A stretch of DNA of 64,000 nt. It comes from Candidatus Cryptobacteroides gallistercoris (GTDB lineage Bacteria > Bacteroidota > Bacteroidia > Bacteroidales > UBA932). The stretch spans positions 49,644 to 113,643 of the forward strand of contig JADIMJ010000065.1 in NCBI GenBank assembly GCA_017694835.1, read 5' to 3'. Position 1 is the stretch's first letter; every line of letters begins with the position of its first letter. Positions 1 through 64,000 of the stretch are shown here, piece after piece. The notes under the pieces were generated by a model. The model ran no database searches, was not told the origin of the DNA, and saw only the letters and a program-made list of their open reading frames with translations. A program made the position numbers and the translations under genes.

Positions 1-1044
1 TTCAGGATCCTGCCAATCGGCATCTTCCGGGTCTCCGGGAGCAACGGGTACATCCGCCGTATGGGCGGAAAGCCTGCCTGCCGGCATGCCGGAACTGCCG
101 CCAAGCACCACTTCCTTAAGATAGTCCACTTCCTGCCGCAGCTGGTATATCATTCTTATGACAGCCTCCCTTTCCGACGGACTGACCGTCTCCTCTGCCA
201 TCCTTGACTTGACAGGCAGCATGCTGTGGTCATCCTTGGGTATATACATGGAGAGCACGTCCGCATTTATCTCAAGGCGCTCTGCCTTTGAAGTCAGTTT
301 CACGGACTCAAGGGCAGAGACGGTCTCTGCCACATTCTTGAGCTGACGGATATTGCCCGGCCACCTGTAACTTCTGAGCAGCGCGACCGCATCCGGAGAC
401 AGCGACACTTTCGCCATTCCGTATTTTTCAGAAAAATCCGAAGCGAACTTTCTGAACAGCAGATGAATATCTTCCTTGCGCTCTCTCAGGGCAGGCATTG
501 TTATCACCACGGCAGCAAGCCTGTAATACAGGTCTTCCCTGAATTTGCCGCGGGAAACCGCATGCATGAGATTGACATTTGTGGCAGCCACAACCCGGAC
601 ATCCGTCTTGAGCACTTTCGACGAGCCGACTCTGATGAACTCGCCGGACTGCAGCACCCTCAGGAGCTTTGCCTGCGAAGCCAGAGGAAGTTCCCCGATT
701 TCGTCAAGGAAAAGCGTACCGCCGTCCGCCTCTTCAAAATACCCCCTCCGCATCTCCGCGGCTCCGGTAAAGGCGCCTTTCTCATGTCCGAAAAGCTCCG
801 AATCAATCGTTCCTTCAGGAATCGCCCCGCAGTTGACGGCAAAATACTTTCCTGTCCTGCGGCGGCTGAACTGATGGATGATTTTCGGTATGTTCTCTTT
901 TCCCACCCCGCTTTCTCCGCTGATGAGCACAGTAAGGTCAGTAGGGGCGACAGCGACAGCAATCTCAAGGGCCCGGTTAAGCCCCGGATCATTGCCGATG
1001 ATATCAAATTTATTCTTAAGAGTCTGGAGTTCCTGATTTGTCAT
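1..1044 (-). CDS. Sigma-54 interaction domain (AAA+) transcriptional regulator, runs off the left edge
   Basis: Reverse-strand translation from the ATG at 1044: MTNQELQTLKNKFDIIGNDPGLNRALEIAVAVAPTDLTVLISGESGVGKENIPKII...ELFGHEKGAFTGA...GGTLFLDEIGELPLASQAKLLRVLQ. Walker A GESGVGKE and the sigma-54 contact loop GAFTGA are present. Not in the supplied ORF list because it is open at the window edge. Confidence 0.93.
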   Translation of the reverse strand, partial: MTNQELQTLKNKFDIIGNDPGLNRALEIAVAVAPTDLTVLISGESGVGKENIPKIIHQFSRRRTGKYFAVNCGAIPEGTIDSELFGHEKGAFTGAAEMRRGYFEEADGGTLFLDEIGELPLASQAKLLRVLQSGEFIRVGSSKVLKTDVRVVAATNVNLMHAVSRGKFREDLYYRLAAVVITMPALRERKEDIHLLFRKFASDFSEKYGMAKVSLSPDAVALLRSYRWPGNIRQLKNVAETVSALESVKLTSKAERLEINADVLSMYIPKDDHSMLPVKSRMAEETVSPSEREAVIRMIYQLRQEVDYLKEVVLGGSSGMPAGRLSAHTADVPVAPGDPEDADWQDPE

Positions 1045-1109
1045 AATGCGCAAAGTTAAGAAAAGGCATGAAAAATAGCGCAGGAATACCGAAAATTTAA
1101 AATAATGAT

Positions 1110-1117
1110 TATATTTG
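1110..1117 (+). promoter_or_regulatory. Putative Bacteroidetes -7 element (TATATTTG) upstream of the 1185 CDS
   Basis: Matches the TANNTTTG Bacteroidetes sigma-factor -7 consensus, about 70 bp upstream of the ATG. Confidence 0.45.
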
Positions 1118-1184
1118 CAATGATTACGCGCCGGAAAAAGCGTGCAGTCGTTTATGAAAAACAAACCATTAATTTATATTTGAA

Positions 1185-2831
1185 ATGAAAAAAGGTATCA
1201 AACTTTTGTCATCTGTCGTCCTCGGACTGGCAGCAGTTGCCTGCAGCTCCCCGGAAAAAATGGCAGACATGGCGGAGAACGTGACTGTTAAGTGCGACCC
1301 TGCCGTACTTGAAGTTGTAGCCGGAGAAATCGATGCTACTGTTTCCGTTACTTATCCTGCTGACTATTTCCATCCTAAGGCTATTCTGGAAGTGACTCCG
1401 GTACTGGTCTATGAAGGAGGAGAGGCAGCCATGGAACCATTCATGTATAAGGGAGAAAAGGTCCTCGACAACTACAAGTCCATCTCTTCCGAAGGCCAGA
1501 CCGTAACTGAAAAAGTACATTTTACATATGTACCTGGCATGGAAAAGGGCTATCTTGAGCTCCGCGGCGTCGTAATACACAAGAAGAAATCAGTCAACCT
1601 TCCGGTGAAGAAAGTCGCTGACGGCACCAACACCACATACATGCTCGTAAACAAAGAAGGCAAGCTTGACTACATTCCTGACAGCTATCAGGAAATCATC
1701 AAGCAGACGGCTGAAGGCCAGATTCTCTATACCATCAACAGCTCAACTGTCAGAAACAGCCAGCTCAAGTCAGAGTCTATCAAGAGCTTCCAGGAGGCAC
1801 TTGATGAAATCAACGCCAACGAGCGCAAAGAAATCGTAAGCACTGACATCATCGCCTACGCTTCACCTGACGGAGGAGAGGAACTCAACGCCAAGCTTTC
1901 CGACAAGCGTTCCACTTCAGCGGAAAAGGCTTACGGCAAGGTTACAAAAGGCCATGAGGTAGAGGCTCCGGTAAACGTGAAGAGCATCGGACAGGACTGG
2001 GAAGGCTTCCAGGAACTCGTCGCCCAGTCTGACATCGCAGACAAGGACCTTATCATCCGCGTGCTTTCAATGTACAGCGACCCGGCTGTCCGCGAAAAGG
2101 AAATCAAGAACATGTCTGCAGTATACCAGACACTTGCAAAGGAAATCCTTCCTGAACTCCGCCGCGCAAGATTCATCGCAAACGTAGAGTTCACCAACTA
2201 CTCCAACGAGGAACTCCTCCAGCTCATCGAAGAAAACATTGACGTGCTTGACGAAGAGGCTCTGCTCCGCGCAGCATCAGTAGCCAAGGAAAATTCCGCA
2301 AAGGCTGACATCTACAAGAAAGCCATCAATAAATACGGCAGCGACCGCGCACAGTATAATCTCGCTGTAGTATATCTCAAGGAGAACAAGCTTGATGCAG
2401 CCAAGTCTGCCCTTGCGGAAGTCAAGGACCAGAACGCATACTGGCAGAACGCCATGGGCGTCGTAGCCCTGAGGGAAGGCAATGCGGCTGAAGCTGCCAA
2501 ATACTTCAATGCCGCAGGCACCCAGACAGCAAAGGAAAACCTTGCAGTGCTTGACATCCTCAACGGCAACTATGCTGCCGCTGCCGAGAAACTCGCAGAT
2601 GCACAGGGATGCTGCCACAACAAGACTCTTGCATACATCCTTACCGGACAGCTTGACAAGGCCGCAGCATCGGCAAAATGCGCAAGCCCGAGCGTTTCTT
2701 ACCTGAAGGCAATCATCGCCGCACGCCAGGGCAATGCAGAAGAAGTCAAGGCTAACCTTGAGGCTGCAGGCAAAGTCGAGGCTCTCGCAGAAAGGGCAGC
2801 AAAAGACATTGAATTCGCACAGTACAGGTAA
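1185..2831 (+). CDS. Lipoprotein with OmpA-like/TPR-like C-terminal half (conserved Bacteroidetes envelope protein)
   Basis: 548 aa; lipobox LGLAAVACSS; alanine-rich helical repeats (NAYWQNAMGVVALREGNAAEAAKYFNAAGTQTAKENLAVLDILNGNYAAAAEKL) resemble TPRs. Confidence 0.75.
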   Translation: MKKGIKLLSSVVLGLAAVACSSPEKMADMAENVTVKCDPAVLEVVAGEIDATVSVTYPADYFHPKAILEVTPVLVYEGGEAAMEPFMYKGEKVLDNYKSISSEGQTVTEKVHFTYVPGMEKGYLELRGVVIHKKKSVNLPVKKVADGTNTTYMLVNKEGKLDYIPDSYQEIIKQTAEGQILYTINSSTVRNSQLKSESIKSFQEALDEINANERKEIVSTDIIAYASPDGGEELNAKLSDKRSTSAEKAYGKVTKGHEVEAPVNVKSIGQDWEGFQELVAQSDIADKDLIIRVLSMYSDPAVREKEIKNMSAVYQTLAKEILPELRRARFIANVEFTNYSNEELLQLIEENIDVLDEEALLRAASVAKENSAKADIYKKAINKYGSDRAQYNLAVVYLKENKLDAAKSALAEVKDQNAYWQNAMGVVALREGNAAEAAKYFNAAGTQTAKENLAVLDILNGNYAAAAEKLADAQGCCHNKTLAYILTGQLDKAAASAKCASPSVSYLKAIIAARQGNAEEVKANLEAAGKVEALAERAAKDIEFAQYR

Positions 2832-2852
2832 TCTGACGCTGCAGTTCACGAA

Positions 2853-2889
2853 AAAAGGAAGTGGTCCGGAAGGATCACTTCTTTTTTTT
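2853..2889 (+). terminator. Rho-independent terminator after the 1185-2831 CDS
   Basis: Stem GAAGTGGTCC (2858-2867) / GGATCACTTC (2872-2881), GGAA loop, then a run of 8 T. Confidence 0.8.
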
Positions 2890-2966
2890 CGTATTCCCTA
2901 TTTTAACATGGCCTACAATATATGATTTACCTGAATTAATGCCTATATTTGAAACAAAAACAAAGC

Positions 2967-4301
2967 ATGAACAAGACACTGGTAACAGCTTGCCTGTCCA
3001 TGGCCGTCATGGCCGTAGCAGCATCTTTCAGCGAAAGAGAAATTTATGCCGCGGATTACACTCCTGCCCCGGAAAACCTTGCATCACGGGAAGCATTCAG
3101 AGAAGACAGATTCGGAATATTCATCCATTGGGGCGTATACTCCATGCTTGCCACCGGTGAATGGACCATGACCAACAGGGACCTGAACTACAAAGAATAC
3201 GCAAAGCTTGCCGGAGGCTTCTTTCCGGCATCATTCAATGCAGAAGAATGGGTGTCGGCAATCAAAGACGCCGGAGCAAAATACATCTGTTTTACCACAA
3301 GGCATCATGACGGTTTCTCCATGTTTGACAGCGGCGTCACAGGATATGACATCATGGATGCATCTCCGTTCAGGCGAGATATTGTGAAGGAACTTGCAGA
3401 CGAATGCCACAGACAGGGCATTGAAGTACATTTCTACTATTCGCTGATTGACTGGGGACGGGAAGATGCCCCGAGGGGAAGGACCGGACTCGGTACTGGA
3501 CGCCCGCTTGACACTGTGGACAAGGACTCATACTACGATTTCATGAAAGCCCAGCTCACCGAATTGCTGACAAACTACGGACCTGTCAGGGCAATCTGGT
3601 TCGACGGGCACTGGGACCAGGACCAGAATCCGGACTTTGACTGGCGATATGATGAGCTGTACGGACTTATACATTCCCTGCAGCCCGGCTGTCTCGTGGG
3701 CAACAATCACCATCTTGCTCCGTTCTATGGAGAAGACATCCAGATTTTCGAAAGGGACCTGCCCGGAGAAAACACCGCAGGCCTGTCCGGACAGGAAGTC
3801 AGCGACGCCCTGCCCCTGGAGACCTGCCAGACAATGAACGGCATGTGGGGATACAAGATAACCGACCTTGACTACAAATCCGTCGGGAATCTTGTCCAGT
3901 ATCTTGCCGGAGCAGCAGGCAGAGATGCCAATCTGCTCCTCAATGTCGGGCCTCAGCCGGACGGCAGACTTCCGGAGCAGGCCCTTGACAGGATGAAAGG
4001 CATGGGAGAATGGCTCCGGGAATTCGGACATACCATATATGGCACGAGAGGAGGAGAAATGACTCCCCGCGACTGGGGCGTCATGACCCGCAGGGACAAC
4101 ATCCGCTATGTACACATCATGAACTGTCATGACAATACTCTATTCGTCCCGTTCACATCCGGGAAAGTCCGCAAGGCAGTATGCCTCAACGACGGCAGGA
4201 CACTTGAATTCCGCCAGGACAAGGACGGAGTTCTCCTGAAGCTCGGACGCATCCCGACAGAAACGGACATGATTGTGGAACTGACGCTCAACACCATTTA
4301 A
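2967..4301 (+). CDS. Alpha-L-fucosidase, glycoside hydrolase family 29
   Basis: EDRFGIFIHWGVYSMLATGEWTM...YICFTTRHHDGFSMFDS...AIWFDGHWDQ...LLLNVGPQPDGRLPEQ; signal peptide if started at 2967 (MNKTLVTACLSMAVMAVAASF). Confidence 0.94.
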   Translation: MNKTLVTACLSMAVMAVAASFSEREIYAADYTPAPENLASREAFREDRFGIFIHWGVYSMLATGEWTMTNRDLNYKEYAKLAGGFFPASFNAEEWVSAIKDAGAKYICFTTRHHDGFSMFDSGVTGYDIMDASPFRRDIVKELADECHRQGIEVHFYYSLIDWGREDAPRGRTGLGTGRPLDTVDKDSYYDFMKAQLTELLTNYGPVRAIWFDGHWDQDQNPDFDWRYDELYGLIHSLQPGCLVGNNHHLAPFYGEDIQIFERDLPGENTAGLSGQEVSDALPLETCQTMNGMWGYKITDLDYKSVGNLVQYLAGAAGRDANLLLNVGPQPDGRLPEQALDRMKGMGEWLREFGHTIYGTRGGEMTPRDWGVMTRRDNIRYVHIMNCHDNTLFVPFTSGKVRKAVCLNDGRTLEFRQDKDGVLLKLGRIPTETDMIVELTLNTI

Positions 4302-4305
4302 TGCC

Positions 4306-5553
4306 ATGGACGACAACAACTACATCCCGACCGCACAATACAATTATGTCATCGGCAAACACTATTTAAGCACTGATGACCCCAATCTGGCGACAGTATT
4401 CTATGAAATAAAGCATCTTGAAGCACGAATGGCTGACCCTGAGGGATTTTTCTTCAATACCCTCACAATTATGGTGGAACTGAACAGATTCGCAGCCTCT
4501 GCAGGGCTCTCTGACGAACCTCTCCTGGAAGACATTCTGGAACGCCTGAGGACATCAGTAAAAGGACCTGCGGAAGACCCGATGTGCTACGCGGAGATGG
4601 ACAATGCCATTATCAGGATACATGATTGCATTCCGGACATCTGCCGCCTCGCAGAAATGGCAAAAGGCGGAAACAGAGAATCTGCCGCCCCGGAGCCAAA
4701 TGACACAAAAGAGTCAGAAGAGACAAAGAGGTCAAATGCGACAAAGGACACAAAAGACCAGGAAAGTCCCTGCACAATTGACGAGACAGAAGGTGATCCG
4801 GGAAAAGAATTGAGGGTCCGGGCTACGGAGCGCACCATGGACATGTCCGTCAGCAACACCGAATATGGAGACATGGATATTCCTGAGAAGGACCTCAGGA
4901 AAGGATTCCGGTTTGAAGTTCCGCACTTCCCTGATTCAGCCTTCGAAATACTTGAGGCCTCAGAGGACAAAGTCAGAGTACAATGGTGCTCGCACGAATA
5001 TGAGATACCGTTGGGCAACACCGTCACGACCCAGAATATCCTGCTCGACAATCCGTATTTGAGTGTGGATGAAATGCGTATGCGATTCGAATATCGGGAA
5101 ATCCCGCTTTACGCAAGAACCATAAGACTGTTGAACAAAATCATGGATTTGCACAAAGCCATGGACCCGAGAAAAGCAGACACTACCAAAGCCGAACAAA
5201 AAGTGCTCGATATGCTGGACGAACTCATATATAAAAACGGCAGGACAGACCTGTATCCGCTCAAAGCCCTGCTTGATGCATCCAACAACTGGAGCACCGG
5301 CCAAATCGTCCGCATAAGCCACTTCAGGCACATTCTTCTGGAAGGCATCGACAAAGGATGCCTTGCCCCGGACCAGGAGGAAGCTTGGGACTGGATAGAG
5401 AACGCCGCCAAGAACAATGACCCGGCTGAATTCATGGATGACACCGAACGCTGGTACGATATACTGATGACTGCCACTGAAGAAGGCAACACAATTGCCA
5501 GAGACATCATGGACCGGATATGGGAACCGGAACAGACTATTGACGAGGACTGA
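4306..5553 (+). CDS. Hypothetical protein with charged low-complexity linker
   Basis: 415 aa ORF starting 4 bp after the fucosidase stop; no family recognised. Confidence 0.75.
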   Translation: MDDNNYIPTAQYNYVIGKHYLSTDDPNLATVFYEIKHLEARMADPEGFFFNTLTIMVELNRFAASAGLSDEPLLEDILERLRTSVKGPAEDPMCYAEMDNAIIRIHDCIPDICRLAEMAKGGNRESAAPEPNDTKESEETKRSNATKDTKDQESPCTIDETEGDPGKELRVRATERTMDMSVSNTEYGDMDIPEKDLRKGFRFEVPHFPDSAFEILEASEDKVRVQWCSHEYEIPLGNTVTTQNILLDNPYLSVDEMRMRFEYREIPLYARTIRLLNKIMDLHKAMDPRKADTTKAEQKVLDMLDELIYKNGRTDLYPLKALLDASNNWSTGQIVRISHFRHILLEGIDKGCLAPDQEEAWDWIENAAKNNDPAEFMDDTERWYDILMTATEEGNTIARDIMDRIWEPEQTIDED

Positions 5554-5610
5554 TGAGGACTGACGAGAACTGATAAGAACTAATGAGGACTAATGAGAAC
5601 TGACGAAGAC
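5541..5610 (+). repeat. 7-copy imperfect 10-bp tandem repeat (consensus TGAYGARRAC) spanning the stop codon of the 4306-5553 CDS
   Basis: TGACGAGGAC TGATGAGGAC TGACGAGAAC TGATAAGAAC TAATGAGGAC TAATGAGAAC TGACGAAGAC. Confidence 0.9.
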
Positions 5611-5659
5611 TGAACCAAATTTTCGGCACATATTTTATGTCGCAAGGTCATTCTTGTGC

Positions 5660-5804
5660 GCGGCCGTTGGGAGGCATTTTTGCTGTCCAACGGCCGCGGT
5701 TTTGCGGGGTTTTCGCGCCCGTCGGCATTTTGAAAATGCCAACGGCCACACTTTCGCGGGAAAATCGCGGCCGTCGGACACTGTTTTATATATCCACCGG
5801 CCGC
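5660..5804. repeat. Cluster of three GC-rich REP-like palindromes
   Basis: Hairpin 1 GCGGCCGTTGG 5660-5670 / CCAACGGCCGC 5687-5697; hairpin 2 CCGTCGGCATTTT 5719-5731 / AAAATGCCAACGG 5733-5745; hairpin 3 GCGGCCGTCGG 5767-5777 / CCACCGGCCGC 5794-5804. Confidence 0.75.
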
Positions 5805-5813
5805 GGCCACAAA

Positions 5814-5854
5814 AAGAGGTGCAAGAAATTGATTTTTAATTTCTTACACCTCTT
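5814..5854 (-). terminator. Hairpin terminator downstream of the tRNA-Ser gene
   Basis: AAGAGGTGcAAGAAATT / AATTTCTTaCACCTCTT long stem (5814-5830 / 5838-5854), just downstream of the tRNA 3' end on the minus strand. Confidence 0.7.
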
Positions 5855-5862
5855 GTCCTTTG

Positions 5863-5950
5863 CGGTGAGAGGGGGATTCGAACCCCCGGTACGGTAATCC
5901 CGTACGGCAGTTTAGCAAACTGCTGGTTTAAGCCACTCACCCATCTCACC
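5863..5950 (-). tRNA. tRNA-Ser (anticodon GCT)
   Basis: Reverse strand GGTGAGATGGGTGAGTGGCTTAAACCAGCAGTTTGCTAAACTGCCGTACGGGATTACCGTACCGGGGGTTCGAATCCCCCTCTCACCG: acceptor GGTGAGA/TCTCACC, anticodon loop TTGCTAA, long class II variable arm, T-arm GGGGGTTCGAATCCCCC. Confidence 0.96.
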
Positions 5951-6156
5951 TTTGAAAGGGATGACAAAGTTATATCAAAAGTTCCTTTCTGCCAAATAAA
6001 ATTATGAAAACCGCCTGAAGGAAGAAAGCCGGGGGCGACCCAAAAGGAGGAATTTCAGGGCTTGCGAAGATAAGAAAACCGCAGTGCACTGATGTACATG
6101 AGGATTTTCGCATCAAACATAACGCAGAAAATACCCTTTTGAGTCATGCTCCGGAA

Positions 6157-7116
6157 TTACTGCTTGGCGATGTTTTCCCGCATGTCGGTGTCGGCCTGGA
6201 TATTCTTGATGCGGTAATAATCCATGATGCCGAGATTTCCGGTACGGAAGGCTTCCGCCATGGCAAGAGGAATCTGTGTCTCCGCCTCTATGACTTTTGC
6301 CCTGGCTTCCTGAGCCTTTGCCTTCATTTCCTGTTCAAGAGCGACGGCCATTGCCCTGCGCTCTTCGGCCCTGGCTTGCGCGATGTTCTTGTCAGCTTCA
6401 GCCTGGTCCATCTGGAGGACGGCGCCGATGTTCTTTCCGATGTCGATGTCGGCTATGTCTATCGAGAGGATTTCGAAGGCTGTGCCGGAATCAAGTCCCT
6501 TGTTGAGGACGACCTTTGATATTGAATCAGGATTCTCAAGCACCACCTTATGGCTTTGTGCCGAACCGATGCTGGACACGATGCCTTCGCCGACTCTTGC
6601 AAGTACTGTCTCTTCTCCGGCGCCGCCGACAAGCTGGCGTATATTGGCACGGACCGTCACTCTGGCCTTAGTGATAAGCTGGATGCCGTCCTTGGCCACG
6701 GCGGTCACAGGCGGGGTATTGATGACCTTCGGGTTGACGGACATCTGTACAGCCTCGAACACATCGCGTCCGGCGAGGTCAATTGCCGCAGCCATCTTGA
6801 AGTCAAGGGAGATATTGGCCTTGTCAGCCGATATCAGGGCATTGACGACATTCGGAACATTGCCTTTTGCAAGATAATGTGCTTCAAGCTCATTCGCATC
6901 AAGCTTAAGCCCGGCCTTGGTCCCTGTGACCATTGCCATAACTATTGTGCTTGGCGGTACTTTTCTCCAGCGCATAAGAACCAGCTGGATGAGAGAGATG
7001 CGGACTCCGGAAATGAGCGCCTGGAACCAGAGCGTCACCGGGAAAAACCAGAGGAAAATAATCAGGCCGACTATCGCTATAGCGACCCATACTGCAATCA
7101 TTGCCATGTCAAACAT
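6157..7116 (-). CDS. floA: Flotillin-like protein FloA (SPFH domain, UPF0365)
   Basis: 319 aa; [59 protein letters not shown] typical of FloA. Confidence 0.95.
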
Positions 7117-7147
7117 AACTTTTATCTTTAATTTTAATCAGGAATAT

Positions 7148-7235
7148 CCATTGTCTCTATCATAAATATCAATGCTTCTATCAGAAAAACACATTGCTTC
7201 TATCAGAAAACCCGTTACCGTTATCGGAAATACCT
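7148..7235. repeat. 4-copy degenerate 22-bp tandem repeat between nfeD-like gene and floA
   Basis: CCATTGTCTCTATCATAAATAT / CAATGCTTCTATCAGAAAAACA / CATTGCTTCTATCAGAAAACCC / GTTACCGTTATCGGAAATACCT; central two copies nearly identical. Confidence 0.8.
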
Positions 7236-7285
7236 GTGGCGTCAGTCTGGACTATCCGTTGCCGCACAGGACAGGGGCCAGGGCG

Positions 7286-7756
7286 TCAGAAATCTTTCTC
7301 CACCGGCTTCACATATATTTTCTTGTCCTCAATCATCACTACTTCTATGTCAATCCCCGGGTCAATGATTCCTTCGAGGGACTTGACTTCATATACTGTC
7401 CCGTCAATCCTTGCCATCCCCATAGGAGCCAGTCTTGTCATGGTCACTCCGACATCACCGGCAGCAAGCTTGTGCTCATCGAAAAACTGAATCTTGGAGT
7501 CGATGTTGGTGTTCAATGCAAGTTTCTTCCATGTCTTGGCCCGGAGGACATAGATGGTGAGCCCGAGGAGCAGCACGGCATTGACGACAGTCACAACTGT
7601 GCCTCCGGTCGGACCGAATTCATGAAAAGCATAGAAACAAGACCCGCCCAATGAGACAAGGCCCAGGATTCCGGCAACACCTATTCCGGGAATCAGAAGG
7701 ATTTCCGCAAGGATAAGGACCAGACCTACCGCAATAAGAATAATTACAAATGCCAT
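7286..7756 (-). CDS. NfeD family protein
   Basis: 156 aa with N-terminal TM segments and NfeD-like C-terminal domain (GDVGVTMTRLAPMGMARIDGTVYEVKSLEGIIDPGIDIEVVMIEDKKIYVKPV); paired with floA. Confidence 0.9.
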   Translation of the reverse strand: MAFVIILIAVGLVLILAEILLIPGIGVAGILGLVSLGGSCFYAFHEFGPTGGTVVTVVNAVLLLGLTIYVLRAKTWKKLALNTNIDSKIQFFDEHKLAAGDVGVTMTRLAPMGMARIDGTVYEVKSLEGIIDPGIDIEVVMIEDKKIYVKPVEKDF

Positions 7757-7815
7757 AAGACTTATTTTACTTTCATTTTTACATCTGCCGGAAAAATGTC
7801 AGTTGACTGAAAATG

Positions 7816-9720
7816 TCAGTTGACGGGCAGAGTGACAACTGAAACCTCCCGGACTCCTGCCGCCCTGACCGCAGCGGCGGCTTCTTCTGCTTTCCGTTGC
7901 CCCGACAACGGCCCGGCGACATATTCAACCGCTTCACCGTCTTCTACCCTGGCTATATCCCGTGCCCCGAACTGCTCCAGCACCGACACGGCCGTCTCCG
8001 GAAGAACGCCTTCGGCAGGAACCATCCTCAGCTGAAAGACATTGCTGTCCTCCTGTTCTTTTTCAAGAGTCCTGGCCTCCGACATCCTGATGACCTGACC
8101 GTCCTTGAACGGAACGATATAGGCCGTCTTGAAACCGGCTTTCTTCACTGTATTCAGCTTGGAGAGGACATCATTGTAAGTCCTGAATACACCGACCCTG
8201 TAAATGTATTTCCCTGTCGCCGTCCTGGATTCGAATACAGGGGACAGGCCGTTGAGCTGGCGTACCGTCGCCTTCCGGGCCAATGAAAATATCTGTATCT
8301 GATACACCAGACCCGGGGGAAGGGCATTGTCCTCGGCGAATCTTCCTTCCGGAAGAACCATGAAGGAATAGTCGAACTTTTTTTCAGGCTTGCGGAATTC
8401 CATTGGAGGCATTGTGCCTGCATTCATCCTTGTGAATACGAACCCTGTCGAAGCCCCGACTACCTCCCTGTCCGATTCAGCCTGTATTTTGTCAGGGTCT
8501 ATCACAACTCCATTGAAGAGAAATTCCATTTCAATTTTCTGCAGGTCTTCCATTGCCTTGTCAAGCAATGCCTGTAGCCTCGGCATGCTCCCGCTGTTGG
8601 AAGCTATTCTGTCCGACAGGGCCTTTTGCACATCTTCCTGCTCACTGGCGGCAAGCTCCTGCCTGTCTTTGTCTATGGCGGACATGCAGCTGTACAGGGA
8701 ATCCCTGCACGACCGGACCTCCTCAACTTTCTGCATATATCTCCTTATGTCCAGATTGTCCGGCATGGTATCAGCGGCGGATGAAGCCCCGGGAGCGGCA
8801 GAGACCAGGTCTTCATCCGGATCAAGGGCGCAGATCCGCCTCAATTCGGTAATGTCCCTGACCTCCTTTCTGACTGGCATGGGGTCATATTCAAGGACAT
8901 AGACAGAGACACTGTCCAGCCCGCAGTCCCTGTTCGACGCAAAAATCGAATATCTGCCGTCGGCCGTGTTCATATACAGAAAATCATCCGCAGGCGATGA
9001 ATACGGGAAGCCGAGATTGACCGGTTCCCCCCACTCTGATGAAGCCTCGTCCCAGACTGTCATATAGATGTCAAATCCGCCGGCCCCGTAAAGTCCGGAT
9101 GACGCAAAATACATGGTCCTGCCGTCCGGTGACAGCATAGGATATATCTCATCGGAAGAAGATGTCATGGACTCGGTAAGCAGGGACGGAAGACTCCACA
9201 ACGAATCCGCGAATTCCGTCATATAGACATTCATTGCCCCGGAAGCGTCAGGCGCGGAATAGTAGATTCTGTTCCCGGGTTCTTCCCGCAATGCGGACTT
9301 CGGAAGATATGTGGCCCTGCTGAAACGGCTCGTCCCGGCAGTGTCAAGCTGATTTGGCACCGGGACCCAACTGCTGTCTTCAAGAGGATAGAACAGATAA
9401 AAGTCTTCAAGAGAAAAAGTATGACGGGCAATCACTTTGGGTTCGCTTACAAACCCGGTCATGCTCATGCAGTTTTCTGCAAGAAGAAGCTTTTCCTCCG
9501 CGGCAATCTTTTCAAGAGAATCGGTGGCCGCGGCTGATGCTTTCCTGTATGCCGCGGCTGATTGTTCAAACTCGTATTCCATGCGGAGAGAATCGGCAAG
9601 CTCCGTCAGACGCACGGCACTGCTGTCTCTGGCCTGAAGTGCAGCGACATTCAGAACCATTGCGGCCACAGCCGCGGGAATACAGGTCAAATACAGTTTC
9701 ATTTTCCTCTCACAGCTCAT
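7816..9720 (-). CDS. Envelope protein with PD40/WD40-like beta-propeller repeats and SPOR-like C-terminal repeats
   Basis: 634 aa; SSDEIYPMLSPDGRTMYFASSGLYGAGGFDIYMTVWDEASSEWGEPVNLG (PD40 signature); VYQIQIFSLARKATVRQLNGLSPVFESRTATGKYIYRVGVFRTYNDVLSKLNTVKKAGFKTAYIVPF (SPOR-like). Confidence 0.85.
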   Translation of the reverse strand: MSCERKMKLYLTCIPAAVAAMVLNVAALQARDSSAVRLTELADSLRMEYEFEQSAAAYRKASAAATDSLEKIAAEEKLLLAENCMSMTGFVSEPKVIARHTFSLEDFYLFYPLEDSSWVPVPNQLDTAGTSRFSRATYLPKSALREEPGNRIYYSAPDASGAMNVYMTEFADSLWSLPSLLTESMTSSSDEIYPMLSPDGRTMYFASSGLYGAGGFDIYMTVWDEASSEWGEPVNLGFPYSSPADDFLYMNTADGRYSIFASNRDCGLDSVSVYVLEYDPMPVRKEVRDITELRRICALDPDEDLVSAAPGASSAADTMPDNLDIRRYMQKVEEVRSCRDSLYSCMSAIDKDRQELAASEQEDVQKALSDRIASNSGSMPRLQALLDKAMEDLQKIEMEFLFNGVVIDPDKIQAESDREVVGASTGFVFTRMNAGTMPPMEFRKPEKKFDYSFMVLPEGRFAEDNALPPGLVYQIQIFSLARKATVRQLNGLSPVFESRTATGKYIYRVGVFRTYNDVLSKLNTVKKAGFKTAYIVPFKDGQVIRMSEARTLEKEQEDSNVFQLRMVPAEGVLPETAVSVLEQFGARDIARVEDGEAVEYVAGPLSGQRKAEEAAAAVRAAGVREVSVVTLPVN

Positions 9721-9768
9721 TTACAGCCAACAAAAATAAGAAATACTTTATTTATAAGAAAAAAATAG

Positions 9769-9776
9769 TAAATTTG
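9769..9776 (+). promoter_or_regulatory. Putative -7 element TAAATTTG for secDF
   Basis: Matches TANNTTTG; about 95 bp upstream of the secDF ATG in an AT-rich stretch. Confidence 0.45.
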
Positions 9777-9870
9777 TGCCCTATTTTGCGGTTGGCAAGC
9801 GCCTTGCCGGCCGATGACGACCTGATAAACCCGGTTAAGAATAAAACAAATAATCAAATTATAGAACATT

Positions 9871-12800
9871 ATGCAAAGTAAAGGTGCTATCAGATTTGTG
9901 GCTATCGTTCTTGCCATCGTATGTCTCTGGCAGCTTTCGTTCACCCTTGTGACCAAGATTCAGGAAAACAAGGCTGCGAAATATGCTGAAAAGGCAGTGG
10001 CAGAATACCAGAAATCAGCAGAATTCAGCAATGTGCCGGCTGAAGACCAGGCCTACTGCCTTGATTCCATCAGAAAGGAACAGAACAGGAGATACATTGA
10101 TTCCGTATCCACTGAGAAGGTCTACCTCGGCTACACTTACAAAGATGTGAAGGAGAAAGAGATCAATCTTGGTCTGGACCTCAAGGGCGGTATGAACGTC
10201 ATGCTGCAGGTCCAGCTTGAGGATCTTGTGCGCGCTCTGGCAGGCAACAATGACTCTCCTGAATTTTCACAGGCCCTCGCCCTCGCAAACGAGCGCAGCG
10301 TCAACTCCAGGGCCGATTTCATCACCCTGTTCCAGGAAGCATGGAATGAAGTCGGCAAAGGACAGAGGCTTGCCCAGATTTTCGGCACATACGAAATGAG
10401 GGACAAGATAGGTCCGGAGTCCTCCGACGATGATGTAATAGCAATCATCAGGGAAGAAGCGGAGAGCGCCATCTCAAATTCATTCAATGTATTGAGAAAC
10501 CGTATCGACCGTTTCGGAGTGACACAGCCGAGCATACAGAAGCTCGGGAACAGCGGAAGGATTCTCGTGGAGCTCCCTGGTGTCAAGGAGCCTGAGCGTG
10601 TAAGAAAACTCCTCCAGGGAACAGCGTCCCTTGAATTCTGGGCAACTTATGACAACAGCGAAATATATCCTTTCCTGCAGCAGGCAAATACGACATTGGC
10701 CCAGATTCTGGCCGAAAGCGCTCCAGCCGAAGTGCAGGACAATGGTGAAAGTGTCCGGGACAATGCCGAAGAGTCAGCACCGCAGTCTGTCGCCGATTCA
10801 CTGATTTCCGCAGGACTCCAGAGCCAGAGCACTGAGGCAGCGGAATATGAACAGTTCAAGAAGAACAATCCTCTTTTTGCCGCCCTCAATCCGGCAATGT
10901 TCAACGGCAGGCTTGCTTCAGGTGCCTGCATAGGATATGCAAACTATGCGGATACCGCCAAAATCAACCGCTGGCTGAAGATGCCTCAGATCGAGGCCCT
11001 TTTCCCGCCTGAGTTCAAGGCATACTGGACAGTCAAGCCGTCTTCCTACATCGAGGGAGGAAACACTTTCGAGCTTGTTGCAATCAAGGCCACTTCCCGC
11101 GACGGCGAGGCTCCCCTTGACGGAGGGGCAGTGACCGATGCCCGCGTGCAGTACGGAAGCAACGGGGGTAATCCGAATGTATCCATGACAATGAACGCCG
11201 AAGGCGCGAATGTATGGGCAAGGATGACAAAGGACAACATCGGCCGTCAGATAGCCATTGTCCTTGACGGGATGGTATATTCCTATCCTGTCGTAAACAC
11301 TGAAATCACGGGAGGAAGTTCCGAAATCACCGGAAACTTCACACTTGAAGAGGCAGAAGACCTCGCCAATGTGCTCAAGTCAGGTAAACTTCCTGCCCCG
11401 GCAACCATCATACAGGAGCAGGTCGTGGGCCCGTCTCTCGGAGCCGAATCCATCAACGCAGGTCTCATATCCTTCGTGATAGCCTTCCTACTCGTGCTGG
11501 CATACATGGCATTCTTCTACCATGGCGCAGGACTCGTGGCCGATGTGGCATTGCTCTGCAATGTGCTTCTGCTTCTCGGCTCCCTCGTGTCATTCGGTGC
11601 AGTGCTCACTCTCCCTGGCATCGCAGGTCTCGTCCTGACTCTGGGTATGGCAGTGGACGCCAATGTCATCATATATGAACGCATCAAGGAGGAACTCCGT
11701 TCAGGCAAGGGCCTGAGCAAGGCAGTTGCCGACGGATATTCCAATGCATATTCAGCCATCATCGACGGACAGCTGACCACCATCATCACCGGTATCGTGC
11801 TCTTCATTTTCGGTTCCGGTCCTGTCCAGGGCTTTGCAACAACCCTCATCATCGGTATCATCACATCAATCCTGACATCGATATTCATCTCAAGGCTTAT
11901 TTTCGAAGACAGGCTCGCAAAGGGCAAGAACATCACATTTGACAACAAATTTACCCGAAACCTGCTTCAGAATACCCACTTCAATTTCCTCAACAAGAGA
12001 AAATACACCTATACTATCTCGGGAATTGTCATAGTAATCTGCATTGTGTCAATGTTCACAAAAGGATTCACCTATGGCGTGGACTTCACCGGAGGCCGTA
12101 CTTTCGTGGTAAGGTTTGACCAGCCGGTAGAGGCAGAGGAAGTTAGGGAAGCAGCAATTGAAGCCTTCAGCGCCGCTGACGCAGCCGACGAGAGCCAGAG
12201 CTACGGTTCTGCAGTCGAGGTGAAGCAGTTCGGAGGCGAAAGCCAGATGAAGATCACCACCCAGTACAAGGTTGACCAGGAATCCACCGAAGTGGATGCG
12301 GAAGTGGAGCAGATTCTCTACAACGCATTGAAAGGTTTCTTCGCTGAAGACCTGACAATAGATGAATTCACTTCAACCCTTGAGAATCCGAACGGTATCA
12401 TCAGTTCAGACAAGGTGGGACCTACAATTGCGAATGACATGAAGAGCGATGCAATCATAGCCGTAGTAATCGCGCTGTTTGCCATCTTCGTCTACATCGC
12501 ATTCAGGTTCAAGAAATGGACATGGGGATTCGGCGGTGTCATGGGACTTGCCCACACGGCTATAATAGTAATCGGTTTCTTCTCCCTCTTCTCGGGAGTC
12601 CTTCCGTTCAGCCTTGACGTGGACCAGACCTTCATCGCGGCCATCCTGACCATCATCGGATATGCAATCAACGACACCGTGGTCATCTTCGACCGTATCC
12701 GTGAGTACAAGACCCTGCATCCTAAGATGCCTCTTGACATCAATGCGAATGAGGCCCTCAACAGTACGCTCTCCCGTACGATGAATACCTCCCTGACTAC

Positions 12801-12990
12801 CCTCGTGGTAATGGTGGCAATCGCCATCTTCGGAGGTGAAGTCATCAGAGGTCTTGCAGTCGCCCTCATCCTCGGTATCGCCATCGGAACATATGCATCC
12901 CTCTTCATCGCCACACCGCTCATGTACGACGTGACAATGTGGGCTGAAAGGAGAAAGGCAGCCAAGGAAGAAGCCAAGGCAAGGAAATAA
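9871..12990 (+). CDS. secDF: Protein translocase subunit SecDF (SecD-SecF fusion)
   Basis: 1039 aa; INLGLDLKGGMNVMLQV, LTLGMAVDANVIIYERIKEEL, YGVDFTGGRTFVVRF, IGYAINDTVVIFDRIRE. Confidence 0.97.
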   Translation: MQSKGAIRFVAIVLAIVCLWQLSFTLVTKIQENKAAKYAEKAVAEYQKSAEFSNVPAEDQAYCLDSIRKEQNRRYIDSVSTEKVYLGYTYKDVKEKEINLGLDLKGGMNVMLQVQLEDLVRALAGNNDSPEFSQALALANERSVNSRADFITLFQEAWNEVGKGQRLAQIFGTYEMRDKIGPESSDDDVIAIIREEAESAISNSFNVLRNRIDRFGVTQPSIQKLGNSGRILVELPGVKEPERVRKLLQGTASLEFWATYDNSEIYPFLQQANTTLAQILAESAPAEVQDNGESVRDNAEESAPQSVADSLISAGLQSQSTEAAEYEQFKKNNPLFAALNPAMFNGRLASGACIGYANYADTAKINRWLKMPQIEALFPPEFKAYWTVKPSSYIEGGNTFELVAIKATSRDGEAPLDGGAVTDARVQYGSNGGNPNVSMTMNAEGANVWARMTKDNIGRQIAIVLDGMVYSYPVVNTEITGGSSEITGNFTLEEAEDLANVLKSGKLPAPATIIQEQVVGPSLGAESINAGLISFVIAFLLVLAYMAFFYHGAGLVADVALLCNVLLLLGSLVSFGAVLTLPGIAGLVLTLGMAVDANVIIYERIKEELRSGKGLSKAVADGYSNAYSAIIDGQLTTIITGIVLFIFGSGPVQGFATTLIIGIITSILTSIFISRLIFEDRLAKGKNITFDNKFTRNLLQNTHFNFLNKRKYTYTISGIVIVICIVSMFTKGFTYGVDFTGGRTFVVRFDQPVEAEEVREAAIEAFSAADAADESQSYGSAVEVKQFGGESQMKITTQYKVDQESTEVDAEVEQILYNALKGFFAEDLTIDEFTSTLENPNGIISSDKVGPTIANDMKSDAIIAVVIALFAIFVYIAFRFKKWTWGFGGVMGLAHTAIIVIGFFSLFSGVLPFSLDVDQTFIAAILTIIGYAINDTVVIFDRIREYKTLHPKMPLDINANEALNSTLSRTMNTSLTTLVVMVAIAIFGGEVIRGLAVALILGIAIGTYASLFIATPLMYDVTMWAERRKAAKEEAKARK

Positions 12991-13009
12991 ATGACTTGAC
13001 ATACCATAG

Positions 13010-13037
13010 AACAGGCGGGCCTGATGACCCGCCTGTT
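13010..13037 (+). terminator. Rho-independent terminator after secDF
   Basis: AACAGGCGGG cctgatga CCCGCCTGTT followed by T-run. Confidence 0.9.
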
Positions 13038-13174
13038 TTTTTTTATTCGGACCCATGACATCTCCGCATTCCGTTTCATGAGATGTCATTATGCCGTTCT
13101 GCTGCATGACATCACATGGCATGTCCTCTGCACGGGGCGGCATCCTGTCGGCGCATCCTGTTGAAAACTTTATG

Positions 13175-13204
13175 TTGACCGCCCGTCTATTTTCAGTATC
13201 TTTG
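13175..13204 (+). promoter_or_regulatory. Putative Bacteroidetes promoter for dnaE (TTG ... TATCTTTG)
   Basis: TTG at 13175-13177, 19-bp gap, then TATCTTTG at 13197-13204. Confidence 0.5.
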
Positions 13205-13262
13205 TCTTTCCCCGGAACTCCGGAAGCAAGTGAAATCACCCGAAAAAAAATACCGCACAGCC

Positions 13263-16200
13263 ATGTCGTTCGTCCACCTTCATGTCCATACGCAATACTC
13301 CATCCTCGACGGCCAGTCATCAATCGAGAATCTCTTCAACAGGGCCGAAGAGCTCGGGATGCCGGGTCTCGCCATCACAGACCACGGAAACATGTACGGA
13401 GTCAAGGAATTTTTCAAATTCGCGAAAAAGCATCCTTCCGTAAAGCCCATCATCGGATGCGAGATATATGTGACAAGACATTATGACCACAGGCTGAAGG
13501 ACAAGGACCACAAGGAATATTACCATCTCATCCTTCTAGCCAAGAATTACAACGGCTACAGGAATCTCATGAAAATTGTGTCTGCGGGACACATTGAGGG
13601 CATGTACTATAAGCCTAGGGTCAGCCACGAGGTGATTGAAAAATACTCCAAGGACCTGATATGCTGCTCCGCCTGCATCGCCGGAGAAGTGCCGAGGAAT
13701 ATAATTGACGGAGACCTTGCGGCAGCAGAAAAGGCCATAGAATGGCATAAGAAAGTATTCGGGGACGACTACTACCTTGAAGTGCAGCTGCATCGCACTG
13801 AAGTGCCGAACCAGTCACAGGAAGTATGGGAAAGGCAGAAAATCGCGCTTGCCGGCATCATTGAACTGGCGAAGAAGACCGGTGTCAAGATTGTGGCCAC
13901 CAATGACGCCCACTTTGTCCGCAAGGAGGACGGCCCGGCGCACGACAGGCTCATCTGCCTGACCACAAACGCATATCTTTCAGACGAAAAAAGGCTCAGA
14001 TATACACAGCAGGAATACCTCAAGAGCGAAGAGGAGATGGCCGCCCTGTTCCCTGACCATCCTGAATTCCTGTCAAACACCCTTGAAGTCTGCGACAAGA
14101 TTGAAACGTATTCCATTGACAGGGGACATGTCCTGCCTGTATTCAAGATTGACCCTGAATTCATGAACGACATTGACAGTCATCTTGAAAAATACAAGGA
14201 TGTAATAGATGCGGGAAGATGCGACAAAGACGGGAACGACAGGGGCGAAGGCTTCACGCATTCCGTCGCCTATCTGTGCCACCTGTGCTATGAAGGGGCA
14301 GCCCGGAGATATGGGGAGCTCAACGCCGAACAGGCAGAACGAATTGACTTTGAACTGAAGACAATCTGCAGAATGGGGTTCCCGGACTACTTCCTCATCG
14401 TTCAGGACTTCATTGCGGCAGCACGGAGGAACGGGATATCCGTAGGTCCTGGAAGAGGATCCGCTGCCGGCTCTGCCGTAGCCTACTGCCTTGGCATCAC
14501 GAATATCGACCCGATCAAATATCAGCTCCTCTTCGAGCGTTTCCTGAATCCGGACCGAATTTCAATGCCTGATATTGACATCGACTTCGATGACGACGGA
14601 CGATACCGCGTGTTCAAATATGTGGAGGACACATACGGCAAGGACCACATCTCACATGTCGTGACTTTCGGCACAATGGCGGCAAAGATGGCCATAAAGG
14701 ATGTCGGGAGGGTCAGCAACATGCCGATGGAAGAATCCAACAGGCTTACCAAGATGATTCCCGACAGGCCCATCAAGGTTAAGGTGCCGATGGAAATGCC
14801 GATGGAAGACGATGAAGAACTTTCTGAGGAGGACAGGAAAAAAGGCTTCAAAATAATAGAAAAAGAAGAAGAAATTCCTGACCCTGAACATGAAGGACAG
14901 AAAATCAAGGTAAGGAAAAGATTCAGGAAAGGAGAAGATGACAAGGATTTCAAGCCGACTCTCAAGAACAGCATAAAGTTCATCCCTGAACTCCGCAATG
15001 AATTTGAGAACGGATCGGACCTTACCCGCGAAGTCCTGAATTATGCCCTGCAGCTGGAAGGCTGCGTCCGCCAGACTGGAGTCCATGCCTGTGCGATGAT
15101 AATCGGACGCGGCGACCTCACCGACTATATTCCGATAAGCATAGCATCAGACAAAGCCACCGGGGAGGATGTCTGGGTATCCCAGTACGAGGGGTGCTTC
15201 ATCGAGGATGTCGGAATGCTCAAGATGGACTTTCTCGGGCTGCGCACCCTGTCAATCATAAAGGAATGCATCGAGAATATCAGGAAAAGGCACGGCATTG
15301 TGATTGACATTGAAAAAATCCCTATAGACGACCCCCTCACATATGAGCTCTACAGCCGTGGCGACACCACGAGCGTGTTCCAGTTCGAGTCCGAAGGCAT
15401 GAAGCAATGGCTCCAGAAACTTGAGCCCACGAGATTCGAGGACCTGATAGCCATGAATGCCCTGTACAGGCCGGGTCCTATGGACTACATCCCTTCATTC
15501 GTAGACAGGAAGCAGGGAAGGGAAGAAATCACTTATGACCTTCCTGAAATGGAAGAGTACCTTCAGGATACATACGGCATCACAGTCTATCAGGAGCAGG
15601 TCATGCTCCTGTCGCAGAAGCTTGCCGGATTCACGAAAGGCGAAGCGGACAAGCTCCGCAAGGCCATGGGAAAGAAGCAGCTGGATGTTCTTGAGTCCCT
15701 CAGGGACAAGTTCCTCAAGGGTGGAAAATCCAACGGCCATCCCGAAAAGGTCCTGAAGAAAATCTGGAATGACTGGAGAAAATTCGCCCAGTATGCCTTC
15801 AACAAGTCCCACGCCACTTGCTACGCCTGGGTCAGCTACCAGACAGGCTATCTGAAGGCCCACTATCCGGCAGAATTCCAGGCCGCCAACCTGAGCAAGA
15901 ATCTCTCCAACATGGACGAGATTAAGAAAATCATGGATGACGCCAAGAAATCCAGGATAAAGGTCCTGAATCCGGACATAAATGAAAGTGACGCCCGCTT
16001 TACGGTCAACAAGGCCGGAAACATCCGGTTCGGGCTCGGAGGCATCAAGGGTTTCGGGGACAATATAGTGACCGCTATCCTGAAGGAAAGGGAGGAGCAC
16101 GGAATGTTCAGGGATATATTTGATTTCGCCGAAAGAATGGCAGGCACGGTCAACAGAAAAGCATATGATTCCCTTCTGTATTCAGGCGCATTCGACAGCT

Positions 16201-17075
16201 TCGGATACAAGAGAAGCCAGTATACAAAGCCGACAGGCTCCGGGGACGCATTCCTTGATGCGCTTGTCAAATATGCCGAACTTTACAGGAAAGATGCCAT
16301 GGAAGAGGCCGTTTCCCTGTTCGGGGATGCAGAGGAGATGAAGCCGCAGCGGCCCGAGATGCCTGAAATGACCGGAGAAGAGAACACTCTGGACCTTCTG
16401 CATCAGGAAAAGGAACTCGTGGGCATGTATCTGTCCTCGCATCCGCTCGACAAATATGCATTTGAGCTGAACCATTTCACTTCCGTGCGCCTTGACTCGC
16501 TCAAGTCCCTGATAGAAGAATGCTTTGAAAAGAAAGCCCCTGCCAATGCGAAAATCGGAGGCTTCATAACTTCTGTAAGTTCGGGGACCAGCAAGTTCGG
16601 GAAACCGTTTTTCCGGGCAACAATAGAAGACTTCGACGGAAGCTATGAGCTGTCGGTCTACGGAAAGGCCTGCGATGACATAAAGAAGCAGCTGGAGGAG
16701 AACTCGGCTGTATTCATAGAAGGCCGTATTGAAGAACTTTATCCGAGGTCCGAGGAAGAAAGGAAAGCAAAGGGAGACCCGCCTTTCGGCTTCAGGATAA
16801 AGAACATAATTCATTTGGGCAATGTTGCGGAGACTTATGTAAAAAGCTTGAAACTAAGCATCTCCACGACAATGCTGACCGGAGAGTTCAGGGAAAGCCT
16901 TGTGAATATCATCAAAAGGAACAAGGGCAGCATACCCCTGACCATGACTCTGCATGACCCGCAGACTCATTTCAAGATAGACTTTCTGTCAAGAAAATTC
17001 CAGGTCACCATCACCCAGCAGCTTATGAACCAGCTGGAAAGCATAGGCATCGCCATCCAGCTGGTAACCAGATGA
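13263..17075 (+). CDS. dnaE: DNA polymerase III subunit alpha
   Basis: FVHLHVHTQYSILDGQSSIENL PHP start, VGPGRGSAAGSAVAYCLGITNIDPIKYQLLFERFLNPDRISMPDIDIDFDD, OB-fold C-terminus. Confidence 0.97.
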   Translation: MSFVHLHVHTQYSILDGQSSIENLFNRAEELGMPGLAITDHGNMYGVKEFFKFAKKHPSVKPIIGCEIYVTRHYDHRLKDKDHKEYYHLILLAKNYNGYRNLMKIVSAGHIEGMYYKPRVSHEVIEKYSKDLICCSACIAGEVPRNIIDGDLAAAEKAIEWHKKVFGDDYYLEVQLHRTEVPNQSQEVWERQKIALAGIIELAKKTGVKIVATNDAHFVRKEDGPAHDRLICLTTNAYLSDEKRLRYTQQEYLKSEEEMAALFPDHPEFLSNTLEVCDKIETYSIDRGHVLPVFKIDPEFMNDIDSHLEKYKDVIDAGRCDKDGNDRGEGFTHSVAYLCHLCYEGAARRYGELNAEQAERIDFELKTICRMGFPDYFLIVQDFIAAARRNGISVGPGRGSAAGSAVAYCLGITNIDPIKYQLLFERFLNPDRISMPDIDIDFDDDGRYRVFKYVEDTYGKDHISHVVTFGTMAAKMAIKDVGRVSNMPMEESNRLTKMIPDRPIKVKVPMEMPMEDDEELSEEDRKKGFKIIEKEEEIPDPEHEGQKIKVRKRFRKGEDDKDFKPTLKNSIKFIPELRNEFENGSDLTREVLNYALQLEGCVRQTGVHACAMIIGRGDLTDYIPISIASDKATGEDVWVSQYEGCFIEDVGMLKMDFLGLRTLSIIKECIENIRKRHGIVIDIEKIPIDDPLTYELYSRGDTTSVFQFESEGMKQWLQKLEPTRFEDLIAMNALYRPGPMDYIPSFVDRKQGREEITYDLPEMEEYLQDTYGITVYQEQVMLLSQKLAGFTKGEADKLRKAMGKKQLDVLESLRDKFLKGGKSNGHPEKVLKKIWNDWRKFAQYAFNKSHATCYAWVSYQTGYLKAHYPAEFQAANLSKNLSNMDEIKKIMDDAKKSRIKVLNPDINESDARFTVNKAGNIRFGLGGIKGFGDNIVTAILKEREEHGMFRDIFDFAERMAGTVNRKAYDSLLYSGAFDSFGYKRSQYTKPTGSGDAFLDALVKYAELYRKDAMEEAVSLFGDAEEMKPQRPEMPEMTGEENTLDLLHQEKELVGMYLSSHPLDKYAFELNHFTSVRLDSLKSLIEECFEKKAPANAKIGGFITSVSSGTSKFGKPFFRATIEDFDGSYELSVYGKACDDIKKQLEENSAVFIEGRIEELYPRSEEERKAKGDPPFGFRIKNIIHLGNVAETYVKSLKLSISTTMLTGEFRESLVNIIKRNKGSIPLTMTLHDPQTHFKIDFLSRKFQVTITQQLMNQLESIGIAIQLVTR

Positions 17076-17077
17076 CA

Positions 17078-17938
17078 TCAGAATATCAGGACGGCTGTCA
17101 CAGGATAATGGTCCGAGACAAACTGCCAGTCGCCGAATTTCTCTGTGACAGTCCTGAATTCAGGGCAGGATGAAAATCCTGTAAAATATATGTAGTCAAT
17201 GACTGACGAGGCTTTTCCCCAGTCATTGTATGTACCGTGCCTGTCAGTCTTGACGGCAACGTCCCTTGCGCTGGTCATCTTCCCGTCCAGGGCTTCCAGG
17301 ATGCTGTCATCGGGCTCCACATTGAAGTCCCCCGTAAGGACTACCGGCAGATTGTCAGTATTCAGTTCCGCCACCTTCTCCATAATCAGGTTAAGACCGT
17401 TGCGCTGCGCTGCCTTGCCGACATGGTCAAGATGTGTATTGACATAGATGAACTTGTGCCCGGTTCTCTTGTCTTTCATCAGAGCCCATGTCGCAGTCCT
17501 GCGGCATGCCCCGTCCCAGCCGAGAGAAGGCTCGTCAGGAGTCTCGGAAAGCCAGAAAGTCCCCCATTTCTTCAGGGAAACTGTCTTCTTGTTGTAGAAG
17601 ATGGACATGTGCTCACCTTCATGCTTTCCGTCTTCGCGCCCTACTCCGACGCATTTGTAGTCCCGGAGATTCTCGGCAAGAAAATTGACCTGATATTCAT
17701 AAGCCTCCTGCAGCCCCATAATGTCCGGCCGTATTTCCCGCACCATGAGCACCGATGCCGGATAACGGTATATCCAGGAATTGGTCCCGTCATTGGCCTC
17801 GCCGTTGCGGATATTGAACGAAACTACCCTCAGGGATGAATCTTCCCCGGACTGTGCCATGAGTCCCGTAAGGGATGAAGCCGCCGGTGACAACAATGCA
17901 GCCACCGACAAGAGTGTCGCAAGCAGAAATTTTTTCAT
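17078..17938 (-). CDS. Endonuclease/exonuclease/phosphatase family protein (secreted)
   Basis: 286 aa; signal peptide; LRVVSFNIRNGEA, MGLQEAYEYQ, VLTGDFNVEPDD, SDHYPVTAVL. Confidence 0.92.
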   Translation of the reverse strand: MKKFLLATLLSVAALLSPAASSLTGLMAQSGEDSSLRVVSFNIRNGEANDGTNSWIYRYPASVLMVREIRPDIMGLQEAYEYQVNFLAENLRDYKCVGVGREDGKHEGEHMSIFYNKKTVSLKKWGTFWLSETPDEPSLGWDGACRRTATWALMKDKRTGHKFIYVNTHLDHVGKAAQRNGLNLIMEKVAELNTDNLPVVLTGDFNVEPDDSILEALDGKMTSARDVAVKTDRHGTYNDWGKASSVIDYIYFTGFSSCPEFRTVTEKFGDWQFVSDHYPVTAVLIF

Positions 17939-17961
17939 TGTATATCGATTTTTGTTTTATC

Positions 17962-18510
17962 TCATTTCAGGGCATCAGGACTCATCCTGTAGTTCTCCGG
18001 TGCATCCGGGTCACGGAGGATATTCAGGGCGGCATCATAGTCGGGTTCATCCGTCACTTCCGGAACAAGCTGCTCATAGACAATTGTCCCCTTTTCATCA
18101 ACTATGATGACGGCCCTTGCAAGAAGTCCCTTGAGCGGGCCTTCAGTCATGGTGAGGCCGTACCTTTCGTCAAAATGACGGCATCTGAACACTGAAAGAG
18201 GAACTACATCTTCAAGTCCTTCGGCAGCACAGAACCTTGACTGGGCGAAAGGCAAGTCCTTTGACACGCAGAGGACCACTGTATTTTCAAGGGAAGAAGC
18301 CTCTCTGTTGAATTTTCTCACGGATGCAGCGCACACCGGAGTGTCAAGACTCGGGAAAATATTTATAAGCACCTTTTTCCCGCGCAATTCAGGAAGATGC
18401 ACAGTCGTAAGGTCACCTTTTACACCGCCGAACTTGGGAGCCTCCTCCCCTACCTTTGGAAGTTCTCCGGACAGTTCGACAGGAGAACCTTTGAAGTTTA
18501 CTGTTGCCAT
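17962..18510 (-). CDS. tpx: Thiol peroxidase
   Basis: 182 aa; INIFPSLDTPVCAASVRKFNREAS with peroxidatic Cys, DLPFAQSRFCAAEGLEDVVPLS resolving Cys. Confidence 0.94.
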   Translation of the reverse strand: MATVNFKGSPVELSGELPKVGEEAPKFGGVKGDLTTVHLPELRGKKVLINIFPSLDTPVCAASVRKFNREASSLENTVVLCVSKDLPFAQSRFCAAEGLEDVVPLSVFRCRHFDERYGLTMTEGPLKGLLARAVIIVDEKGTIVYEQLVPEVTDEPDYDAALNILRDPDAPENYRMSPDALK

Positions 18511-18674
18511 AGTGATATTATATTTTCATGTTTATATTCCATTTCCCTGATATGGTATGTCCGATTTCCCGATATGGTCCGTCCGAATCAACAGGTCTGA
18601 CAATGTCAGATCAAAATCAGCGGATTTTTCACATCTCTCAAAATTAGGAATTTTCAGATGATATTCAAAATTTG

Positions 18675-18682
18675 TATTTTTG
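18675..18682 (+). promoter_or_regulatory. Putative -7 element TATTTTTG upstream of the thiL-like gene
   Basis: TANNTTTG match about 57 bp upstream of the ATG. Confidence 0.4.
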
Positions 18683-18738
18683 TGTATAATCTCCGGGCCG
18701 GGGAATGAATCAGGAAAAACAGAAACAACCGACATACT

Positions 18739-19761
18739 ATGCAGGAAGAAAAATTCTCTGAAATAGGCCGTATCGAGGCCATCGAAAAACTTTTTGACGG
18801 GACCGGATACCGCCCGTGGGACTGCAGCGGAGCAGAGGCTGCCTCAAAGGGGGACCTTGCAGTGACTGCATCCCGCCTTCTGCTTGAAGGCATAGACTTC
18901 GACCTTGTGTATTTTCCTCTGAAACATCTGGGATACAAGAGCGTAATCTCCGTCATCGGAGAACTCTATGCATCAATGGCCAAGCCGGCTTCCATTTCCG
19001 TCGTACTGGGACTTTCCGCAAAGCTCGACTTCGGGCAGACGAAAGAAATATGGGAAGGCATGGCAGCGGCAGCAAAGGAGCACCGGGTGAAGAGACTTTC
19101 ACTGGACCTTGTCCCGTCCCGGAACGGCCTGTGCATTTCCGTGTCGGGGACAGGATTCACTTCAAACCTCACGGCAAGGAGAAGGATGCCGGCCAAAAGC
19201 ATGGACCTGATATGCATTTCCGGCAATCTTGGAGGAGCATTCATGGGTATGCAGGTGCTGGAAAGGGAGAAAAAGAAATTCTCCGCCACAAAGGATGACC
19301 GCAACCAGCCGAAGCTGGACGACTACAGGCATCTCATAGGGGCCTACCTGAAGCCGGAAATCAACCCCGGGACAGTGGAGCAGCTTGAAGATACAGGAAT
19401 CATCCCGTCCTACGGATATTTAGTCACCCGCGGCCTTGGAGATGCTGTCAAACGGCTGTCCCGTGACAGCGGATTCGGAGTCAAAATATATGTGGACAAG
19501 ATTCCGTTCCCGGGAAAAATGTTCGATGTCGCCAAGGAATTCAATGTAGACCCGATGTCTGTGGCCATGAACGGAGGCGAAGACTGCCGGCTGCTGTTCA
19601 CAATTCCGATAGGACAGCACGAGAAATTCCGCCGGGACTTCCAGGTCTATGATGTCATCGGGCACCTTGCGAAGCCGGAAGTGGGACAGACGGCAGTAAC
19701 TCCGGACGGAGTGGAGTTCCCGATAAAGGCCCAGGGATGGAAACAGACGGAACAGGAATGA
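18739..19761 (+). CDS. ThiL/AIR-synthase-family protein, apparently missing catalytic metal-binding residues
   Basis: FDLVYFPLKHLGYKSV, VAMNGGEDCRLLFTIP and VGQTAVTPDGVEFPIKAQGW match ThiL; the GDDAA, SDLAA and SDG motifs are altered. Confidence 0.82.
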   Translation: MQEEKFSEIGRIEAIEKLFDGTGYRPWDCSGAEAASKGDLAVTASRLLLEGIDFDLVYFPLKHLGYKSVISVIGELYASMAKPASISVVLGLSAKLDFGQTKEIWEGMAAAAKEHRVKRLSLDLVPSRNGLCISVSGTGFTSNLTARRRMPAKSMDLICISGNLGGAFMGMQVLEREKKKFSATKDDRNQPKLDDYRHLIGAYLKPEINPGTVEQLEDTGIIPSYGYLVTRGLGDAVKRLSRDSGFGVKIYVDKIPFPGKMFDVAKEFNVDPMSVAMNGGEDCRLLFTIPIGQHEKFRRDFQVYDVIGHLAKPEVGQTAVTPDGVEFPIKAQGWKQTEQE

Positions 19762-19792
19762 CAATTGCACGGACAAATAAACCGATACTGAT

Positions 19793-20455
19793 ATGAAAAA
19801 GATTATCTTGATTGCCGCCGTCCTCACGGCATTGGCTTCAGCGACATGCCGGACGGCATCTGCACAATCTTTCAAAGACCTGCTGAACAAAGGAAAAGAC
19901 CTGCTCGGCAATGAACAGGTGCAGGATGTCATCAGCGGAGTTGCCGAAGGTCTCGGCGCCGACATTCTGCAGGCAGACATCTGCGGCTCCTGGCAGTACA
20001 AGGGGGCTGCAGTGAAATTCACGAGCGACAACCTGCTTGCAGGAGCAGCCTCAACACTGGCATCTTCACAGATTGAAGAAAAGCTAGACGAATATCTTCA
20101 GAAAATAGGCCTGAAAGAAGGCGCATTCAGCTATACCTTCAATGCCGACAGCACCTTCACCAATACTTTCCTGAAACAGCAGCTCAAAGGCACCTGGTCC
20201 GTAACCAGTGGAGAAGACGGCAAAACCATCGGTCTGAAATACGGCAGAAGCGAAAAATTCGACCTCTTCACCCTCAAGGCGACAGTATCCATAGGGACTG
20301 AAAAGACGGAATTCCTCTTCAATGCCGACAAAATCCTTGAATTCATCGGAAAAATATCCTCCACTTCCGACAATTCGATGCTGAAGAGCCTGTCGCAGCT
20401 GACAAGCCAGTTTGACGGGCTGAAGATAGGCTTCGAGATGGCAAAAGTTCAATGA
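19793..20455 (+). CDS. DUF4923-like secreted protein
   Basis: 220 aa; signal peptide; AQSFKDLLNKGKDLLGNEQVQDVISGVAEGLGADILQADICGSWQYKGAAVKFTSDNLLA. Confidence 0.75.
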   Translation: MKKIILIAAVLTALASATCRTASAQSFKDLLNKGKDLLGNEQVQDVISGVAEGLGADILQADICGSWQYKGAAVKFTSDNLLAGAASTLASSQIEEKLDEYLQKIGLKEGAFSYTFNADSTFTNTFLKQQLKGTWSVTSGEDGKTIGLKYGRSEKFDLFTLKATVSIGTEKTEFLFNADKILEFIGKISSTSDNSMLKSLSQLTSQFDGLKIGFEMAKVQ

Positions 20456-21569
20456 AAACGGCCGTACAGGACAGGAAATAATAGACTATAATCTGTACGG
20501 ACAGAGCAGCAATCTGACTGCCGGCCATGCCAAGGCTTGCGCCGGCAGTATTCATGTTGATGAATGCCCTTACGGCAAATGTGGACGGAAAAATCCACGA
20601 AAAAGCCTCCCACACCCGGGGAAAATTGCTCTGCGGCCACGCAAAGCCTGTCAGGAACAGGCATACCGGCGACATGAAAAGAAACAGGACGAACACAGTT
20701 TCCCTGTGACGCACAAATGAACTGAAGGTAAAGCTGAACACAGTGCAGGCGGTGACATAGAACAGCAGCAGGACAATGATGCTGCCGAAGCTGCAGTTGC
20801 GGGGCAACCCCACGACAGCCGGCACAATCACGGCAACATATATCCCTATTGCCATATACAGGAGCCAGTATGCCGCTCCCCTGCCCATTACAGTCCTTGA
20901 TATGCCCCTCCCTTTCAGCGTGTCTGAGAGAACGGCAAAGCTGCGGTTTTCCTCCCTCATGGTACCCGTCAGCATTGATATGCCGTAGAACATGGTCTGC
21001 TGGATGACGATGAGCAGAACTGCCGACAGGAAAAACAGCGTATAGGAGAAAGTCCTGTTGTACGGCATCGACGCTTCATACAGGACTGGCTGCGGGAGCG
21101 GAGACATTTCCCTCATGCTGTCGAGCATCACATTGTTCACTCCCATGGAAAGATTCTTGTAATACAGGAAGCTGCTCATGTCGGCATATGTGGAGACATG
21201 GGCCTGCCTGCCTTCTGCAAGACAGAGGTCAAAATCCTCCGGAATCAGCACGATTCCATGCACTTCCCTCTCCTGCATCAGCTTTTCCGCCTCAGCCATT
21301 GCATGACAGCTGCGGGTCACCGCAAGCTCCCTTGTCGCATCCAGTTTTCTGATGAATTCCCTGCCGGCAGCGCTGCCTGAGGCATCAATCACAGCCACAG
21401 GCATGTCATCGACCGTCCCGTTGTGGTAGATGATGCCGTATAGCAGAGGATAGACGAGCCCGGCAAGGAAAAATATTACCATGACGCCGCCGTCGCTGAA
21501 TATATGGCGCAGTTCCCTGGAAAAAATCAGCATCCAGTCTTTAATCCATGCCTCAATATATCTTTTCAT
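20343..21569 (-). CDS. ABC-2 type transporter permease
   Basis: 408 aa; SRELRHIFSDGGVMVIFFLAGLVYPLLYGIIYHNGTVDDMPVAVIDASGSAAGREFIRKLDAT; multiple TM segments. Its C-terminal tail overlaps the 19793-20455 CDS. Confidence 0.9.
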   Translation of the reverse strand: MKRYIEAWIKDWMLIFSRELRHIFSDGGVMVIFFLAGLVYPLLYGIIYHNGTVDDMPVAVIDASGSAAGREFIRKLDATRELAVTRSCHAMAEAEKLMQEREVHGIVLIPEDFDLCLAEGRQAHVSTYADMSSFLYYKNLSMGVNNVMLDSMREMSPLPQPVLYEASMPYNRTFSYTLFFLSAVLLIVIQQTMFYGISMLTGTMREENRSFAVLSDTLKGRGISRTVMGRGAAYWLLYMAIGIYVAVIVPAVVGLPRNCSFGSIIVLLLFYVTACTVFSFTFSSFVRHRETVFVLFLFMSPVCLFLTGFAWPQSNFPRVWEAFSWIFPSTFAVRAFINMNTAGASLGMAGSQIAALSVQIIVYYFLSCTAVFIELLPSRSLSSARQTGLSAATGSSASNCRKWRIFFR

Positions 21570-21599
21570 GATGTCTTGTGATGTCTTGATACAAGAAAT

Positions 21600-22769
21600 T
21601 CAGTTGCGGGGAAAATTCTGGTTTACATAAGCCGCCCGGAGCCTCGCGTACACAGGCAGAGGCAGAAGCAGGAAAAGAAGCAGGCATATTGCCTGGAAAT
21701 ACCAGCCTGTGAAGCCGCTCCCGAATATGGTTTCCTGCACATAAATCAGATAATAATGCCTGAGTGGGAACAGGACGGACAGTCCGCGGACAGCCGGCGG
21801 CAAGGCCTCGACAGGAAATGTAAATCCGGTCAGGGACAACGCCAGAGTGCTGAAGAGTGCCGCTATGCTGAGGGCAATCCGGAGAACAGGCAGGGTTCCG
21901 GCTATGAAGAATCCCACCGCTTCACTGGCCAATATCATAAGGAATGTGGCAAGGAACATGTTCCATATGGAACCTTTCAGAGGGAATCCCGCCCAATGGT
22001 ACAGGAAGATGTCGCAGACAATTCCCATTGCCGTGAACAGGACAGTATAGACTGCCAGCTTCCCGGTCATGGCGGCTGTCATAGAGCCTCCGGATTTTTC
22101 AAGAAGATGCCTTGAAGTCCCGTATTTCAGCTCGGAACACAGGGCATATACAGTCATCAGAATCACCGTCATCTCAAGTATTCCCGGAACCAGCATGTTG
22201 GTAAGGTATACATTGTAGCTCGTTGCCGCATTGCCTATCTGGTGGGAATCAACAGCCACAGGCTGTATCCTCGCCATGGCAGCCTCATCGCCGAGCCCCA
22301 TTCCGCGGAGCACCTCCCTCTGTATTCCTCCGGAAATCATGTTGGACATCATCAGAAGGTCCTTGTAGGCAAGTGCCCCTCCCACCATATACAGGGAATT
22401 GACATAGAAAGTGAACTCCGGCTGCCTTCCGGAAAGCACATCTGCATACATCCCGTCCGGAATGAGGAAGAATGCGCAGATGCATCCTGTCTGCATCGCC
22501 TCCCTGGCCTCGGCATATGAACCGAATCCTATGGTTTTCCCGAGTTGGGTGGCGTCAATCTGCCTCACCATATTCCTCGACAGGGAAGTATTGTCAAGGT
22601 CCACCACTCCTATCGGCAGGTCCTGCGGTACTCCTTCCCTGAAAAATGTACTGAAAAAGACCATGCAGAATGTCATGACCCCGACAGAAGCCATAAGATA
22701 CACCGGACGCTGCACCATGATGCGCAGTTCCCTGCGCATCGCCGACCGGACATTTGACAGAATTTTCAT
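21600..22769 (-). CDS. ABC-2 type transporter permease
   Basis: 389 aa; RRELRIMVQRPVYLMASVGVMTFCMVFFSTFFREGVPQDLPIGVVDLDNTSLSRNMVRQIDAT. Confidence 0.92.
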   Translation of the reverse strand: MKILSNVRSAMRRELRIMVQRPVYLMASVGVMTFCMVFFSTFFREGVPQDLPIGVVDLDNTSLSRNMVRQIDATQLGKTIGFGSYAEAREAMQTGCICAFFLIPDGMYADVLSGRQPEFTFYVNSLYMVGGALAYKDLLMMSNMISGGIQREVLRGMGLGDEAAMARIQPVAVDSHQIGNAATSYNVYLTNMLVPGILEMTVILMTVYALCSELKYGTSRHLLEKSGGSMTAAMTGKLAVYTVLFTAMGIVCDIFLYHWAGFPLKGSIWNMFLATFLMILASEAVGFFIAGTLPVLRIALSIAALFSTLALSLTGFTFPVEALPPAVRGLSVLFPLRHYYLIYVQETIFGSGFTGWYFQAICLLLFLLLPLPVYARLRAAYVNQNFPRN

Positions 22770-23803
22770 CGCGCCGCCCTTCCTCCGCCGATTGCTATTG
22801 CCGTCATTCCGGGAAGAAGCCCATCAATCTTTTCTTCCGGCACGCTCCTTACTTCAAATGTCCTTGCATCATAGCCGCCCGTGTCTTTTGTGGCCCTCCA
22901 GGTGGCATAAGACTGCAGCACACTCATATGGCTGACGCGTGTCCTGTAACAGGCATTGCCGAGGGCCGGTACGGTGACTGTCAGTTCATCTCCTATATTC
23001 AGCCCGCAGAGCATGTCCTCCCTGATGTTGAATGTGAACCACATGTCATCAAGGTCTGTGACAGCCATTACAGGAGCCCCCTGCCCCACAAGTTCTCCAG
23101 CCTTCGGGAAACGGGCTGAAATGATCCCGTCTGCAGGCGCAGTGAGATAAAGTTCGCCGAGATAAGACTCGACCTCGGCAAGGGCTCCGGCGGCCTGCTC
23201 TGCAAGGGCGGCTGCGGCGTCTCTGTCTTCTTTTCTCGCCCCGCCCGCAGCCATGTCATACTGGGACTTGGCTGCCGCACTCATCGCCTTTGCCGCCTTG
23301 TACCTTGCCTCGGTCTCGTCATATTTCTGGGCGCTGACCACATTCTGTTCATACAGGCGGCTCACCCTGCTGAACGACTTTTCCATTATTTCCTCATTGG
23401 CCAGGGCCTGCTGCCATAATTCATATGCGCCGGCTATCTGTTCCTGCCTTGCTCCTGCCAGAGCCTTTTCCTTCTGTGCTTCCGCCGCAGATTTCACGGC
23501 CATTGCCTGTGCAAGCTTAGCCCTTACCTCGGGGCTGTCGATTTCAGCCAAAGTATCGCCTTTGCAGACCATATCCCCTTCGTCTGCATAGAACCTCACT
23601 ATTCTTCCCGGTACTTTTCCCGACACCCTGTATTCCGTGGCCTCCGCCTGCCCCTGGATTACCGCAGGCTTCGGCTTTGACACAATATAGCCTGTGACAG
23701 CCACCACGGCAATTACAGCCAGCAGTGCAATGATTCCGATAAGCAGATTATAATTTTTCCTTGTCTTTTCCATCTTCATTCTTTTCCTGTATTTCAGATT
23801 CAT
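22766..23803 (-). CDS. HlyD family periplasmic adaptor (membrane fusion protein)
   Basis: 345 aa; single N-terminal TM; KVPGRIVRFYADEGDMVCKGDTLAEIDSPEVRAKL; LTAPADGIISARFPKAGELVGQGAPVMAV. Overlaps its neighbours by 4 bp. Confidence 0.93.
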   Translation of the reverse strand: MNLKYRKRMKMEKTRKNYNLLIGIIALLAVIAVVAVTGYIVSKPKPAVIQGQAEATEYRVSGKVPGRIVRFYADEGDMVCKGDTLAEIDSPEVRAKLAQAMAVKSAAEAQKEKALAGARQEQIAGAYELWQQALANEEIMEKSFSRVSRLYEQNVVSAQKYDETEARYKAAKAMSAAAKSQYDMAAGGARKEDRDAAAALAEQAAGALAEVESYLGELYLTAPADGIISARFPKAGELVGQGAPVMAVTDLDDMWFTFNIREDMLCGLNIGDELTVTVPALGNACYRTRVSHMSVLQSYATWRATKDTGGYDARTFEVRSVPEEKIDGLLPGMTAIAIGGGRAAR

Positions 23804-25290
23804 CTTCCTTCGGCAAGAGCCAGAGCCACGGCATGCAGCTGCAGCTCAACTCCTGCATCGATATATTCAGAATGCGCCTGCATCCACGCTGTCTGCGCCT
23901 GCATCAGAGTATTGGCAGGGACCATGCCTTCGGCATAGCCGGCTGTTGCCGCCCGCAGATTTTCCTCGGCGCATCCGAGGCTGTTCTCCGCCATGCACAG
24001 CTTCTCCAGGGCCTCGTCTTCCTGTCTGCGCAGCTGCTCCACCTGCATGGCAATCTTCTTTTTCGCATCTTCGAGCATGCAGTCCGCCATGACAGACTCC
24101 GCCTTCGCCCTGCGTACTTTCTGCATTGCCTCACATCCGTGGAAAACAGGTATTTCCACGGCCACTCCGACATTGAACATCCCCGCAAAGCTGTTGCTGT
24201 AGCCGTGATACATATTAGGGTTTGTGAGCAGATAATTTGCTGTCAGAGCCACCCTGGGCATCATGTCGGCACGGGCAACGGCAGCTTTCCTGTCATAAAT
24301 CCTTGCGGCAAGCTCCAGACTCCGTATCTCCGGCCTCGACGCAAAAATTTCTTCTTCTCCGACCCTGCCTTCAATCCTCGGGAGCGGTACTTTGTCAAGG
24401 CATTCGTCCGCAAGCTCGAGCTCCGTGTCCAGAGGCAGTCCGCACAGCCGGCACAGCAGCATCTTCGCAAGCACAAGGCCGTTGCCCGCCTTGGTGAGCA
24501 GCAGGTCGGCTTCATTGGCCCTGACCTTTACAGACAGCAGGTCGGCCCTGGTCGCCATTCCCTCAGCTACAAGAGCTTCGGTATCATGCAGCATCATTCC
24601 CAGCAGGTCGGCGTAATCCTGTGCGAGCCTCTTCTTGTTGGAAATGGAGACAATCTGCCAGTAGGCATTGTCAACCTCCGACACGACGGCCCTGTACTCA
24701 ATATCATACTGCGACCGGGCAAGGTCTTCGGCAAGCTTCGCCAGACGGTTGGCATTGATGATTTTTCCTCCGGCGAAGACCGGCTGCCTCAGGGAAACGG
24801 CCCCGGCAAACACATTATGGATGTCCATCTCAAAGGCTCTGTTGATTTCAGAGCCGATGGCATTGACCGGAGATGCTATGTCAGCCGACATCAGTTCCTC
24901 CATCAGCTTCATCATGCCAGGATTTTCCTGCAGGATGGCGGAAAACACCGGGTCGGACATCAGATTCTCCAGGCCGGAATGCAGGGACCCCTGGATACCG
25001 GTTCCCAGACCTGTCAGCATGTCCGACTTCTCCTGAGAAAGCAGGCTGAGATTCCTGCTGTTGTACATATAAGCCCCGGTGACGGAAATCCCGGGGAAAT
25101 AATTCGCCATGGCTATTTTTCTGTCATAGCCGGCCAGAGTCACCTTCTGCTGCGCCATCTTCAGAGAAATGTTGTTCCTTACAGCAGAATCACGGCACTG
25201 CTGCAGAGTCATCACCTCAGCCGCCCCGGCCGCAGAAGGGGCAAGGGGCAGGAGGAGAAGGAATGCCGCAGCAAATGATTTTCTTTTCAT
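23800..25290 (-). CDS. TolC family outer membrane efflux protein
   Basis: MTLQQCRDSAVRNNISLKMAQQKVTLAGYDRKIAMANYFPGISVTGAYMY; signal peptide if started at 25290. Confidence 0.94.
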   Translation of the reverse strand: MKRKSFAAAFLLLLPLAPSAAGAAEVMTLQQCRDSAVRNNISLKMAQQKVTLAGYDRKIAMANYFPGISVTGAYMYNSRNLSLLSQEKSDMLTGLGTGIQGSLHSGLENLMSDPVFSAILQENPGMMKLMEELMSADIASPVNAIGSEINRAFEMDIHNVFAGAVSLRQPVFAGGKIINANRLAKLAEDLARSQYDIEYRAVVSEVDNAYWQIVSISNKKRLAQDYADLLGMMLHDTEALVAEGMATRADLLSVKVRANEADLLLTKAGNGLVLAKMLLCRLCGLPLDTELELADECLDKVPLPRIEGRVGEEEIFASRPEIRSLELAARIYDRKAAVARADMMPRVALTANYLLTNPNMYHGYSNSFAGMFNVGVAVEIPVFHGCEAMQKVRRAKAESVMADCMLEDAKKKIAMQVEQLRRQEDEALEKLCMAENSLGCAEENLRAATAGYAEGMVPANTLMQAQTAWMQAHSEYIDAGVELQLHAVALALAEGR

Positions 25291-25454
25291 TCTTGACCAA
25301 ATTTTAAATCTTCCGGAATCCGTCATTCCGATTCCGGATGCGACGGAGGAAGCATACTAAAAAAATGCCCGTCGTATGAAATTTATATTCCGTTTGAACC
25401 TCAAATTTGTCAAAAGGTAGAATTTTCTAATTTTGTCGCAGGTTTGGCAAAGAA

Positions 25455-26411
25455 ATGGAGGCAACTGCCGGAACAACATCAACGGATATGGCACACAAAA
25501 TCGCACAATCGGATGTACGCACAGTAAATCTGGCTGAATTCATGCAGATGTTCCCAGTCACAAGCAGAATGAGCGTGGGGGACGACTTCTGTGTAATTGA
25601 CCTCAGGTACGACAAATGTCTGGAAATGCTCGTCCGTCCTTGCAGATTCGACGGTTTCCTGATGTTTTTCTGCATCTCGGGGCATTTCAGGATATCCATC
25701 AACCTGGCAGAATTCGAAGTCTGTGAAAACTCCCTTTTCATCGATTTTCCCGGAGACATCATCACTGTACCGGAAATCGACGGGACACAGAAAGAACAGC
25801 TTCATTTCATGGTGATGGCAATGACACGGGAATATATGTCAAGCCTCAAATTCAATGTCCCGCAGCTGATGTCAAAAAGCCTTGCGCTGCTGAAAAACCC
25901 GTGCTTTACACTCACGGAAGAGGAAAAGACGGCGGCAAAGAAATACATAGAAATGGCATCTGAGATTCTCGGCTCCACATTCACATACAAGAGAGAATGC
26001 ATGGCGGCCCTGCTGTCCTCCTCATTCTACCTGTTCGGCAGCGTCATCGAGAGAAGCATAAGCTCATGCGGGACTGAAACTTCCGGAACAGACCGCAGCA
26101 AGGCTGTCTTCAACGAATTCATCAGCCTTGTATCTGAGTTCCATACACAAGAAAGGGGTGTGGCATTCTATGCAGACAAGCTGTGCCTCACCCCTAAATA
26201 TCTTTCAAGACTGGTCAAATCCGCTTCCGGGAAATCAGCCCCGGAATGGATCGACACTTATATCATATTGGAAGCCAAGAACATGCTGAAATATTCAGAT
26301 ATTCCTATAAAAGAGATTGTGAACAGGCTTCATTTCCCCAACCAGTCCACCTTCCACAAGTTCTTCAAGGCCCATACCGGCCTCACTCCCCTGAGGTACA
26401 GAAAAATGTAG
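25455..26411 (+). CDS. AraC family transcriptional regulator
   Basis: 318 aa; C-terminal double HTH FYADKLCLTPKYLSRLVKSASGKSAPEWIDTYIILEAKNMLKYSDIPIKEIVNRLHFPNQSTFHKFFKAHTGLTPLRYRKM. Confidence 0.95.
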   Translation: MEATAGTTSTDMAHKIAQSDVRTVNLAEFMQMFPVTSRMSVGDDFCVIDLRYDKCLEMLVRPCRFDGFLMFFCISGHFRISINLAEFEVCENSLFIDFPGDIITVPEIDGTQKEQLHFMVMAMTREYMSSLKFNVPQLMSKSLALLKNPCFTLTEEEKTAAKKYIEMASEILGSTFTYKRECMAALLSSSFYLFGSVIERSISSCGTETSGTDRSKAVFNEFISLVSEFHTQERGVAFYADKLCLTPKYLSRLVKSASGKSAPEWIDTYIILEAKNMLKYSDIPIKEIVNRLHFPNQSTFHKFFKAHTGLTPLRYRKM

Positions 26412-27806
26412 CGAGGAAGAAGAGGCTGGATTGTCCGGTATCTCAAGGACATCGCCTTCCGCCACATCCTTCCTGACAAGATAATACATCTCGACCGGCT
26501 CAGAATGTTCCCCGTTCAGATACACGCCTTCTCCGGAAGCATCCGTGCCGTATGGCCAGAGGGCCGTGATAAGGAAGCCCGTGCCGTCCGAGGCTGTGAA
26601 CTGCTTTCCGAATATCTTGATGACAGTCCTGTTGAGATTGGCCGCAAAGCCGCTGAAGCCTTCGGCAAGAGGTATCTGCTCCCCGTATGTTTCGTCAAAC
26701 GGGAAATAAGTCACATCTGTGGCTCCTCCGTAGAATGTGCACCATGAATAATACTGCCACTCCACCCCGGAATCGGTTGTGATTGTCTGGGGCAGCGTGA
26801 TAGTGAATGCCCCGTATCCGTCGCCGTCATCAGCATAGCCGAGCCTGAGGGGGCTTGATGAATATTTGTTGCGGCTTCCTCCCCAGCCCCTCATCTCAAG
26901 GGCTCCGTCCGCCGCAGCGGAAATCGTCACATTGAAGATTTCTCCCTTGTCTTCAACAAAATATCCGCCTTCGGACCTGAGGGTAGCGGAAGTGACAAGA
27001 GTCCACTCGCCGATATAGTCATCCTTTTCAGCGGGGAAAGATATCGCGGACTGCAGGGATGCTGCAAAGAACTGATGACTGAAATACACATCAGACGATA
27101 CGGTTATTCCTGACAGGGTGTTGCTGACAGGAACTGCCGCAAAGCAGAAGTCCCCGTAGTTGGTGAAATTGAATCCGGGGGATTCTGCCGTCCCGTTCAT
27201 GATCAGCCCTGCCTCCACAAGCTCATCCCAGCCTACTCCATAATAATCGGTATAATACTGTATGTCTTCCTGAATCCATGCCCGGGCTTCGGCCATGCTT
27301 TCTACTGGTACGGCACTTACCCAATAATACACATCTTCGACGGATGTCTCTACCATTGCATGAGGATAGACATATCCGTCTGATGAATATTTTTCGACCG
27401 GAATGACCGTAAAGGACATGTCAGAGCCGCCTGCCGTAGTCACGCTGCCCTCAAACCAGTTTCTGGAAGTCTTTCCTTCCGCACGGGCGGCCACCCTCAC
27501 CTTGTACTCCACGGCAGGCTGCAGGGACGAGAGCGCAAACGATGTTTCCTCAATATTTTCAAATGCAACAGTCACAGTCGCCCCGTCCTCGACAAATGTG
27601 ACTTCATAGCGGTATCCGTCAGCTCCGCTGACCTCTTTCCATGAAGCAGTGAAAGATGTAGAGGTAATGTCTGAAAATATTACTTCAGGAGCCGCAGGCT
27701 CACCGTCTCCAGTCTGCTCCCCGGGTGTCTCCGGTGCGTCCGGATCAACATCGGAGCAGGCAAACGCCATCGCCGCCGATGCCATCAGCAAAAATATTTT
27801 TTTCAT
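26295..27806 (-). CDS. Fibronectin type III domain-containing lipoprotein
   Basis: 503 aa; lipobox AAMAFACSD; Fn3-like PEVIFSDITSTSFTASWKEVSGADGYRYEV. The 3' end overlaps the araC-like gene. Confidence 0.85.
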   Translation of the reverse strand: MKKIFLLMASAAMAFACSDVDPDAPETPGEQTGDGEPAAPEVIFSDITSTSFTASWKEVSGADGYRYEVTFVEDGATVTVAFENIEETSFALSSLQPAVEYKVRVAARAEGKTSRNWFEGSVTTAGGSDMSFTVIPVEKYSSDGYVYPHAMVETSVEDVYYWVSAVPVESMAEARAWIQEDIQYYTDYYGVGWDELVEAGLIMNGTAESPGFNFTNYGDFCFAAVPVSNTLSGITVSSDVYFSHQFFAASLQSAISFPAEKDDYIGEWTLVTSATLRSEGGYFVEDKGEIFNVTISAAADGALEMRGWGGSRNKYSSSPLRLGYADDGDGYGAFTITLPQTITTDSGVEWQYYSWCTFYGGATDVTYFPFDETYGEQIPLAEGFSGFAANLNRTVIKIFGKQFTASDGTGFLITALWPYGTDASGEGVYLNGEHSEPVEMYYLVRKDVAEGDVLEIPDNPASSSSLHFSVPQGSEAGMGLEELVEGGLVGEMKPVHNLFYRNI

Positions 27807-27837
27807 GTTTGTTCAGTATTATTATATCCCGGCTGAA

Positions 27838-28578
27838 TCAGAACCTGCTGATTGCCCTGAAAGGGTATTCTTTGGTCTTGTAGATTTTCTCCTGTTCAAG
27901 AGTATTGGTACCGGTAGCCATGTCGAATGCATATGCTATCTGTGGCCCTAACTCTCCTGAAGTCCAGTACAGGACATCGTCAAGCGGAACTCCGCCATGG
28001 GAAGTCAGGCAGGAGTTGAACCATGCCATGCACTCTTCCTCTGTCATTCCGGAGCTGCCTTCGGCCCGTGATGAGACGATCGCATTCTCATCTTCCGCAC
28101 CGTCTGGCACATGTCCCTTGAATGCCGCATATATCAGAGCCATCTCCTGGCTTGACGGCACATACCAGTTGTTCAGCCCGAGCACATTCTTGCTGTCCGC
28201 CCAGGCGAATCCAGGATAATTATCGTTCCAGTTATCCATTTCCCGGATAAGGGCACAGTTGTAGTCCCCGTTGGGTGCAGGCATCCCGTACATGACATTT
28301 TCGTTGACATATGACCATACTGTCACAATCTCATCCGTGGCCATGATATAGCCATGCTCACCTGTCTCGTCCACATTGAAGACCACTCCCTTCAGAAAGC
28401 CCTTCTCGTACCAGTCGCCTATGGAATACACAGGCTCCTCAACTGCAGGATTGTCCGTGTCGGGCTCTCCTGTCCCCGAGCCGTTTCCACCACTGTCAGG
28501 CAACGGCTCCTTGCCGCAGCCGGCCAGTACACCGGCCGCTGCGGCAACAGCCATTATGAAATACAATGTCTTTCTCAT
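27838..28578 (-). CDS. DUF1566-like lipoprotein
   Basis: 246 aa; lipobox GVLAGCGKE; ending YWTSGELGPQIAYAFDMATGTNTLEQEKIYKTKEYPFRAISRF resembles DUF1566/Fib_succ_major ends. Confidence 0.75.
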   Translation of the reverse strand: MRKTLYFIMAVAAAAGVLAGCGKEPLPDSGGNGSGTGEPDTDNPAVEEPVYSIGDWYEKGFLKGVVFNVDETGEHGYIMATDEIVTVWSYVNENVMYGMPAPNGDYNCALIREMDNWNDNYPGFAWADSKNVLGLNNWYVPSSQEMALIYAAFKGHVPDGAEDENAIVSSRAEGSSGMTEEECMAWFNSCLTSHGGVPLDDVLYWTSGELGPQIAYAFDMATGTNTLEQEKIYKTKEYPFRAISRF

Positions 28579-28583
28579 TGCCG

Positions 28584-30782
28584 TCAGTGTGTCTGATTAC
28601 TGTCATTCATCATTGCCTGACGCAGGAGCAGCTCATGAAGACGGGCGGCATCAACAGGCTTCATTTCGAATGCCGAAGCGGACCTGCCTGCCGACGGACT
28701 GAGAAGTCCCTCGGCATTGACCGAAAGCGAGGCCCCTTCTGAGGATGCTGAATCAGAGACCACGATCAAATCAAAGTCAATAGAGTCGGAATTCAGTCCG
28801 CCCTCTCCGGTCTCCGGCACAGCATAGACTATCTTGTACACGTCAGTAGGTATTCCGTTTGTATCATAGCATACGGCATACGCATACCAGATGCTGCCCC
28901 AGTTCACTGTTATAGGTGTCTGGCTTGAGAATTTATAGCCGATTCCTTCCTTCTGGAGAAGCTGAGCAAGCTCTGAGGCAGGCTTTCCTGCCCATTCGTC
29001 ATTGTCAATGAATGTCTTGACATAATATTTGTCCTTGGAGCCGCCCGGAAAACCCCAGATTCCGTACATTGTTGAACTTGTCTCAAAGAAATCCGTAGCT
29101 GCCACTTCCAGACTCAATGTAGCGAGACTTGCGGCGTCTGCAACAGTTGTAAATTCTTCAGTGACTGCGGATGTTGTGAATGTACCGTCGGCCTTCATTC
29201 CGAACAGATATACGACATATCCTGTACCAGGCTCAAGGTCAGTGAGTTCATACTCCGCAAACATTCCCACTCCTTCCAGCAGACTCCTTGAGAGGAATTC
29301 CTTCCGGTCCATCTGCGAAGCTGCGGAATGACTGTCGTTCCATTCTTCGAGGCTCGCATCAATGAACTCATTCATATCTTCCTGCAGATATTCATCCACA
29401 GTACCTCCGAAGTAGTCTACCTGGCTTTCAATCGACGCATATTCATCTGCTGTCATATAGTTGAACAGATATGTCTCATCATCATATCCTGACGAAGCGT
29501 CCACATTGACCGTAGCTGATGTCTTGGCCACATCGTACATGTAGATGCTGAAGTCTGCATCAGACATCAGAGCCCCGGCAGTGTGTACGGGAACCTTCAT
29601 AAGGTTGACCTTGCTTTCGTCAAGCTTTGGCGACCCGTCCGGAGAACATGCGAAGATGAGGAGCAGATAGTCCTCATCCGGAATCAGACGGGTGAACTCC
29701 ACATTGGCTGACCTTGAATGGATGTATTCAGAGATGTCTTCACCATTGGCAGTATAAAGTGCTCTTATGATATCAGCATCAGTATCCGTATCGGAGAAAT
29801 ACACCGACCTTTCCAGCATCACTGCGAAATTCTCGTCCTGTGCTGCGGAAATCGTCGCAGTAAATGTCACATCGGAAGCATTGCTACGGATGACCTCATA
29901 TTCATTCTTCGGAGTCTCCGAAGTCACCACTTCAATCACCGCAGCGTCCGTATATGCAGTCATGTCATTGGCCACGCCGACTGCGAAAACATAATATGCG
30001 CTCTCCGCATCAAGATTGATATATGACTCGCTGTCTGAAGACTCGCCGCGGACTGTCACCCCTGCCACGAACTGAGGGACAGAATACTCATCCTGATAAT
30101 ATGACTCATATGTCGCCGCAAGATACTGCTCCACAAAGGCAGGGACATTGGCCGGGTTACTGCCGCAATATTCCTCATAAGTGGCAGCAGGCATCACATC
30201 ATAGAAATAGAAGCATTCATCGTCAGAAGGCCTGACATTGACAGTAAACGAGCTTGAGGTCACATCGGTGGCCGTGATGGTGAAGTCTGTGTCCATGAAT
30301 TCCACCGCCGGAGCCCTGAATTCATATTCATTTACCGAAGTCAGGCTTTCTCCTTCAGTCGAAAGTCCGTATGCATAGAAGATATAGTCTGCGGCAGGAG
30401 CAAGCTCATAATAAATGTACTCCTGCTCCCCTCTCATCAGAGACTCGATGAGAAGCTGGTCAAGGGAAATGCCTTGAGAAGCGGCATACTGTTTGAAATA
30501 TTCGAGATTGTATTGCTGGAGTGCCTCTCCGTCTTCAAAATTAGCCTCGTAGTCATCCTTGGACATCAGACCGAAATAATAGGTCATGTTTTCATCCTCA
30601 GGAGAAATCTTCACGCCGAATGAACCCTGGGTAAGTTCAACTGTCTCAAATGCAAAGTCCGTCTCTTCGGCAGCCGGCGGATTCTGCCCCTGGTCCGGTC
30701 CTGCAGGTTCTTTCTTACACCCTGTCAGGACAATTCCCCCCCCAATCACAAGGAGGGAAGCATAAACAAAGAATTTTTTCAT
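28584..30782 (-). CDS. Large lipoprotein with at least three tandem Fn3-like domains
   Basis: 732 aa; lipobox VLTGCKKE; repeated TDFTITATDVTSSSFTVNV / ADFSIYMYDVAKTSATVNV / TDFAFETVELTQGSFGVKI segments. Confidence 0.8.
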   Translation of the reverse strand: MKKFFVYASLLVIGGGIVLTGCKKEPAGPDQGQNPPAAEETDFAFETVELTQGSFGVKISPEDENMTYYFGLMSKDDYEANFEDGEALQQYNLEYFKQYAASQGISLDQLLIESLMRGEQEYIYYELAPAADYIFYAYGLSTEGESLTSVNEYEFRAPAVEFMDTDFTITATDVTSSSFTVNVRPSDDECFYFYDVMPAATYEEYCGSNPANVPAFVEQYLAATYESYYQDEYSVPQFVAGVTVRGESSDSESYINLDAESAYYVFAVGVANDMTAYTDAAVIEVVTSETPKNEYEVIRSNASDVTFTATISAAQDENFAVMLERSVYFSDTDTDADIIRALYTANGEDISEYIHSRSANVEFTRLIPDEDYLLLIFACSPDGSPKLDESKVNLMKVPVHTAGALMSDADFSIYMYDVAKTSATVNVDASSGYDDETYLFNYMTADEYASIESQVDYFGGTVDEYLQEDMNEFIDASLEEWNDSHSAASQMDRKEFLSRSLLEGVGMFAEYELTDLEPGTGYVVYLFGMKADGTFTTSAVTEEFTTVADAASLATLSLEVAATDFFETSSTMYGIWGFPGGSKDKYYVKTFIDNDEWAGKPASELAQLLQKEGIGYKFSSQTPITVNWGSIWYAYAVCYDTNGIPTDVYKIVYAVPETGEGGLNSDSIDFDLIVVSDSASSEGASLSVNAEGLLSPSAGRSASAFEMKPVDAARLHELLLRQAMMNDSNQTH

Positions 30783-30948
30783 TGCTATAGATATTGAATT
30801 TGTAATAAGTTCGTTCTGAATTCAAAATTACAGAAAAATGATTCAATTACAAAACAAGAATCTGCTTATAAGATAGGCTTGCCAAATATAAATTAATGAT
30901 TGCCAATTGATTCAGGTATGATTAACATTTTTGTTGGTGACAGCGCGC

Positions 30949-30978
30949 CCGGTGGAGACCCAAAATGCTGTCCACCGG
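30949..30978. repeat. REP-like palindrome related to the 5660-5804 cluster
   Basis: CCGGTGGA (30949-30956) / TCCACCGG (30971-30978); 3' half TGCTGTCCACCGGCC compares with TGCTGTCCAACGGCC at 5681-5695. Confidence 0.65.
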
Positions 30979-30999
30979 CCATAACAGAAACTAAAAAGA

Positions 31000-31029
31000 G
31001 AGGGCGTGTCTTGCTTTTGACACGCCCTC
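31000..31029 (-). terminator. Rho-independent terminator of glyS
   Basis: GAGGGCGTGTC (31000-31010) / GACACGCCCTC (31019-31029), followed on the minus strand by TTTTTAG. Confidence 0.85.
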
Positions 31030-31049
31030 GTTTGGATATATCCGATTTC

Positions 31050-32591
31050 CTATTTCAGTTTCTTCAGAAGAGAAGTCATGCTCACGCGGTCATTGATGAG
31101 CTTGTGCAGATCCTCAATCTTCACCCTTTCCTGGGTCATGGTGTCGCGGTCGCGCACAGTCACGCAATGGTCGTTGAGGGAGTCATGGTCTACAGTGACG
31201 CAGAACGGCGTGCCGATGGCATCCTGACGGCGGTATCTCTTGCCGATGCTGTCCTTCTCGTCATACTGGCAGTTGAAGTCATATTTCAGTTCATCCATGA
31301 CGGTCTGGGCAAGCTCAGGAAGCCCGTCTTTCTTGATGAGAGGAAGCACAGCCACCTTCACCGGGGCAAGCGGAGCCGGAATGCTGAGCACTACCCTGCT
31401 TTCGCCGTTCTCAAGCTGCTCCTCATGATATGAATTCGAGAGGACTGCAAGCACCATCCTGTCAACTCCGATTGAAGTCTCGATGACATACGGGGTATAG
31501 CTTTCGCCGCTTTCAGGGTCAAAGTACTGGATCTTCTTTCCTGAGAATTTCTGGTGGTTCCCGAGGTCGAAGTCAGTCCTTGAATGTATGCCCTCGAGTT
31601 CCTTGAACCCGAACGGAAAATTGAATTCTATGTCAGTCGCCGCATTGGCATAATGTGCAAGCTTCTCATGGTCGTGGAAACGGTAGTTGCCGTCGCCCAT
31701 CCCGAGGGCCTCGTGCCATGCGAGACGGTTCTGTTTCCATGTTTTGAACCAGTCGAGCTCAGTACCCGGCTTGATGAAGAACTGCATTTCCATCTGCTCG
31801 AATTCCCTCATCCTGAAGATGAACTGGCGGGCCACAATCTCGTTTCTGAAAGCCTTTCCTATCTGCGCTATTCCGAAAGGAATCTTCATGCGCCCTGTCT
31901 TCTGCACATTGAGGTAATTGACGAAGATACCCTGCGCAGTCTCAGGACGGAGATAGATGACATTGGTATCATCGGAAGTGTTTCCGAGCTGGGTGCTGAA
32001 CATCAGGTTGAACTGACGGACTTCAGTCCAGTTCTTGGTCCCGGATATAGGGCACACAATCTCGCAGTCGATGATGATCTGGCGGAGCTCAGCAAGGTCA
32101 TTGGCATTGAGGGCCTCATTCATCCTCCTGCGCACCTCGTCGATTTTTGCCTTGTGGCGGAGCACATTCGGATTTGTCTCAAGGAATTTCTCCTCATCGA
32201 AAGTCTCCCCGAATTTCCTGCGGCCTTTCTCAACCTCCTTCTTTACCTTCTCCTCAAGCTTCGCTATATAATCCTCTATGAGGACATCGGCACGGTATCT
32301 CTTCTTGGAGTCCTTGTTGTCAATCAGAGGGTCATTGAACGCTCCGACATGGCCCGAAGCTTCCCATATCTTCGGATGCATGAAAATACAGGAATCGATG
32401 CCGACTATATTTTCATGAAGCCTTACCATTGCTTCCCACCAGTACCTCTTGATGTTGTTCTTCAGTTCCACACCCATCTGGCCGTAGTCATAGACTGCCG
32501 CAAGCCCGTCATAAATTTCGCTTGAAGGAAATATGAACCCATATTCCTTGCAGTGTGCGACCAGAGTCTTGAAAAGTTCATCCTGTGTCAT
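31050..32591 (-). CDS. glyS: Glycine--tRNA ligase (single-chain class II)
   Basis: 513 aa; YGFIFPSSEIYDGLAAVYDYGQMGVELKNNIKRYWW, YLRPETAQGIFVNYLNVQ, FIKPGTELDWFKTW, APLAPVKVAVLPL. Confidence 0.97.
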   Translation of the reverse strand: MTQDELFKTLVAHCKEYGFIFPSSEIYDGLAAVYDYGQMGVELKNNIKRYWWEAMVRLHENIVGIDSCIFMHPKIWEASGHVGAFNDPLIDNKDSKKRYRADVLIEDYIAKLEEKVKKEVEKGRRKFGETFDEEKFLETNPNVLRHKAKIDEVRRRMNEALNANDLAELRQIIIDCEIVCPISGTKNWTEVRQFNLMFSTQLGNTSDDTNVIYLRPETAQGIFVNYLNVQKTGRMKIPFGIAQIGKAFRNEIVARQFIFRMREFEQMEMQFFIKPGTELDWFKTWKQNRLAWHEALGMGDGNYRFHDHEKLAHYANAATDIEFNFPFGFKELEGIHSRTDFDLGNHQKFSGKKIQYFDPESGESYTPYVIETSIGVDRMVLAVLSNSYHEEQLENGESRVVLSIPAPLAPVKVAVLPLIKKDGLPELAQTVMDELKYDFNCQYDEKDSIGKRYRRQDAIGTPFCVTVDHDSLNDHCVTVRDRDTMTQERVKIEDLHKLINDRVSMTSLLKKLK

Positions 32592-32691
32592 AATATACTG
32601 TTAATTTATTGTTTCCATTTGTCACGGCATTGTCCGCCGGCATGAAATCAGAAGTGCAAAAATACTAATTTAATCAACACCGGAAGTCCGC

Positions 32692-33168
32692 TCAATAAAA
32701 AATCTCCGGGAAATGCGAAACTATACTTCCGTCTGCAACTTCCCTCAATGGCACCATCACGAAGTCCCTCTCCCTCATCAGATGATGAGGAACTTTCAGA
32801 TCAGGTTCATCCACAGTCTCCTCCCCGCAGAAAAGTATGTCAATGTCAATGGCTCTCGATTCATATATCCGCTTTCCGCCTTCATCGAACTTAGGTTCAG
32901 ATACATCCCTGCCAAGTCTTGATTCAATGGCCTTGCAGACACCGAGTATTTCCCGGCACGGCATGTCAAGGCTATAGACGACAACACAATTGAGAAACTT
33001 GTCCTCGCTCTCAAATCCCCACGGGTCCGTCTCTACGAAAGAGGATATCCTTTCATACCCTCTTCCGAATGCAGCGGACATCATTCTTATTGCAGCCTCC
33101 ATATTCTGCCTCCTGTTTCCGATGTTCGCCCCAAGAGAGAAGTATACCTCTTTGCATGTCCTTTCCAT
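32692..33168 (-). CDS. folK: 2-amino-4-hydroxy-6-hydroxymethyldihydropteridine diphosphokinase
   Basis: YFSLGANIGNRRQNMEAAIRMM...SRAIDIDILFCGEETVDEPDLKVPHHLMRERDFVMVPL; alternative upstream start at 33198. Confidence 0.94.
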   Translation of the reverse strand: MERTCKEVYFSLGANIGNRRQNMEAAIRMMSAAFGRGYERISSFVETDPWGFESEDKFLNCVVVYSLDMPCREILGVCKAIESRLGRDVSEPKFDEGGKRIYESRAIDIDILFCGEETVDEPDLKVPHHLMRERDFVMVPLREVADGSIVSHFPEIFY

Positions 33169-33222
33169 ATCAGGCAGAAAACGGTCAAAGCCAGTCATTG
33201 GAAATATTCATCCGTTTTGAGA

Positions 33223-33636
33223 CTATTCATCAAGACCCAGCTCGACGAGAGCCTCTTCAGACATCCTGCTCTTGTCCCATACAGGCTCGAACACAAGTTC
33301 TATCTTTGCGCTCACGACTCCCGGCACATCCTCTACAGCAGCCCTGACCGCATCCACCACATAGTCAGCCATCGGACAATTGGGGGCAGTGAGAGTCATC
33401 TGTATATATACATTGTGCCCCTCGTCGACCTTCAGTTCATATATAAGACCCAAATCATAGATGTTGACAGGAATCTCCGGGTCATATACCTGTCTCAATG
33501 CCATTATTATATCTCTTTCCAAAGCCATAAGCCTCTCCTTTCTGTCCTGATTATCCTTTGCGTCCTGATTATTCCTTTCTTCCGGGCTGTCTTCCTTTTT
33601 TGCTTTCTTTCTGAAAAACATCTGTCCAAAGTTCAT
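33223..33636 (-). CDS. MIP18/DUF59 family iron-sulfur assembly protein (SufT-like)
   Basis: 137 aa; VYDPEIPVNIYDLGLIYELKVDEGHNVYIQMTLTAPNCPMADYVVDAVRAAVEDVPGV. Confidence 0.92.
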   Translation of the reverse strand: MNFGQMFFRKKAKKEDSPEERNNQDAKDNQDRKERLMALERDIIMALRQVYDPEIPVNIYDLGLIYELKVDEGHNVYIQMTLTAPNCPMADYVVDAVRAAVEDVPGVVSAKIELVFEPVWDKSRMSEEALVELGLDE

Positions 33637-33679
33637 TCTTTCAAAATTTAAGATGCCCTTTCAGGCATACGGCCTTTTT

Positions 33680-34108
33680 CTAAAGGGATTGCGCTGCAAG
33701 TTCACGGATTTTGCCAATCATCGACACCAGTCCGTTTGCCCTTGTCGGAGACAGGTTTTCCTTCAGCCCTATCTTGTCCACAACCGAAAAATCCGAAGAC
33801 AGAATCTCTTCCGGAGTCCTTCCTGAATAAATCTTTATAAGCAGTGATATTATTCCCTTTGTGATGATGGCATCACTGTCTGCATTGAAGAATATTCTGC
33901 CGCCTTCCACCTTACAGTCAAGCCATACTCTTGATTGACAACCTTTTATAAGTTTTTCATCAGTCTTTTCCGACTCCGGGTAGTCTTTCAGGGATTTTCC
34001 GAGTTCTATGAGGTACTCATATTTGTCAAGCCACTCATCATACATTGAAAACTCGTCAATCACTTCATTTTCAATATCTTTCAATGATTTTTCCATATTA
34101 TCAGACAT
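33680..34108 (-). CDS. sufE: SufE family sulfur acceptor
   Basis: 142 aa; YEYLIELGKSLKDYPESEKTDEKLIKGCQSRVWLDCKVEGGRIFFNADSDAIITKGIISLLIKIYSGRTPEEIL. Confidence 0.94.
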   Translation of the reverse strand: MSDNMEKSLKDIENEVIDEFSMYDEWLDKYEYLIELGKSLKDYPESEKTDEKLIKGCQSRVWLDCKVEGGRIFFNADSDAIITKGIISLLIKIYSGRTPEEILSSDFSVVDKIGLKENLSPTRANGLVSMIGKIRELAAQSL

Positions 34109-34134
34109 TATTTTCAGCCTATTTCCATTTTCAG

Positions 34135-35391
34135 CTAACCCAACATTTTTATAGCCTTGTCAAGGCACTTCACGAAATATTCAGCCTCCTCCATAGTATT
34201 GTACGGAGCAAGCGAAGCCCGCAGCATTCCAGTGACGCCGTACCTGTCCATGAGAGGTTCGGCGCACATCTGCCCGGACCTTACGGCCACTCCCATCTTG
34301 TCAAGCAGAAGTGCAAGATCCTCATGATGCACTCCTTTCACAGAAAATGAAAACAAAGGTATTTTCTCTCCTGACTCTGCCCCGCAATCAAGACATGTCT
34401 TCTCCTTCTCAGGAATACCGTAGAGACGGATGCGGCCGTCAGACATGAAGTAATCCAGCAGAAAATCCCGCACACTGTCCGAATACTCTCCAAGGGCTGA
34501 ATCTGAATTCAACTTTTCTGCCAAGGCAAGAGCTGGCGTCAGAGTGGCAACGCCGGCAATATTCTGGGTCCCGGCTTCAAATTTCTGAGGCAGCGGAGCA
34601 TATGTAGTGCCGCTGAACTTCACAGTGCCCACCATCTCCCCTCCTCCCATATATGGAGGCATGGCATCAAGCAGACTTTTCTTTCCGTAAAGCACACCTG
34701 TTCCGGTGGCAGCATATATCTTATGTCCTGAAAAGGCATAGAAATCGCAGCCGAGGTCGCGGACATCCACCTTGCAGTGCACAACACCCTGCGCCCCGTC
34801 GACGAGCACCGGGACATTATGCCTGTGGCATACGGAGACAATGTCTTTTACAGGATTGACAATACCGAGTACATTGGAAATATGCGTCACGGCAACAATC
34901 CTCGTCCTGTCGGTCAGCATACCTTCAAGAAGCTCTACTTTCAGACGACCGTTTTCATCAACAGGCAGAACTTTCATGACAGCCTTCTTCCTCCTGCACA
35001 TCATCTGCCACGGGACAATATTGGAATGATGCTCCTCTTCTGTCACAATCACCTCATCATTTTCCGAAACAAAAGCCTCCCCGAATGAAAATGCCACAAG
35101 ATTGATTGACGCAGTCACCCCCGATGTAAATATTATACTGCTCCTGTCCGGAGCATTGATGAACTTCGCCACCGAGTCCCTTGCCTGTTCATAGGCTGAA
35201 GTAGCTTCCTCGGCAAGAATATGGACCGCCCGGTGAATATTGGCGTTGCAGCCTGATGTCATCCTCAGCCACTCGTCCATGACCTGTTGCGGACGCTGTA
35301 CAGTTGCGGCATTGTCAAAATACACAAGGGGCTTTCCGTATACGCGGCGCCCCAGAGCCGGGAACAACTGCCTTACTTCCGATACATCCAT
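34135..35391 (-). CDS. sufS: SufS-type cysteine desulfurase
   Basis: MDVSEVRQLFPALGRRVYGKPLVYFDNAATVQRPQQV...DFYAFSGHKIYAATGTGVLYGK...VAVRSGQMCAEPLMDRYGVTGMLRASLAPYNT. Confidence 0.96.
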   Translation of the reverse strand: MDVSEVRQLFPALGRRVYGKPLVYFDNAATVQRPQQVMDEWLRMTSGCNANIHRAVHILAEEATSAYEQARDSVAKFINAPDRSSIIFTSGVTASINLVAFSFGEAFVSENDEVIVTEEEHHSNIVPWQMMCRRKKAVMKVLPVDENGRLKVELLEGMLTDRTRIVAVTHISNVLGIVNPVKDIVSVCHRHNVPVLVDGAQGVVHCKVDVRDLGCDFYAFSGHKIYAATGTGVLYGKKSLLDAMPPYMGGGEMVGTVKFSGTTYAPLPQKFEAGTQNIAGVATLTPALALAEKLNSDSALGEYSDSVRDFLLDYFMSDGRIRLYGIPEKEKTCLDCGAESGEKIPLFSFSVKGVHHEDLALLLDKMGVAVRSGQMCAEPLMDRYGVTGMLRASLAPYNTMEEAEYFVKCLDKAIKMLG

Positions 35392-35493
35392 AATCAACAA
35401 AAAATTGATACCAATCACTGATTGAGCCTGCAAATTTAACAAAAACAATAATGAGTTGACATCGGTACAAATGATTTTTAAAATGATTATTAT

Positions 35494-35501
35494 TATTTTT
35501 G
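35494..35501 (+). promoter_or_regulatory. Putative -7 element TATTTTTG for ruvA
   Basis: TANNTTTG match, about 50 bp upstream of the ruvA ATG. Confidence 0.4.
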
Positions 35502-35550
35502 CCCCAATGATACAGGACATGGATAATAATGAAATTAATCAACTGACAAG

Positions 35551-36138
35551 ATGATAGAATATATCAAAGGAGAACTTGTTGACCTTTCCCCTACTGACGC
35601 GACCGTCGAATGCTGCGGAATCGGTTATCACATCCTGATTTCCCTGCAGACATTCAGCCAGCTGGAAAACCAGAAAAACATAAAGGTATATATTCACCAT
35701 TACCTCCGCGAAGACGAAGAACTGTATTATGGATTCGGAACCAAAGAGGAAAGAGAACTTTTCAGACTGCTTATCGGAGTATCCGGAATAGGAGCAGCCA
35801 CAGCAAGAATGATGCTGTCCTCAATGTCATCAGAAGAAATAAGAAATGCAATCATAGCCGAAGACATCAACAGGATAAAAAGCATAAAAGGCATCGGACT
35901 AAAAAGTGCCCAGCGACTGATTCTGGAATTGAAAGACAAAATTGTCAAAGGAGAAGGAAACGATTCATCCGCCATATTCAGCCGGCAGAACAATGCAATC
36001 ATTGAGGAAGCCGTCACAGCGCTGGTACTCCTCGGCTTCACAAAGGCAAATGTCAACAAGGCAGTAGCCGCAGTAATAAAGGAAAATCCAGAAGCAAATC
36101 TTGAATCAATAATTAAACTTTCTCTTAAAAAACTTTAA
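35551..36138 (+). CDS. ruvA: Holliday junction branch migration protein RuvA
   Basis: 195 aa; MIEYIKGELVDLSPTDATVECCGIGYHI; LFRLLIGVSGIGAATARMMLSSMSSEEIRNAIIAEDINRIKSIKGIGLKSAQRLILELKDKI. Confidence 0.96.
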   Translation: MIEYIKGELVDLSPTDATVECCGIGYHILISLQTFSQLENQKNIKVYIHHYLREDEELYYGFGTKEERELFRLLIGVSGIGAATARMMLSSMSSEEIRNAIIAEDINRIKSIKGIGLKSAQRLILELKDKIVKGEGNDSSAIFSRQNNAIIEEAVTALVLLGFTKANVNKAVAAVIKENPEANLESIIKLSLKKL

Positions 36139-36154
36139 AGTTCCACGTGGAACA
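36139..36154. promoter_or_regulatory. parS-like centromere palindrome (AGTTCCACGTGGAACA)
   Basis: Perfect GTTCCACGTGGAAC core, matching the TGTTNCACGTGNAACA ParB-site consensus at all but the first base. Confidence 0.75.
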
Positions 36155-36163
36155 ATTATAATT

Positions 36164-36376
36164 ATGGAAACACAGGAAAATAAAAAAAGAGGAATGCATT
36201 GGATGATAAAAATGCTGCTTCCTCTGATGATTATGGTATTCTCCGGCATATTTCTCTATGTCGGATATTTTAAGACCGATGTTTCAGAAATGCCTTTGCT
36301 GAACAAAATCATCTGGTGGATTCTATTCGGATACGGACTATTCAGAATAATCGTCATACTTGTCAAAAGAAAGTAA
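36164..36376 (+). CDS. Small conserved-type membrane protein
   Basis: 70 aa; two TM segments (MLLPLMIMVFSGIFLYVGYF and IIWWILFGYGLFRIIVIL). Confidence 0.7.
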   Translation: METQENKKRGMHWMIKMLLPLMIMVFSGIFLYVGYFKTDVSEMPLLNKIIWWILFGYGLFRIIVILVKRK

Positions 36377-36400
36377 TCCGAAAACCGCACCAAAGACAAT

Positions 36401-38482
36401 TCAGCGACCGAAATACACAAGAAGCACTGACACATCAGCAGGAGAAACACCTGAAATCCTCGAGGCCTGGGCAATGGTTCTCGGGGAATATTTTTTCAGC
36501 TTCTGCCTGCATTCTATAGAAAGACTCTCTACTTTGTCAAAGTCAAACCCTTCCGGTATAGCCAGGTTTTCAAGGCGCATTATCTTGTCGGCAATCTTCT
36601 GTTCCCTGTCAATGTATCCTTTATATTTAATGGATATTTCACAGGATTCCAGTATTTCCCTTTTATATATTTCCGAAATCCTGCCATCCATATCAGTCTC
36701 CCCTACTTCAGACAACGGATAATCCGCATTACTCTTCAGAACAGCAAGAGCATCATCCAAAGAAGATGCTGAACATACAGGATTATTTGAAACTCCGTTT
36801 AATATATCCCTGTAACTTTTGCCGCCGGAGATTTCATCAAATGGATTATAAAAAATCTCGTCAAGACCGATTTGATGTTTTTGAAAAGTTCCACGTGGAA
36901 CAAATCCAAAAATATCATTCAATTTTACCTGCGGCCTTATGACAAGATCTGAAAATTTCTTTTTAGAGACAAGCGGGGCAGTTCCGACTGATTCCAAGTA
37001 ATCATTTATGGTATCCGGACGCAAGGATATTTCATCAAAGAAAGTATTCATCTTTGATATCGATTCATACTTTCTCATCGTATAGTCATATCTGAACTTG
37101 TCGGCAAGCCCTATTTTAAAGGAGAGAGGTGTCAGCCTGAAATCAGCATTGTCCTGCCTGAGTAGAATCCTGTACTCCGCCCTTGATGTAAACATCCTGT
37201 ATGGTTCGTCGACGCCTTTTGTTATAAGGTCATCAATTAGCACACCTATGTATGCCTGGTCACGCTTCAATACAAAAGGTTCCTGTTCATGAATCTTGAG
37301 ATGAGCGTTGATACCGGCCATCAGACCTTGCGCAGCCGCCTCTTCATATCCGGTCGTACCATTGATCTGACCGGCAAAATAAAGATTTTCGATTGACTTC
37401 AGCTCAAGGGTAGGCTTAAGCTGTGTCGGGTCAAAATAATCATATTCCACCGCATAGGCAGGTCTGAAAATCTTTGCATTTTCAAGGCCCTCTATCTTGT
37501 GCATGGCATCCAGCTGAACCTGCAGAGGAAGTGAAGACGAAAATCCCTGGAGATAGTATTCTCCGGTGCTTCTGCCTTCCGGCTCAAGGAAGAGCTGATG
37601 CGAATCCTTGTCGGCAAAAGTACGGAGCTTGTCTTCTATGCTCGGACAATACCTCGGACCGATGCCTTTGATTTTTCCGGAAAACAAAGGCGAATCCTTG
37701 AATCCGGACTTCAGGATATCATGTACCTCGGCATTTGTATGGAGAATGAAACAAGGCATCTGCGGAGTCCCGTTCTGAGCAGTCGAAAGATACGGAAGAT
37801 AAGAAAATTTTTCAGGCTCTGCATCCCCCGTCTGGACCGGGAGCCTTGATGTGTCTACAGACGAAATGTCAATTCTCGGTGGAGTACCCGTCTTCATCCT
37901 TGCTGTCCTTATGCCCATTTCAACAAGACGGGAAGTCAGACCATATGAAGACAGCTCCCCTATCCTTCCTCCCTCAAAACTCTGCTTTCCTATGAAAAGC
38001 CTGCCGTCGAGGAAAGTTCCAGCCGTCAGGATAAGTGCCTGAGATTTGAATATTGCTCCGGTAGTCGTACAAATGCCCGATATACGGGAACCATCAAAAA
38101 TAAAATCAACCGCAGTATCTTGATAAATATCTAATTTACAATTACTTTCAAGCAATTTTCTCCAATTCAGGCTGTAATGCAATTTATCACATTGCGCGCG
38201 GGGACTCCACATGGCAGGCCCCTTCGACCTGTTTAGCATGCGGAACTGGAGAGTCGAAGCATCCGTGACAATTCCGGTATATCCTCCGAGCGCATCAATC
38301 TCACGGACTATCTGCCCTTTTGCAATCCCCCCTACCGCAGGATTGCACGACATCTGCGCAAAGCGCCCCATGTCCATTGTGACAAGAAGCACAGAAGACC
38401 CCATGCGTGCGGCGGCCATTGCGGCCTCGCAGCCGGCATGTCCGCCGCCGACTACTATTATATCATAAAAGACTCCGCTCAT
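36401..38482 (-). CDS. mnmG: tRNA uridine-5-carboxymethylaminomethyl(34) synthesis enzyme MnmG (GidA)
   Basis: [88 protein letters not shown]. Confidence 0.97.
36887..36902. promoter_or_regulatory. Second parS-like palindrome, inside mnmG
   Basis: AGTTCCACGTGGAACA, identical 16-mer to 36139-36154 (19-nt identity AAAGTTCCACGTGGAACAA). Confidence 0.75.
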
Positions 38483-38487
38483 CTCCG

Positions 38488-38907
38488 CTAAAGCAATTCC
38501 CTCAGTGACAGATAATAATTTTCCTTGGCCCTCATGACCGCGGTCTCTTCATCGGTATGGTCGTCATATCCTATGATATGAAGAAGACCATGGACAATCA
38601 CCCTGTTCAGCTCCTCGTTGAATTCAGTACCGTATTCAACGGCATTCTCCCCTACACTGTCCACACTGATGAACAAATCTCCGGACAGCCTGTCACCTTC
38701 CCTGTAATCAAAGGTAATGATGTCGGTGAAATAATCATGACCGAGATATTTCCGGTTAATGTCAAGGATATAATTGTCGGAACAGAAAATGACAGAAATG
38801 TCTCCGAGACGACATATCTCACTCTCTGCCACAAGTTTAAGCCATTTGCGCGTTAAGATTTTCTGCCTGAAGACAAACTTCGTGTCCTCAAAATAAAATG
38901 ATACCAT
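38488..38907 (-). CDS. ybeY: rRNA maturation RNase YbeY
   Basis: [15 protein letters not shown]...[21 protein letters not shown] zinc motif HGxxHxxGYDH. Confidence 0.95.
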
Positions 38908-39012
38908 GCTATAAATTTTCCGCAAATCTACAACATATAAAGAAAAAAGTTATGAAATAAAAATTATTATTTCTAACTTTACCGGACAAAATGGAAATAA
39001 AGCACAAGTAAT

Positions 39013-39708
39013 ATGGAAGTTAAAAAATCAGAAAAAGCCAATCTTGAAAACAAGAAGCTGCTCTTCCTTGAAATCGGCCTTATAATTTCATTGGCTGTAG
39101 TATACTTCGCCTTTGAATGGACCACAAAGGAAAAGCAAACTGTCGAGGCATTTGAGGAGACACAGGTTATTGTGGAAACTGAAGAAATGGTTCCTATCAC
39201 ACAGGAGACCCCTCCTCCTCCTCCATCAGCCCCTTCAATCCCCGTTCTTTCCGACCAGATTGATATCGTGGATGACGAGATTCAGGTTGACGATGACCTT
39301 TTCATGAATCTTGAGGACCAGGCTGACCTTGCCGTGGATGTAAAGGACTATGTTGCAGAAGTTGAAGAAGAAGTTGTGGAAGATGATGCAATTCCTTTCA
39401 TGCTTGTGGAGGAAAAGCCTTCATTCATGGGCGGTGACGCAAATGCATTCTCAAAATGGGTGAACGAGAGGCTTGAATATCCTGAAATAGCAAAGGAGAA
39501 CGGAGTACAGGGAAGAGTGACCCTCCAGTTCACAGTCAACACTGACGGTTCAGTCAGCAATGTGAAAGTTCTCCGCGGAGTCGACCCATCACTTGACAAG
39601 GAGGCCGTAAGAGTAGTTTCAATGTCACCTAAGTGGACTCCAGGAAAACAGAGGGACCGCGCAGTCAAGGTTACCTATACATTCCCTGTTATCTTCCAGT
39701 TGAGATAA
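39013..39708 (+). CDS. TonB family energy transducer
   Basis: 231 aa; N-terminal TM; PPPPPSAP proline-rich linker; C-terminal YPEIAKENGVQGRVTLQFTVNTDGSVSNVKVLRGVDPSLDKEAVRVVSMSPKWTPGKQRDRAVKVTYTFPVIFQL. Confidence 0.95.
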   Translation: MEVKKSEKANLENKKLLFLEIGLIISLAVVYFAFEWTTKEKQTVEAFEETQVIVETEEMVPITQETPPPPPSAPSIPVLSDQIDIVDDEIQVDDDLFMNLEDQADLAVDVKDYVAEVEEEVVEDDAIPFMLVEEKPSFMGGDANAFSKWVNERLEYPEIAKENGVQGRVTLQFTVNTDGSVSNVKVLRGVDPSLDKEAVRVVSMSPKWTPGKQRDRAVKVTYTFPVIFQLR

Positions 39709-39812
39709 TAAAGTGCAATATTTGACTTTTTATACCTTTGTTGAATTTATAGGATGGCCCGATGAGGGTCATCCTTATTTTTGTTGGGAAACAAACGGAA
39801 AATATATTAAGG

Positions 39813-40991
39813 ATGGAAGAGAGATATAAAGAAAAAGCTGTATTTGTCGGTGTAATTAAGCAGAATGATGATGAGAGACAGATACTTGAATATCTTGATG
39901 AACTGGAATTCCTCGCTGAGACAGCAGGAGCGCAAGGACAGAAAAGATTCATACAGAAGGTAGACAAGCCGGACAGCAGAACATACATCAGAAGAGGAAA
40001 ACTTGAAGAAATAAAGAATTTCATAGAGGAAAACGGCACTGATGTGGCCATATTTGACGACGAACTCTCCCCTACCCAGCTGAGGAACATTGAAAGGGAA
40101 CTCAACTGCAGAATACTTGACAGGACCAATCTGATTCTGGACATATTCGCACAAAGAGCCAAGACAGCCTATGCCAAGACACAGGTGGAACTTGCGCAAT
40201 ACCAATATCTGCTTCCGCGTCTTACCAGAATGTGGACACACCTTGAAAGACAGAAGGGAGGAATAGGAATGAGGGGTCCCGGCGAGACACAGATTGAAAC
40301 AGACAGACGCATCATCCAGGACAAGATAGCAAAGCTGAAGGAACAATTGAAGAAAATAGACAAGCAGATGGCCTCACAAAGAGGAAACAGAGGCTCTCTT
40401 GTAAGGATATCTCTCGTAGGATATACGAACGTGGGAAAAAGCACGCTGATGAATCTTCTCTCCAAAAGCGATGTGTTTGCTGAAAACAAGCTTTTTGCGA
40501 CACTTGACACAACGGTCAGAAAAGTCGTCATTGAAAATGTCCCATTCCTGCTCAGCGACACTGTAGGTTTTATCAGAAAACTGCCTACACAGCTTGTAGA
40601 GGCATTCAAAAGCACACTCGACGAAGTGCGCGAGGCTGACATTCTGATGCATGTTGTGGACATATCCCATCCGAACTTCGAGGAACAGATGCATGTTGTG
40701 GAACAGACATTAAAGGACATAAATGCGGCAGAAAAGCCCGTATTCGTCGTTTTTAACAAAATAGATGCATACAGATACGAAGAATACGACGAGTTTTCCC
40801 TTGTGCCTAAAAAACAGGAAAACTATACTCTCGATGAGTTCAAGAGAAGCTGGATTGCAAAGGAAAACACTCCATGTATCTTCATCTCCGCAAAAAACAA
40901 GACAGGAATAGACAAACTCAGGGCTGACTTGTATAAAATGGTTGCCGAAATCCACGCAGGTCGCTACCCTTTCAACAATTTTCTCTGGTAA
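39813..40991 (+). CDS. hflX: GTPase HflX
   Basis: RGPGETQIETDRRIIQDKIAKLKEQL; SLVGYTNVGKSTLMNLLSKSDVFAENKLFATLDTTVRKV; LLSDTVGFIRKLPTQLVEAFKSTLDEV. Confidence 0.96.
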   Translation: MEERYKEKAVFVGVIKQNDDERQILEYLDELEFLAETAGAQGQKRFIQKVDKPDSRTYIRRGKLEEIKNFIEENGTDVAIFDDELSPTQLRNIERELNCRILDRTNLILDIFAQRAKTAYAKTQVELAQYQYLLPRLTRMWTHLERQKGGIGMRGPGETQIETDRRIIQDKIAKLKEQLKKIDKQMASQRGNRGSLVRISLVGYTNVGKSTLMNLLSKSDVFAENKLFATLDTTVRKVVIENVPFLLSDTVGFIRKLPTQLVEAFKSTLDEVREADILMHVVDISHPNFEEQMHVVEQTLKDINAAEKPVFVVFNKIDAYRYEEYDEFSLVPKKQENYTLDEFKRSWIAKENTPCIFISAKNKTGIDKLRADLYKMVAEIHAGRYPFNNFLW

Positions 40992-41009
40992 CAGGGCAGA
41001 ACGACAAAA

Positions 41010-41038
41010 AAGAGGCCGGTCAATGTAGCCGGCCTCTT
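41010..41038. terminator. Bidirectional hairpin terminator between hflX and sdhB
   Basis: AAGAGGCCGG (41010-41019) / CCGGCCTCTT (41029-41038), preceded by an A-run (T-run on the minus strand). Confidence 0.8.
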
Positions 41039-41063
41039 GTCATATCTGGAATGACGAATTACT

Positions 41064-41843
41064 CTATTCCTTGAACTTGGCAGAGATAAATTCCCTGTTG
41101 AGCCTTGCAATATGGGAAATAGTCACATGCTTCGGACATTCCATCTCGCAGGCACGGGTGTTTGTACACGAACCGAAACCAAGCTCGTCCATCTTGGCAA
41201 CCATCGCCTTCGCACGCTTGGCGGCCTCTACCCTTCCCTGAGGAAGAAGTGCAAGTGAACTTACACGGGCAGCGACGAAGAGCATTGCAGAACCGTTCTT
41301 GCATGTAGCGACACAGGCACCGCAACCGATGCAGGCAGCCGCATCCATACTCTCTTCGGCAATTTCATGGGAAATAGGAATGACATTTCCGTCCGGAACA
41401 CCGCCGACATTGACTGAAACATAGCCACCGGCCTGCATTATCTTGTCAAAAGCCTGACGGTCAACGACAAGGTCCTTGATTACCGGAAATACATTGCTTC
41501 TCCACGGCTCTATTGTAATGGTGTCGCCATCCTTGAACTTGCGCATATGAAGCTGGCAAGTAGTCACTTCATCATCAGGTCCATGAGCCCTTCCGTTTAT
41601 ATAAAGAGAACATGCACCGCAGATACCCTCACGGCAGTCATGGTCGAACGATACAGGACCGCTGCTCTGGCATCCCCTCTCGACAGCCACCGGATCCATA
41701 CCTTCATGGATGAGCTGTTCATTAAGGATATCGAGCATCTCAAGGAAAGAACTGTCAGGAGATATGTTCTTTACCTTATATGTCTCGAAATGCCCTTTTG
41801 TCTTGGCGTTTTTCTGACGCCATACTTTCAAAGTCAAATCCAT
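41064..41843 (-). CDS. sdhB: Succinate dehydrogenase/fumarate reductase iron-sulfur subunit
   Basis: 259 aa; [71 protein letters not shown]. Confidence 0.95.
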
Positions 41844-41848
41844 TTCAA

Positions 41849-43795
41849 TTAGTCTTTATAGTTTCTGGTAGCTATCTTGATATTCTCATAAACGAGAGGC
41901 TCCTTGTGAAGTTCCGGCTCCTTGTCGTCGCCCTTGTATTCCCAGGCTGCGACATACATGAAATGCTCGTCATCGCGCTTGGTCTCGCCGTCCTCAGTCT
42001 GCATCTCCTCACGGAAATGTCCTCCGCATGATTCCTTGCGGTGAAGGGCGTCACGGGCCATGAGTTCACCGATCTCAAGGAAATCAGCCAGCCTGAGAGC
42101 CTTTTCAAGCTCCTGGTTGAAATTGTCCTTGTCACCTGCGACATGAACATCAGTCCAGAATTCCTTGCGGAGTTCCTTGATCATCTCGATGGCTTTCTTG
42201 AGGCCGGCTTCATTGCGGGCCATGCCGACATACTCCCACATGATGTGGCCGAGCTTCTTGTGTATCTCGTCTACGGTATGCTTGCCCTTGATGGACATGA
42301 GCTTGTCTATCTTTTCCCTGACAGCTTTCTCAGCCTCTACGAATTCAGGGGCATTGGTGTCAGGCACAGGATACTTGAACTGTCCGGCGAGATAGTCTCC
42401 TATTGTATAAGGAAGAATAAAATATCCGTCGGCAAGACCCTGCATGAGAGCCGAAGCACCGAGACGGTTTCCTCCATGGTCGCTGAAGTTTGCCTCACCG
42501 ATTGCATAAAGCCCAGGTACAGTGGTCTGGAGATTGTAATCTACCCAAAGTCCGCCCATGGTATAGTGGATAGCAGGATAAATCATCATAGGCTCCTTGT
42601 ACGGATTGGTATCGGTAATCTTCTGATACATCTGGAAAAGGTTTCCGTATCTCTCGCGTATCTTGTCCTCACCGAGCCTTGCAATTGCAGTGCTGAAGTC
42701 AAGGAATACCGCAAGTCCGGTCTCATTGACGCCGAAGCCTGCATCGCATCTCTCCTTTGCGGCACGTGAAGCCACGTCACGCGGAACAAGGTTTCCGAAT
42801 GCAGGATATCTGCGCTCAAGATAGTAGTCGCGGTCTTCCTCAGGAATCTGTGACGGCTTCACTTCCTTTCTGCGAAGTCTCATCACATCCTCCATCTTCT
42901 TCGGAACCCAGATGCGGCCGTCATTCCTGAGCGACTCGGACATAAGAGTCAGCTTTGACTGCTGGTCACCGTGGACAGGAATACAGGTCGGATGTATCTG
43001 TGCAAAACAAGGATTTGCGAAATAAGCTCCCTTCTTATAGCACTGCCATGCCGCAGAACCGTTGCTGTTCATGGCATTAGTAGAAAGGAAGTATGTATTG
43101 CCGTATCCGCCGGACGCGATTACTACGGCATGCGCGCCGAATCTTTCAATTTCTCCTGTAACAAGATTCCTTGCGATGATTCCCTTTGCCTCGCCGTTGA
43201 TGAGAACCACATCAAGCATTTCATGACGCGGATAACTCTTTACGTTTCCTTCTGCAATCTGGCGGTTCATTGCGGCATATGCCCCGAGAAGAAGCTGCTG
43301 GCCTGTCTGGCCGCGGGCATAGAATGTACGGCTTACCTGGGCGCCGCCGAATGACCGGTTGGACAGAAGTCCGCCGTACTCGCGAGCAAAAGGAACCCCC
43401 TGGGCAACACACTGGTCTATGATGTTTCCGCTCACTTCGGCAAGACGGTAAACATTGGCCTCGCGGCTGCGGTAGTCTCCACCCTTGATGGTCTCATAGA
43501 ATAGACGGTAGACCGAGTCATTGTCACTCTGGTAATTCTTTGCGGCATTGATGCCACCCTGTGCGGCAATTGAATGTGCACGACGAGGGGAATCACTGAT
43601 GCAGAACACCTTGACCCTATAACCGAGCTGTCCGAGCGTAGCAGCTGCAGATGCTCCGCCAAGACCGGTTCCGATGACAATAATCTCGATTTTCCTCTTG
43701 TTGCCGGGATTGACAACACGAAGCTGAGATTTATGCTTTGTCCATTTTTCAGACAAAGGACCCTCAGGAATCTTAGAAATTAGTTTTTCGGCCAT
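41849..43795 (-). CDS. sdhA: Succinate dehydrogenase/fumarate reductase flavoprotein subunit
   Basis: [95 protein letters not shown]. Confidence 0.96.
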
Positions 43796-43897
43796 TTTAT
43801 ATCGATTAATGAAATTTCGGCACAATTTTAATCATTTTTAGGCGAATTAGCAATTAATTCAGCCATTATCATATCATCTTATGTTTATCAGCAAAAA

Positions 43898-44929
43898 CTA
43901 AAACAATGAGGGGTCGGTTTCGCCGGCTCCCGGGCGGTCTATCCCAAGATGGGAATAGGCGAGTTCCGTCGCTTCCCTTCCGCGCGGCGTCCTGATTATG
44001 AACCCTTCCTTGATGAGGAACGGTTCATAGACTTCCTCAAGAGTACCCTGGTCCTCCCCCACTGCAGTCGCAATGGTATTTGCCCCGACCGGACCGCCCC
44101 TGAACTTTGTTATTATGGTCCTGAGAATCTTGTTGTCGATGGAATCGAGCCCCCTCTTGTCAATATTCAGGGCATCAAGGGCATATCTTGCTATACCTAT
44201 GTCAATGTGCCCGTTGCCCATGACCTGGGCGAAATCCCGGACCCGTCTCAACAAAGAGTTGGCGATTCTCGGGGTGCCGCGGCTCCTGAGGGCAATCTCA
44301 TATGCGGCGTCATCCTCAATCCCTATCCTGAGAATCGAGGCGCTTCTCTTTACTATATGTACAAGCGTAGGCGTGTCATAGTATTCAAGGGCGCATGTTA
44401 TTCCGAATCTGGCCCTGAGCGGCGAAGTCAGAAGCCCGCTTCTCGTAGTAGCCCCGACAAGTGTAAAAGGATTGAGGGAAATCCGCACAGACCTGGCCCC
44501 CGGCCCCTTGTCAATCATTATGTCTATGACAAAATCCTCCATTGCGGAATATAGGTACTCCTCTACCTCGGGTGCGAGCCGGTGGATCTCGTCAATGAAC
44601 AGCACGTCTCCTTCTTCAAGTGAAGTCAGCAGCCCCGCGAGGTCACCGGGCTTGTCAAGCACAGGACCGGAAGTCACTTTCATGTTTACACCGAGCTCAT
44701 TGGCTATGATATGCGCAAGAGTAGTCTTCCCGAGGCCTGGAGGGCCGTGGAAAAGCACATGGTCAAGAGGCTCCCCTCTCATCTTTGCTGCCTTGATGAA
44801 TATCCTGAGATTCGCGACGGTCTTGTCCTGGCCAGTAAAATCCTGAAGTTCCTGAGGCCTTATGATTCCGTCAAATTCCTTATCTTTGTCCGAGTTTACA
44901 TTATGGGGGTCAAAATGTCCGTTCATCAC
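43898..44929 (-). CDS. ruvB: Holliday junction branch migration DNA helicase RuvB
   Basis: [81 protein letters not shown]. Confidence 0.97.
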
Positions 44930-45024
44930 ACAGAAGCTAAATTAAAGTGCCTGGCCGGCATCATCATCATTAAAAACATACAAATATAGTCTTTTTATAT
45001 TTCTGTTTATTGTGATTATACTCG

Positions 45025-45262
45025 TGTTGAAATGTTGACAATTATTTCAGATTGTTTATTTTCAATTATTTACACTTGAGTTTTCTTGTTGATAACGGCT
45101 TTTGAAACTTTTTTGAAATTATTTCTTAATCACTTTGATTTTGATTTCAGGCAGTGTATGTAAAGATTATTTTAATTTCATAATGTATTTTTGAATTTTT
45201 ATACGATGCGTTTTCAACAGGTTTTTAACATTTGTTCCGATGTTTTCAACAGGTTGTCAACA
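45025..45262. other. Candidate oriC: AT-rich ruvB/mfd intergenic region with seven DnaA-box-like nonamers
   Basis: TGTTGAAAT 45025-45033, TGTTGACAA 45033-45041, TGTTGATAA 45087-45095, TTTTCAACA 45211-45219, TTTTTAACA 45222-45230, TTTTCAACA 45243-45251, TTGTCAACA 45254-45262; the 14-mer GTTTTCAACAGGTT occurs at 45210 and 45242. Confidence 0.5.
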
Positions 45263-45276
45263 ATATTTGCAAAAGA

Positions 45277-48200
45277 ATGAAAATATCAGAAAAAACAACG
45301 TCAGAACTTTCTGCGCGGCTGAAAAAAAATGAGGAGACATATTGTTCAGGTCTTATACTTTCAGCAAGATGGCTTGTGCTTTCCTCAGTCATGAAGTCCG
45401 GAATCCACCTTGTTGTCCTGCCAGACAGGGAGAGTGCGGAATATTGTGCGTCTGATTTCTACGGCATGATAGATGGGGACCGTGTGTTTTTTCTTCCGGA
45501 TTCCGGACGGAGTCTTGAAAGAAGCAACTACAGGTCTTCGCTGAGGGTACAGAGGACTGCTGCCATAGGGAGGCTGTCCGAGTTTTCCGGAGATGATCTT
45601 CTTGTCATCGTGTCCTATCCGCAGGCTCTTGAGGAAGGGATGCCGGATGCTTCAGAAATAGGAGGAGCGGTGCTGAAGCTCCGTACGGGAGACGAGTGCA
45701 GTCACGATGAAATAGCGGAGGCGCTTTTTTCAAAAGGCTTTGAACGCGTGGACTTTGTGTCTTCACCGGGACAATTTGCAGTAAGAGGCGGCATAATCGA
45801 CATATTCTCATATTCATTCAACAATCCGTACAGGATAGGATTCTTCGGCGATGAGATAGAAAGCATAAATGTATTTGACTGCAATACCCAGCTTTCTGTC
45901 AGCAAGACTGATGAAATCGAGATTTTTCCCGATTTTTCCGCCCGGGAAGAAGGAAATCTCTCATTTATCCATGACAAGCTGAAGCCCGGGAGCACAATAT
46001 GGTTTGATTCTTCGGACATGTATTGTGAAAAGGACTTTTTCAGTCATCTGCTTCCTTTCCGTCATGTCTTCATTGATACCCCTGTCTCGGGGAGGGGCAA
46101 GGATGTACTTAAGTTTGAAATCGCCCCGCAGCCTTCTTTCAACAAGAATTTTGAACTGCTCACCGCAGACATCAGGGAGAAGATTGAATCAGGATATAAG
46201 GTATATATTTTCGGGGAGAAAGAATCCCAGCTGGAGAGGCTGCGTTCCATTCTGTCACAGAACGGCGGGCTTTTGCCTGAATTCTGCCGGGGGAAGAATA
46301 TCCACAGCGGATTCATAGACCGCGAGGACCGTATATGCTGCTATTCCGACCATGAGATTTTCGACCGCTTCCACAGGGTGAGCATAAGAAGGACCGTCGA
46401 GAAGAGCGAGCAGCTCACGATAAACGACCTGACAGCTTTCAATATAGGCGACTATGTAGTGCATATAGACTACGGAATCGGTATTTTCGGCGGCCTTGTC
46501 AAGATGACCGATGACAAGGGGCGGGTGCATGAGCTCGTGAAGATATCCTACAAGGACAATGACACGGTTTTCGTGTCCGTCCATGCTCTTCACAAGATAT
46601 CAAGATACAAGTCAAAGGATTCCGAGCCTCCGAAAATCAACAAGCTGGGCTCCAGGACATGGCAGAATCTCAAGAACAGCACCAAGTCCAAGGTCAAGGA
46701 CATAGCAAAGGAGCTCATTCAGCTCTATGCCAAGAGAAAGGCTGCAAAAGGCTTTGCCTTTTCCCCTGATTCGTATATGCAGGAAGAGCTTGAGTCTTCG
46801 TTCATGTATGAGGATACGCCGGACCAGGAGAAGGCAGTAAGGGCCGTAAAGCATGACATGGAGGATGACTGCCCGATGGACAGGCTTGTGTGCGGGGATG
46901 TCGGGTTCGGAAAGACGGAAGTTGCAGTCAGGGCGGCATTCAAGGCTGTGGCTGACAGTAAGCAGGTGGCAGTGCTTGTGCCGACCACGATACTTGCGCT
47001 GCAGCATTACAATACTTTTTCGGGCAGGCTGAAGGACTTCCCGTGTTCAATAGACTATGTTAGCCGCCTGAGGACGGCAAAGGAGATATCAGGAATACAG
47101 GAAAGACTGAAGAAAGGAACCCTCGACATAGTCATAGGGACACACAAGCTCCTCGGAAAGGGATTTGAATTCAAGGACCTCGGACTCCTGATAATAGACG
47201 AGGAGCAGAAGTTCGGAGTGAGCGCCAAGGAAAAGCTCAAGCAGATGAAACTTTCGGTGGATACGCTGACTCTTACCGCAACACCTATCCCGAGGACACT
47301 GCAGTTCTCCCTTCTCGGGGCGCGTGACCTTTCCATAATAAATACTCCCCCGCCCAACAGGATACCTGTCCAGACGGAAATAATGCTTTTCGACAATGAT
47401 GAGATAAGGAGCGTAATCAATTATGAGCTGAACCGAGGCGGACAGGTATTCTTCGTCCACAACAGAGTCGAGGAACTCCAGTCGATAGCGGACATACTCC
47501 ACAGGATGATACCTGACATGAAGATATGTGTAGCCCATGGGCAGATGGAGCCGAAGGTTCTTGAAAACAAAATTCTTGACTTTATGGCTGGAGACTACGA
47601 CCTTCTTCTGTGCACTACCATCATAGAGAACGGCCTTGACATTCCGAATGCCAACACCATCATCATCAACCAGGCCCAGAACATAGGACTCAGTGACCTG
47701 CACCAGCTCAGGGGAAGGGTGGGACGGTCCAACAAGAAGGCATTCTGCTATCTGATAGTTCCTCCGATGACTTCCATGACCGATGATGCCCGCCGCAGGC
47801 TGAAGGCGATAGAGGCATTTTCGGACCTCGGAAGCGGCTTCAACATAGCCATGCAGGACCTTGACATAAGAGGAGCGGGAAATCTGCTTGGGGCAGAGCA
47901 GAGCGGCTTCATTTCAGACATGGGACTTGAGACATATCAGAAGATATTGTCAGAAGCCATGGAAGAACTCGGGATGGAGACTGGAATACAGTCGGTCTCC
48001 ACTGCCGGCGCATCTTATTCGGACTGTACCATTGACACTGACCTTGAGGTCATGATACCTGACAGCTACATAAATATATCCGCAGAAAAAATAAGGATAT
48101 ACAAGGAACTTGACTCCCTTTCCGACGAAAGGGAAATAGACAGGATGAAGCTGAAGCTTGAAGACAGGTTCGGCAAGATGCCCGAAGAAACTTCAAGGCT

Positions 48201-48465
48201 TTTCGATGTTGTCAAGACAAGGAACCTCGGACAGAAGCTTGGATTCGAGAAGATAATAATCAAGAACGGCATCATGATAGCATTCTTCATAATGAATCCT
48301 CTTTCAAAGTATTACAGGTCAAAGAAATTCGCAGACATACTTGACGCCGTGAACAGGAATCAGAAGATTTTTGAACTCAAGCAGCCGGACAACAGGCTTC
48401 GTGTCATAGTCAGGAATATCCCTTCTGTAAATGCAGCATATTCGGCTTTGAAAAAACTTGCTTGA
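45277..48465 (+). CDS. mfd: Transcription-repair coupling factor
   Basis: [99 protein letters not shown]; start at MKISEKT. Confidence 0.97.
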   Translation: [1062 protein letters not shown]

Positions 48466-48484
48466 CAATGGTCAGGATTATTTA

Positions 48485-48492
48485 TAAATTTG
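48485..48492 (+). promoter_or_regulatory. Putative -7 element TAAATTTG upstream of coaX
   Basis: TANNTTTG match about 25 bp before the predicted GTG start. Confidence 0.45.
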
Positions 48493-48516
48493 CAGAATGC
48501 ATTTTAAAATTTGAAT

Positions 48517-49230
48517 GTGGCCAATCTTGTTGTTGATATAGGAAATACTGCGCTGAAGGCGGCATGGACAGACAGGGTAACCCTCGGTAAGACATTCCGG
48601 TACCAAGGTGAAAAGATGTCCGAATTCATACTTTCACTTGTATCCAGGGACAAGCCGGATGTCATGGTGATTGCTTCATCAAGGGAAATTTCCGACAAGG
48701 ATGAAAGAAAATTCATGGAAAGGTGCCGTGTCCTCGTAATAATGGACCCGAAGCACAGTGAAGTGGCTGAAAGGAACGGGCTTCCTTCCTATCTTGCTCC
48801 GGACAGGGCTGCATCAGTCATGGCTTCGCGCTACCTCTTCAGGAAAAAAGGCTGCACTCTCTTCGACTTCGGCACTACGCTTACAATAGACTTTCTTGAC
48901 GCTGAAGGGAATTATTCCGGAGGAAACATATCTCTGGGATGCCGTACGAGATTCAAGGCCCTGAACAGGTATTCCCGTTCGCTCCCGCTTGCCGATGCAT
49001 CTTCAGAAGCCTGTGAGACCGGCCATGACATCTTATCTTCCATCGAGTCAGGTGTCATTGAAGGCATAATATTTGAAATTGAAGGATATCTGCGCCGTTA
49101 TCCGGACAATATCAATGTTTTTACGGGAGGAGATGCAATTTATTTTGCAAAAAGAATGAAAAACTCCATCTTTGTAGTTTGTAACCTTGTTTTAATGGGT
49201 TTGGCTTTAACGGCTGAAGATTATGTCTAG
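48517..49230 (+). CDS. coaX: Type III pantothenate kinase
   Basis: ANLVVDIGNTALKAAWTD; TLFDFGTTLTIDFLDAEGNYSGGNISLGCRTRFKALNRYSRSLPL; probable GTG start (TTG possible at 48511). Confidence 0.93.
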   Translation: MANLVVDIGNTALKAAWTDRVTLGKTFRYQGEKMSEFILSLVSRDKPDVMVIASSREISDKDERKFMERCRVLVIMDPKHSEVAERNGLPSYLAPDRAASVMASRYLFRKKGCTLFDFGTTLTIDFLDAEGNYSGGNISLGCRTRFKALNRYSRSLPLADASSEACETGHDILSSIESGVIEGIIFEIEGYLRRYPDNINVFTGGDAIYFAKRMKNSIFVVCNLVLMGLALTAEDYV

Positions 49231-50554
49231 AATTTTATTCAGAATATTCCTGTTGTGCATCTGCATTTTGCCGACAGTGTCGTCGTATAGCCAGAACAAT
49301 GGTGCATATGGCTCATTTTCACCATATTCAATATATGGAATAGGGAATATAACCAAAGAAGGGACTGCATACAACAGAAGTATGGGAGGGGTCGGGATTG
49401 CCAACAGGAGCAAGAGGTTCATCAACATAGTCAATCCTGCTTCATTGACGGCCAGGGATTCCCTTTCCTTCATGGCTGATTTCGGGCTTTCGGAATCGAA
49501 TACTGTCTACCGTCAGAATGTCGGCGGGTCAAGGCTCACTTCAGGCAACAACACATTCAATATACACGACTTCGTCATAAGCTTTCCCATATACAAGTCA
49601 TCCGCGTTCATGGTGGGCATTACTCCGTTCAGCGACATCGGGTATGAATTTTCTTCTATTGTCACCGACCAGGACATCATTGGGAACACAGGGAACATAG
49701 CATTCAACAATTATGGAGAAGGAAGCATATACCAGCTGTTTGCCGGCGGTGCAGTGACTTTCTGGAGAAGACTATCTTTGGGCGCCGAGTTCATATATTA
49801 TTTCGGTTCCCTGGACAAGGTGTACAACATGGCGTTTGAAGACGATTCCTACAGGTCCGTGAACAACGGATACAACCTTCTTCTCCGCGGATATACCGGT
49901 AAATTCGGACTGCAGTATGAGCAGCCTCTCGGAAACAGCATTTCACTGACTGTCGGTGCCACCTACAGGCTGAAGACCAATGTGAAGGGACGCCTGACCG
50001 ACTACAGTTATGCCAATACTTCCGAAATTACCGATACGCTAAGGAATGATGTCGCCGTGCTCAAAGCCGGTGACGGGATAAAATTCGGGGATGAGTTCGG
50101 TGTCGGAGTGTCCCTGAAGGGAGGCGACAAATGGAGTGCTGAAATAAACTATCTCATGTCCGACTGGAGGAATTCAGGCATGGAAAACAGGGAAGGATTT
50201 TCTGCCTCTGGAAGCTCTGTGTTCACTTCGTCTGTCTCACATTCGGTAAGGGCAGGCTTCGAGATAGTTCCGAACAGGAATGACATCAGATATTATCTGA
50301 GGAGGTGCGCGTACAGGGCCGGGGCTTATTATGACACTTCATACTATCTTTTTGACGGCAATGTCGTGAATTCGTTTGGCATAACGCTTGGAGTCACTTT
50401 GCCTGTATTCAGATGGTACAACGGCATTACGGTGGGCGTGGACTTCGGGCAGAGGGGAAGCCTCAGGAACGGCATGGTGAGGGAAAGATACGTGTCGTTT
50501 TCAGTCGGATTCAATATACATGACCTATGGTTCCAGAAACCACGATATAATTAA
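49223..50554 (+). CDS. Putative outer membrane beta-barrel protein
   Basis: 443 aa; signal peptide; YGSFSPYSIYGIGNITKEGTAYNRSMGGVGIANRSKRFINIVNPASLTARDSLSFMADFGLS; starts within the last 8 bp of coaX. Confidence 0.85.
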   Translation: MSRILFRIFLLCICILPTVSSYSQNNGAYGSFSPYSIYGIGNITKEGTAYNRSMGGVGIANRSKRFINIVNPASLTARDSLSFMADFGLSESNTVYRQNVGGSRLTSGNNTFNIHDFVISFPIYKSSAFMVGITPFSDIGYEFSSIVTDQDIIGNTGNIAFNNYGEGSIYQLFAGGAVTFWRRLSLGAEFIYYFGSLDKVYNMAFEDDSYRSVNNGYNLLLRGYTGKFGLQYEQPLGNSISLTVGATYRLKTNVKGRLTDYSYANTSEITDTLRNDVAVLKAGDGIKFGDEFGVGVSLKGGDKWSAEINYLMSDWRNSGMENREGFSASGSSVFTSSVSHSVRAGFEIVPNRNDIRYYLRRCAYRAGAYYDTSYYLFDGNVVNSFGITLGVTLPVFRWYNGITVGVDFGQRGSLRNGMVRERYVSFSVGFNIHDLWFQKPRYN

Positions 50555-50573
50555 ACAATTAAAACTATAAATT

Positions 50574-51896
50574 ATGAAGAAGTTGCTTTTTTCTTTGATT
50601 GCCTTGGTGATGATAGGCGGAACATCGTTGTTTGCACAGGGAAGATATGGTGCCGACAGCGCGGAATGCATAAAATATCTCTCTTACTACAAGGAGTATT
50701 TCAAGCAGAAGAATTATGATGCCGCAATTCCTAACTGGAGAAAGGCATACACTCTTTGCCCTCCTACGGCAAACCAGACAATGCTCATTGACGGAACGAC
50801 TCTCATGAGGTATCTCATAGGCAAGAACAGCCAGAATACAATCTACAGGAATGCTCTCATAGATACCCTCCTTACGCTTCACAACACAAGGGCACAGTAT
50901 TATTCAAAATATGCCGTGACCGCAATGAACAACAAGGGCACTGATATCATCAACTATCTCAAGGATGACCCGAAGGCCCAGTATGAGGGTTTCAAGGAAG
51001 TGATAGCCGCCAATGAGGAGCAGACAAAGCCGAATATCCTCCTCTTTACCATCAATACGGCCGTAGACCTTTATCAGAGCGGTGTGATTGATGCCGAAAC
51101 AGTCCTGAATGATTATGAGAAAGTGATCTCTCTCATGCACCGCATGACTCCGAAGACCGATATCCAGAAACAGCAGAATGACAAAATCAGGAAGGATATA
51201 GAGACTCTGTTCATCTCCAGCAAGATTGCAGACTGCGACAAGCTCATATCCCTCTTTACCCCGAGGTTTGAAGAAAATCCTGACGACCTTGAGACTGTAA
51301 GCGGAATCGTCATGATGATGGCCGCAACAGAGGGATGTACCGACAACAATCTCTTCCTACAGGCTGCAACCAAGATGCATCAGCTTGACCCTTCATACCA
51401 GACGGCATATTTCCTTTTCAGGCTTTACAATGCAAAGGGTGACATCGACTCTGCCATCAATTATATGGAAGAGGCAATTGCTTCCCCTGAATCAGACAAT
51501 CTTACGGACGCATCATACTATTATGAACTGGCTGTTGCATGTTCACATGCCGGCAGCAATGCAAAGGCATTCAAGTCAGCCCTTGATGCCATAGACCTTG
51601 ACCCGTCTTATGCAGGAAAGTCATACATGCTCATCGGAACCATATGGGGTTCTCAGGTTTGTCCTGGAAACGAGATTGAGCAGAGGGCTCCGTATTGGGT
51701 TGCCGTAGATTATCTTGTAAAGGCAAGAAATGCAGACCCTACACTTGCTGAAGAGGCAAACGGACTCATCGCAAAGTACAGTTCATATTTCCCTCAGACA
51801 GCTGAGGCATTCATGTATAACATTACTGACGGAGACTCCTATACCGTATCATGCGGCGGAATGAGGGCTCTCACTACAGTAAGGACTCAGGAATAG
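50574..51896 (+). CDS. TPR repeat-containing secreted protein
   Basis: 440 aa; signal peptide; YLSYYKEYFKQKNYDAAIPNWRKAYTLCPPTANQTMLIDGTTLMRYLI; TPR-like helices. Confidence 0.85.
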   Translation: MKKLLFSLIALVMIGGTSLFAQGRYGADSAECIKYLSYYKEYFKQKNYDAAIPNWRKAYTLCPPTANQTMLIDGTTLMRYLIGKNSQNTIYRNALIDTLLTLHNTRAQYYSKYAVTAMNNKGTDIINYLKDDPKAQYEGFKEVIAANEEQTKPNILLFTINTAVDLYQSGVIDAETVLNDYEKVISLMHRMTPKTDIQKQQNDKIRKDIETLFISSKIADCDKLISLFTPRFEENPDDLETVSGIVMMMAATEGCTDNNLFLQAATKMHQLDPSYQTAYFLFRLYNAKGDIDSAINYMEEAIASPESDNLTDASYYYELAVACSHAGSNAKAFKSALDAIDLDPSYAGKSYMLIGTIWGSQVCPGNEIEQRAPYWVAVDYLVKARNADPTLAEEANGLIAKYSSYFPQTAEAFMYNITDGDSYTVSCGGMRALTTVRTQE

Positions 51897-51900
51897 CGGA

Positions 51901-52527
51901 TTGGTAAGAATACCTTACATATTCAGAACGGCAGCAACCGCATTTGCGGTTGCTTTCGTTGTCTATTCATGCAAGAGCAATCTCGGTGTGGCTGATTCTC
52001 TCGACATCAGGCAGACTCCTGTCCAGACTGTCGACAATATGTTCGTCGTGCAGTCCGAGAACGGCATTCTGCAGATGAGGATGGAGGCTGACCTGATGGA
52101 GAGGTATGAGAAGGACACCATGTCCTACGAGCTCTTTCCGCAGGGATTTGCAGTATACGGCTATACTGACGGGGGACTTCTTGAAACAGAGATAATTTCC
52201 GACAATGCCATACATGAGACATTCGAAGACAAGAGGGAAACATGGAAAGCCTACGGAAATGTCGTCGTGAGGAATATCATCAAGAAAGAAGTCCTGGAGA
52301 CTGACACCCTGTATTGGGACAGGCAGAACGGGAAGATATACACGGACTGTTATGTCAAGATGTATTCGCCGGACGGTCTGATACAGGGCTATGGGATGGA
52401 ATCTGATGAAAGGGCAAGGAATACCATAATACTCAAAGTATTTGATAATTTTGCAGTGGTGGTGCAGGATTCTACGGCCACAGATGTTGATTCTGTCAAT
52501 TTTATAGGTCCCATTCTAAAAAAATAA
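51901..52527 (+). CDS. lptC: LPS export ABC transporter periplasmic protein LptC
   Basis: 208 aa; lipobox VVYSCKS; TVDNMFVVQSENGILQMRMEADLMERYEKDTMSYELFPQGFAVYGYTDGGLLETEIISDNAIHETFEDKRETWKAYGNVVV; apparent TTG start. Confidence 0.9.
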   Translation: MVRIPYIFRTAATAFAVAFVVYSCKSNLGVADSLDIRQTPVQTVDNMFVVQSENGILQMRMEADLMERYEKDTMSYELFPQGFAVYGYTDGGLLETEIISDNAIHETFEDKRETWKAYGNVVVRNIIKKEVLETDTLYWDRQNGKIYTDCYVKMYSPDGLIQGYGMESDERARNTIILKVFDNFAVVVQDSTATDVDSVNFIGPILKK

Positions 52528-52601
52528 TGGACATTTGCAGGAAAATTATTAACTTCGCAGCCCAAAAACAAACAGTAAAAAATTAAAAGTTAGATAAAGA
52601 G

Positions 52602-54704
52602 ATGGCGGTTCTTGAAAAAATTCGCGTGAAGCTCGGGGTGTTCATATCCATCGTCATTGCACTGGCGTTGCTGTCATTCATAATTGACCCGACCACACTT
52701 GAGGCTGTTTCCAATTCAATGTCATCAAAGAATGACGTCGGGGAAATAAACGGAAAAAGGGTTTCAATCCGGGACTTTGAACAGGAAGTGGAGGATTTCA
52801 CTGCACTCAATGAGATGATGACCGGTTCCTCTGCACATTCTGAGCAGCAGATGGAGGCCACCAGAAATGCCGTATGGCAGTCACTGGTCGACAAATATCT
52901 CTTTGAGAAGGAAGCAAAGGCTGCCGGCATCAATGTCGGCAATGCCGAAATGTCGGCACTCATGTTCGGAGACGGGGATATGGTTTCGCCTCTTATTTCC
53001 GGTGACCCTGCATTTGCCGACGAAAGCGGTAACTTCTCCAGGGAAAGGTTCAATGAATTCGTGAAGGCGAGGAACACTGACCAGTCGGGAAGCATAAAGA
53101 TTTATACCGACTACCTCAAGAATACAATATATACCCAGAGGTTTTACGAAAAGTACTATTCTCTTTTTGCGCAGAGCAATGTCGCCAATCCTCTCATGCT
53201 TTCAAGGCAGATTGACGGGAACAACAATACTGTTGACGTGGAATTCGTGATGGTTCCATACGGATTCCGCACCGATTCCACGATAGTCGTATCAGACAAG
53301 GAAATAAAGGATTACTATAAGTCACACAAGGAATTGTACCGTCAGCAGGCAAGCCGGGACATTGAGTATGTGGTGTTTGAGGTGAAGCCTTCCGATGAGG
53401 ACATAGCGGCAGCAAATGAGCAGATTCTCAAGGTATATGACGAATTTGCCTCAGCCGGCAAAGATGAGATGAAAGGCTTTCTCCTGAGGAATTCCGACAG
53501 GCCTTATTCCGAATATTACTACAGGCCGGGAGAACTTTCAACCATATCAGCCGATGTCAACGACTTCGTATTCAATGACGGAAAAGGTGCATCAAAAGTA
53601 TTTACAAAGGACAATACATTCTATGTGGCCAAGGTCATTGACAGCAGGATGGTGCCTGATTCAGTGTTTGTCAAGCATATTCTTCTTCAGGGAGAGCAGG
53701 AGGCGCTTGCGGACAGCCTTGTCGGAGTCCTGAACAGAGGAGGGGAATCATTTGCAAATATAGCCGCCCTCTATTCAGCTGACCAGAATCCGAATGTAGC
53801 CGAAAGGGGAGACATAGGCTGGATGACCCAGACTTATATGATACCCGGGATGGAATCTGTCATGACAGCTCCTCTCAACAAGATTTTTGTCCTTGACACA
53901 CAGTATGGCAAGCATATAGTAAAAGTGACGGACAGGACTGAGCCTCTTCTCAAGAAGCAGGTTGCTATTCTGGAAAAGACTGCAATCGCCGGCAAGGAGA
54001 CTTTCAACAAGTATTATTCCCAGGCCAATGACCTTGCTGTGAAAGCCGGAGGAAAATACGAGAATTACAGGAAAGCCGTCGAGGAGTCCGGTCTGTATTC
54101 ACATCCTGTGAACAGAATGCTTGAGGGGACGGACCGCCTCGGCTCCATTGACGGAACCAAACCGGTTGCAAGATGGGCCTTTGATGCGAAGAAAGGGAAA
54201 GTGTCCGACATCATTACTGTCAACAACAATTATTTCTTCGTGGTTGCATTGAAGGGTATCCATAAGGAAGGATATGCTACTTTGGACGAAATGTCATCCG
54301 ACATCAGGAATATCCTTTACAGGGAGAAGCTCGGTGCCAAAAGAGCAGCTGAGACAGCAGAGAAAATCAAGGGACTTGACAGCATGCAGGCGATTGCCGA
54401 TACTCTCGGGACAACGGTAAGCACAAAGTCTGACATAGCATTCGCATCCCTTACTTCACAGGGTCTTGACCCGAAATTCATAGGTGCTGTGTCTGTAGCC
54501 GAAACAGGTAGGATTTCCGGGCCGCTTGCAGGAAATATCGGAGTCTATGTATATAAAGTCACCGGCAGGGACACGGGAGCATTCTATACAGAGGATGATG
54601 CCAGGACAAGAGATTCCCAGATGACAAGGTACAGTCTTCAGATGCTTGTGCCTGTCATGATGCAGGATGCTGACGTAAAGGACAACAGGGCAAGGTTCTA
54701 TTGA
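52602..54704 (+). CDS. Peptidylprolyl isomerase with SurA N-terminal-like domain (PpiD-like)
   Basis: 700 aa; VLEKIRVKLGVFISIVIALALLSFIIDP; VGEINGKRVSIRDFEQEVEDF; VFVKHILLQGEQEALADSLVGVLNRGGESFANIAALYSADQNPNVAERGDIGWMTQTYM (parvulin). Confidence 0.94.
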   Translation: MAVLEKIRVKLGVFISIVIALALLSFIIDPTTLEAVSNSMSSKNDVGEINGKRVSIRDFEQEVEDFTALNEMMTGSSAHSEQQMEATRNAVWQSLVDKYLFEKEAKAAGINVGNAEMSALMFGDGDMVSPLISGDPAFADESGNFSRERFNEFVKARNTDQSGSIKIYTDYLKNTIYTQRFYEKYYSLFAQSNVANPLMLSRQIDGNNNTVDVEFVMVPYGFRTDSTIVVSDKEIKDYYKSHKELYRQQASRDIEYVVFEVKPSDEDIAAANEQILKVYDEFASAGKDEMKGFLLRNSDRPYSEYYYRPGELSTISADVNDFVFNDGKGASKVFTKDNTFYVAKVIDSRMVPDSVFVKHILLQGEQEALADSLVGVLNRGGESFANIAALYSADQNPNVAERGDIGWMTQTYMIPGMESVMTAPLNKIFVLDTQYGKHIVKVTDRTEPLLKKQVAILEKTAIAGKETFNKYYSQANDLAVKAGGKYENYRKAVEESGLYSHPVNRMLEGTDRLGSIDGTKPVARWAFDAKKGKVSDIITVNNNYFFVVALKGIHKEGYATLDEMSSDIRNILYREKLGAKRAAETAEKIKGLDSMQAIADTLGTTVSTKSDIAFASLTSQGLDPKFIGAVSVAETGRISGPLAGNIGVYVYKVTGRDTGAFYTEDDARTRDSQMTRYSLQMLVPVMMQDADVKDNRARFY

Positions 54705-54760
54705 TTCGGCTTGGCTGAAGGCAGATGAATTTCTGCCGGCCTGGTCAGATACCATAAATT

Positions 54761-54789
54761 TTAAGGGCGACCGGAATGGCCGCCCTTAA
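54761..54789. terminator. Bidirectional hairpin between the PPIase gene and ychF
   Basis: TTAAGGGCG (54761-54769) / CGCCCTTAA (54781-54789) between convergent genes; weak flanking T-tracts. Confidence 0.65.
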
Positions 54790-54811
54790 TCTTTGCTGTC
54801 AATAATCTTTG

Positions 54812-55915
54812 TCAGACATTGAAAAGGAAATGCATGATGTCCCCGTCCTGGACTACATAGTCCTTTCCTTCAATTCCGAGCTTTCCTGCGGCTCTGCAGG
54901 CAGCTTCGGACTTCAGTTCAACGAAATCCTCATACTTGATGACTTCGGCGCGTATAAAGCCTTTTTCAAAGTCAGTATGGATGACTCCGGCTGCCTTGGG
55001 GGCCTTGTCTCCTTTGTTGATTGTCCATGCCCTGCATTCATCTGCTCCTGCGGTGAAGAAAGTCTGGAGATTGAGCAGGGAATATGCCTTCTGTATAAGT
55101 CTTGTTACTCCTGACTCGGCAAGTCCGATTTCTTCCAGGAACATCTGACGCTCTTCGTATGTATCCAGTTCGGCTATGTCGGATTCTATCTTTGCCGCAA
55201 TCACGAGTATCTCCGCATTTTCATCTTTCACAGCTTCGCGGACTCTTTCTACATACCGGTTTCCTTCGGCGGCGGAAGCCTCGTCAACATTGCATATATA
55301 CATGACAGGCTTGTTGGTGAGAAGGAAAAGGTCCTTTGCAAGCTGCTCCTCTTCAGGAGTTTCCGTTGCCACTGTCCGGCATGACTTTCCCTGAAGGAGG
55401 GCTTCCCTGTATCGCTGGAGGAGCTCGCACAATTTTTTGGCGCTCTTGTCTCCGCCCGACTGAGCCTGCTTCTGTACTTTTGCAAGCCTGTTTTCAACTG
55501 TCTCAAGGTCTTTGAGCTGCAGTTCCATGTCAATTACTTCCTTGTCCCTGACCGGGTCCACGCTTCCGTCGACATGGACGATGTTGGGGTCGTCGAAACA
55601 TCTCAGTACATGAAGTATGGCATCAGTTTCCCTTATGTTTGCAAGAAACTGGTTCCCCAGTCCTTCGCCCTTGCTTGCCCCCTTGACAAGTCCTGCAATG
55701 TCCACAATCTCTACTGTCGCAGGCACGACTCTTTTCGGCTTGCACAGCTGTTCAAGCACTTCAAGCCTCTTGTCGGGCACTATCGTAGAACCGATGTTGG
55801 GCTCTATGGTACAGAAAGGGAAATTGGCGCTCTGGGCTTTCCCGGAGCTTATACAATTGAAGAGAGTGGATTTTCCTACATTGGGAAGTCCTACTATTCC
55901 GCACTTGAGTGACAT
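54812..55915 (-). CDS. ychF: Redox-regulated ATPase YchF
   Basis: 367 aa; LKCGIVGLPNVGKSTLFNCISSGKAQSANFPFCTIEPNIGSTIVPDKRLEVL. Confidence 0.97.
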   Translation of the reverse strand: MSLKCGIVGLPNVGKSTLFNCISSGKAQSANFPFCTIEPNIGSTIVPDKRLEVLEQLCKPKRVVPATVEIVDIAGLVKGASKGEGLGNQFLANIRETDAILHVLRCFDDPNIVHVDGSVDPVRDKEVIDMELQLKDLETVENRLAKVQKQAQSGGDKSAKKLCELLQRYREALLQGKSCRTVATETPEEEQLAKDLFLLTNKPVMYICNVDEASAAEGNRYVERVREAVKDENAEILVIAAKIESDIAELDTYEERQMFLEEIGLAESGVTRLIQKAYSLLNLQTFFTAGADECRAWTINKGDKAPKAAGVIHTDFEKGFIRAEVIKYEDFVELKSEAACRAAGKLGIEGKDYVVQDGDIMHFLFNV

Positions 55916-56053
55916 GATATTATGCTGTTTTTGGGCGGCAAATTTACTAATTATTCATGCATTTCGCCACATTTTTCTCTTTTTGGGCATTATTTCTCTT
56001 TCAAGTTCAGATATTGTGAATAAAAAAAATTGAGTCAATGTAAGTAAACTGTT

Positions 56054-57118
56054 ATGGCAACCGGCGGTAAATATGCAGTCATCATTGTTTTGTCATGGCT
56101 CTTGTTCCTGCTTCCTTCCGTATGTGCATGCGGCAGATGTCCTGGCAATGACTCCCTGCTGGTCATGTTCTGGAATCTTGAGAATTTCTTTGACTGGAGG
56201 GATTCCGGTACAAGCGGTTCGGACAGGGAATTTTCTTCATTCGGCGAGAGGCACTGGACAAAGGGGCGCTTCTATGCCAAATGCAATGCTGCGGCAAAGG
56301 CAATCCTGTGGACAGGCAGCAAATATGGACGGATGCCGGATGTGGTCGGCGTTGCTGAAGTTGAAAACAGATTTGTGGTCAATTCTCTGGTGAAATCCAC
56401 AGCATTGCGGAAATACGGCTATGAAACTGTGCATTATGATTCGCCGGACCGGAGAGGAATTGACGTAGCCCTCGCATACAGGAAAAGTGTCTTTGAAAAA
56501 GTACTTTCCAGACCTGTGCGGGTATCCGGGGATTCATCGGCATTCGTTACCAGAGACATTCTGCATGTGGCTCTGAAGCATTGTCAGACAGGGGTGACAT
56601 GGCATTTTCTTGTAAACCATCATCCGTCGAAATACGGGGGAGCCCTGGTGTCCGGCCCCAGGCGCAGGAAAGCCATGGATGTGATGCTTTCCGTATGTGA
56701 CTCCATTTGTTCAGCGCATCCGGATGCCGGATTGCCGGGACCGGACGGAGACGGGCCCCGGATTGTATGCATGGGAGATTTCAATGATACTCCGGACAGT
56801 CCTCTCTTCGGATTCGATGCTTCATTTCTTGTCAACAAGGCAGAATGTCTGCATCAAAAAGGTGAGGGGACAATCCGGTATGAGGGGAAACGGGAAATGA
56901 TTGACATGTTCATAGTGTCTCCGCATGTTGCGGAGAACTCGGAAATGATTGTGCTGAAGATACCGTTTCTTACGGTCCCTGACAATGCCCATTCCGGAGA
57001 AAAGCCTTTCAGGACATATTCAGGGCCGAAATATATCGGCGGAGTGAGCGACCATTGTCCCATATTGTTGAAAATAAAAATTGATTTGTCAATGGATATT
57101 GGTATCTTTGGAAGATGA
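56054..57118 (+). CDS. Endonuclease/exonuclease/phosphatase family protein
   Basis: 354 aa; LLVMFWNLENFFDWRD; VVGVAEVENRFVVNSLV; RRGIDVALAYRKSVF; IVCMGDFNDTPDSPLFG; SDHCPILLKI. Confidence 0.92.
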   Translation: MATGGKYAVIIVLSWLLFLLPSVCACGRCPGNDSLLVMFWNLENFFDWRDSGTSGSDREFSSFGERHWTKGRFYAKCNAAAKAILWTGSKYGRMPDVVGVAEVENRFVVNSLVKSTALRKYGYETVHYDSPDRRGIDVALAYRKSVFEKVLSRPVRVSGDSSAFVTRDILHVALKHCQTGVTWHFLVNHHPSKYGGALVSGPRRRKAMDVMLSVCDSICSAHPDAGLPGPDGDGPRIVCMGDFNDTPDSPLFGFDASFLVNKAECLHQKGEGTIRYEGKREMIDMFIVSPHVAENSEMIVLKIPFLTVPDNAHSGEKPFRTYSGPKYIGGVSDHCPILLKIKIDLSMDIGIFGR

Positions 57119-57157
57119 ACTGCATGATTTTGACAAAACAATTAAACCACAATAGAA

Positions 57158-58303
57158 ATGAAATCAAGGATATCTGAAAAATTCAGAACTCTTTTCGGCC
57201 ATGACGGCGAGTTCTTTGCGTCAGCCGGCAGAATCAATCTCATCGGTGAACATACAGACTATAACGGCGGATATGTCTTTCCCGGAGCGGTGGACAAGGG
57301 GATAATCGCTGAAATAGAGCCCAATGGATCAGAGAAGGTGTGTGTCTATGCCCTGGATCTTGATGAATGTGTGGAATTCGGCTTTGAAGAGGAGAACATA
57401 CCTCAGCAGAGCTGGGCAAGGTATGTGTTCGGGGTCTGCAGGGAAATCATCAAGAGAGGAGGAAAGATAGGCGGATTCAATGCCGTTTTTGCCGGGGATG
57501 TGCCTATTGGTGCAGGAATGTCCTCGTCCGCTGCCCTTGAAAGCACATTTGCATTTGCCCTTGATTGTCTTTTCAATCTCGGCATCGACAAATTCGAACT
57601 TGCAAGGATAGGCCAGTCCACTGAACACAACTATTGCGGAGTAAAGTGCGGAATCATGGACCAGTTCGCCTCGATATTCGGAAAGAAGGGGCATCTCATC
57701 AGGCTTGACTGCAAGACAATGGAATACAAATATTATCCGTTCAATCCTGAAGGCTACAGGCTTGTCCTTCTTGACTCTGCCGTAAAGCATGAGCTGGCGT
57801 CGTCAGCCTACAACAGAAGGCGCGAATCCTGCGAAAGGGCTGCTGCCGCAATCAGGAAAAACCATCCTGAAGTAGAATTCCTCAGGGATGCAGGCAAGGA
57901 ATGGCTGGATGAAGTGAAGGATGTCATTTCGGAAGAGGACTACAGGAGGGCGGAATATGTTATAGAAGAGGTTCAGCGTGTTCTTGACGTGTGTGATGCC
58001 CTTGAAAGGGGAGATTATGAGACTGTGGGAGAGAAGATGTACGAGACGCATCATGGAATGAGCCGTCTCTATGAAGTCAGCTGCGAAGAACTTGATTATC
58101 TCAACGATATAGCAAAGGAATGCGGTGTAACAGGCTCCAGGGTCATGGGCGGCGGCTTCGGAGGCTGTACAATCAATCTTGTGAAGGACGGACTCTATGA
58201 CGGGTTCATATCAAAGGCGAAGGCGGCCTTCAAGGAAAAGTTCGGCCATGAGCCCAAAGTCTATGATGTGGTCATCAGCGACGGGGCACGCAAGCTGGAA
58301 TAG
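57158..58303 (+). CDS. galK: Galactokinase
   Basis: 381 aa; SAGRINLIGEHTDYNGGYVFPGAVDKG; GDVPIGAGMSSSAALESTFAFAL; VTGSRVMGGGFGGCTINLV. Confidence 0.96.
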   Translation: MKSRISEKFRTLFGHDGEFFASAGRINLIGEHTDYNGGYVFPGAVDKGIIAEIEPNGSEKVCVYALDLDECVEFGFEEENIPQQSWARYVFGVCREIIKRGGKIGGFNAVFAGDVPIGAGMSSSAALESTFAFALDCLFNLGIDKFELARIGQSTEHNYCGVKCGIMDQFASIFGKKGHLIRLDCKTMEYKYYPFNPEGYRLVLLDSAVKHELASSAYNRRRESCERAAAAIRKNHPEVEFLRDAGKEWLDEVKDVISEEDYRRAEYVIEEVQRVLDVCDALERGDYETVGEKMYETHHGMSRLYEVSCEELDYLNDIAKECGVTGSRVMGGGFGGCTINLVKDGLYDGFISKAKAAFKEKFGHEPKVYDVVISDGARKLE

Positions 58304-58337
58304 AACACTGTCGGCATAGGGCATGCACTGCATGCCG

Positions 58338-59003
58338 CTATCTTATATGAGATTCAAGCCAGGCGGAATCGATTTTTTCGAATCCTTCGCCTGGCTTCAT
58401 TGAAGGATTCCTCTGCATGATGCCCATGCAGTCTTCATAGACATTGTAGCCTATGCTTACGCCGGTCATTCTGCCTTCCGCCGGATACATCAGTGTGATG
58501 GTGCGTCCCGGGCCTTCTCCTTGCATTGAGTAGAAGTGGAATACTGCCGATGCTGTATTTTCTGCCTTTTCCTTGTCAGGTGCCTTTGCCATCAGCTCCA
58601 TCTTAGTGACATATTTGCAGATTTCAATCACAGCGTCGTCAAGTCCTGCGTCAGCGACAAGAACTTTTTCCATCAGGGAGCCCGTGTCCTGCACAAGCCT
58701 GAGCGTATAGTTTCCTATTGCCTTGGCATGGAGAGAAATCGAATTCATCTGTGCTTCGGATATGTCAATGCCTTCCGGAAGCAGCCATACCATCAGCCTT
58801 TGGTCCGGATCGTGGTAAAGTGTCTCGTATTTTGCGAGATTCACTTGTCCGCATGACGGGCATTTCCACAGAAAGAGAGAGCCGTCCTTCACCTTGTCCT
58901 TGAGTTCTGGGTTCTCGGAAACGTTAATGCTCCTGTAGATGGTGATGCTGTCCTTCGTGCCGCATTTCGTGCAGGCGGCCTCTGCATTTCTTATGATTGA
59001 CAT
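58338..59003 (-). CDS. CpXC domain-containing protein
   Basis: AACTKCGTKDSITIYRSINVSENPELKDKVKDGSLFLWKCPSCGQVNLAKYETLYHDPDQRLMVWLLP. Confidence 0.88.
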   Translation of the reverse strand: MSIIRNAEAACTKCGTKDSITIYRSINVSENPELKDKVKDGSLFLWKCPSCGQVNLAKYETLYHDPDQRLMVWLLPEGIDISEAQMNSISLHAKAIGNYTLRLVQDTGSLMEKVLVADAGLDDAVIEICKYVTKMELMAKAPDKEKAENTASAVFHFYSMQGEGPGRTITLMYPAEGRMTGVSIGYNVYEDCMGIMQRNPSMKPGEGFEKIDSAWLESHIR

Positions 59004-59199
59004 ATCCTGCTCATTTTGTTCCTGAAATGCACTCTGTCCCGGAAAATCCATTCAAAAGGACAAAAATAGCAAATTAATCGTTTTGTCCATGACGCTTTCT
59101 TGATTTGGAATTATTATAAATTGAAATTATCTTTGCCGCTTCCCGTGCTGCTGCGGCAGTGATGCGGAGTGTACTGAACCCAAACCAAATTTCTGCAGA

Positions 59200-60435
59200 A
59201 TGAAGAAGTGGCTTAGACAATTTGCCTCGGAAGACTGGATAATAGTCTTTGCCGGAGCGGTCATCCTTTCACTCGCCATAGCGTTTCCGACAATAATGCC
59301 CGAGATGCCGAAGACACTTGTGTCAGGCGAAGACTGGCTTTCGGCCCTGTATATGTTTCTTTTTGTGCTGGTGCTGACTTATGTCACCTCGGGGGCTCTG
59401 AGGAGGCCTCTCAAAGGCATTTTCCTGTCATTGCTCGTCATTTTCGCCCTGACTCTCGGCGCCCAGCTGCTGGCATCAGTCCCTGCCGTCAGGAAACTCG
59501 GCTTTGAGCCGGTTTTCTTTGCGGTGATACTGGGACTTCTGGTCAGCAATGTAACCGGTGTTCCAAAATGGCTGAAACCTGCCATTCAGAGTGAATTCTA
59601 CATCAAGATAGGCATCATCTGCCTCGGTTCCACGATTCTTTTCAAGGAAGTCCTCGAATCGGGGGCGTTCGGGCTGGCGCAGTCGCTCATTGTTGTCTTC
59701 TCGGTCTGGTATTTTGCCTTCTGGGTAGGCAAGAAGATGCATGTCGACCCTGAGATGAGGACAATGCTGTCATCGGCGGTTTCAATCTGCGGAGTGTCCG
59801 CGGCAATCGCCACCTGCGGAGTCATAAAGGGAGACAACAAAAAACTTTCCTATGTGATATCCCTCGTTCTCATCATAGCCATTCCGATGATGTATCTGCT
59901 GCCGTGGCTTTCCGGACTGATGGGGCTGGATGAAGAAGTGGCAGGGGCCTGGCTCGGGGGGACCATCGACACGACAGGGGCTGTGGCTGCTTCGGGAACC
60001 CTGATAGGGGAGACTGCTGCCAAGACAGCCGTGATAGTGAAATCCTCCCAGAATGTGCTTTTGGGTGTGGCTGCATTCGTCATCTCGCTCATGTGGTCGT
60101 ACCGGGGGACAAATCAGGCCGAGCGTCCGACTTTGGGCGTCATCTGGGACCGTTTCCCGAAATTCGTCGTGGGATTTATCCTTGCTTCCCTCGTGTTCAG
60201 CTTCTGCATGGACGAGACGACGGCCAAGGCAGTCGGCACGGTGACAAAAGGCTTCCAGAACACTCTCTTCAGCATAGCTTTCGTCTGCATCGGCCTTGAG
60301 ACAAGATTCTCCGAAATATTCGGCAGGGAAAACCGCAGGCCACTCTATGTGTTCCTGATTTCGCAGACTTTCAACATCATCGTGACCCTTCTCGTGGCAT
60401 GGGTGATGTTCGGGGTCATCAAGCCGATGTTCTGA
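59200..60435 (+). CDS. YeiH/UPF0324 family putative sulfate exporter
   Basis: 411 aa; polytopic; VFFAVILGLLVSNVTGVPKWLKPAIQSEFYIKIGIICLGSTILFKEVL; WLGGTIDTTGAVAASGTLIGETAAKTAVIVKSSQNVLLG. Confidence 0.93.
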   Translation: MKKWLRQFASEDWIIVFAGAVILSLAIAFPTIMPEMPKTLVSGEDWLSALYMFLFVLVLTYVTSGALRRPLKGIFLSLLVIFALTLGAQLLASVPAVRKLGFEPVFFAVILGLLVSNVTGVPKWLKPAIQSEFYIKIGIICLGSTILFKEVLESGAFGLAQSLIVVFSVWYFAFWVGKKMHVDPEMRTMLSSAVSICGVSAAIATCGVIKGDNKKLSYVISLVLIIAIPMMYLLPWLSGLMGLDEEVAGAWLGGTIDTTGAVAASGTLIGETAAKTAVIVKSSQNVLLGVAAFVISLMWSYRGTNQAERPTLGVIWDRFPKFVVGFILASLVFSFCMDETTAKAVGTVTKGFQNTLFSIAFVCIGLETRFSEIFGRENRRPLYVFLISQTFNIIVTLLVAWVMFGVIKPMF

Positions 60436-63400
60436 TTACTGCGGCAGGGAGAAGCTTATGGCCGGGCCGAAATAATTGCGCGGCATATCGATGCCTGCCG
60501 CTTCAAGACGGCTGAAGGAAGGGCCTCCGTTATATGACCATGTCAGGCCGATGCTGACAGGTGTGCCTATCCAGAAGAAACACCCGAACTCTATCTGGGC
60601 CGTGATTCCTGCCGAGAACAGTCCGCCTGAGAACAGTCCTCCGCCTGAGAACAGTCCGTCTCCTCCGTCAATGAAAGTCCAGTCCAAATGCGGTGTGACC
60701 ACTGCCCTTTTTCCGTAGAATACAGGCCCTATGCTGAAGTCCCCGAGGTAAATAGGGATTGCATAGTCCGCAGAAATCTTTGCGCTGCCGCGTGCCCTGA
60801 ATGCCTCATCCCGCAGGTCTCCGACGGATGCAAGTCCGCGAGGAAGAGTATTCAGCAGGCCGGCATCGAATATAGAGTTTCCGAGAAGCTGCCTCTGGTA
60901 CATGGCGCTGAGCCTGAGTCCCTGGCTGTGGGTGATTCCCGGCAGATAGCCGTATGCGTACAGATAGCCTACGGGAGAAAACCAACGGGCAAGCCCTGCA
61001 TTCATGGATATGCCCGCTTCGGCTCCGATTCCCCAGTCCGGATATATTTCCGAGGGTGCTGCGGAACGGATTGCATAGGCCCGCACGGCTGCACTTATGC
61101 TCTGCGCCGGCATTGAAAGTCCCGCTTCCTTGCTTCCTGCGGAAAGCAGAATCAACGGGATGCCGGTAGCCTGCAGCATCTTCCAGTGCAGGACTCCCGT
61201 ATCGTACATGTCATTTGAGATGGAATATGACACCTGCGGAATCACTCCCCTTGACCATCCTCCGGAAGAAAAATTGAACGGAACATACACAGAGAGTTCC
61301 CCCCGTATATATGGTCTGGCAGATTGCCTGCCTGTCATTGAAAGCGAGATGCCGGTTCCGTCATACTGATTGAAAATGTAGTTGAAGGCAGCCCTGTCGT
61401 TGATGTCAAGAGACGCTTCTATTACAGGATACAGACCGGAATAAGTGAATCGGAGATGACCGGAATGTCTCCATGCCGGAATGTCATAGGGGTCCTTGTG
61501 TGCAGAATATCCGAAATTGGCCGACATGGTGCCGAGATTGTTCTGGATGACTGCCGCCGCTCCGGGCGAAGCGAGTTCATAGAAATAGTCATAGCTCAGG
61601 TCCATGATTCTGTCCGCATTGAAATAGACCGGAGCCCATGAATGGATGTTGAACAGATGCGCGAACTTGCGGTATCTTTCCGGACTTGAGAACCGGACAG
61701 CTCCGCCGTCATGTGTACTGTCCTTTCGGGCATGGGCATTTGTTTCCGGCATATCGGCCAGAGCCTTCTCCTGTCTTGAAAGTTCATCCGCTATCCTGTA
61801 TCTGTGGATGTCGCTGAATGCGGTTTCCCTGTACAGAAGGGAATCGGAGGAGACAGCCATTACAGGTTTCCCGTCATGCCTGACTGCCGCATAATACAGG
61901 CAGGAACCGTCGCTGCTGAAGGCGAAATCCCCGGCCCCGTATTCCGTTGAGGTCATCTGCCTGAGCGTACCGTCGTCGGGGCTGTAGCAGTAAAGCTCAT
62001 TCACCCCGTTCTTGCCGGAAGTGAACACAATATTGTCTCCATGCGGCCTGAACCTTGATATTTTGACCGGTTCGGGACCCAGAAGAGGCCGGAAATCTTC
62101 GGAATAAAGGCCGTATCCGTGCCCGGATATGCCTGCGATGAAAAGTCCGCCTGCGGCGAAGACCGCCTCTGTCACCTGCAGGGAATCGGGGGCATGGACA
62201 TATTTCATGGATTTTCCGGATTCCAGGTCAAATATCTCTATCCCTGACCCTCCTTCTGCCGGATAGTCCGTTACGGCGAGCAGTTTGCCGTCAGGAGAGA
62301 CAGAAGGGCAGAATTTCTTTCCCTTTTTTGTGAAAGATTTCTTTCTGCCTGTCTTCAGGTCGCAGTATCGGATGACGGAATGTATTTCCTGTGACCATCT
62401 TTCGTCACAGATAAATTCGCTCCACCAGACTTTGCCGGTTTCCGGAGAATGCCACAGCGGGCCTGAAGTGACTCCGAATGAAGAGAGGGCCTTTTCTTTT
62501 CCTGAAGGCAGCCTCATCACAAGGGACTTGGCCCTGCCCATGCTTTCCTTCAGGGCATATACCGTGTCTCCTGCGACAAAAATGTCAGAATATTCAGTGT
62601 ATTCTTTTTTGGGTCTGCTGATTTGTTCCGCTTTCAGGAAAGGGGCACGGAGAGACTTTTCTTCACTCCAGATATCATGATACAGTTGCATGGTGGCGTC
62701 AAATGCCTTTCTGAAGTTCTTTCCTGTATATCTTTTGCTTATTGTACTGTATGAAAAGATGTCATAAGGCCGTCTGGAGACATGCGTCAGATAGTCTCCC
62801 ATGAATCCTGCTTTTCCTGAAGAATATCTTATCCCGCTTATGGTCATGTAGCCGAGGGCGTAGTGGTCAGGAGTAAAATATTTGAATGAACCGTATCTCC
62901 ACCGGTTCCAGTTTCTGAAGTCCCCGTTGTCAAAGGCCGCCATGTAATAATTGAGAAAATCGGCGGAACGGCCTCTTCCGGCATCTGTCAGAGCTGTTTC
63001 CGCCACGACCGCATCTCCCTCCAGCATCCATTTGCTGGGATAGATTCCAGGCATGGCTCCTGCGAACATTTCACCGAATATCCAGTAAAATGGCCTGAAT
63101 GCATTGCTGAGCCCGAACTGCATCTGGGCGACATGCCTGGATTCATGTATAGCCAGCATCTTTTCCCAAGGCATGGCTTCGGCTCCGTAGCCCTGCGGGG
63201 AAGTGAACAGGTCCATCCGCTTCGGGGCCCAGGCCACAGACCCGTTTGACTGGGCATTATATGCGTGCAGGATTACCGGCATCTTTTGTCTGGTCATCTC
63301 TCCGGGAAAATATCCGGCACTTGCCCCTGCTGGAAGCCGGTATTGTTCCAGCATTTCGCCGTAGACTCTTGCAAGCGAGTCAAGTCCCCCCGGATATATG

Positions 63401-63549
63401 ATTCTGTAGTTCCGGCTTTCAATGCTGTACCACTTCAGTCTGCCGGGGTCGTCTCCCACAGAATAGAACTGGGCCTCCGCCGCATGTGGAAGCCCCAGAA
63501 GTGCCATTATAATGATAAGATTAAGGAAATTCTTCATATTGCGCTGCAA
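60436..63549 (-). CDS. Large envelope protein: HExxH-containing N-terminal domain, propeller-like middle, barrel-like C-terminus
   Basis: 1037 aa; signal peptide; WEKMLAIHESRHVAQMQFG; KFCPSVSPDGKLLAVTDYPAEGGSGIEIFDLESGK (TolB/PD40-like); C-terminal alternating strands ending GPAISFSLPQ. Confidence 0.85.
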   Translation of the reverse strand: MQRNMKNFLNLIIIMALLGLPHAAEAQFYSVGDDPGRLKWYSIESRNYRIIYPGGLDSLARVYGEMLEQYRLPAGASAGYFPGEMTRQKMPVILHAYNAQSNGSVAWAPKRMDLFTSPQGYGAEAMPWEKMLAIHESRHVAQMQFGLSNAFRPFYWIFGEMFAGAMPGIYPSKWMLEGDAVVAETALTDAGRGRSADFLNYYMAAFDNGDFRNWNRWRYGSFKYFTPDHYALGYMTISGIRYSSGKAGFMGDYLTHVSRRPYDIFSYSTISKRYTGKNFRKAFDATMQLYHDIWSEEKSLRAPFLKAEQISRPKKEYTEYSDIFVAGDTVYALKESMGRAKSLVMRLPSGKEKALSSFGVTSGPLWHSPETGKVWWSEFICDERWSQEIHSVIRYCDLKTGRKKSFTKKGKKFCPSVSPDGKLLAVTDYPAEGGSGIEIFDLESGKSMKYVHAPDSLQVTEAVFAAGGLFIAGISGHGYGLYSEDFRPLLGPEPVKISRFRPHGDNIVFTSGKNGVNELYCYSPDDGTLRQMTSTEYGAGDFAFSSDGSCLYYAAVRHDGKPVMAVSSDSLLYRETAFSDIHRYRIADELSRQEKALADMPETNAHARKDSTHDGGAVRFSSPERYRKFAHLFNIHSWAPVYFNADRIMDLSYDYFYELASPGAAAVIQNNLGTMSANFGYSAHKDPYDIPAWRHSGHLRFTYSGLYPVIEASLDINDRAAFNYIFNQYDGTGISLSMTGRQSARPYIRGELSVYVPFNFSSGGWSRGVIPQVSYSISNDMYDTGVLHWKMLQATGIPLILLSAGSKEAGLSMPAQSISAAVRAYAIRSAAPSEIYPDWGIGAEAGISMNAGLARWFSPVGYLYAYGYLPGITHSQGLRLSAMYQRQLLGNSIFDAGLLNTLPRGLASVGDLRDEAFRARGSAKISADYAIPIYLGDFSIGPVFYGKRAVVTPHLDWTFIDGGDGLFSGGGLFSGGLFSAGITAQIEFGCFFWIGTPVSIGLTWSYNGGPSFSRLEAAGIDMPRNYFGPAISFSLPQ

Positions 63550-63625
63550 AAATAGTCACAAAAATCGGAACAATTTATAATTTTGGAATGCCAATGGGAC
63601 CAAATGGAAAAATAAAGGAAATAAT

Positions 63626-64000
63626 ATGAAAATCAGATATGGACAAATGGTTGCTGTCCTGGCAGTTGCGGCAGTCTGCCTGCTTGCCGGAGGATGCACT
63701 TCCTGCGGTGGAGGCAGGGGAGAATCCGGGTACGGCAGGGAGGTGTCGGGAGAACAGGCGGCGGCCAGGCATTTCCCGAAAGTGACGGTGCCGGATATGG
63801 TTGCTGCCGGACCGGAAGCAGCTGAATATGCCGCTGAACACTGGTGGGATGAATTCACCGATACTTCTGAGGTATTCTTCTGCGACTCGGCGCATGTCAA
63901 CGGAGTCCCTTACGCAGAGGTGGAGCAGGCATTCGCCGACTATTGCCCCATACTTGAATCCGTTTCCATGACGGCCGCCCGAAGGAGCGTGTCGAGGCTT
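63626..64000 (+). CDS. DUF5106-like lipoprotein, runs off the right edge
   Basis: MKIRYGQMVAVLAVAAVCLLAGGCTSCGGG...FPKVTVPDMVAAGPEAAEYAAEHWWDEFTDTSEVFFCDSAHVNGVPYAEVEQAFADY; lipobox LAGGC. Confidence 0.75.
   Translation, partial: MKIRYGQMVAVLAVAAVCLLAGGCTSCGGGRGESGYGREVSGEQAAARHFPKVTVPDMVAAGPEAAEYAAEHWWDEFTDTSEVFFCDSAHVNGVPYAEVEQAFADYCPILESVSMTAARRSVSRL

Follow-up and report, generated by a model that had tools for sequence, protein, structure and literature searches.

A conserved DnaA-box array between ruvB and mfd is the probable chromosomal replication origin of Candidatus Cryptobacteroides

The landmarks of the Escherichia coli oriC are the relative orientation of its boxes R1 and R4, its neighbours gidA and mioC, and an AT-rich unwinding region lying left of its first box. 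The origins of Bacillus subtilis and Helicobacter pylori are bipartite and linked to dnaA, with two groups of boxes. In Bacteroidetes oriC is commonly found far from dnaA, and the origin of Prevotella intermedia OMA14 chromosome I was predicted using the E. coli box with one mismatch allowed (PMC4755523).

In Candidatus Cryptobacteroides (Bacteroidales) the AT-rich gap between ruvB and mfd (44930..45276, 347 bp, no strand assigned) carries an array of DnaA boxes. With a probability of roughly 95% this gap is the chromosomal oriC of the Cryptobacteroides species studied and, at the same locus, that of the genus. All coordinates refer to the window, which is the whole 64-kb stretch of DNA that was analysed. 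It lies on contig C41 of a draft genome (G000: 2.02 Mb, 130 contigs, 89% complete), and the nearest relatives of its mfd come from Candidatus Cryptobacteroides and other Bacteroidales MAGs. An origin at this place had been suggested in a preliminary description of the DNA, and that interpretation is supported by the position of the GC-skew minimum, the conserved nonamers and the nearby parS sites. As in E. coli, the left boxes read TGTxGATAA and the right boxes TTxTCxACA, which is the relative orientation of R1 and R4. The two loci differ in the base at box position 6 and in their neighbours, which here are ruvB and mfd; gidA is some 7 kb off. Two box groups are also present in B. subtilis and H. 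pylori, but the Cryptobacteroides array is not at dnaA, and both of its groups share a single intergenic gap that no gene interrupts. Like the P. intermedia OMA14 chromosome I oriC, the array combines several DnaA boxes with a GC-skew transition away from dnaA; unlike it, the box is TTWTCAACA, the layout is phased and conserved, and the locus is ruvB/mfd (PMC4755523). No description of this origin was found among the papers searched.

The left neighbour of the gap, ruvB (43898..44929, minus strand), has a GTG start at 44929, and the right neighbour, mfd (45277..48465, plus strand), starts with the ATG at 45277; both were identified with NCBIfam and Pfam. The GC content of the gap is 26.8% (73% AT), and the lowest-GC 250 bp of the window begin within it, at 44965. 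The gap holds five exact TTDTCAACA nonamers and two one-base variants. On the minus strand these are the variant box ATTTCAACA (45025..45033), then TTGTCAACA (45033..45041) at a distance of 8 bp, and TTATCAACA (45087..45095) 54 bp further on. The latter two match TTNTCAACA exactly, and a reverse pair at the 8-bp distance is found in 25 cases among relatives. On the plus strand there are three exact TTNTCAACA matches, TTTTCAACA (45211..45219), TTTTCAACA again (45243..45251) and TTGTCAACA (45254..45262), together with the weak box TTTTTAACA (45222..45230), which is replaced by TTTTCAACA at the same site in L002 and L003. The division into reverse boxes on the left and forward boxes on the right is as originally described. 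The reported duplication of a 14-mer is likewise exact: GTTTTCAACAGGTT starts at 45210 and 45242, 32 bp apart, and is absent elsewhere on that strand of the window. All of the nonamer sites listed at that time are in place, but the one at 45025 reads ATTTCAACA and is not a strict TTNTCAACA match. The classical TTATNCACA box was not found in the gap; TTWTCAACA, conserved in the genus, stands in its place, and position 6 is where the array boxes depart from TTATCCACA. The difference marks a variant and is compatible with oriC, since the box sequence differs among lineages.

The probability that an AT-rich gap has simply accumulated T-rich nonamers by chance is negligible. A composition of 73% AT does raise the frequency of such words, but the observed number was never reached in 5000 composition-preserving shuffles: against the five TTDTCAACA words present, first-order shuffles of the gap gave a mean of 0.08 and a maximum of 2, and against six occurrences of TTNTNAACA a mean of 0.41 and a maximum of 4 (5000 shuffles in each case). 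Chance also leaves unexplained that position, strand and spacing are conserved over 43 gaps, and this explanation is already refuted. In total, TTDTCAACA occurs 8 times in the 64-kb window and 96 times in the 2.02-Mb draft genome, five of these being in the gap, and a search of the same draft genome found no second comparable cluster. The gap is the densest box cluster in every stretch scanned, with 5-6 boxes versus at most 2 elsewhere in G000, G013, G016 and G023, and with 4 boxes versus 1 elsewhere in the stretch from G033.

The comparison covered the ruvB/mfd gaps of about 30 genus members, of 13 named relatives and of the window itself; with G035 set aside this gave 43 gaps. A matrix search detected 293 boxes in them versus 5-19 (about 14) in shuffled gaps, a contrast that shows enrichment but is no independent test, since the matrix was trained on the same 43 gaps. 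Box order and spacing played no part in the training. Over the 43 gaps the boxes have the consensus TTWTCAACA, position 6 being A in 94%. In 42 of the 43 gaps the ruvB-side boxes are on the minus strand and the mfd-side boxes on the plus strand. The distance between neighbouring forward boxes is 11 bp in 33 cases and 12 bp in 34, together 67 of 85 spacings, and most of the others are near multiples of these values. Reverse boxes have recurring spacings of 8, 35 and 53-55 bp, and the distance from reverse to forward boxes is mostly 23, 45, 57 or 113-125 bp. This regular spacing is read as helical phasing that is probably under selection. Conservation of the nonamers upstream of mfd in relatives had been named as a point on which the oriC proposal could fail, and they are kept in the 43 gaps. 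The accompanying suggestion, that the nonamers are the lineage's DnaA boxes, appears strengthened because the TTWTCAACA consensus is genus-wide.

The array was absent upstream of mfd at 39 other Bacteroidales mfd loci, and an order-wide array at this position was rejected on that ground. Judging from the loci compared, an array between ruvB and mfd characterizes Cryptobacteroides and its near relatives. In G035 (L207/L109), which is listed as the same genus, ruvB is co-oriented with the divergent mfd and there is no array; this assembly may be mixed or misplaced. Two genomes each contained two mfd matches that agree in score and profile coordinates (G019 C29/C40 and G032 C5/C13), and these are probably redundant contigs.

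All genomes are drafts and the skew was computed on draft contigs, with window position 45100 as the array reference point for offsets in the own contig. The offset of the cumulative GC-skew minimum from the array is -97 bp for the own contig (113.6 kb), -100 bp for G223 (273.6 kb), -76 bp for G225 (103.6 kb) and -171 bp for G013, of which 574 kb were read. The skew of G013 forms a clean V whose two arms span 156 kb and 418 kb. The skew minimum had been proposed earlier as a check on the origin, and it falls at the array where the skew is clear, that is, on the contigs of these four genomes. G016, G033 and G023 show a weak or irregular skew with its minimum 23 to 118 kb from the gap; these genomes were counted as uninformative, not as support. 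Their arrays are intact despite the weak skew, of which recent inversions or draft misjoins could be the cause. The gene-orientation walk turns at the gap in G000 and G013. In G223 its minimum is 63 kb off, and the skew there is therefore not made by gene direction alone. The strand-corrected fourfold-site skew was noisy.

The skew minima also bear on the possibility that the boxes serve the divergent promoters of ruvB and mfd as a DnaA-controlled regulatory region, or as a datA-like DnaA reservoir, and that the origin is elsewhere. DnaA boxes in promoters are known from other bacteria, and the gap contains a Bacteroidales-type -7 element of ruvB (TAnnTTTG; here TATATTTG, 44981..44988, minus strand), a motif present in 41/41 gaps. 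A regulatory role of this kind is very unlikely, however, as it leaves unexplained why the skew minimum of four genomes lies within 76-171 bp of the array, why a pair of parS sites is close by and why none of the stretches examined holds a denser cluster.

The occurrence of parS sites near oriC is established (for example, PMC4368675 and PMC7022226). Only two parS palindromes were found in the 2.02-Mb own genome, at 8.2 and 9.0 kb from the array. Both are parS-like AGTTCCACGTGGAACA sequences with no strand assigned. One is inside gidA (36887..36902, with GTTCCACGTGGAAC at 36888-36901) and the other is downstream of it (36139..36154, with GTTCCACGTGGAAC at 36140-36153); gidA, also called mnmG, occupies 36401..38482 on the minus strand, on the ruvB side of the gap. 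A one-mismatch parS-like palindrome, GTTCCATATGGAAC at 21960-21973, is located far from the array. Among 11 genus genomes with parS hits, 10 have all of their hits on the array's contig, and the exception is G005, where they are on another contig. In the close relatives G222-G227 parS is on the array's contig in 6/6. All seven stretches read have the parS sites on the ruvB side and gidA on that same side, 7-21 kb from the array. The parS sites next door are an independent line of support for oriC at the gap.

In bacteria gidA is often found near the origin, and in several species it lies next to oriC. The origin could be in this neighbourhood but at another site, such as gidA/parS, with the array as an accessory site. 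Linkage of parS and gidA across Bacteroidales speaks for this, and parS inside or beside gidA is also common in other members of the order (L347, L349-L352, L354-L357). The skew minima are nevertheless on the array and not 8-20 kb off at gidA, and no box cluster was found at gidA in the stretches scanned. An origin at another site in the neighbourhood, such as gidA/parS, is extremely unlikely.

With the ruvB/mfd gap as oriC, we infer, by analogy with other bacteria, that DnaA binding, opening, helicase loading and ParB action take place at this locus. DnaA would bind the TTWTCAACA boxes in two oppositely oriented groups. The forward spacing of 11-12 bp is about one helical turn, so that bound DnaA would share one DNA face and form a filament. 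This filament would open the adjoining AT-rich stretch and load the helicase, and forks would depart both ways, through ruvB and through mfd. ParB would load on the two parS sites at gidA, some 8-9 kb off, and segregate the newly copied origins.

AT-rich candidate unwinding DNA adjoins the boxes in two places (from 45104 and from 44969), either of which, judging by sequence, may be the one that opens. The first candidate (45104..45203, no strand assigned) is the window's least stable 100 bp and lies between the two box groups. The second (44969..45024, no strand assigned) is AT-rich, is nearly equal to the first in stability and lies between ruvB and the first box, which corresponds to the position of unwinding DNA in the E. 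coli oriC. A box-DUE-box layout had been suggested in the preliminary description. The central location of the window's least stable 100 bp agrees with it. In gaps of relatives, however, the least stable 40 bp are on the ruvB side in 25/40 and between the box groups in 15/40, so the layout cannot be regarded as established. AT content over the 40 gaps is 82% on the ruvB side versus 70% between the groups, a bias that may stem from the ruvB -7 element located there. A conserved mfd promoter was rejected: TAnnTTTG was found in 10/41 gaps, which is not above shuffles.

The dnaA gene is on another contig (C24), as expected where oriC is remote from dnaA, the common arrangement in Bacteroidetes (PMC4755523). 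An origin at dnaA was rejected, as no box cluster was found at dnaA in the own genome or in the genus relatives; among order members only the G053 dnaA locus had 4 box-like words within 300 bp. The base-contacting positions of DnaA domain IV are 399, 423, 432-435 and 438-439 (PMC5043019). In an alignment with E. coli numbering, the own DnaA has kept R399, D433 and H434, and is changed at K432, A435 and S423. The E. coli T435 is replaced by Ala in 17 of 18 Bacteroidales DnaAs, the exception being Ser in G173, and in the same set Lys mostly takes the place of R432, and Ser or Ala mostly that of P423. T435A was rejected as an explanation specific to the genus, this change being common across Bacteroidales. 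A435 may accompany the TTWTCAACA box order-wide, which is a lead rather than a result. Three dnaA loci (L344, L345 and L346, of G033, G023 and G013, respectively) encode one extra domain IV residue just before CSLSTIG compared with G000, G016 and G222.

A tentative proposal, to which we give somewhat less than even odds, is that the box preference of Bacteroidales DnaA shifted from C to A at position 6 (TTWTCAACA) in connection with the base-contact changes in domain IV, and that the Cryptobacteroides origin settled at ruvB/mfd as a strictly one-turn-phased array. If this is true, origin finders that rely on the E. coli box could overlook the origin or put it in the wrong place. An origin at the gap would provide a precise site for a species-rich, uncultured gut genus, and growth-rate estimates from metagenome coverage would be easier to anchor. 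The gap sequence is a candidate to try in replicating vectors, and the strict box phasing over dozens of species is a natural data set on the layout of the DnaA filament.

Dense box clusters are also found elsewhere in other Bacteroidales, for example in L264 (G173), L283 (G165), L284 (G058) and L272 (G054). These were not called origins because their contigs were not seen to carry parS. A box pair in G219 (same family) was dismissed, as it is within coding DNA. The L272 cluster sits just upstream of an mraZ-like gene.
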